Source: a virus. Taken from it: a stretch of 29,291 nucleotides of DNA. The stretch covers positions 1 to 29,291 of the IMG/VR virus record IMGVR_UViG_3300025914_000037. One strand, written 5' to 3'. The notes below the pieces were generated by a model, which searched no databases, had not been told where the DNA came from, and saw nothing but the letters and a program-made list of their open reading frames with translations. A program made the translations under genes and the position numbers. Positions 1 through 29,291 of this stretch are shown here, piece by piece. Numbering within the stretch: the stretch's first letter is position 1; every line of letters begins with the position of its first letter.

Positions 1-222
1 ATAAATTCAATTAATAGTATTAAAACGCCTTACATTGAGGTAAAGATATCAAAGAACCCTCATTCAACCAATGTTTACAGTGAAGCTGATATCCCCCATG
101 AATACATCAAAGAAACCTTGGTTAAGACCATAAATAAGAAACAAATACTTGATGATTTAAAACAAGGTGTTATCATTCCAGGATGCGAACTTCAACAAAA
201 AACGAGGATTGATATTAAATGA
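1..222 (+). CDS. Gp157-like phage protein, C-terminal part (5' end outside window)
   Basis: Frame 1 is open from the window edge to TGA at 220-222 and gives 73 residues with no start. The C-terminal pattern DIPHEYIKE, then a helix with KKQILDDLKQG, then IIPGCEL and a final RIDIK matches the end of the siphovirus Gp157 family, whose members end in a 'P-x-EY...K..I...LK.G..VPGAEL....L.IK' pattern. Gp157 proteins are early phage proteins of about 160-180 residues, often beside recombination or single-strand-binding genes; their biochemical role is not settled. The next gene starts inside this stop codon (ATGA overlap), so the two are translationally coupled. The family call rests on the C-terminal third only. 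Confidence 0.6.
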   Translation: MNSINSIKTPYIEVKISKNPHSTNVYSEADIPHEYIKETLVKTINKKQILDDLKQGVIIPGCELQQKTRIDIK

Positions 223-371
223 ATAATAATTTTTGTCATTATTGTGATTGTGATTTTACGGAAGAACACAATAGAAATCTTAATCCAATAATTATTTTAG
301 ATAAAACTTTTTGTGGTGAATGGTGTTTAACAGAACATGAAAAGGAGAATAATAATGCTCCAATATTATGA
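219..371 (+). CDS. Small cysteine-rich protein, possible zinc finger (50 aa)
   Basis: ATG at 219 overlaps the preceding stop as ATGA. The 50-residue product carries FCHYCDCDF near the N-terminus (Cys at residues 6, 9 and 11) and CGEWC about thirty residues later, two Cys pairs that could bind one zinc ion. Such short zinc-binding proteins are frequent in early phage operons as nucleic-acid or protein binders, but no family is recognised here. The end overlaps the next gene, which starts at 355 in another frame. Function unknown. Confidence 0.6.
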   Translation: MNNNFCHYCDCDFTEEHNRNLNPIIILDKTFCGEWCLTEHEKENNNAPIL

Positions 372-492
372 GGGAATTTTGCAGGGACTAACTATCGCCA
401 AAACTGTTATAGATTCCCACTTTGAATATTATGATAAGTTAGTAAAAGAAATGAACCAACAGTTACATGATGAGTCATTAAATGAAAATTAA
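355..492 (+). CDS. Hypothetical small protein (45 aa)
   Basis: ATG at 355 is preceded by a clear ribosome binding site (AAGGAG at 342-347) lying inside the previous gene, and the frame runs to TAA at 490-492. The product is 45 residues, starts MLQYYEGILQGLTIAK and ends in a charged helix rich in Glu, Lys and Asn. It has no membrane segment and no motif I recognise. The strong ribosome binding site and the overlapping arrangement are the case for its being real. Confidence 0.5.
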   Translation: MLQYYEGILQGLTIAKTVIDSHFEYYDKLVKEMNQQLHDESLNEN

Positions 493-507
493 GGAAAAAT
501 TAAAATA

Positions 508-564
508 ATGTGGTATCTAATATTTTTAATAATATTCATATTTTTTGTTGAGGAAAAGCTATAA
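508..564 (+). CDS. Candidate 18-residue hydrophobic peptide
   Basis: ATG at 508 opens an 18-codon frame ending TAA at 562-564. The product is almost entirely Leu, Ile, Phe and Trp followed by EEKL, i.e. one short membrane-insertable helix with a charged tail. The ribosome binding site is weak (AAGGA at 491-495, 12 bases upstream). The stop is directly followed by the next ATG at 565, as in a coupled operon. It may be a real micro-protein or only a leader for the downstream gene. Composition alone could give this by chance in AT-rich DNA. Confidence 0.3.
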   Translation: MWYLIFLIIFIFFVEEKL

Positions 565-720
565 ATGAAAATTGATTACATAGTAAATACGAATGACCAA
601 TCAAAAAAATTAATATTGGTGGCAGAAAGTGAAGCAGAGTCTTACCAATTACAATGCGTCAGTGAGTTTGTTGGCTGCGATCAAATGTTCCCAGCCTTTT
701 TATCATTTGAATTGAAGTGA
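565..720 (+). CDS. Hypothetical small protein (51 aa)
   Basis: ATG at 565 follows GAGGA (550-554) at a usable distance and reads 51 codons to TGA at 718-720. The product begins MKIDYIVNTNDQSKK, has an acidic middle (AESEAES) and two cysteines (residues 35 and 42). No family is recognised. It sits in a run of small early genes with near-zero spacing, which supports it as a real operon member. No membrane segment. Confidence 0.5.
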   Translation: MKIDYIVNTNDQSKKLILVAESEAESYQLQCVSEFVGCDQMFPAFLSFELK

Positions 721-729
721 GATTAAATA

Positions 730-894
730 ATGATTAAAAAATTCTTTACTTCTATTAATTATTGGATAAAATCAAATCAAAAAATAGTTACAGGCGGAAT
801 ATGTGGCTTAATCATAGGATGTTGCGTTGGTTTGAAAATGGAGCTAGTAATAATATCAACATTATTGCTTCATCTTATGTGGAGTAGTGATTAA
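730..894 (+). CDS. Small membrane protein (54 aa)
   Basis: ATG at 730 reads 54 codons to TAA at 892-894, and the last base of the stop is the first base of the next ATG. An N-terminal basic stretch (MIKKFF) is followed by two hydrophobic segments: one around residues 20-36, rich in Gly and Cys (GGICGLIIGCCVG), and one around residues 38-50 (LVIISTLLLHLMW). This predicts a two-pass or hairpin inner-membrane protein. No family assigned. Its position in the early operon does not point to a holin, although size and topology alone would allow one. Confidence 0.5.
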   Translation: MIKKFFTSINYWIKSNQKIVTGGICGLIIGCCVGLKMELVIISTLLLHLMWSSD

Positions 895-1079
895 TGAAGT
901 TTGAATGGGAAACAATTTTTTCTAAAGTCATTTCCGATGAACATTTTGCATTTACTGAAAGAGTTAAGGTTATAGGCGGATGGATAGTTTTAAATAAAAT
1001 TTATGCAAAAGGAGTTGGGCATGAATCATCTGTGTTTGTTCCTGATCCTGAACACAAGTGGGAGATAACAAAAGATTAA
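894..1079 (+). CDS. Hypothetical early phage protein (61 aa)
   Basis: 61 residues, starting in the stop codon of the previous gene and ending just before the structured noncoding region. The protein has the layout of a small beta-rich fold: an N-terminal WE-x-IFSKVISDEHFAF strand/helix, the motif GGWIVLNK, and a C-terminal SSVFVPDPEHKWEI. Short phage proteins with a 'GGW.V' centre and a 'FVPDP.H.W' tail occur in many prophages, with no assigned function. It is the last plus-strand gene of this operon. Confidence 0.65.
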   Translation: MKFEWETIFSKVISDEHFAFTERVKVIGGWIVLNKIYAKGVGHESSVFVPDPEHKWEITKD

Positions 1080-1084
1080 CGACT

Positions 1085-1151
1085 ATAGTCACTATTTATG
1101 CCCGAAAATACTTATCACCTAATGAGTATGGATAAATATAGTGACGACTAT
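1085..1151 (+). repeat. Extended imperfect hairpin after the early operon
   Basis: The left arm at 1085-1099 (ATAGTCACTATTTAT) is matched by the right arm at 1132-1151, which is its reverse complement with a 2-base and a 3-base insertion. Between them lies a second stem: ATACTTAT (1108-1115) pairs with ATGAGTAT (1122-1129) over 8 positions with one G-T, loop CACCTA. A perfect palindrome, GACTATAGTC (1081-1090), overlaps the left arm. No T-run follows, so it is not a standard intrinsic terminator; it could protect the 3' end of the early mRNA or mark a processing site. Confidence 0.5.
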
Positions 1152-1205
1152 ATGACAAAAAGTTAGGTAAGGAACCGAGAATAGGGAAAATAGGGCACCA
1201 GTTAT

Positions 1206-1288
1206 GGGAATGTGTAGCTCAACCGGGAGAGCCTTCTTTGACTTAAAATGTCACGTTTGGTAGGCGGTTCGACTCCGCCCCGTTCCCT
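1206..1288 (+). tRNA. tRNA-like element A (degenerate or unusual tRNA)
   Basis: A perfect-geometry acceptor stem is visible: GGGAATG (1206-1212) with CGTTCCC (1281-1287), 7 bp with one T-G. The D arm is GCTC (1217-1220), an 8-base loop holding GGG, and GAGC (1229-1232). The T arm is GGCGG, loop TTCGACT (1268-1274), CCGCC, with the consensus TTC-G-A bases. An anticodon-like arm TGAC-TTAAAAT-GTCA (1239-1253) has a 7-base loop and would present AAA. Departures from a normal tRNA: four bases between acceptor and D stem, about six between D and anticodon arms, only four anticodon base pairs, a 9-base variable region, and one extra C between T stem and acceptor. CCA is not encoded. It may be a real phage tRNA, a decayed one, or a tRNA mimic. 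Confidence 0.45.
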
Positions 1289-1297
1289 CAGTTTAAT

Positions 1298-1431
1298 GGA
1301 AATCGCGGCGTGGACAGTGAGACACCCAATAATATAAACATAGAAGATATATTATTGTAATTATGCAAACGTTTTCTTTAAATAGATTATGTTCTTCTGT
1401 AAATATTCGGTGCAATTCCGAACGATTTCCT
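1298..1431 (+). ncRNA. tRNA-like cloverleaf B with long insert
   Basis: An 8-bp perfect terminal stem joins GGAAATCG (1298-1305) to CGATTTCC (1423-1430). Directly inside its 3' half is a T-arm-like hairpin, TTCGG (1406-1410), 7-base loop TGCAATT, CCGAA (1418-1422). Inside the 5' half is a D-arm-like hairpin, GG-c-GTG (1307-1312) with CACCC (1323-1327), one bulged base. A third hairpin of 10 bp joins 1327-1336 and 1348-1357 around an 11-base loop. About 48 unpaired bases (1358-1405) separate it from the T arm. Arm order and the 5-bp/7-base T arm copy a tRNA, but size (about 133 bases) and the missing anticodon geometry do not. It begins 10 bases after element A. Function unknown. Confidence 0.4.
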
Positions 1432-1443
1432 ATCTTATAATTA

Positions 1444-1512
1444 TGGAGCGTCAGGGTCGGATTCGCACCGCCGAATTATTCCTGGTCGGAATAGTTTCCT
1501 ATTTTCTGACGC
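1444..1512 (-). ncRNA. tRNA-like element C with encoded 3' CCA, minus strand
   Basis: Read on the minus strand, GCGTCAG (1512-1506) pairs perfectly with CTGACGC (1454-1448), followed by T and then CCA (1446-1444), just like an acceptor stem with discriminator base and encoded CCA. The T arm is GGCGG (1472-1468), loop TGCGAAT, CCGAC (1460-1456) with one mismatch; one extra C sits between T stem and acceptor, as in element A. The middle holds a single 6-bp hairpin with a 5-base loop (1493-1477), so there is no normal D or anticodon arm. Its 5' half overlaps the last 37 bases of the mom-like gene. It could be a tRNA mimic or a 3'-end structure of that mRNA. Confidence 0.4.
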
Positions 1513-2093
1513 TTTGGGTATTTTTTAGATAATTTTATTATTCTTTCTTTTAAATTATTGTCAAGAGGCATTGCATAACGATGTTTTATACTTCCTTTAA
1601 CTATTTTTATAAAATCTTTTCCTATGTGAGTACCATACAAAGCTCTCATTGATCGTCCATGCATTCTTTCGCCATGAACAATGTATTCATCCGCGGGTTT
1701 TGAGTCTCCTAAATATATCCAATTACCCCCTTGATAAATTCCACCATGATGATTCTGTTCGGTGTCTGAAAAGGATATTATTAATTTTATACCAGGAGAT
1801 AATTTTCTCAGCATTTTAATTGCAATTGACACAATGCGTGTTACTGTAGATTGATGTTTATTTAAAGCTATTCGTACCAATTCACAGCATTCTAATTGAG
1901 ATAATCCGTAGGGGCTTCCTAACGTATTATTAGCGCCTCTACCGAATAATACACACCCAATAAATTTTTCATTTTCCCATACCCCTATTTTTGTTAGTTT
2001 TCCAGAAGGCATGCATTTGCTATAATGCCAATTCAATACTGCATATTTTGCAGCCTCAAAGCTGCACCAATCTAATTTAAGGGATAAATTCAT
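1476..2093 (-). CDS. mom: Mom-like DNA modification protein
   Basis: 205 residues with the pattern of phage Mom proteins, GNAT-fold enzymes; Mu Mom converts adenine in phage DNA to N6-methylcarbamoyl-adenine, protecting it from host restriction. Visible family features: A-x-x-AVLNWHYSKCMPSGK near residues 14-32, IGVWENEKFIGCVLFGRGA (36-54), the GL.Q-E-x-x-ELVRIAL block (63-77), ISFSD (106-110) and GGIYQGGNWIYLG (117-129). It is downstream of, and overlaps by 17 bases, the ParB-like gene, so the two are coupled; no clear ribosome binding site precedes the ATG at 2093. In Mu, mom is expressed late under Com and Dam control; no com-like gene is visible here. Family call firm; the exact base made is not deducible. 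Confidence 0.85.
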   Translation of the reverse strand: MNLSLKLDWCSFEAAKYAVLNWHYSKCMPSGKLTKIGVWENEKFIGCVLFGRGANNTLGSPYGLSQLECCELVRIALNKHQSTVTRIVSIAIKMLRKLSPGIKLIISFSDTEQNHHGGIYQGGNWIYLGDSKPADEYIVHGERMHGRSMRALYGTHIGKDFIKIVKGSIKHRYAMPLDNNLKERIIKLSKKYPKRQKIGNYSDQE

Positions 2094-2598
2094 GTTTGCA
2101 ATTAGGGCATTCTATTTTAGATTTTTCGTCTAGCTTTCCCTGTTCATCGATTTCAACGGGATCAAAGCTCATTGGTGTTAACATTTCGTTTAACTCTTTT
2201 TCTGAGAATCCCGTAAAAGATAAATCATAACCATTGTCTTTTAAGTCTTGAATCTCTAAAGGTAAAAATTCTTGATCCCAATCGGCCCATGTTGCTGTGC
2301 GATTAACCGATATTCTAAAAGCTTTTATTTTTGACTCTGACCATGTTTCATTAATTGCGACGGGGACTTTAGAGAGACTTAATTTTTTGGCGGCTTTATA
2401 ACGCAAATGACCATCGACTATTGATCCATCGGGTCTTATGCATATAGGTACAGGCATACCGAATTCTTTAATCTGCCCAGCCATTTTATCAACTACATGA
2501 TCGTTTTTTCGAGGGTTTCGAGCGTATGGGATTAGTTTGTTAATGTCCCATATTTCATACTTTATAGATTCAATCTCTTTGAGTAATTCTTCTGACAT
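2077..2598 (-). CDS. ParB/Srx-fold phage protein
   Basis: 173 residues. The N-terminal half is a ParB/sulfiredoxin-fold domain: LIPYARNPRKND (residues 22-33), a helix with KMAGQIKEFGMPVPICI, and the box IVDGHLRYKAAKKL (60-73), which corresponds to the ParB phosphate/nucleotide-binding motif. The middle has the NRTATWADWDQE and FTGFSEKELNEML segments common to phage ParB-like proteins linked to DNA methylases. The C-terminus ends CPNCKHEFIP (Cys 164 and 167), half a zinc ribbon. It does not look like a plasmid partition protein: there is no ParA partner and no helix-turn-helix half. It lies between an unknown gene and mom in one operon, so a role in DNA modification or DNA-end handling is plausible but inferred. 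Confidence 0.75.
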   Translation of the reverse strand: MSEELLKEIESIKYEIWDINKLIPYARNPRKNDHVVDKMAGQIKEFGMPVPICIRPDGSIVDGHLRYKAAKKLSLSKVPVAINETWSESKIKAFRISVNRTATWADWDQEFLPLEIQDLKDNGYDLSFTGFSEKELNEMLTPMSFDPVEIDEQGKLDEKSKIECPNCKHEFIP

Positions 2599-2613
2599 AA
2601 AAATCCTTTTAGT

Positions 2614-2916
2614 TTATTTACTTTTATCTTTCACATACAGACGATATGCAATATCAACATTGGGATTAAAATTTGGATCAACGGCGCTATATACTAATCC
2701 ATCTCTATTATCATCTAAGTCCCAAATTCCGTAAGGATCAAAATCAATTGGTCTAATATCCTGTGTACCATATTGATCCTCTAATATAACGAAAAAAGGA
2801 ATATTTACATAAAAAAAAGGTTTAGAACTTTTATCATCTTCCATGGATTCATCTTTATATCTCGACCACCAATTTATTGCAGGAATTGCCTGCTTTATTT
2901 TCCATTCTATTTCCAT
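2614..2916 (-). CDS. Hypothetical protein, first gene of the ParB-mom operon
   Basis: 100 residues, acidic, rich in aromatic residues (NWWSRYKDE, FFYVNIPFFVILEDQYG, IDFDPYGIWDLDD). No membrane segment and no family recognised. The ATG at 2916 follows AGAGGA, and a good promoter (2964-2992) lies about 50 bases upstream, so this is the leading gene of a three-gene unit with the ParB-like and Mom-like genes. The gap to the next gene is 15 bases. A role in the same process is inferred from position only. Confidence 0.65.
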   Translation of the reverse strand: MEIEWKIKQAIPAINWWSRYKDESMEDDKSSKPFFYVNIPFFVILEDQYGTQDIRPIDFDPYGIWDLDDNRDGLVYSAVDPNFNPNVDIAYRLYVKDKSK

Positions 2917-2963
2917 TAACTATTATCCTCTTCTGACCGTACCAATGTCACCCTCTACAGTTG

Positions 2964-2992
2964 TTTATAGTAGGTACACCAGCGAAACTCAA
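2964..2992 (-). promoter_or_regulatory. Sigma70-type promoter of the hypothetical-ParB-mom operon
   Basis: On the minus strand, TTGAGT (2992-2987) and TATAAA (2969-2964) are separated by exactly 17 bases. Both boxes are close to consensus, and the predicted start is about 40 bases before the ATG at 2916. It directs transcription away from the plus-strand operon beginning at 3232. Confidence 0.6.
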
Positions 2993-3131
2993 CATTTTTT
3001 TTTATGGGGTTTTACTGGTATGACTATTTTGTTTAAAATATAAACAAAAAACAGAATGACATACTGTAAAATTCAGTATGTCTTAAAATTGGGCCATACT
3101 TAATCAATCCTGAAAATATTTAAAGAAATGT
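2993..3131. promoter_or_regulatory. Divergent intergenic control region with inverted repeats
   Basis: This noncoding stretch lies upstream of both divergent promoters. It holds a perfect 9-bp inverted repeat, GACATACTG (3058-3066) and CAGTATGTC (3074-3082), with a 7-base loop, and a 5-bp palindrome GTTTA/TAAAC (3031-3045). The GACATA core recurs over the plus-strand promoter at 3147-3155 and 3182-3190. The arrangement suggests operators for one regulator controlling both directions. The stems are AT-rich and lack a proper T-run, so a terminator is less likely. Confidence 0.45.
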
Positions 3132-3160
3132 TTGCATTTCGAAAAAAAATGACATAGTAT
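3132..3160 (+). promoter_or_regulatory. Sigma70-type promoter of the plus-strand small-gene operon
   Basis: TTGCAT (3132-3137) and TAGTAT (3155-3160) are separated by 17 bases, about 70 bases before the ATG at 3232. The -35 box sits inside a small inverted repeat, GAAATG (3125-3130) and CATTTC (3134-3139), and the -10 box overlaps AAATGACAT (3147-3155), whose reverse complement ATGTCATTT is at 3182-3190. A protein bound there would block RNA polymerase. Confidence 0.5.
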
Positions 3161-3190
3161 ACGCATATTGAATGATGTTACATGTCATTT
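3147..3190. repeat. 9-bp inverted repeat over the promoter (candidate operator)
   Basis: AAATGACAT (3147-3155) is exactly repeated in inverse as ATGTCATTT (3182-3190), 26 bases apart, so about 35 bp between equivalent points, or a little over three helical turns. The core TGACAT also forms the hairpin repeat at 3058-3082. It overlaps the -10 box and the presumed transcription start. A dimeric or looping repressor site is the simplest reading; no regulator gene is identified in this window. Confidence 0.4.
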
Positions 3191-3231
3191 AAAAGTAGAA
3201 TTAAATTTAATCAATGAAATAGGTAATAAAA

Positions 3232-3435
3232 ATGAATATTGCAGTTAAAATTCTTAAAAAGCCCATGGGTTTTATAAACATGAAAAAATTATCTTATAAA
3301 CACGCTGTATCTATAAAAAATGTAATGGAAGTTATCCCGGATTGGAAAGGGTACGAATCTGCTGAAGTTTACTTTTTTAAGGATAAAAGCGGTGTAATTA
3401 TTTGTAATGCACATGAAATGATAAAACAATATTAA
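3232..3435 (+). CDS. Hypothetical protein (67 aa)
   Basis: First gene after the plus-strand promoter at 3132-3160. The 67-residue basic protein has a mixed alpha/beta pattern (AVKILKK, then KHAVSIKNVMEVIPDW, then SAEVYFFKDKSGVIICNAHEMI). The ATG at 3232 follows ATAGGTAATAAAA, a weak ribosome binding site; a second ATG at residue 12 or 17 is possible. No family recognised. As first gene behind an operator-like region it could be regulatory, but no DNA-binding motif is visible. Confidence 0.55.
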   Translation: MNIAVKILKKPMGFINMKKLSYKHAVSIKNVMEVIPDWKGYESAEVYFFKDKSGVIICNAHEMIKQY

Positions 3436-3464
3436 AAAAATAAACAAACAAATAAGGTGAAAAA

Positions 3465-3743
3465 ATGAACATTACACACAATAACAAAGAAATGACACGA
3501 GCATATATTATAAAAAATAAAGAAGTATTGGGAATAATAGAAACACTTCTTACCTCTGGTAATTACGATGCATCTTATAAAAAATGCGAAGAAAAAATTA
3601 ACGCAAACAGAGAATACAATCTTGTTAATGCCTTTACAATAAAATTATCAAGAGACAAAAAATGGGAAAAAAATTACAGAAAGAATAACTTTAATTGCAG
3701 TTCTGTAGAAATTATTAATGATGATGAATTTTATTTATTTTAA
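3465..3743 (+). CDS. Hypothetical protein (92 aa)
   Basis: The ATG at 3465 is preceded by AAGGTG (3452-3457) at good spacing. The 92-residue product is Lys- and Asn-rich with a helical N-terminal half (YIIKNKEVLGIIETLLTSGNYDASYKKCEEKI) and a charged C-terminal part ending in a short acidic-hydrophobic tail (EIINDDEFYLF). No membrane segment and no family recognised. It is in line with its upstream neighbour (29-base gap) and followed by the paired hairpins at 3771-3826. Confidence 0.55.
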   Translation: MNITHNNKEMTRAYIIKNKEVLGIIETLLTSGNYDASYKKCEEKINANREYNLVNAFTIKLSRDKKWEKNYRKNNFNCSSVEIINDDEFYLF

Positions 3744-3770
3744 CAAAAACGATTATTATTAATAAACTTA

Positions 3771-3830
3771 TTGCTGAATAAGCAGCTTAGAAAATGTTTT
3801 TATTGATGATACCGCCGAATAGGCGGCTTA
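3771..3830 (+). repeat. Two tandem hairpins sharing a GAATA loop
   Basis: Hairpin 1 is TTGCT (3771-3775), loop GAATA, AGCAG (3781-3785), then CTTA. Hairpin 2 is CCGCC (3812-3816), loop GAATA, GGCGG (3822-3826), then CTTA. Stems differ in sequence but keep pairing, while loop and 3' flank are identical, 41 bases apart. That pattern suggests a conserved RNA element, probably bound by a protein or acting in mRNA processing between two genes. The second stem is unusually GC-rich for this region. Confidence 0.5.
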
Positions 3831-3850
3831 CTAAAATAGGAAAATAAAAA

Positions 3851-4015
3851 ATGAAAGAATGTCAACACTTAGAAAAAGTAAATAAAATTTTAGATGTTTT
3901 GCTTGATGAAACACAACCTGGGCATATTGTCATGGTATTAGAACGATTAGAAACATGTAATTTAAACTTTTTACAAAACGCAATATCAATGGTTTTAAAA
4001 GAAAGGGCTAATTAA
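3851..4015 (+). CDS. Hypothetical small helical protein (54 aa)
   Basis: The ATG at 3851 follows AGGA (3837-3840) and reads 54 codons to TAA at 4013-4015. The product looks all-helical: HLEKVNKILDVLLDE, HIVMVLERLETC and LNFLQNAISMVLKERA, with heptad-like Leu/Val spacing. No family recognised. It lies directly after the paired hairpins and 17 bases before the next gene. Confidence 0.5.
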   Translation: MKECQHLEKVNKILDVLLDETQPGHIVMVLERLETCNLNFLQNAISMVLKERAN

Positions 4016-4032
4016 AATAAGGATAAATAAAA

Positions 4033-4176
4033 ATGGCATTCGAAGATGATATCTACAGAATATATATGCAAGAAAAAGAGCGATACGGAATCAAGATTAT
4101 GAATGAACAAAATACACCTCACCCTGAATATGAGTTTGAAACATTTGAAGAATGGAAAAAGAATCACGGTTATTAA
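4033..4176 (+). CDS. Hypothetical small acidic protein (47 aa)
   Basis: The ATG at 4033 follows AAGGA (4019-4023) and the frame runs to TAA at 4174-4176. The product starts MAFEDDIYRIYMQEKERYG and ends FETFEEWKKNHGY, a charged helix plus aromatic tail. No family recognised. One base separates its stop from the next ATG, which supports both as operon members. Confidence 0.5.
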   Translation: MAFEDDIYRIYMQEKERYGIKIMNEQNTPHPEYEFETFEEWKKNHGY

Positions 4177-4177
4177 G

Positions 4178-4339
4178 ATGAAAGTTTATATAATAGTAAA
4201 TAGAATGGGTAATCCTTGTTCTAAAGATGTAATAGAACATGTATTTTTAAGCGAAGAAGATGCAGAAAAAATGTTGGATAGTTTCGATGACCATTGCAGT
4301 GAAGAATTTCACATAGAAGAACATGAAGTAATAGAATAA
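4178..4339 (+). CDS. Hypothetical small acidic protein (53 aa)
   Basis: The frame is open further upstream (an ATG at 4103 would overlap the preceding gene heavily), but the ATG at 4178, one base after the previous stop, is the better start. The 53-residue product is MKVYIIVNRMGNP followed by an acidic helix (LSEEDAEKMLDSFDDHCSEEF) and EEHEVIE. The beta-strand then 'FLSEEDAEKMLD' layout resembles short phage proteins that take in a position-labelled loop, but no family is certain. It is followed after 9 bases by the recombinase. Confidence 0.5.
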   Translation: MKVYIIVNRMGNPCSKDVIEHVFLSEEDAEKMLDSFDDHCSEEFHIEEHEVIE

Positions 4340-4348
4340 GGAAAATAA

Positions 4349-4954
4349 ATGGCTAGAAAAGGCAGAGCAAAATCATTAACCGAAAAAGAATTTAAAATTG
4401 TTGAGGCTGTCATTCTTACAAAAACTAACGCAAAGAGAAATCGCGCTATATTATACATGTCCTTCGGCTTAGGCTTAAGGGCATGTGAAATACGCGGTTT
4501 AACTCTTCGTGATGTTTTACAAGATGATATGGAAACACTTAAAGAGGATATTAATCTTAAGAGAACCAAGGGGAATAAGCCTAGATGGATTTATTTTGTT
4601 GATGCAAAAATAGTGAAAGTTTTACAGGATCATTTGAGAGAAATGAAATCATTTTGTTTAAGAAAAAATATTACATTCTCTCCTGATTTACCCTTGTTCA
4701 TGTCACAAAAAGGTGGGTTTTTTAATCCCGATCGAATGGTGGCTTTATTCTTAAGATTTTATCGACAAGCTGGTATTCATGATGCAAAATCCCATAGCGG
4801 ACGTGTTAGTTTTGCGACTAATCATATTAATAATGGCTGTGATATTGCGTTAGTTTCTAGTCTTTTGGGCCATACAACTATTGAAATGACAATGAGATAT
4901 TATCGAGATGATCCAAATAGAGCAAAGAAAATTTTACAAAAGGGAATGTTTTAA
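4349..4954 (+). CDS. Tyrosine recombinase, catalytic domain only (201 aa)
   Basis: The product carries the tyrosine recombinase active-site set: Arg44 in GLGLRACEIRGL, a beta-hairpin lysine (about Lys74 in RTKGNKPRW), His149 and Arg152 in SHSGR, His175 in LLGH and the nucleophile Tyr184 in TMRYY. These enzymes break and rejoin DNA through a 3'-phosphotyrosine. At 201 residues it lacks the N-terminal arm-binding and most of the core-binding domain of lambda-type integrases, and is the size of FimB/FimE invertases and XerH-like mini-recombinases. The start is chosen from AAGGAAAATAAATG. It overlaps the next gene by one base. It could integrate the phage, resolve dimers, or invert a segment; no attachment site is evident next to it. 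Confidence 0.85.
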   Translation: MARKGRAKSLTEKEFKIVEAVILTKTNAKRNRAILYMSFGLGLRACEIRGLTLRDVLQDDMETLKEDINLKRTKGNKPRWIYFVDAKIVKVLQDHLREMKSFCLRKNITFSPDLPLFMSQKGGFFNPDRMVALFLRFYRQAGIHDAKSHSGRVSFATNHINNGCDIALVSSLLGHTTIEMTMRYYRDDPNRAKKILQKGMF

Positions 4955-5235
4955 TGGATTTTAAAATAGAATCTGAAATTGATATGAAAGATGATCAAAA
5001 ATTTAATAAAAAAATTGATGTTGTTAGAAAAGTGATGAATATCATACACCATGAAATGAATTCAAGAACGTCATTTATGCCAGGAGAAGACCAACATAAT
5101 ATTTTTATAAGCATTTTAATAAATTCAACAATAGAATATTTCAAAGATAACTTTAAGAAGGAATATTTCATGAAAAATATCGAGAAATTCTGCTGGCAGT
5201 TACAGGAAGCAGCTAAAACAACCATTGTTCATTAA
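4954..5235 (+). CDS. Hypothetical helical protein (93 aa)
   Basis: The start codon shares its first base with the recombinase stop (TAATG), so it is coupled to that gene. The 93 residues are charged and helical throughout (KKIDVVRKVMNIIHHEMNS, HNIFISILINSTIEYFKDNFKKEYF, IEKFCWQLQEAAKT). There is no transmembrane span and no family recognised. A recombinase accessory or directionality role could be guessed only from the coupling. No helix-turn-helix is obvious. Confidence 0.55.
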   Translation: MDFKIESEIDMKDDQKFNKKIDVVRKVMNIIHHEMNSRTSFMPGEDQHNIFISILINSTIEYFKDNFKKEYFMKNIEKFCWQLQEAAKTTIVH

Positions 5236-5258
5236 TTTTTAATAAAAAGGATCATAAA

Positions 5259-5441
5259 ATGAAAGCAAATATAGAAAAAGCTATTCTAGGCTGTTTAATG
5301 TTAGATGATAGTAAATCTACAAATATTTTAACGGATTTAAACGAAAAAGATTTTGGACCTTTTCATCGTCATGTATACGAATCTATGCATAATCTAATGG
5401 TTAAAGGAATGAATATTGATTGTTTATTAGTTTTAAATTAG
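5259..5441 (+). CDS. DnaB N-terminal-domain-like protein, ends at an internal amber codon
   Basis: 60 residues matching the start of the replicative helicase N-terminal domain: NIEKAILGCLMLDD (compare E-x-x-LLGxLLLD), then ILTDLNEKDFGPFHRHVYESMHNLMVKGMNIDCLLV (compare L-x-x-DF-x-x-x-H-x-x-I-x-x-x-L-x-x-x-G-x-x-I-D). The ATG at 5259 follows AAAAGGATCATAAA. TAG at 5439-5441 stops it, but the same frame stays open to 5594 and continues the domain. No helicase ATPase domain follows. Complete proteins of this kind could interfere with or load the host DnaB helicase; as it stands the gene is either broken by one base change or read through. Confidence 0.65.
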   Translation: MKANIEKAILGCLMLDDSKSTNILTDLNEKDFGPFHRHVYESMHNLMVKGMNIDCLLVLN

Positions 5442-5594
5442 CTATTTAATTTTTATGATAAAAATGAAATTGATCATGATAATAATTCTAGAGAATGGAT
5501 AGAAGTAACAATTTATGAAATGGTTAATGAAGTACCCTCAGTTAAACATTTAGATTCATATGTAAAAGCATTAAAAGAGTATAGAGAAAATTAA
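5442..5594 (+). pseudogene. In-frame remainder of the DnaB N-terminal domain after the amber codon
   Basis: Continuing in frame past TAG gives 50 more residues to TAA at 5592-5594. They include WIEVTIYEMVNEVPSVKHLDSYVKALKEYREN, which fits the last helices of the DnaB N-terminal domain (compare L-x-x-x-x-x-x-P-s-x-x-n-x-x-x-Y-x-x-x-x-K-E). With the TAG read as sense, the protein would be 111 residues, close to the roughly 100-residue domain. There is no good start codon with a ribosome binding site in this half, so it is unlikely to be made alone. A sequencing error is possible too. Confidence 0.6.
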
Positions 5595-5604
5595 TAAAAA
5601 AATA

Positions 5605-5630
5605 GGGAATCATAATTCACCATGATTCCC
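5605..5630 (-). terminator. Intrinsic terminator of the late operon
   Basis: GGGAATCAT (5605-5613) and ATGATTCCC (5622-5630) form a perfect 9-bp stem with an 8-base loop. On the minus strand the stem is followed by TATTTTTTTATT (5604-5593), a proper T-run, so it ends transcripts coming from the tail-fibre gene 12 bases upstream. The plus-strand side lacks a T-run but could still slow transcription arriving from 5594. Confidence 0.75.
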
Positions 5631-5641
5631 TTGTCAGAATA

Positions 5642-6727
5642 TTAATAAAAGTTATTTATCCGTTCGCCACCTGCAAAACAATATATGACATCGTTATATA
5701 AAAGATGCCCAGTAGCATCATTATGATCTACGAAAATCTCTACGTAATCAGTCGATCCATTCATACTAATTGTCTGAGATGTGGGAGCGGATTCAGTGAG
5801 ATTCATTGCTGGGGATTCTGAAGAAGTAACGCCTTCATTCCTTAATACGCCATTTATATAAATCTGATTTTTGATAACTACATTATTATTCGACATTAAT
5901 TCAAATCTTAATGTTGAATAAAGTTTGTATTGGCCAGGATAATTTGGTGTCCATCTGAAATTTGTTACATTATCGTATGTTCCGCCGTAATTAAATTGCA
6001 CATTATCAAAGTTAACTTTTGTATTTGTGTTTGCAGGAATGCTCTGACCGCTAGTAAGACTTACTAAATAAGATGATGGTTGCATCATGTATAATTGTAC
6101 AAAATAATTTGACCCATCCGAATATACGCGGCATGACTCCATAAATCCTAAAATAAAGTTTGATCTGCCTTGTATTGTTCCAGCGGGCGGCGTTAATGTT
6201 ACTAATGCAAATGAGCTTGTGTTTACGAAGAAATCTATAAATCCACCATCAGACGCAGCGGGTAAAGTAATCGCATAAGCTGTGCCGCCGGTGCAATTAA
6301 CTTTTGCGCCGTAAGCGCTTGATGGCAATGTTGTATTTGAAGAAACATTAATAATCTGCCCTATACTCGCAAGCTGCCATGTCAAATCAGTTCCTGGTGT
6401 TGCTGTATTACTAGCAACTAAGTTTTGATAAACAAGATTGTTATAATACACTCTTGCATAAATAGGATATGAAACGCCGCTGTACCACTCAGGTGTACCA
6501 TATTCCTGATATTGTTTTATATTTAAAGTAATATCATAAAATAATTCATTCATTTGCCCCCGAGGAATTGGTAGAGCGGATGGGTTTGTTAATAAATTAT
6601 ATTGATATGGGACTGTCCATCCTTCTTGATAGCTAACTGATCCGTCAACGGCAGCAGCATCAGGGATAGAGGTTAAATCATCAGCATCAACACCGAATGC
6701 ATAAGGGAAATATCTTGAAATAGCCAT
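5642..6727 (-). CDS. Tail fibre / receptor-binding protein
   Basis: 361 residues, last gene of the late operon. The N-terminus (RYFPYAFGVDADDLTSIPD, SVSYQEGW, PIPRGQMNELFYDIT, residues 5-66) is a conserved baseplate-attachment segment seen in many phage tail fibres. Residues 79-119 (PEWYSGVSYPIYARVYYNNLVYQNLVASN) look like a CBM5/12 carbohydrate-binding fold with its W-x-x-G-x-x-Y signature. The C-terminal part from about residue 225 has a C1q/TNF-like jelly-roll pattern (FRWTPNYPGQYKLYSTLRFE, YVEIFVDHND), a typical trimeric receptor-binding tip. The start follows AAGGATGTAAAATT. The role in host recognition is inferred from domain types and place. Confidence 0.8.
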   Translation of the reverse strand: MAISRYFPYAFGVDADDLTSIPDAAAVDGSVSYQEGWTVPYQYNLLTNPSALPIPRGQMNELFYDITLNIKQYQEYGTPEWYSGVSYPIYARVYYNNLVYQNLVASNTATPGTDLTWQLASIGQIINVSSNTTLPSSAYGAKVNCTGGTAYAITLPAASDGGFIDFFVNTSSFALVTLTPPAGTIQGRSNFILGFMESCRVYSDGSNYFVQLYMMQPSSYLVSLTSGQSIPANTNTKVNFDNVQFNYGGTYDNVTNFRWTPNYPGQYKLYSTLRFELMSNNNVVIKNQIYINGVLRNEGVTSSESPAMNLTESAPTSQTISMNGSTDYVEIFVDHNDATGHLLYNDVIYCFAGGERINNFY

Positions 6728-6764
6728 AATTTTACATCCTTGTAAAATATATCGTTAAAAAAAT

Positions 6765-7607
6765 TTACTCAGTAACCATTACTTGTCCTGTTTGATCTAA
6801 CATTATTTCACTGCTTTGACTCACCATAATTTGATGCGCAGGTTCTAAAAAAGTAATCGGTGTTATAAATGGATCAATTAAGTTTCCATTTTCAAAATTT
6901 TGATTTGTATTTTCATAATCATCAAATGTTCCTGCATTAAATCCAAATTGACGAAGATAATTAATGTGTATTTTTAATAAAACCCCTGTGGGTCTAGGCA
7001 ATAAATCTAAAATCATTATTGCATCTAACAATTGTTGAGAAAAATCTGGTTTTGTAAAAACATAAGTGATCGTCATATCTAAACCGTCTAATGCATATAT
7101 AGTGCCTGAGTAATTAATATCAGACGTTCTACATAAATAATCCAAAAATTCATTTATTCCTAGTCCTGTATCTTCATTAGATACAACGCCATTACTCACT
7201 AATTGAAAATATCTTAATCTCAATAAAAATCTTTGTTCTTCTAGTGTTAGATTTATGATTGTTCCAATCGTTGAAAAGTTTCCATTATTAAAATTGAAAT
7301 ATGTATTTAATAGAACTGGATATGCTGAATTATCATTAAATCCCCAATTAGGTTTTGATGGGTCTTCTACAGGCGCATCAAGATACAGTGGTAAATTCAA
7401 TATGTACGACCAAACAGATAAGCCAAATTGATTTGCGGTTAAAATATTAAAAACATTTGTGTACCAATCAGACCAAAATTCAGATTGATAAGTATCATAC
7501 CAAGTTTGTTTTTGATTAATTAAACTTAATAAATTAGTAGCCTCATCATATTGCCACAAGATGGCTTGCAGTAGATTCACGTTGTAGTTGAATTCCTGAA
7601 TTCTCAT
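6765..7607 (-). CDS. DUF2612-family baseplate protein
   Basis: About 280 residues. The segment beginning MRIQEFNYNVNLLQAILWQYDEATNLLSLI and the FGLSVWSYILNLPLY stretch identify the DUF2612 family, which sits after BaseJ in contractile-tail phages and corresponds in position to P2 gpI, connecting baseplate arms to fibres. Two starts are possible: an ATG at 7655, overlapping BaseJ by 52 bases, and an ATG at 7607 that forms an ATGA overlap with the BaseJ stop. The second is preferred because 4-base overlaps are common in this operon. Neither has a strong ribosome binding site. The tail fibre gene follows after 37 bases. Confidence 0.8.
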   Translation of the reverse strand: MRIQEFNYNVNLLQAILWQYDEATNLLSLINQKQTWYDTYQSEFWSDWYTNVFNILTANQFGLSVWSYILNLPLYLDAPVEDPSKPNWGFNDNSAYPVLLNTYFNFNNGNFSTIGTIINLTLEEQRFLLRLRYFQLVSNGVVSNEDTGLGINEFLDYLCRTSDINYSGTIYALDGLDMTITYVFTKPDFSQQLLDAIMILDLLPRPTGVLLKIHINYLRQFGFNAGTFDDYENTNQNFENGNLIDPFITPITFLEPAHQIMVSQSSEIMLDQTGQVMVTE

Positions 7608-9058
7608 ACTTGTGATACCGTTATGATTGAAGTGAATGTTTGTGCTTGTTGCCATACGCCTATAGGTATTTCAGTCGGTTGAAATGTTACAGAAGAATTT
7701 TCGAATGTAATTATTTCGGTTGCATCGCCTGTTGCATTGTTATCCATATCCACTTGATCGGAGCCAACAATAGTCGTCACAGTCGTATTAATTGGTATGT
7801 TGACGTTACCATCCGAAACGATCATACCGGTTTGTATTCCAACAAACCCACCTACGGGAGCGTTATAAGTTAATCCTGTGATCGATGCTGATCCATTTGA
7901 TACAGTACCTTGTTGAGTAAATGATAAGACGCCGACTTGAACCTCTTGCACAAAGATTCCTGGAATTTGCTGCATGATGGCACCAGCGATCACATATGGT
8001 GATACGCTCTGACCTACGGCAAAACCTGGTTGTCCTGGTACTTCCCCGTTAGCATATGCGATTATTGCGTTTTGCACGGCTGTTGTGACATCGGTTACAG
8101 ACGTGAAAACGTGAACTGTTACATCTATGCTTATTGTGACAAGTGATGGCCTATCAAACAAAACATCAATAATCTGATTGCTTAATGGGACTGTAACTTG
8201 AATATCTTTTGGTATTCCTAATCCGTTGTTATAAGCGCACCCTGCCGCCTTGCTGTTTTGAATAGTCGTTGCGACATCAAGATCACTGGCTGATCCACCT
8301 ACGCACGTATAGAGAGAATGAGGCACCATTGTTATCTCGTTGATAACTTGAGTCGTTGAAGAAACATTTTCTTGAAAAGACACACCGGATGGCGGAACAC
8401 CAGGCAATAAATACAGATTCGATATCACGTTAGTTGCAATCGAATTGCCTTGTGCTCCTAGTGTGTTAATTCGTTGAATACGAGCTTGTGTGTCCGATTG
8501 CGTTTGTGTTCCAAGTGTCGCCGCTAGTGGATTTGTTACCGTTTCCCATCCCAGAATGTTGCTTACAATCAGTATTAAAGAATTCGCTTCTGCTGCGATT
8601 TCGCCATCTTCTACCGATTCAAATTGAACATCGGATATTGTGCCGCCTAGTGGTATAGTCGTTTGTGTTACAAGCTGGAATTTTGTCGCTTGATCGGTTG
8701 TTGCGATTTGTGCCCCTGCTGGGATTATCGTTCCCTCGACACCTGTTAATGTGCAATTAACCAATGAAGGCGATGAAACTACCCGCTGCGCACCGGTTAG
8801 TTGCAATAATGCATCAAGAAAAACACCACCGGCTAGATTAGGGTTTATTTGATTTGCGATTGCTGCGTTATTATCTGCGACCGCAATACGTGATAATGTT
8901 TCAATTGTTATGAGCATTCCCTGCGGAGTGCTCGGATCTGTATTGAGATCCGCGCCGAAAGTATCAAGATACTCTTGCGTGACTTGTGCTTGTATGACAC
9001 TAGCATCTGGAACTATAACGCCTGTATCATCATGATAATTGTAAACATCGCTAGCCAC
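7604..9058 (-). CDS. Baseplate J-like protein
   Basis: 484 residues with the BaseJ layout: an N-terminal VTQEYLDTFGADLNTDPSTPQG segment, then VFLDALLQLTGAQR and the beta-rich wedge body, then AVQNAIIAYANGEVPGQPGFAVGQSVSPYVIAGAIMQQIPGIF near residue 350. BaseJ (P2 gpJ, T4 gp6) forms the baseplate wedge ring that triggers sheath contraction. The start is GTG at 9058, set by AGGAGG five bases upstream; the gene overlaps the wedge gene by 8 bases. Residues 381-453 form an inserted beta-rich stretch closely like one in the sheath protein. Base composition is visibly more GC-rich than neighbours at 10200-13300. Confidence 0.9.
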   Translation of the reverse strand: MASDVYNYHDDTGVIVPDASVIQAQVTQEYLDTFGADLNTDPSTPQGMLITIETLSRIAVADNNAAIANQINPNLAGGVFLDALLQLTGAQRVVSSPSLVNCTLTGVEGTIIPAGAQIATTDQATKFQLVTQTTIPLGGTISDVQFESVEDGEIAAEANSLILIVSNILGWETVTNPLAATLGTQTQSDTQARIQRINTLGAQGNSIATNVISNLYLLPGVPPSGVSFQENVSSTTQVINEITMVPHSLYTCVGGSASDLDVATTIQNSKAAGCAYNNGLGIPKDIQVTVPLSNQIIDVLFDRPSLVTISIDVTVHVFTSVTDVTTAVQNAIIAYANGEVPGQPGFAVGQSVSPYVIAGAIMQQIPGIFVQEVQVGVLSFTQQGTVSNGSASITGLTYNAPVGGFVGIQTGMIVSDGNVNIPINTTVTTIVGSDQVDMDNNATGDATEIITFENSSVTFQPTEIPIGVWQQAQTFTSIITVSQV

Positions 9059-9419
9059 TGATACCTCCTGTGCCGAACGTGGTCCGAATTATTGCGGTGT
9101 ATTGAAAGTCGTTATTGACCTGGGTCGTCATTAAAGAAATAACCTCAATGACATTGGGAACATTTAAAAATGCGACTCGAAGTGCTGCGGTGTATTGTTG
9201 AACTTGTGGCGAGCCATTCCATATCGTTTGAAAGAATGGGATCCCTTGACTTACGTTAAAAATGATTTCGCCTAGAACGGTTTGCGCGGCTTGAGCACAT
9301 GCTTGAAGGACTGCTTCGACGTCATAACTTAATGAGATATTCCCTTTTGCATCGAGATAAATATCGTCATATGCCACATTTGGCACGTTATTATTAACGT
9401 TTGCTGATAACGTTTGCAT
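9051..9419 (-). CDS. gp25/W-like baseplate wedge protein
   Basis: 122 residues: DDIYLDAKGNISLSYDVEAVLQACAQAAQTVLGEIIFNVSQGIPFFQTIWNG followed by AALRVAFLNVPNVIEVISL. This is the pattern of the gp25/gpW (Mu gp46-type) wedge proteins that link the sheath start to BaseJ. The ATG at 9419 follows AAAGGATTTCT. It ends in TAG, overlapping the BaseJ ribosome binding site and start, so BaseJ translation is coupled to it. A 68-base gap with short repeats separates it from the spike gene. Confidence 0.85.
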   Translation of the reverse strand: MQTLSANVNNNVPNVAYDDIYLDAKGNISLSYDVEAVLQACAQAAQTVLGEIIFNVSQGIPFFQTIWNGSPQVQQYTAALRVAFLNVPNVIEVISLMTTQVNNDFQYTAIIRTTFGTGGISG

Positions 9420-9457
9420 AGAAATCCTTTTCTATGTGTCAATTTTATCTTTGCGCT

Positions 9458-9490
9458 TTGTCAACCTTATATTTAAGATTGTCAACCTTA
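9458..9490 (-). repeat. Direct repeats in the spike-wedge gap
   Basis: TTGTCAACCTTA occurs at 9458-9469 and again at 9479-9490, 21 bases apart, with a third partial copy (TGTCAATTTTAT) at 9437-9448. On the minus strand each gives TTGACA, the -35 consensus, but no good -10 box is found at 16-18 bases. It may be a relic of duplication or an activator site. Confidence 0.35.
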
Positions 9491-10201
9491 CGGAACATTA
9501 GGAGTAATATTCCCAGAAGCGGTTATGTTCCCTATAACACGCTCATCGCCCGTAACGGTTAAGCTATTCGCTCCACCGCCACTAATATCTAAACCGTCTG
9601 TCATTATAACAGGCATTGCTAATGTCAGAGGAGCTAAACCAGGCGTGGTTATATCTCCATCAACCTGTAAATCCCCCGTTATTTCAACGAGCGGCGCTGT
9701 CAGCTTTATTCTATCCGATTGAAGGCTTATCTTAATAGTTCCATCAAGATTCTGTAGAACGACCGCATCTTCATCCTCTGAGGCTATTGTGTACCCATGC
9801 ATAACGTCAGGCACAAATACTCCATCCGAAAAATTATGGATTCTGGCTGTATTAGGCGGTGCCTCTTGATAGTTTTGAAGGAAGAGGGATATATCACGGT
9901 CATTAGCCAAAACCCACCCCAGGTCCCCAGGATTAATCGGAAAGCTAAGGCAGAAGTTTCCCCCTCCTAAAACCATCACGGGGATACTAGCTATCTGTGC
10001 CCGTGAGACCTGGACACCTGCGGTTGTTACCATGGCGATCAATAATTGAACTTGAACGCGGTTTTCATCACGATCATATTTTATGACCTTGGCGGGCATC
10101 ATATTTTGCATTTGTTGAAGAAACTTGAACATGCAGAATTGCAGCGTCCCAGCTAGGCTGTCATTATTCGCGGGGTCAATGTCTGGTCCGTTGCTTGTCA
10201 T
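9488..10201 (-). CDS. Baseplate spike protein, Gp138 N-terminal OB-fold type
   Basis: 237 residues. Residues 35-125 (MPAKVIKYDRDENRVQVQLLI, SIPVMVLGGGNFCLSFPINPGDLGWVLANDRDISLF) match the Gp138 N-terminal OB-fold domain, the hub-docking base of the membrane-piercing spike. After FVPDVMHGYTIASEDEDAVV the C-terminal 90 residues are a repetitive beta-stretch (EITGDLQVDGDITTPG, SLTVTGDERVIGNITASGNITPNVP) expected to form a trimeric beta-helix needle. The start forms an ATGA overlap with the hub gene stop, after AGAGGA. No lysozyme domain is fused. No His-x-His iron-binding tip is seen, so a separate tip protein may exist. Confidence 0.85.
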   Translation of the reverse strand: MTSNGPDIDPANNDSLAGTLQFCMFKFLQQMQNMMPAKVIKYDRDENRVQVQLLIAMVTTAGVQVSRAQIASIPVMVLGGGNFCLSFPINPGDLGWVLANDRDISLFLQNYQEAPPNTARIHNFSDGVFVPDVMHGYTIASEDEDAVVLQNLDGTIKISLQSDRIKLTAPLVEITGDLQVDGDITTPGLAPLTLAMPVIMTDGLDISGGGANSLTVTGDERVIGNITASGNITPNVP

Positions 10202-11031
10202 GCTATCCTCTGCCCTTCTGCAATGTAATAAAAGGGTGTCTCACGCGTAGATAATTGAAACCCCAGTTTATAGATAATGTAATCACCATTCGCTGCCGGA
10301 TATTCATAGCTTTTAATTCTCATTAAGCTACCCAATATTACTTTGTTATCGAATAAAAATTTTACTTGTAAACCCTGTTCAGTGAATTGGGGTATTCCAA
10401 TCATGCCGGTACTGGCGCTAACTATTTTTACGTAATTTCCTAAAGGCTGATTTGAATTTTTTACAACTAAAACACCGTCATCAAGATAGGCATTAATTCC
10501 ACCGAAACTATTGAGTAATTGAATTTGACCTAATGTTGACCCTGAATAGGAATAATTACCAATGTTCATATTGTTAGCTTGAAAATTTAATATAGCATTC
10601 AAGCTTTGAGCTATAGAATTTGAAATCTGTTGCAATGTCGCTTGACCCGCTTGATTAACTCCCAAAACATTGGTCTTTAAAAAGTTCCCTGTAAGACATT
10701 TTAAAGTTACCCCGACATCGGGGGGTTGCGTAACGTTTGAAGTAACAATATTGCCAATATACACAACGCTAGTTCCATAGCTTTGTCTCCCTGCATAAAC
10801 AGTGATTGTTTTGGCGGTATTATTCAAATTATATGGCGTTGTTTCGGTAAGAATAAAATCTTGTGTCTGTTTATCTAAATTTGCTATAACGATATCAGCT
10901 TGATTCTGTAATGCATTACCGTATTTTGTTCCATTTACTGTAATAAAAAATGGAGAAGAATAAGTTTTAAGTTTTCCATTCACTTCAAAACTTACTTTTA
11001 TGATCCTAGGATCAAGCTGTGAATGTGCCAT
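10198..11031 (-). CDS. Baseplate hub protein
   Basis: 277 residues. The N-terminus SQLDPRIIKVSFEVNGKLKTYSSPFFITVNGTKYGNALQNQADIVIANLDKQT is the pattern of small-phage baseplate hub proteins (gpD/gp27 role), which bridge tube and spike. The middle has a helical part (ATLQQISNSIAQSLNAIL) and the C-terminus a beta-domain ending STRETPFYYIAEGQRIA. The start at 11031 has GGAGG upstream; the gene overlaps the plug gene by 20 bases and the spike gene by 4. The assignment rests on the N-terminal pattern and on its position between plug and spike. Confidence 0.7.
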   Translation of the reverse strand: MAHSQLDPRIIKVSFEVNGKLKTYSSPFFITVNGTKYGNALQNQADIVIANLDKQTQDFILTETTPYNLNNTAKTITVYAGRQSYGTSVVYIGNIVTSNVTQPPDVGVTLKCLTGNFLKTNVLGVNQAGQATLQQISNSIAQSLNAILNFQANNMNIGNYSYSGSTLGQIQLLNSFGGINAYLDDGVLVVKNSNQPLGNYVKIVSASTGMIGIPQFTEQGLQVKFLFDNKVILGSLMRIKSYEYPAANGDYIIYKLGFQLSTRETPFYYIAEGQRIA

Positions 11032-11356
11032 TGTTTATGGCCTCCAATTCATCATTGGATACATAAAACATATTTTGTGTTATTCCAAATTTTCGCCAAT
11101 CTGGATACTCAAAATTTTGTGTTATAAAAATGAAATTCCCATTCACTAAATAGTCATATGGAATTAATGGGAAAAATGATACCGCTCTTATTCCACTTAG
11201 GATAGTCACATTATTTATTGATACATCAATCGCCATTATTCCTGATGTGCCGTCAGCATTGTCTTGTGTAGCATGTATGACAAGATCATATTGATTATTA
11301 TCTACCTGTAAAGTTAGCGATTGATTCGGTATGTTGATTATAGGGATTAATAACAT
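11012..11356 (-). CDS. Baseplate plug-like protein (DUF6983 type)
   Basis: 114 residues: PIINIPNQSLTLQVDNNQYDLVIHATQ, then GIMAIDVSINNVTILSGIRAVSFFPLIPYDYLVNGNFIFITQNFEYPDWRKFG. This is the single beta-domain pattern of the baseplate plug proteins described for minimal myovirus baseplates such as cyanophage Pam3. The ATG at 11356 follows AGGATCATAAT, two bases after the previous stop. It is placed between the Dit-like and hub genes, as expected for a tube-baseplate joint. Confidence 0.65.
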   Translation of the reverse strand: MLLIPIINIPNQSLTLQVDNNQYDLVIHATQDNADGTSGIMAIDVSINNVTILSGIRAVSFFPLIPYDYLVNGNFIFITQNFEYPDWRKFGITQNMFYVSNDELEAINNGTFTA

Positions 11357-11357
11357 A

Positions 11358-11906
11358 TTATGATCCTGGGCTGAAATAATTACCTACAACGCTCGCCTGT
11401 TGTTTACTCGGCGCGGTCCCTTGTTGTATTCCCCTATCTTGAGTATTGGTATTTGACGCATATTTCGGGGCAGGCGCATATTGTGCCGATACAGTAATAA
11501 CTTGTTTTAAGCTCAATGCAATTGTTAAAGCATCATACATGTTTGGATCTTCTTCGTGTGGCAATGCTTCAATCAATTGATTTGTATAAATCGCTGATCT
11601 TGTTTGTACTGTTAATTGTGTGGCGTTGTTGTAATATTGTTTTATTGATTTATAAACATCCGCGTAATCTTCTGATGCAAGGATTAAAGACATTTCAATT
11701 TCAATGGGCATTATTATTCTATGATCTGTAATAATTGCGCCTGTTTCAATAGGATGTTCCATCAACTTTGAATTTTCTTTTACGACTACTTTTATTGATT
11801 TTGCTTGTTGAAATAATTGTTTATAGTCTGAATCAAAAATAGCAACTTGATCCACTGCAGCGGAGGGCAATAATGTATTGATTATATTGAATTGACTACT
11901 AGCCAT
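11358..11906 (-). CDS. Dit-like baseplate/tail protein
   Basis: About 182 residues from MASSQFNIIN. The segment FDSDYKQLFQQAKSIKVVVKENSKLMEHPIETGAIITDHRIIMPIEIEMSLIL is characteristic of the Dit-like N-terminal domain in myovirus and siphovirus tail tips, where 'EHPVE.G..ITDH....P..I...' is conserved. The C-terminal 40 residues are Gln/Ser/Asn-rich and probably flexible. The frame is open further upstream (ATGs at 11939, 11918 and 11912), but 11906 leaves only an 8-base overlap with the tape measure gene. It follows the tape measure, where the first tail-tip ring is usually encoded. Confidence 0.7.
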   Translation of the reverse strand: MASSQFNIINTLLPSAAVDQVAIFDSDYKQLFQQAKSIKVVVKENSKLMEHPIETGAIITDHRIIMPIEIEMSLILASEDYADVYKSIKQYYNNATQLTVQTRSAIYTNQLIEALPHEEDPNMYDALTIALSLKQVITVSAQYAPAPKYASNTNTQDRGIQQGTAPSKQQASVVGNYFSPGS

Positions 11907-13287
11907 ATGCATTCCCATCCGCAAAGAAGTTATTTGCATGTTTAAAATGATCTGGCAATGTAAGGCTTAAGGAGGATGCAATTCCCACAGCATCTGTGGC
12001 TTGGGTTACTATTTCTATAGGCATCGAATTTATTGTGAAATTTTTATTGTATGAAGAATTGTAAAAACTTCCCAATGATGGCTTATTATTAATTGGGGCA
12101 CTTGATGCTGATTTAAAAAATTTTGATGCCGCATTTTGTCCTAGACTTGCGGGATTTATATCAATTCCACCGACATCAATACTTTTATTTTTATCCAATA
12201 ATCCGGTAATAAGATGCAATGGATTTGCTAAATTATATATCTCGTTGAAAACGTCTTTAATAGCGCCTTTTACTGCTTTAGCCCATTCAATCCATGTATC
12301 TTTATTTTTCGTTATTTCTAATTTTGATAACCCGATTGAATCAATAAATGAGTTCCACTTATCAATTAATAATCCGATTCCAGATTTACCACCATTTAAG
12401 AAAACTTGTACGTCTTCCCAAAGAAGAGCAAATGCTGCTATAAGAACAGCAATGGCAGTGGAGAGGATAACAGCCTCACCAGTAATTAAACCGAATCCAA
12501 TAGCTGCTCCAAATGCTGCAACACCTATCCCTATTAATGCGCCTATCACTAAATCACGATGACTTGCTAGAAATAAAAATCCATTTTCTATAGATACAAA
12601 TAATTCATTAAGAGAAGGAATTAAGGGAACAATGACAGCATTAAATAGTGTTCTTAATGAATGTGTTAGATTGCCGGTTTCTTGCTTGAATTTGTAAATA
12701 GCGTCAGCATCTTGTTTTGTAACAACGCCAAGCTCTATCTGTCTTTTTAATAAGGCCTCTACTTCTCTTCTGCCTTGTTGCAGAAGTAATATTGTAGGCT
12801 CATCTAATCCTATAGCTCTGCCATAGTTAAATGCCGCATATCTGCTTATTTTGCTAAAGACATCCGCCAGTTGTGGCAACGCTTGCATTGCGACGGCTGC
12901 CGTTGTATGAAAATGTTCAGCTAATGATTTAATAGAACCTTGGAATCCTTCTGCTGTTCCGCCTGCTTGCGTTATAGCATTTGACCAAGCGTCTAGATCT
13001 TCCGGTCTAATTCCTGTAATTCTTGATTGTTGTCCTATATTAAAATCATAAGAAATGGTACTTCGAATACCTGATAATATTGCGTGAATAGAGGCAAAAG
13101 CTGCGATCATGCTCCCGAACTGGGTAGCCAATCGACCAAACTTTTGACCCATATGATCTAGGGTTTTATTGACTTCTTTTAATGATCCATCGAATTTTTT
13201 TGTGGATTGATTAACTTCTTCCGATCCTCTTTTGAGGTCGGTAGTATCTGCTTTATATAGTAAATATAACGTTTCAAATACTGACAT
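11899..13287 (-). CDS. Tape measure protein (short)
   Basis: 462 residues. An N-terminal coiled-coil part (ETLYLLYKADTTDLKRGSEEVNQSTKKFDGSLKEVNKTLDHMGQKF) precedes a helical region with RITGIRPEDLDAWSNAITQAGGTAEGFQGSIKSL, typical of tape measure proteins. A long hydrophobic block at about residues 243-292 (GALIGIGVAAFGAAIGFG and on) would insert in the host inner membrane on ejection. By the usual 1.5 angstrom per residue, the tail would be near 70 nm. Its ATG overlaps the chaperone stop (TAATG), and it ends in TAG. No peptidase or lysozyme motif is seen. Confidence 0.85.
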   Translation of the reverse strand: MSVFETLYLLYKADTTDLKRGSEEVNQSTKKFDGSLKEVNKTLDHMGQKFGRLATQFGSMIAAFASIHAILSGIRSTISYDFNIGQQSRITGIRPEDLDAWSNAITQAGGTAEGFQGSIKSLAEHFHTTAAVAMQALPQLADVFSKISRYAAFNYGRAIGLDEPTILLLQQGRREVEALLKRQIELGVVTKQDADAIYKFKQETGNLTHSLRTLFNAVIVPLIPSLNELFVSIENGFLFLASHRDLVIGALIGIGVAAFGAAIGFGLITGEAVILSTAIAVLIAAFALLWEDVQVFLNGGKSGIGLLIDKWNSFIDSIGLSKLEITKNKDTWIEWAKAVKGAIKDVFNEIYNLANPLHLITGLLDKNKSIDVGGIDINPASLGQNAASKFFKSASSAPINNKPSLGSFYNSSYNKNFTINSMPIEIVTQATDAVGIASSLSLTLPDHFKHANNFFADGNAYG

Positions 13288-13828
13288 TATTTTTTCGCCT
13301 TTCCTTGGCTTTTACTATGTTCAATTGCAAGATATTCATTAAATCGATTTGTGACGATGATTTCCCACAAATCAAAAGCATCCTCAACGGTATAAATCGT
13401 CTTCAACTCGTAGAGACTGGCTTTTCCACTTTCGACGATAGTTGCGATAAAGCCGTCAACGTTTTTATAGTCCACGCTGGGACTTTCTGGGCGATATCTT
13501 CGAAGAAATTCGAGATCCGCCCGCTTAGAAAAAAAGAGCAGTTATACTCCATGATAGCCATCTCTAATTTTCCAAGCATTTCCCAGTCTTTTACGTGATT
13601 ATCAATGAGTGGTTGTGTTGAAAGAATTAAAGGTTCTTTTTTCCCTTCAATTACAACACCTACGTAACTCATCATTTTTAACATTGTTTCTTCGTTAACT
13701 TTATAGTCACCAATTTTTGGCATTATAGAAGGAATATATTTTGCAATAATCTCTCTACCTGCTATTGCTGGGAATTTAGAAATAACAAATTTCTTTCCGT
13801 TAACTTCAATTTCTTTCGGTTCTATCAT
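13287..13828 (-). CDS. Tail assembly chaperone GT, made by -1 frameshift
   Basis: Ribosomes reading chaperone G can slip back one base at T-TTT-TTT (13535-13529, codons TCT TTT TTT) and enter a frame that is open from there to TAA at 13287-13289. The result is about 180 residues: the first 100 of G, then an 80-residue T part containing [65 protein letters not shown]. This copies the lambda G/GT arrangement, where GT links the tape measure to tube subunits. The T frame alone has only a GTG at 13475, with no ribosome binding site. It ends exactly where the tape measure gene starts. Confidence 0.75.
13403..13828 (-). CDS. Tail assembly chaperone G
   Basis: 141 residues: [34 protein letters not shown], a typical start of phage tail assembly chaperones ('...I.G..F.I...PA..GRE....'), then a helical body and a C-terminus ending VEKPVSTS. 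It helps the tape measure stay soluble before tube polymerisation and is not kept in the virion. The start forms an ATGA overlap with the tube gene stop. Its 3' third overlaps the T frame, and the slippery run at 13535-13529 is in its reading frame. Confidence 0.8.
13529..13535 (-). promoter_or_regulatory. Slippery heptamer for -1 frameshifting
   Basis: Seven T on the minus strand read in frame as T-TTT-TTT (codons TCT TTT TTT before CTA), a valid X-XXY-YYZ heptamer. Codon phase was checked from the G start at 13828. It is the only such site seen in the G/T overlap; A-AAA-ACG at the start of the T frame does not fit the pattern. Confidence 0.7.
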
Positions 13829-14271
13829 AGACCACCAATCATATTTTCAAATGCAAATGAATAGGCTTTTGATTTCATGCGACCTGAACTTGCAACCGGT
13901 AAAGCGGGTACGCCATCAGTGATTGCACCAGTAGTGAATGTGACAAAGTTCCCACTAGGGTATGTCACAACCATTGTGATAATGTCTCGCGCACCTGTTT
14001 TACCTTTTCCAACTCGGTTGGCTTGAAATAGGATTTGCAAATTATCATCCGTGAAACTATTGGGAATTACATTCATCGTCACAATGATCGGATTTGCTTT
14101 CGAGAAAATAATTAAATCACCATTCAATCCCATCGCTTTATCAGCAATTTGCAATGATGGAATATCAAGAGGGTCCGCATCATCTGCAAATTGAGTCAAA
14201 TCAAGCCCAACGGGGAAAGTGTTGGACGCTAGAATGTTTGATACCATCCCAAAACCAGAAATATTTTCCAT
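13825..14271 (-). CDS. Tail tube protein
   Basis: 148 residues: [53 protein letters not shown], then [28 protein letters not shown] and [19 protein letters not shown]. This two-sheet pattern, length and place directly after the sheath identify the tube monomer that stacks in hexameric rings inside the sheath. The ATG at 14271 follows AGGGAG. It is 30 bases after the sheath gene and overlaps the G chaperone gene by 4 bases. Confidence 0.85.
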
Positions 14272-14301
14272 TGAATTACTCCCTGTAAAATAATGGATTT
14301 A

Positions 14302-16086
14302 TTAAATTAACGTATGTGTGCCTTCAATTTTTCGTACCACATCATTTTTGCTGTATATCAATGTGTACGTTGCGACATAAATACTGCCTTGTAATTCAAT
14401 GTCTACGCCGATCCAATAACCTGAGTTTTGAACTTGGTACCAAGCCAAAGGATCATTTGTTACTTGAGTGATGTATTGCTTTTGATTAGTCGTTAATGTT
14501 TTACCTACACTAATCGTGCCGTTATTTAATGCTTCATCAATAACAGTTTGAAGAATGCTAACGATTTGACTTTCGCCTGCTGCATTAACGGGTATTTGAG
14601 TTAAAGTTAAAAGTGCATTCATCAATGCAACGGTTGCGGCATCTTTCAACCAAATTTCATTAACATATGCGTTCATGTCTATGATGTTTGTTGGAATCGA
14701 TGCACCTTGCAAAAATCCTTGTTGATAAAATGCGATTTGTTGTCCGGCTTGTTGCGTGACACCGTAGTAATTCACATAAATATTATCGTAAGTATCGGCG
14801 TTTGCGTCAGTGCTAACGCTAGGAGTTAATCCAGCGACTTGTTGGTACTCATAGTTTTGAACCGCATTAACTTGACTGTAATCTGTCGCTGCCTCAATCA
14901 TCATCGGAAACATTTCGGGGAACTGTAATGTCGTGAATGTGTATGTGTCTGTTCCTGATCCTGTTGCTGCTTGTGACAGAATAACGGAGTCAGAACCCGA
15001 CAAACTTTGAATAACGGTTCCTGATGCAATATTAGTGCCGCTCACTGGCATACCAACTGAGAGACCAGAGTTACTTGCCAATCCGCTCATCGTAGTTGAT
15101 GCGCTAGTGACAGTACCTTGCATTGATACCGAAATAACAGGCGATAAAGTCAAACCTACTCCGCCCACAGCACCTACACCAGGAGATGTTTGGGATGTCC
15201 ATGCAGAAGCATTAGCGGGTGTTACAGCTTGGCTGTACATGAACATAACGTTTTTATCTTGATTCCATATAGCCGCGTCATAAACGTTCTGCAAAGATAA
15301 ATTGAGATTTGTTAAGAATGCGAATGAACCAAAATTGTTTGAAGCATTAAAAGATGCATCCAAAGTTTCCGCGATGCTTTCCGCTGCTGATCCTGTCGAA
15401 TAAATTGCGCCAGGGCTAAGTACGCCATTCGTATTTACTTGAGCAGGTAACCATCCTAAAAGTCCCTCTCCTGTGATGTCTGTACCACCACCGCCTGCTT
15501 GAACCACTATAGGATTAGTGACAACACCATCATCACCGCCCGTTAAGAAAAATCCTGCAAAGTTTAATCCGCTATATGAAGCTTGGTATGTGACTGTTGC
15601 GCCTGTCCACATAGAACCGCCACCTACTTCTGCATCAATTGCGTTTTCAACAATTGTGGCAACTGCTGCAAGTGATCCTGCGGCTGAGAAATCTAATCCG
15701 CTGAGCGTGAATGTAAATCCACCCATTGTTAGGATAAATGAACCGTCAGAAATCGAAGTCCAATCAGCTAATGCGGTATTGTTATCCTGCATAGGAATAA
15801 TGGACGGAGGTATTGCGCTAGGTTCATATGCTGCATATTGAATGCTTTGCGGCTTTCTTAAGTTTTTACTAACCCAAGAAAAATAAAATACTGCTCTTAA
15901 ATATTCTTCTGATTGAACACCAAAATAACTTGCGACTTCGGCCGCAGAATCAAATGAAATAAATGATTGAGGTGGCAATAAAGGATTGCTTGTAAATAAT
16001 CTTGCAACCAATTCTCGGTTTTGAACAATGGAACCACCACCGAGTCCAGACGTAATATCGACATAACGAGTTATAGAAATGGCCAT
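14302..16086 (-). CDS. Tail sheath protein (DUF3383 type)
   Basis: 594 residues. ISITRYVDITSGLGGGSIVQNRELVARLFTSNPLLP, FDSAAEVASYFGVQSEEYLRAVFYFSW and ASAWTSQTSPGVG, and the C-terminal sheath core (YQQVAGLTPSVSTDANADTYDNIYVNYYGVTQQAGQ, IDMNAYVNEIWLKDA, GYWIGVDIEL), are typical of the DUF3383 sheath family. Contraction drives the tube through the host envelope. The ATG at 16086 is preferred over an upstream TTG at 16092 because AAAGGA is 8 bases before it. Residues about 322-385 carry an inserted beta-rich stretch shared with BaseJ. An N-terminal insertion (about residues 105-210) is rich in Gly and Thr and is probably exposed. Confidence 0.9.
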   Translation of the reverse strand: MAISITRYVDITSGLGGGSIVQNRELVARLFTSNPLLPPQSFISFDSAAEVASYFGVQSEEYLRAVFYFSWVSKNLRKPQSIQYAAYEPSAIPPSIIPMQDNNTALADWTSISDGSFILTMGGFTFTLSGLDFSAAGSLAAVATIVENAIDAEVGGGSMWTGATVTYQASYSGLNFAGFFLTGGDDGVVTNPIVVQAGGGGTDITGEGLLGWLPAQVNTNGVLSPGAIYSTGSAAESIAETLDASFNASNNFGSFAFLTNLNLSLQNVYDAAIWNQDKNVMFMYSQAVTPANASAWTSQTSPGVGAVGGVGLTLSPVISVSMQGTVTSASTTMSGLASNSGLSVGMPVSGTNIASGTVIQSLSGSDSVILSQAATGSGTDTYTFTTLQFPEMFPMMIEAATDYSQVNAVQNYEYQQVAGLTPSVSTDANADTYDNIYVNYYGVTQQAGQQIAFYQQGFLQGASIPTNIIDMNAYVNEIWLKDAATVALMNALLTLTQIPVNAAGESQIVSILQTVIDEALNNGTISVGKTLTTNQKQYITQVTNDPLAWYQVQNSGYWIGVDIELQGSIYVATYTLIYSKNDVVRKIEGTHTLI

Positions 16087-16117
16087 TTTCAAATCCTTTT
16101 GTCAATGGTTAAAACAG

Positions 16118-16660
16118 TTAGACTGTTAAAATCTGGTAATCATACTCATCAATAATCGCTATATTACTGACTCGATCATCCTGATAAGTCAGAGTAAAAT
16201 CAAATGAGGGACTAGCCTCAAATTGATCGCGATCATCTACAAAATAAGGGTTTGAGATATCAGTTACTCTCAAGATCCCAATTCCAGACTGATTAAGTAT
16301 ATCCCGAGTATTATCACTTTGCATAATGCTCGCGACTTCGTTTACTAAGTCAGAAGCGGTATATTGATTAGGCGTAATCGGATATTGCAAAACTAAAGCC
16401 ATTATCTGAAATGTGATTTCCATATATTGACTTTCATGATGGAGCATTTGATTAACTTTCCACTCATCATGACGACCTAAAAATCCATACCTCTTATTCG
16501 AAACTTTAAAAAAATAAACTGTCGGTGTTGTCGGTATTCCTTGCTGTGTCGGTTGATTTGATTGTTTAACCGTCACACCTGTAAATCCATCCGTTATCAA
16601 TCCATTTTGAATAATGGGCAAAAAAATCTGTATTATCTGATTATCTGTTTTAGTGGCCAT
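16118..16660 (-). CDS. LIC_12616-type neck / tail-terminator protein
   Basis: 180 residues with TVYFFKVSNKRYGFLGRHDEWKVNQMLHHESQYMEITFQIMAL, the central pattern of the LIC_12616 family. Members sit directly before the sheath in myovirus late operons and are thought to cap the tail or join it to the neck. The ATG at 16660 overlaps the previous stop (TAATG) and follows GGGAGG. The C-terminal part (SPSFDFTLTYQDDRVS) forms the last strands. Confidence 0.75.
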   Translation of the reverse strand: MATKTDNQIIQIFLPIIQNGLITDGFTGVTVKQSNQPTQQGIPTTPTVYFFKVSNKRYGFLGRHDEWKVNQMLHHESQYMEITFQIMALVLQYPITPNQYTASDLVNEVASIMQSDNTRDILNQSGIGILRVTDISNPYFVDDRDQFEASPSFDFTLTYQDDRVSNIAIIDEYDYQILTV

Positions 16661-17121
16661 TATTCATCGCCTCCCAGATAATTACCATTTTCAAAATTCT
16701 TATTATCGTTAATCAATGGTTTTTCATTAAATCCGAAAGTGTCTTGATTCGCGTTATCAATACCAACATGAACGAATATAGAACCTTTCCAACCATCAAT
16801 CTGAAACCAATCAGCATTAGATTCGCATTGATACCGTTGTCCATTAAAAGCGATTTGATCGCCTGCAACACTTCTTTCGATATCTTGCATGTTATTACTA
16901 GCGTAAAAATTCCAGTAATCTTTTTGCAAATCCAATCCAAGAGTCATATACAAACTTCTTTGAACAGGTTGAAAACTTCCGTATATTGTTTTTCCGTCGC
17001 TATATTGCGAAACATCTTGCCCGATAGCGTTTTGTGTACGGCCTAAGTAGTGATAGTACACAAGCGCTTGCTGCGCAATTACCCGAAAAGCCATATTTAA
17101 AATATTCTGTCCCGGTATCAT
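16660..17121 (-). CDS. Collar-like head-tail joining protein
   Basis: 153 residues: NILNMAFRVIAQQALVYYHYLGRTQNAIGQDVSQYSDGKTIYGSFQPVQRSLYMTLGLDLQKDYWNFYASNNM, then RSVAGDQIAFNGQRYQCESNADWFQIDGWKGSIFVHVG. The beta-rich layout with 'D.I.FNG..Y.....DWF..DGW' resembles collar or stopper proteins of phages with this gene order, though I do not recognise the exact family. It overlaps both neighbours by one base, as part of the neck gene block. Confidence 0.6.
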   Translation of the reverse strand: MIPGQNILNMAFRVIAQQALVYYHYLGRTQNAIGQDVSQYSDGKTIYGSFQPVQRSLYMTLGLDLQKDYWNFYASNNMQDIERSVAGDQIAFNGQRYQCESNADWFQIDGWKGSIFVHVGIDNANQDTFGFNEKPLINDNKNFENGNYLGGDE

Positions 17122-17675
17122 TATTCATTTTCCACCGAATTAGTAATTGTTGACCACATTAAGCTTGTATCGATTAATGGCTTATTGGTCGCTTCTCCGG
17201 TCGAACTTCTATTTTTTCTCGCCTGTATTGTTCTTTTAGATAAAGGCGGTGACCAAATAGATTTAATTTTCTTTTGAATATCAAATCTTGCTGTTTGCCC
17301 TATAACTTCAAACATGTCTTTAGCTGTTGAATCGCCTTTTATTATTAATTTAGAATATTTTTTTGCTATTTCATTCCATTTGTTTTTTTGTTCTGAAATA
17401 GTCGGCCTTAAAAAGGGTCTCGCAGGAATTTTTTTACTGGGTGATCCCATTTCCTGAATGTAAGCCACATAGGCAACATTAGGAGGAGAATAAGAAAGTT
17501 TTAAATAATGATATGCGTATATATGCCTTAATACGGTCAATATTCTTTTTTGTTCTCTATTCGGATATTGATTTTTTTCAATCCATCCTACTTTCGCAAC
17601 AGTAGTTGCCATGTCTTTGATGGCTCTCTCTAGATTCTTTTTATATTCGGTTTCGACTCGTTTGACAGTGATCAC
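17121..17675 (-). CDS. HK97 gp10-like neck protein
   Basis: About 184 residues. The central [25 protein letters not shown] (about residues 71-97) is the HK97 gp10 / tail-completion signature (Y-x-x-x-x-E-x-G-x-x-x-x-x-P-A-R-P-F-L). The C-terminal part includes [15 protein letters not shown], which also ends gp10 proteins ('PLIDTG.M..S'). The frame is open from a TTG at 17681, but GTG at 17675 is preferred: it has GGGAGG nine bases upstream and a GTGA overlap with the DUF4054 stop. Role: head-tail joining, shaping the interface with the tail. Confidence 0.75.
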
Positions 17676-18136
17676 CAGCAATTACCTCCCTGATAACCAA
17701 AGGCAGCTACTGCACCGCGACCGCCGATATAAAAACCACCAACGGAATTCATTTGTAGCAATGCAAGTAAACTCTGCCCCCATGGCGTCAGACTGAGCCA
17801 CCATTGAAATTGATTTGGAACAGGCGGAGGAGTTAATGTCACAGATACTTTATCGATTGTTGCGGCTTGCATTAATCCAGGAACTTGTGAGCCTGTGTTA
17901 GTATTTCCAGTACCAATGAGAAAACTTAAATACAACAAATGTGCTACAAATAAGTTTATTGCATACTGACGCATTGCACCTTGCAATGATCCATAATTTC
18001 CGACATCAGAAATATAGTTGATTGAAATATCCCAATAGTTTTGTAACAACGATTCGGGATATGTCACAGGATTAGCATACATCGGAAACTGCTGCTGGAA
18101 TAATGTGTAATCGAATGTCAGTATTACCGCAGCCAT
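17672..18136 (-). CDS. DUF4054 head-tail connector protein
   Basis: 154 residues: [37 protein letters not shown], then [85 protein letters not shown]. The 'FP.Y....YP...L...W......' start and the 'W.LTPYG..LLAL' segment are the DUF4054 pattern, an adaptor protein below the portal. The ATG follows AAGGAATTGCT. It comes after the unknown gene at 18146 and is coupled to the gp10-like gene. Confidence 0.8.
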
Positions 18137-18145
18137 AGCAATTCC

Positions 18146-18547
18146 TTATGCGACTTTGGTTTTAGGCAATCCTTTGTAAATTCTTACGTCATCGCTGTCA
18201 TTTTCACCTTTATCAAAATCTTTCGGTGTTAATGGCGCGGATTTATCTTTTTCAGCCATGTTTTTGGCTTTCTTTTCCGGTTCCACTTTTCTTTTATCGT
18301 AAGTCATGAATCCATCTTTGATGGCTTTCTGGAAGGAATCATTTCCTAATAAAAATTCCATATCTTCGTCGTTAACTTGTGTCGCAACACCGCAGGGGGT
18401 AAAAACATGCTTATCCGCAAGTCCATGGCCCCCTTTGATTACGACTCTTTTTAAAATTTGATTATGTCCAAGGCTGCTGCCTTCGCTAGGTTCTTTGTAT
18501 TTCACAAACGCAATCGGAGAAGTAGCCGTTGAATACACATAATTCAT
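18146..18547 (-). CDS. Hypothetical structural-operon protein (133 aa)
   Basis: 133 residues with an N-terminal beta-part (AFVKYKEPSEGSSLGHNQILKRVVIKGGHGLADKHVFTPCGVATQVNDEDMEFLLGNDSFQKAIKDGF) and a Lys/Glu/Asp-rich, probably disordered C-terminus (EPEKKAKNMAEKDKSAPLTPKDFDKGENDSDD). Genes of this size between capsid and connector occur in this phage type and may be head-completion or head-binding proteins, but I do not recognise a named family. The start at 18547 follows ATGGAG. Spacing of 9 and 26 bases to its neighbours fits the operon. Confidence 0.7.
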   Translation of the reverse strand: MNYVYSTATSPIAFVKYKEPSEGSSLGHNQILKRVVIKGGHGLADKHVFTPCGVATQVNDEDMEFLLGNDSFQKAIKDGFMTYDKRKVEPEKKAKNMAEKDKSAPLTPKDFDKGENDSDDVRIYKGLPKTKVA

Positions 18548-18573
18548 AAATTAAAAACTCCATTTAGTTAAAA

Positions 18574-19701
18574 TTAAATCCCGTAGAATCTCGTTACCGC
18601 ATAGGGCCTTTTGAGCATGGCTCCGCTAGTCGCGTTGGAATAGTCTTCTTCATAATATTTAGCGCCTTGCTGAACTCCCAGAACTTGAAATTTCGTGGGC
18701 ACTGGTTGAATCCAAACTTGGCCGCCGTCCGTTGACATATCGTCAATTTTGTCAGCCTGAAGATAGAAAACGTTTTGGTTGAGATTCGCATCATTCAACT
18801 GAGGAGCTGAAACAACGCGCATACGAGGATATGCTTGACGCATCCAATCACGAACACTGATACCGAAATCAGAAGTCGTGCTCAGCCAATCCACTGCATC
18901 TGTCGCTACAGCAAGAGTGAGATCAACTTTTTCGGGATCAATTGTGTCTTGAGATTGAGTACGTAGTTGAACGATAGCGGTACGAATATCTTTACAGATT
19001 TCTAAAAATGTTTTTGTTGACCATGTTGGGAAACCTGACGCGCCATTCGCAACAATTGTGTAAGCGGGTAAACCAGGATCGTTGAGGAATCCATAGGTGT
19101 TATTGTTACCTGCGTTGAATCCATAGAAGCCAACTGCATTGCGATTGATCTCTAAATTGAGTGCAGCAGCTTCTCGCTTCATTCCAGCATCATCTACAAG
19201 CATGCGAGCAGCGCGGGCGGATTCTAAAATTCCAACTTTCAAACCTTCTTCGAATCGGACAACGGTTCGATAGTTAAAATTTACGTTCCAGCTTGATAAC
19301 GGAACATTGGTATAGTCACCATACATTTGACCATCGCCAACTCGTTCTAAAATACCTTGAACGACCTGTTCATCTTCCCATGATCCAGTGATCATTAGGC
19401 CGATGATATCGTCGATTTTTCTGGCTGCCGTAATTACAAAAACAAATCCTGGGAGCCAATTTTGGAGGAACTGGACTGGTGTGGACAAACTTTGTACAGT
19501 TACAGTGGGTTGGATGGCATCCATTCCAATGCTATCCAAAGCTCTTTTCTGACCGGCCATCATGTTCTTGATTGAGTGTTCGGTTAAATTGATACCGATC
19601 TTTGTTAAAGATCGGTACTCAGAAGAGTTGAAACTATCCAAAGCTTTAAAATTTTTTCCTGGAATGTAAGCGCGTTCTTTCTGTACGTGGTGACTTAACA
19701 T
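18574..19701 (-). CDS. Major capsid protein (DUF2184, encapsulin-like fold)
   Basis: 375 residues from MLSHHVQKERAYIPG. YIPGKNFKALDSFNSSEYRSLTKIGINL, then PVQFLQNWLPGFVFVITAARKIDDIIGL, then SWEDEQVVQGILERVGDGQMYGDYTNVPLSSWNVNFNYRTVVRFEEGLKVGILESARAARM, is the DUF2184 family pattern, an HK97-fold capsid protein. LTLAVATDAVDWLSTTSDFG and the C-terminal RPYAVTRFYGI complete the fold. The start at 19701 is preferred over an upstream TTG because AAAGGA precedes it at normal spacing. It follows the cement and protease/scaffold genes as expected. Confidence 0.85.
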   Translation of the reverse strand: MLSHHVQKERAYIPGKNFKALDSFNSSEYRSLTKIGINLTEHSIKNMMAGQKRALDSIGMDAIQPTVTVQSLSTPVQFLQNWLPGFVFVITAARKIDDIIGLMITGSWEDEQVVQGILERVGDGQMYGDYTNVPLSSWNVNFNYRTVVRFEEGLKVGILESARAARMLVDDAGMKREAAALNLEINRNAVGFYGFNAGNNNTYGFLNDPGLPAYTIVANGASGFPTWSTKTFLEICKDIRTAIVQLRTQSQDTIDPEKVDLTLAVATDAVDWLSTTSDFGISVRDWMRQAYPRMRVVSAPQLNDANLNQNVFYLQADKIDDMSTDGGQVWIQPVPTKFQVLGVQQGAKYYEEDYSNATSGAMLKRPYAVTRFYGI

Positions 19702-19733
19702 ATTTAAAATCCTTTTCAAAAATGTTATTCAGA

Positions 19734-20264
19734 TTATTGATTGCCGTTGGTTGGCTGACCGACTCCTGGATTCATAGTAATTACGCCAAGACCTGCACCA
19801 GAAACAGTGAAGTAATCAACGACGGCGTTTGCCCATTGAGAACCACCAGGCAATGCAGTACCAGGCGCTACAGTATCAATTGCACCGGTTGTTTCGTCGT
19901 AAATTACCCAATCACCGATTGCAGCAGCACCTGGTAATGTCACCCAGAAACTACCCATCGTTGCACATTCAACTTGTGTGAAATTGGGAACTGTTAAAGT
20001 AGGAGCAAGAGGAATTCCGCCTGTTCCAAAAAGTGCGATATTTTTTGGATCAACTAATAAACCAGCGATCACAAATCCATTAGCAGCATTTCCCGCTTGG
20101 CAAACACCTTCGCTTGAGATTGAGCAAATCGTAGAACCGATAATGTTATTTGCAGCATCGGCAGAATCGATTTGATAGGATTGTGCTCTCCATGGGCCAT
20201 CACTGTATTGTTCGCCTGGAACACCAGCACCTTGATAAATATTTACTACGGATTGAAAAGACAT
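19734..20264 (-). CDS. Capsid cement / decoration protein
   Basis: 176 residues, Gly/Ala-rich beta protein: VNIYQGAGVPGEQYSDGPWRAQSYQIDSADAANNIIGSTICSISSEGVCQAGNAANGFVIAGLLVDPKN, then VECATMGSFWVTLPGAAAIGDWVIYDETTGAI. The layout (old head-decoration 'G..G......P.R......G' start, then strand pairs) and its position directly before the capsid gene match structural cement proteins of related phages. The ATG at 20264 has AAAAGGAG upstream; its stop is 33 bases before the capsid start. Confidence 0.75.
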   Translation of the reverse strand: MSFQSVVNIYQGAGVPGEQYSDGPWRAQSYQIDSADAANNIIGSTICSISSEGVCQAGNAANGFVIAGLLVDPKNIALFGTGGIPLAPTLTVPNFTQVECATMGSFWVTLPGAAAIGDWVIYDETTGAIDTVAPGTALPGGSQWANAVVDYFTVSGAGLGVITMNPGVGQPTNGNQ

Positions 20265-20265
20265 G

Positions 20266-20904
20266 TTATTTAACTCCTTTTAAATAGCTGTCAATACAGT
20301 CAGATTTTTGCGCGGAATCCTTTGCAAAAATCGGAGAAACATTACTTTTTGAAGCTGCTGCTAAATATCCATCTAGCATTGAAATTTCGTGACCTGATTT
20401 ACATTTCAAACCAAGTTTTTTAATTCCATATTCTGCAACTTCTTTGGTGGTCTTTTGAGAGTGATCAAAAGTACCAATGTGATGAGAAAGTTTTTTAGCG
20501 AGAGAATCACGTTTTGAAATTTCGATAAGAAATTTTTTCGTGTCCATTGCATCCATTGATTTTTTATCAGAAGATTTTGAAACATCACCATCTTTCTTTT
20601 CTGTATCTTCATCTTCTGCCTCTGATTTTTCGGATTGGGATTTTTCTTCCTCTTCCGCTTCGTCTTCAATTTCTGCTTTATTTACGAATTTTTCATATTC
20701 GCCTTGTTCATCTTTGGCGTCGCCTTCTTTCGCAGCTTCTTCGGAGAGTTCTTTCTTGGCTTCTCCTTCGTCTTCAGAAGCTGCTTGAGCTGGATTAATC
20801 TTTTGAAACATCTCTTGAAGATGTTTAATTGCTGCGGCACATTGTTCAAGACTCATCCCTTCATCTTGAATATATTCGCTTCCCTGTTCTTTTAAATCTG
20901 GCAT
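20266..20904 (-). CDS. Candidate nested scaffold protein (internal start in the protease gene)
   Basis: The ATG at 20904 is in frame with the protease and is residue 244 of it (MPDLKEQGSEYIQDEGMSLEQC). AGGGAG at 20916-20911 lies 6 bases upstream, a strong ribosome binding site in the middle of a gene. The 212-residue product would be exactly the acidic, coiled-coil-like C-terminal part (AAAIKHLQEMFQKINPAQ, then long Glu/Lys runs, then SKRDSLAKKLSHHIGTFDHSQKTTKEVAEYGIKKLG). This copies the lambda C/Nu3 arrangement, where the scaffold is made from an internal start of the protease gene. Inferred from sequence only. Confidence 0.55.
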   Translation of the reverse strand: MPDLKEQGSEYIQDEGMSLEQCAAAIKHLQEMFQKINPAQAASEDEGEAKKELSEEAAKEGDAKDEQGEYEKFVNKAEIEDEAEEEEKSQSEKSEAEDEDTEKKDGDVSKSSDKKSMDAMDTKKFLIEISKRDSLAKKLSHHIGTFDHSQKTTKEVAEYGIKKLGLKCKSGHEISMLDGYLAAASKSNVSPIFAKDSAQKSDCIDSYLKGVK

Positions 20905-21633
20905 ATTTAGCTCCCTGCTATCTACCGTAAATTTAAAGTGATCGAGTACGGAAACATCGTGCCCACTGCGTCCTTCATCCACTAAAGCGAGATGATTTCC
21001 GCGTATGCTTCTTTGTATTCCGTCGTACCGTTCGCCATTGAAAACACCTGGGGTCATATCGTATAAACATCGATATCCAATACTTAATTCACGCTTCCCT
21101 TCGTTAATAAGATTGGCCAGTTTTTCTGAGAAAATTTTTATGTTTCCTTTGAGATATCCATCATCAAAGTAAACATTTTCACCGATTACGCCATGCACTC
21201 CTTTTTTTTCTGCTGGCATCATTCCTTCATCTGCTGTGCCAAGCATCGCGTGATCATCGGTAAAAGGTAATAATTTAAAAGACTCAATTGTTTCTTCATT
21301 CGATAATTCTTCTTCTGGTCGATAGATGCTATAAATTTTGTCTGGTTCTAATGAGCCATCTATTTGCGCGCCAGAATAAGGAAATACACCGACTTTACTT
21401 ATCGGGTTTCCTTTAATTTCTATGAATCCGTTAATATCAATTTCACGTGCAGATTCTGATTCTTGTTGAGAATCATAAATTTTGAACGTGGTACCAGATT
21501 CATTATCGTAAGAGTCATCACGGGATTTTGATAAAGCGATAGCTTGAGCTTGTTTAGGCTCATAGCCTTCATTGACGAGCTTTTCTATATTCTTCGAAAT
21601 AGTCTGCTGACTACTTCCAGATTTAAGCGGCAC
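20266..21633 (-). CDS. DUF2213 prohead protease with C-terminal scaffold
   Basis: 455 residues. Residues 1-38 (MPLKSGSSQQTISKNIEKL, QAQAIALSKS) are a short segment common in phage head proteins. Residues about 60-240 are the DUF2213 domain (FIEIKGNPISKVGVFPYSGAQI, LLPFTDDHAMLG, GVHGVIGENVYFDDGYLKGNIKIFS, KRELSIGYRCLYD, RSIRGNHLALVDEGR), a prohead-protease fold related to herpesvirus-type proteases; His134 in TDDHAML and the Ser in ELSIGY are catalytic candidates. Residues 244-455 are acidic, helical and low in complexity (Glu/Lys-rich), as in scaffolds. Start GTG at 21633 after AAGGGAG. An internal start at 20904 may give the scaffold separately. Confidence 0.85.
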   Translation of the reverse strand: MPLKSGSSQQTISKNIEKLVNEGYEPKQAQAIALSKSRDDSYDNESGTTFKIYDSQQESESAREIDINGFIEIKGNPISKVGVFPYSGAQIDGSLEPDKIYSIYRPEEELSNEETIESFKLLPFTDDHAMLGTADEGMMPAEKKGVHGVIGENVYFDDGYLKGNIKIFSEKLANLINEGKRELSIGYRCLYDMTPGVFNGERYDGIQRSIRGNHLALVDEGRSGHDVSVLDHFKFTVDSRELNMPDLKEQGSEYIQDEGMSLEQCAAAIKHLQEMFQKINPAQAASEDEGEAKKELSEEAAKEGDAKDEQGEYEKFVNKAEIEDEAEEEEKSQSEKSEAEDEDTEKKDGDVSKSSDKKSMDAMDTKKFLIEISKRDSLAKKLSHHIGTFDHSQKTTKEVAEYGIKKLGLKCKSGHEISMLDGYLAAASKSNVSPIFAKDSAQKSDCIDSYLKGVK

Positions 21634-21669
21634 GTCCGTGTGCTCCCTTAATCATCCATGAACTTAACA

Positions 21670-21699
21670 ATTATAGATCATAATTTTTGTGACTGTTAA
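21670..21699 (-). promoter_or_regulatory. Candidate internal late promoter before the protease/capsid genes
   Basis: On the minus strand TTAACA (21699-21694) and a perfect TATAAT (21675-21670) are separated by 18 bases, in the 83-base gap between the MuF-like and protease genes, one of the few real gaps in the operon. It would raise capsid gene expression over terminase and portal. Confidence 0.4.
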
Positions 21700-21716
21700 A
21701 ACATTCGTGCGTAATT

Positions 21717-22613
21717 TTATTGCTCTGAAAAGTCGATGACAGGCCCCATGACGCACCTACAGTTTACCGCGTGGCCCGGAATACCTCGGTCTGCTTCGGG
21801 GACGCCTAATTTGGCTTGTTCTTGTTCTAAATTCTCAAAAGAGAATATATGTCCATCAATTTTGATATGAGATTCGCGAGGGTGAATACTTCCCGCAGAG
21901 TGTAACCATTCAAACTGCTTAACACCAACATTAATCATGCGTTGCTTATTAATCGAATTGTAAGCCTTCCGTGTTTGATCCAACGCTAGATTTGTCGCGC
22001 GTCTTTCTGTAGTTTGAGCGTATTTATTAATTTCTGGAACCAAATCCGCAAGACCATTGCCGGTCGTAATGGATCGATATACAGCGCCTGAAATATCATC
22101 GAAATATTTTTGAGGGATCGATTCTATTAAACCAACATTTTCTTGAATAATGGCTTTTGAAACATCTTCAAGACCTTTTGGAACAACGCCAGTTTTTAAA
22201 GATAATCCGCCACTCAATTGTTTCAAACTTTGATGCAAATTTGTTTTACTGATTTTCAAAGAATCATTAAACATTTTGTCCGAAATAGAATCTGCTTTTG
22301 ATTCAAATAATCGTTGATATTTTCTAGTAAGAACATTTAATAAAATTTTTGCTTGGGATGAGATGCTTTCATCCATCGCCATTTTTTCATTTTCTTTTTG
22401 TTTTACAAAAAAGTATTTTGAATTTTCATTTTTAAATAATTTTAATAATTGTTCTTTTGTTTCTTGAGTCATTTGACGAATTAATTTTTTTAATCGCATT
22501 GCATATTTCCTCTGTAAAGAGGCGTTATAATGCAACGGATTTCCACGAAGAACAACGGAGCGATTTTTTGCCCATCGTTCTTTATTCTTCGTTAGAGGAG
22601 GTTTCTTTTTCAT
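21717..22613 (-). CDS. MuF-like minor head protein
   Basis: 298 residues. The C-terminal third has the MuF/SPP1 gp7 signature: [54 protein letters not shown] and the final [19 protein letters not shown], with the conserved P-G-H-x-x-N-C-R-C motif. The N-terminal half is basic and helical ([19 protein letters not shown]). MuF proteins bind near the portal and enter the head in small copy number. The gene ends soon after the MuF domain, so no toxin or effector domain is fused. It overlaps the portal gene by 32 bases, without a strong ribosome binding site. Confidence 0.85.
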
Positions 22614-24177
22614 TCATTTCACTCTGCATGCTCATTTGTTCCATCATTCTTTCTTGTTTCTCTTCTTCAACGTCTTTCTCTTCGATTCCTGAATAGCTAC
22701 TCATCGGATCTGCGATAATTCGATCTCTTTCATCATTACCGTCAATTGCGCCAGTCGTTGCAAGAATCTGACCCGTTTCTGCTTTAAGTTTATTAAGAGC
22801 TGCAAGTTCTTCGGCGGTCATTGCATCTAATGGTTTCCATGCAACAACAACATCTATCGGTTGAATTCCAAATTTCGGCGCGATTTCAGACCGCATTAAA
22901 AGCAAGTGATGTCGATCTAACAAAGGCGTTAATGCGTGACATTGAAGGCTTTCAAGCATTTCATGGTAACTTGCTTCTTCAAACTCGCCGGTCGTATTAA
23001 ATCCTTTTGGTGATGTTCCTAAAAGCTTTACGGCGGGCACATTTGCGGCGGCTGCTACTAATTGATATTGTGTCATAATAACGGCGTCAAGATCAGCGAG
23101 AGAAGTATCAAATTGTTCTACCTTTTCATCAAGACCTATAACCTTAATGCCATAGTTGTCTCGGTTATAAACCCATCTAGCAATGCGTTGAGTTGCGCCA
23201 ATTCCAGAGGCTGGATTGTTAGGTTCATTCGCTAAGAATTGTGCTAAATCAACGGTTAAAACGTCAGTACGCTTTGTGAGTGCTAGCATAGGTGCTTCAT
23301 TTGCAGTACGTTCCGCAGCGTATACTCGCTCATATATTTTTTGTGGTATTGGAACGCCTCCGTAAATATACGTAGGTTTCAAAATATCTGCGACTTCTTC
23401 GGTACGATAAACGATTAAGTGTGTGCGATGAACTAATTTACCCGCGATGTTCCACCAGGTTGGTTCATAAAAATGGATGCTTGAAGGGTCACCCGCTGAT
23501 TCTGGGCTTAATTGAGGCGTCACCCAGTAAGGATCTATTTGAGAAATTCCTTTATAGCTTCCAGGGGTTACACCGTCTGGATTGAAAGGCTTAAAATAAT
23601 AATCTGGATCATCCGATTCTATTTTAAACATTGCAATTCTAATACCAAAAATACGACCGAATTGTAAAAATTGAATGAGATTTTTATTTACTTGATATTC
23701 GCAATCAAGATTTCTAATTTCGTCAATTATTTCTGGGTCAACGTCTGAACCATCATTAATAGTTAATTCATAGCCTTTTCGTATTGCATCCTCTGCTGGC
23801 ATTAAACATGCTTTGGATATTAACCATTGTTGCGCTAGCATCGCGCATAATTGATAACCGATAAAAGTCTGGTTTGCGTACCAAAACATTTGCTGTTGCG
23901 GTATGACTTCATTTCCATAAAACGATGATTTAATGCTTTGTGCATTATCCATCGCTATTTTTTTTGAATCCATTCCTGAAATGGGAGCTGGATCGTAAAT
24001 GTGATTTGATTGAATGCCTTTGAAATTTCTTTCAAGTGCTGTATCTAAAGTTTCACTTAATGCAAATTGTGTTAAATCATCGGTTGAGAATCTTTGTCGT
24101 AGTTTTTCTTTTTTTTCGGGAACAATGGGAACAACGGGAACAGGTTTTTTAAATGCGTTTAAAATTCTACTAATCAT
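22582..24177 (-). CDS. Portal protein, DUF1073 type
   Basis: 531 residues from [52 protein letters not shown] (about residues 98-140) and [57 protein letters not shown] are the DUF1073/Phage_portal_3 pattern, now also named after the Acb1-like domain found in some relatives; no separate Acb1 catalytic region is seen here. [28 protein letters not shown] is the conserved stem/wing part. The start at 24177 is preferred over 24186: it makes an ATGA overlap with the terminase stop and sits at proper distance from AGGAG. The portal is the dodecameric DNA gate at one capsid vertex. Confidence 0.85.
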
Positions 24178-25793
24178 GATGTCCATGCTCCTACGCTAAT
24201 TTTCTTCCGTGAAAACGCGATCATTAATGCATCTGCCAGATTTGGTGATGGCATACCGTCTGGCATTTTATCTACGATAATCTTACCCACACCATTCTCT
24301 TTATAAGTGGGTTGAGATAATTCAATGAGTAATTTTTTTAAATTCTTAACATTACTCGATATGCTTATGAGGTTATCTTTATTATAGTCTTTTTTCCCGT
24401 TAACCGCTTTATATGTCTCTTCAAAGCGATTTCGCAAATCCCACCATCCTTGGGCTTTTGCGTTACCGAAAAAATCCTCATTGGTTCGACCTAATCCTCC
24501 GAATCTGGCATTTCTGTACAACTCATAAGGATCTCTTGTTGGGTCGATAACTTCTCCTGATCCTCGGAATTGAGTGAACACAATATTATTGTTTCTCTGG
24601 GCTTTCCTTCGCTCATTAATGACACGAGCGTCACCGCGAATACTAGCTCCAAGCCCATCACTATCATAACGAACATAATCAACATTGTGCATATCGCATA
24701 ATGTAAATACTTTTTCAACTGAACCAAAGATATCCTCATTTTTCCCGCTCCATTCATCCATGTATTCCACTAAAATTCCATGCCTGATACAAATAGCGTT
24801 TTTATCTTTTCCTTGATCCGCGACATCAAATCCAAGAGTCGTTTGCCCTGTGGGCTTAATGTCTAAAACGATATGTGCATCGACTGCGGCTTGTACCCAT
24901 ATAGAAGGTATTAATACGCCTTCTAATGATGCAGAATAATCCAAATCAATTTCTTGTGCTATTACTACCGGATCACCTATATCGTTGCATTTTTCGATAT
25001 ACCAGTTTTGATCCTTTCGTGGATCTTCACGCCATGAAAAAGTAAATACGGAAATCTTGCCCGCGAATCGCTTTTGGGCAAAAGGGTTATTCATGCCGTG
25101 CGGGGTACTGATATCAATACGGCAGTTTGTTGTTTGAGATAGCGACGCCTCGACGAGTTCGGGACGAGGAAGCCACGCAGACTCATCGACTATATAAAAG
25201 CTTGCTCTATCGCCTCGGCCAATTCCGTCACCCGATTCCCCCGATATTATAGAGCCTGTATCAGGAAATTGGATTCGCATATGCGGTGCGTGGAACCTAA
25301 TGTTCCACGATCCTTTAAATATATCGGGCAAAAAATGCACGAACTGTCTTACTTTATGCAATAAGCTTTTCATATCCCCAAGCTTATCAACGTATTCTTG
25401 TTTACGACTTCCGAATCCCACTGTGATGCCATCGTGGAAAAGGCACATAGTAGCCGCGAGCGCTACAGTAAGCCAGCTAAGGCCCATTTCTCGGCTTTTC
25501 TCTGTAAGGCCAGGTTTCCCTCTGCGCCACAAATCCAAGAACCAGTAAATCCATTCTTCTTGCTTTGGGAATAGCAGAAACGGGCAGACAGCAGGCAGAC
25601 CTTTTTCGACATTGCGGGGATCGTAAGTGACACCCCAATCAATGATAAATTGTGCTGGATTTTCTTTGTAGAATTTCTTTAAAGCGAGAACTTTTTTTTT
25701 ATTATTTTTTATGGAATTAAGAATTCCCACCCGATATTCAAAAACTTTTAAATAATCGGGATTCTTGAAATCGAATGGGAATGGTATAGGCAT
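24174..25793 (-). CDS. Terminase large subunit
   Basis: 539 residues. ATPase domain: Q-motif-like [10 protein letters not shown] (77-86), Walker A-type SREMGLSWL (100-108), Walker [10 protein letters not shown] (199-207) with Asp203-Glu204, and coupling motif DISTPHG (227-233). Nuclease domain: [15 protein letters not shown] (319-333) with Asp323, RYDSDGLG (375-382) and a late [10 protein letters not shown], giving the RNase H-like acidic set. This enzyme cuts and pumps phage DNA through the portal. The start overlaps the stop of the small upstream gene (TAATG). No obvious small terminase subunit is next to it, unless the 79-residue upstream gene or a gene outside the window fills that role. 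Confidence 0.95.
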
Positions 25794-26032
25794 TATGCCG
25801 CGTCCACGGATGCCTCTGTTTTAACTTCTTCAACTACAGGCGCAACACATGCATTTTTTTGAGCAGGAGCAGATTGTTGCGATAAAGCATGCTGTATGAC
25901 TTGCGCTAAAGCGACTTTCACCCCTTCGACAACTTTATTTGCATAATCTGGATGTTTTGCGTCATGAATTAACTGCCAAGCGTCTTTTGCTAATTCCAAT
26001 CCGATAGAAACGATAATCTGACTATTTTGCAT
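25793..26032 (-). CDS. Small helical protein upstream of the terminase
   Basis: 79 residues from MQNSQIIVSI; the frame is open from 26062, but the ATG at 26032 has AAGGA at good spacing. The product is helical (GLELAKDAWQLIHDAKHPDYANKVVEGVKVALAQVIQHALSQQSA), followed by an Ala/Val/Glu-rich flexible tail. It lacks a helix-turn-helix, so it is not a convincing small terminase, though position and TAATG coupling to the large subunit make that a possibility. No family recognised. Confidence 0.65.
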   Translation of the reverse strand: MQNSQIIVSIGLELAKDAWQLIHDAKHPDYANKVVEGVKVALAQVIQHALSQQSAPAQKNACVAPVVEEVKTEASVDAA

Positions 26033-26080
26033 AACTTCATCCTTAAAGTATGTTAAAAACATTTCTACTATAACGTAAAA

Positions 26081-26500
26081 TTATGAAATTGCCCATGCAA
26101 CTGTGGATGTATCTAAAGCACTGGATGAAACAATAGTAAAACTTACTCCTGCTACAACCGCAGAAACTTTCCAAGTTCCGACGGTGCCAGCAGGTCCGGC
26201 GGCTGATAAGGTTATTTTAGAATTTGATTGAACATTTGACGTTAATACCGTTGCTGTCCCTAATGCTAATTTAACAATTCCACTTTCTATTACTGACGGC
26301 ATTAATTTCCAACCAATACCGCTTTGTGTAGATCCAGAAATAGATCCCGCATTTGAACAAAACCAAACTAGATTGGTTGATAAATTGATATAAAAATCAG
26401 CCAATTCAACCGGTGGCAAATTATCTGTAATCGTAATTGATGACGGCGGATCGACTGTATCAACAAATCGTCTAGGAGCTGAATATAATGATAATGCCAT
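26081..26500 (-). CDS. Small fibre-associated protein (139 aa)
   Basis: 139 residues, beta-rich and low in charge: PPSSITITDNLPPVELADFYINLSTNLVWFCSNAGSISGSTQSGIGWKLMPSVIESGIVKLALGTATVLTSNVQSNSKITLSAAGPAGTVGTW. The second half matches a short repeated domain found at the ends of phage fibre and prophage surface proteins ('V..L..GTATV....V.....I.LS...P.GT.G'). It lies 4 bases after the C1q-like gene in the fibre block. A role in the tail fibre or capsid fibre is inferred from composition and neighbours. Confidence 0.6.
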   Translation of the reverse strand: MALSLYSAPRRFVDTVDPPSSITITDNLPPVELADFYINLSTNLVWFCSNAGSISGSTQSGIGWKLMPSVIESGIVKLALGTATVLTSNVQSNSKITLSAAGPAGTVGTWKVSAVVAGVSFTIVSSSALDTSTVAWAIS

Positions 26501-26504
26501 AATT

Positions 26505-27047
26505 TTATCCTAATAAAATTCCAGAAAAATAACTTATCTGAGGTGCTGTGCCTTTAATACCTACAATTTGTGTACCACCATCGACTTCTATATTAAGAGA
26601 CACTGTATTAGTAGAACTTAAAGGAATGATTGGGGAGATATAAGGAATAGCGATATTGTTGTTTGCGTCTCGCGTATTTGCTGCATTACAACTAAAAACA
26701 ATAAAGTTTCTAGGAGTTGTTATAAATTTTATTGTAAAAACAGTATTGGCTGCACCTAAGGAATTTAAGTAAATACATCCGGAAAATAAATAATTAGCCG
26801 TATTTGGCGCTGTGAAAACACCCGTTGACGTATTATAACAAGTACCTACATTTATATCTGCTGTATCAAAAATTGGCGTATACACAACGGCATTTCCTGT
26901 CACATTTGTAACATTTGATGTGTATCTCGCAGAAAACATAGGTTGACCGCTATTTGTTACAGTACCACTCAAAGTCAGTCCCACAAAAGTGGGGCTTGAT
27001 CCTGTTCCTAATGTTTGCCCTGATCCTATCGCATTTGCTACAGTCAT
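26505..27047 (-). CDS. C1q-like fibre tip protein (180 aa)
   Basis: 180 residues. The N-terminal 30 (ANAIGSGQTLGTGSSPTFVGLTLSGTV) is a fibre-repeat linker of the kind also found in the long neighbour. The rest has a C1q/TNF-like jelly-roll pattern: PMFSARYTSNVTNVTGNAVVYTPIFDTADINVGTCYNTSTGVFTAPNTANYLFSGCIYL, where 'N.....G.F.AP..G.Y.F' is the family hallmark. Such domains trimerise and bind receptors. The ATG at 27047 follows AAGGATAAAAAA. It is placed directly after the repetitive fibre gene, so the two may assemble together. Confidence 0.7.
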   Translation of the reverse strand: MTVANAIGSGQTLGTGSSPTFVGLTLSGTVTNSGQPMFSARYTSNVTNVTGNAVVYTPIFDTADINVGTCYNTSTGVFTAPNTANYLFSGCIYLNSLGAANTVFTIKFITTPRNFIVFSCNAANTRDANNNIAIPYISPIIPLSSTNTVSLNIEVDGGTQIVGIKGTAPQISYFSGILLG

Positions 27048-27057
27048 TTTTTTATCC

Positions 27058-29291
27058 TTATGCTGCTGTTGGATTTCCCGTTATTGAAGTCACTACAAAT
27101 ATAGTATCAACCACAACACAAACAAATCTTATGGAGTTATATCTATCTGTCGAGGTAATAGACCCCCCTGAACTTGTTGAAAATCCTGTACCGAATATCT
27201 GCTGGCCCGCATTTAAATTTAATACCCAACCCCCTGAGCCTCGTCCCACTATTTCAAATACATCACCTACGCTTGCGCTTGTTGCTAGTGTAAAAGTAAA
27301 CAACGAAACATTTATTGGAATGATTCCTGCGAAGGCATTAAGCGTTGCTGATGTACCGGTATTCGATGCATAAGTCATCGATGCCGGACCGGTCAGAGAT
27401 AATGCAAATGTTCCGGCGCCTAATGTCCTAGATAAATTTCCTGAAACTGTAATTGATCCAACAACGGGCGTCCCGCTAGTAGATCCAATGATCATTTGTC
27501 CATTTGTCATCGTTCCGAGTTGAACCGGAACACCAGCGGACGTTGTACCAAGCACGGAACTATTAGCGGTGGCTAATCCTGCCACCGTGTTATTCGAGCT
27601 AGAATAAAGGACTTGATTGATGGTGGTGGTTGAGGGATATGTCGCCGTAGACCAAGCTGGAGTTCCCCCATTCGTGGCTTGTAATATTGTTCCCGTTGTT
27701 CCCGATCCTGCTAGTATTGAGGGAACACCCGTGTTTGATGTAACAAGCACACCGCCAATGGCCGTTGCAAGGCCGGTGACCGTATTATTTCCATTTGAAT
27801 AAAGTAAATTGCTTGCGAGATAAGTATCTGCAAATGTCGCAGTAGATACGGCAAAGTCAGTACCATTTGCCCTTAGAATTGTCCCAGTAGGACTTGCGAC
27901 GGGGGGATAAGAAGCAGTAGACCATGAAGGTGCCGCTCCTGAATTAGACATTAAAATTTTATTATTAGAACCAGGACCAGCTAATATTGAAGGTACACCC
28001 GTATTACTTGTAACTAACGTCCCGTTGTTTGCTGTGGCCAATCCTGTCACAGTGTTTGAGCCATTCGAATAAAGTAAATTACTGGCGGTATATGTGTCCG
28101 CAAATGTAGCTGTTGAGGCAAGCCAGTTTGTACCATTAGCCCTTAAAATGGTTCCGCTTGATGTTGCCGTAGATGGGAACGTGGCTGTAGACCATGAAGG
28201 AGCGCCAGACGCCCCAGATCGGAGCATCTGGCCAGCGGTTGCGGTTCCGGCCAGAACTGCAAACGCGCTAGATGTTGAATAAATAATTCCACCATTGCTT
28301 GCTGTTAAACTCGCATTGGTTCCACCGCTTGTTAAAGCTAATGGTATGGTCAAAGATAATGTTTTTAAAGCACTGATTGTTGCGGTTGAGCCGTCTATAG
28401 AAAAATAATCTGTAAATACGCCGTTCTCTTCAACGGAAAATAGAATTTTTCCATCTTCTGTTCCAGCAGTATTATCAACTATTGATCCTGTAACTCTTCC
28501 ATAAAAAATTGTCCCGGAACTTGAATTTAATCCAAGAAAATTAATGACACCAATATCTTGTGCACTTATGGCAGTATCATTTCGAATATTTAAACCAGCG
28601 CCAGCGCTACTTAAAGTCAATGCGCCGAATGTCGGTGTTGAGGCTGTTCCGATGAATTGCGGAGTAGTCAAAGCTATTGCAGTACCTGACACGGGCGATC
28701 CGCTAGTACCATTCACCAACACCATGTTTGCGGTGCCTTGGATAGATGGAATAGAGCCCGCGGTTGTTGCTAATGTTCCCGATGTAGGAAATGTGACATT
28801 AGTATTTCCCGTGTACGTTTGAGTTACCGTGAAATTTCCGCTAGTCGTGAAACTATTTGCTAATGAAATAGATTTCCCGCCAATTTTAGATATTGTTAAC
28901 GCCCCGCCAGACGTTAATGATCCATCACCACTTAATGAATTAGTAACCCATTGAGTTCCCGACCCTATTAATAGATTACCTGCCGTTGCAGTCGTAGAAC
29001 CTAAGCCAACGCCATTGATTGAGGCCACCGTAGGGTTAGGATATGTACCACTTAGATCACCACCTGCTGAACCTGTTGGCGCTGCTCCGGTTATCAATAC
29101 TTCCGATACAGCCGTGATTAAACCTTTTGCGTTTACCGTTACCCTCGAAACATGGGTTCCGTCACCAAAAGTACCGACGTTTGAATTAACAGTCGCTAAA
29201 GTTGTGGCATTACCAACACTAGTAACATCACCTGTTAAATTTGCATTGGTGGTTACTGTTGCCGCATTTCCTGTGATACTTCCCACAATCA
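27058..29291 (-). CDS. Long repetitive fibre protein, 5' end outside window
   Basis: The frame is open through the window edge and the first codons read IVGSITGNAATVTT, the middle of a fibre repeat, so the true start lies beyond 29291. At least 743 residues, mostly Gly/Ser/Thr/Asn/Ala with very few charges: NLTGDVTSVGNATTL, then GGDLSGTYPNPTVASINGVGLG, typical of phage fibres and prophage adhesins. A tandem repeat of 90 residues (GTILRANGT, then TATFADTY, ASNLLYSNG, NTVTGLATA, LVTSNTGVPSILAG) occurs twice with a third partial copy. A compact C-terminal domain (PINVSLFTFTLATSASVGDVFEIVGRGSGGWVLNLNAGQQIFG) closes it. A fibre attached to the virion is inferred; no chaperone domain is visible. 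Confidence 0.75.
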   Translation of the reverse strand, partial: IVGSITGNAATVTTNANLTGDVTSVGNATTLATVNSNVGTFGDGTHVSRVTVNAKGLITAVSEVLITGAAPTGSAGGDLSGTYPNPTVASINGVGLGSTTATAGNLLIGSGTQWVTNSLSGDGSLTSGGALTISKIGGKSISLANSFTTSGNFTVTQTYTGNTNVTFPTSGTLATTAGSIPSIQGTANMVLVNGTSGSPVSGTAIALTTPQFIGTASTPTFGALTLSSAGAGLNIRNDTAISAQDIGVINFLGLNSSSGTIFYGRVTGSIVDNTAGTEDGKILFSVEENGVFTDYFSIDGSTATISALKTLSLTIPLALTSGGTNASLTASNGGIIYSTSSAFAVLAGTATAGQMLRSGASGAPSWSTATFPSTATSSGTILRANGTNWLASTATFADTYTASNLLYSNGSNTVTGLATANNGTLVTSNTGVPSILAGPGSNNKILMSNSGAAPSWSTASYPPVASPTGTILRANGTDFAVSTATFADTYLASNLLYSNGNNTVTGLATAIGGVLVTSNTGVPSILAGSGTTGTILQATNGGTPAWSTATYPSTTTINQVLYSSSNNTVAGLATANSSVLGTTSAGVPVQLGTMTNGQMIIGSTSGTPVVGSITVSGNLSRTLGAGTFALSLTGPASMTYASNTGTSATLNAFAGIIPINVSLFTFTLATSASVGDVFEIVGRGSGGWVLNLNAGQQIFGTGFSTSSGGSITSTDRYNSIRFVCVVVDTIFVVTSITGNPTAA
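27520..28140 (-). repeat. Tandem 270-bp coding repeat in the fibre gene
   Basis: Equivalent points such as the GVPSILAG codons fall near 28000 and 27730, i.e. 270 bases or 90 codons apart; a shorter third copy ends near 27530. Copies differ mainly at third codon positions, so they are old enough to have drifted yet keep their protein sequence. Confidence 0.6.

Follow-up and report, generated by a model that had tools for sequence, protein, structure and literature searches.

Introduction

The virus record IMGVR_UViG_3300025914_000037 is a single 29.3-kb record, here analyzed over its full length of 29,291 nucleotides (the window), which carries structural phage genes on the minus strand and an integrase, for which a search for relatives found none. 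The window encodes a Mom protein and the ParB-like protein that is its customary upstream neighbor, and beside mom lies a noncoding island for which a sequence-only reading had described three tRNA-like folds, A, B, and C, as well as an extended hairpin. Element C is located at the mom end on the minus strand, folds A and B on the plus strand past an operon of small open reading frames. This raises the question whether these structures belong together and what a tRNA-like RNA might do at the end of a DNA modification gene. Mom is a GNAT-fold enzyme and its product is a carbamoylmethyl (glycinamide) group on the N6 of adenine, which resembles glycine. To our knowledge, the question of which molecule donates this group has stood open for decades. 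Here, we report that C, judged by comparison with its homologues, is a genuine member of an RNA family not described before, which resides beside mom in more than 100 phages, and that it very probably represents a dedicated non-ribosomal tRNA-Gly that would feed glycine to Mom and that is encoded together with its user.

Structured RNAs in the Window

All four structures, i.e., folds A, B, and C and the hairpin, are present with the sequences and pairings originally noted (Table 1). C indeed runs on the minus strand with one hairpin and an encoded CCA; it belongs to a short class with a 7-bp acceptor stem and absent D stem, and its folding z-score is -3.4 compared to shuffles. An extra C that had been placed between T stem and acceptor exists in the sequence but is better described by a bulged A1457 within a 5-bp T stem, as in most homologues. 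C is missed by ARAGORN and by Rfam, where it does not reach the gathering score of the tRNA family RF00005, a score reached by only four of 17 tested loci. The promoter-like site upstream of C is sigma-70-like; the number of such sites in the region is not above chance, and given its position inside the mom coding sequence the match may be a coincidence.

Table 1. Features of the mom locus in the window (positions in nucleotides).
Feature	Position	Strand	Basis or remark
Stable AT-rich hairpin between the plus-strand operon and fold A; outside the mom system	1085–1151	+	folding z -4.0
Fold A, probably an aberrant tRNA, with canonical D arm, T loop TTCGACT, doubtful anticodon AAA, extra linker bases	1206–1287	+	ARAGORN
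Fold B, tRNA-shaped; family-like T loop TGCAATT, no NCC, no C2-G71	1298–1430	+	folding, R1, fold search
Element C, mom-linked tRNA-Gly-like RNA, 69 nt including encoded UCCA	1444–1512	-	R1 model, 64.6 bits, E 2e-12
C, discriminator U73 (1447) and encoded CCA (1446–1444)	1444–1447	-	TCCA in 80/97, U73 in 96/97 homologues
C, acceptor stem 3' strand CTGACGC	1448–1454	-	pairs with 1506–1512
C, T arm GGCGG-(TGCGAAT)-CCG-A-CC, bulged A1457, G55	1455–1472	-	homologue alignment
C, anticodon arm TATTC-(CGACCAG)-GAATA, ACC at 1486–1484, G33 in place of U33	1477–1493	-	hairpin search; helix covaries
C, acceptor stem 5' strand GCGTCAG with conserved G1 and C2	1506–1512	-	pairs with 1448–1454
mom gene, 205 aa	1476–2093	-	Pfam Mom PF25680, E 1e-44; phrog_1384; model TM 0.77 to Mu Mom 8bv8
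Promoter-like TTGACA-16-AATAAT, 11/12 match, 25 nt upstream of C	1537–1564	-	within the mom coding sequence
ParB-like protein, customary upstream neighbor of mom	2077–2598	-	phrog_620, E 3e-42

An RNA Family Linked to mom

Relatives of Mom in IMG/VR provided 72 loci as a starting set, and almost every IMG/VR Mom locus carries at the mom 3' end an element composed of GCGNNNN, an anticodon-like hairpin, a T arm, and NNNNCGC followed by TCCA. A covariance model built from the C homologues (R1) was run on the window and on 82 loci; in the window it returned C with no other full-length match above chance, and in 71 of the 82 mom loci it gave a strong match, one per locus and all adjoining mom. The scores of ordinary phage tRNAs with R1 do not exceed 20.8 bits, and Escherichia coli tRNA-Gly(GCC) gives no match. 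The linkage was also approached from the opposite side by scanning IMG/VR for the RNA motif GGCGGTGCAANNCCGACCNNNNCGCTCCA with no protein information, which yielded at least 120 stretches, at least 119 of them new. Among the matches listed, mom was found by the Mom profile in 109 of 119 new motif loci, in 108 on the same strand, and the element lies within 200 nt of mom at 104 of the 119 listed loci compared to 15.6 expected for random placement in the same pieces. Some of the ten listed loci with no Mom profile match are cut at a contig end or retain the mom C-terminus only; the sequences in IMG/VR are fragments. Both the tRNA-likeness of C and its link to mom, as suggested by the first reading, are thereby borne out by homologues beside mom.

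The arrangement relative to mom varies. The element usually lies after mom; it precedes mom in nine of 99 aligned cases, and in Microbacterium phage Appa it is encoded on the strand opposite to mom. The records of loci L201 and L135 contain two mom genes each, with an own RNA element immediately upstream of each. These different placements, together with the one-to-one pairing in records with two mom genes, favor a product that acts in trans. Conversely, mom occurs without the element in the phages Mu, phiEf11, vB_EauM-23, Alsa_1, and FSL SP-031 and in the mom-positive loci L043, L064, L065, and L068. Mom can thus work without the element; host tRNA-Gly must suffice there and is presumably used. 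The annotated tRNA-Gly of Salinibacter phage B2_17 and that of Appa are family members, as they score 76.9 and 45.2 bits with R1, respectively. The Appa member (L078, 2154–2228, minus strand) is annotated as tRNA-Gly(ccc).

Covariation and Conservation of the Family

The first reading had named the lack of compensatory changes in acceptor and T stems among related phages as the finding that would speak against it, and for C such changes are abundant. An alignment of 43 elements made from sequence only contains 90.9% standard pairs and shows a covariation of 0.555, compared to at most 0.150 for structures slid along the alignment, and shuffles never reach this value. For 97 distinct members, a set that includes elements found later, the pairs amount to 97.0% and the covariation to 0.693 (slid structures at most 0.118); as this alignment was fitted to the model, the 43-element alignment is the cleaner test. 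Moreover, the 5' acceptor strand is absent from the motif used in the reverse search, and acceptor pairing in members found by the motif is therefore independent of their selection. G1-C72 and C2-G71 are present in 97 of 97 sequences, acceptor positions 4–7 covary, and the long-form members retain a 4-bp D stem in 45 of 54 cases. Position 18 is an A only in combination with G55 (33 to 0; P 2e-7, a value that ignores shared ancestry), and G or C at this position occurs mostly with T55. This 18-55 covariation suggests an elbow that is retained in an altered form.

Glycine Identity and Loss of Ribosomal Features

Bacterial glycyl-tRNA synthetase recognizes an identity set consisting of G1-C72, C2-G71, U73, C35, and C36. 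C carries this set completely and it is invariant or nearly invariant in the 97 members. When the best hairpin with a 7-base loop was picked blind to the loop sequence, 75 of 97 elements had NCC in the place of the anticodon, as TCC (40), ACC (31), GCC (2), and CCC (2); nearly all remaining listed elements have NCC in another hairpin that competes with the best one or differs in size, and L147 is without it. The features that a tRNA requires at the ribosome have been lost. U33 is present in only 24 of the 75 NCC hairpins, G replaces T55 in 81 of 97 members, most members are without G18G19, and the T stem, to which EF-Tu binds, carries a bulged A in its 3' strand in most of them. C itself departs from proteinogenic elongator tRNAs by its G33, the TGC in its T loop, the missing D stem, and the bulged A1457. 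The members range from tRNA-Gly accepted by tRNA tools down to C-like ones which no tool reports. The best reading of these sequences is that the C family is a non-ribosomal tRNA-Gly that looks unfit for protein synthesis.

Folds A and B Stand Apart

A 7-bp acceptor stem closed over a 5-bp T arm with a 7-base loop occurs at four distinct sites of the window including A and B, compared to an average of 1.9 hits after shuffling. On its own, a fold of this kind therefore proves little, and the fold of B is not beyond chance; A, B, and C are told apart by comparison with other genomes and not by their fold alone. ARAGORN reports A as tRNA-Phe(aaa) at 1208–1287, with only one call in 100 shuffled windows, and Rfam assigns it 24.6 bits to tRNA-Sec, under the gathering score of 47; at a relaxed threshold, all other Rfam matches were at chance level. 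A has a folding z-score of -1.2, GG in the D loop, and extra bases that flank the anticodon arm. Its best reading is a tRNA-derived but aberrant RNA, an unusual or decaying tRNA. Fold B has a z-score of -2.9 compared to shuffles and a 48-base expansion. The TGC-starting T loop that had been noticed in both B and C holds up, as the T arm of B, loop and stem, matches that of the C family at 14 of 14 positions, and B has, like the family, a D-like loop that contains CAG.

Nevertheless, the grouping of A, B, and C into one set did not survive the comparison. In A and B, R1 detects no more than T-arm scraps (11.9 and 11.4 bits), which leaves both outside the C family; a shared origin of the three is rejected for A and unsupported for B. 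Homologues of A and B were found neither by exact or degenerate DNA patterns in IMG/VR nor by blastn against phages and against all fetched loci, one of the patterns matching ordinary phage tRNAs only; both are also absent from the loci that carry a homologue of the small upstream open reading frame at 894–1079. For the hairpin, too, no homologue was found. In two of the fetched loci, the homologue of this open reading frame is followed by other structured noncoding stretches that contain perfect hairpins (L090, 3260–3400; L091, 440–560), and another locus encodes a phage tRNA with the anticodon TTA, which is of the ochre-suppressor type (L086, 9190–9265, minus strand).

Mom and the Nested RNA Element

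The Mom protein of the window matches the Pfam Mom family PF25680 with 152.7 bits (cut-off 27.1), and its predicted model has a pLDDT of 90. In a fold search with this model, the top neighbors next to Mu Mom are general GNATs of the CoA type and not aminoacyl-tRNA transferases, so the search adds nothing on the identity of the donor. S124 of Mu Mom, which is replaced in the inactive crystal (S124A), aligns with a conserved Ser/Thr, and by inspection the R/Q-x-x-G-x-G/A CoA loop is missing from Mom at the matching site.

Gene and RNA are nested. In the window, the mom stop codon (1478–1476) lies inside C, and the last 37 nt of mom including the stop codon form the 5' part of the element. The mom frame is open through the entire element in 68 of 99 aligned cases (e.g., L001, L121, and L195), and in 85 distinct elements that follow mom it is open in 71, compared to 47 and 26 for the other two frames. 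The Mom proteins of many phages consequently bear a tail translated from tRNA sequence, of which DTPAIHAGEGGANPTPALQ is an example, and RNA maturation would cut the mom message.

Proposed Function and Alternative Explanations

We propose that C would be transcribed together with mom, or from an own promoter, and excised from the transcript. Host glycyl-tRNA synthetase would then read the retained identity set and charge C with glycine. The missing U33, the altered elbow, and the T-stem bulge may hold the RNA off EF-Tu and the ribosome, so that its glycine would pass to Mom, which places the glycine-derived carbamoylmethyl group on the adenine N6. Besides the covariation, the identity set, and the linkage to mom, the tRNAGly dependence reported for Mu Mom and the missing CoA loop speak for this proposal; the mom phages free of the element, the few elements beside other DNA-modification genes, and the CoA-type GNAT neighbors of Mom speak against it.

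The overlap of gene and RNA could also be explained by a structure acting in cis at the end of the mom mRNA, as a cut site for RNase P/RNase Z or as a stability element that tunes Mom levels. At most loci, element and mom frame overlap, excision would at many of these also remove the stop codon of mom, and Mom is toxic when artificially expressed (PMC12707154). Such an element would, however, have no need of an NCC anticodon, C2-G71, and U73, and it is difficult to reconcile with those loci in which the RNA precedes mom or, as in Appa, lies opposite to it; we regard this explanation as unlikely. The same observations, i.e., the tie to mom, the variable placement, and the retained glycine identity, weaken the earlier suggestions of a generic 3'-end structure or a generic decoy for C.

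An RNA with glycine identity might alternatively support translation, or act as a decoy for host tRNA-Gly that defense nucleases cleave or as its replacement. Phages commonly encode tRNA genes and a few family members pass as normal tRNAs, but the loss of U33, T55, and G18G19 together with the T-stem bulge in most members argues against a role at the ribosome, and the genomic link is to mom and not to tRNA clusters, which makes this explanation very unlikely. Finally, C could be the relic of a decaying tRNA, for instance at an old attachment site. This reading, also offered initially, suits fold A and possibly fold B but fails for C, in which conservation and covariation extend over the acceptor stem, the anticodon arm, the T arm, and tertiary contacts; compensatory changes in about 100 members and the 18-55 covariation show selection and refute it, leaving it scarcely credible for C. 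A dedicated tRNA-Gly that serves Mom thus remains our preferred reading.

Comparison with Known Systems

Staphylococcus aureus reserves certain tRNA-Gly species, which bind EF-Tu weakly, for the synthesis of its cell wall, where these non-proteinogenic tRNAs serve FemX/A/B (PMC4052509). Both they and, as we infer, the C family represent tRNA-Gly for a non-ribosomal acceptor, and the C sequences share with the Staphylococcus type the lost GG18-19, a T stem altered and thereby weakened at the EF-Tu site, a likeness which for the C family is read from sequence, and the retained glycine identity. In contrast, the S. aureus tRNAs are encoded on the host chromosome and form a full cloverleaf, whereas the C family is phage-encoded, has a T-stem bulge and G55, and often no D stem. 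It furthermore lies within or next to the gene of the enzyme presumed to use it, its presumed target is DNA, and it is linked to mom in phages and not to cell-wall genes, which sets it apart from a service to peptidoglycan.

The Mom protein of phage Mu (8bv8) belongs to the same enzyme family, and Mu hypermodification was reported to depend on tRNAGly, in this case from the host, for glycyl transfer (2025 meeting report, PMC12908700). Mu has no element beside mom, whereas the phages described here bring their own tRNA. The records of B2_17 and Appa annotate their family members as ordinary tRNA-Gly and draw no link to mom. The Rfam families tRNA (RF00005) and tRNA-Sec (RF01852) reveal a clear ancestry of the family, with members grading from 56 bits down. 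In the open-access literature covered by our search, no phage-encoded tRNA tied to mom is described; an earlier description elsewhere is possible.

Implications for DNA Hypermodification in Phages

A few elements adjoin other DNA-modification genes instead of mom. In an 83-kb record with no Mom match (G007), the element comes immediately after the gene of a C5 cytosine methylase (L224, 5659–6786; listed alongside are L203 and L156), in a cluster that also holds a radical SAM protein, a TET-associated glycosyltransferase, and ParB-like genes; this cluster is a possible second user of the RNA. In a 49-kb record, likewise with no Mom match (G010), the genes that it follows encode a ParB-like protein and a phage GNAT-like protein (PF22559; L225, 3468–4772; alongside L174). 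The RNA may therefore serve DNA hypermodification more widely than Mom, and we lean towards the view that it represents a class of phage tRNA devoted solely to DNA hypermodification, which would never be ribosomal, is encoded within or next to the gene of the enzyme that it serves, and would not be limited to Mom.

For Mom, the C family provides independent comparative evidence for glycyl-tRNA as the donor and a ready substrate to test this role. If the proposed function is true, this would be the first tRNA known, within the open-access literature, to be kept by viruses for DNA modification. The family constitutes a new RNA family that Rfam misses and that tRNA finders mostly overlook, and the RNA could serve as a marker for finding more tRNA-dependent DNA-modification enzymes.
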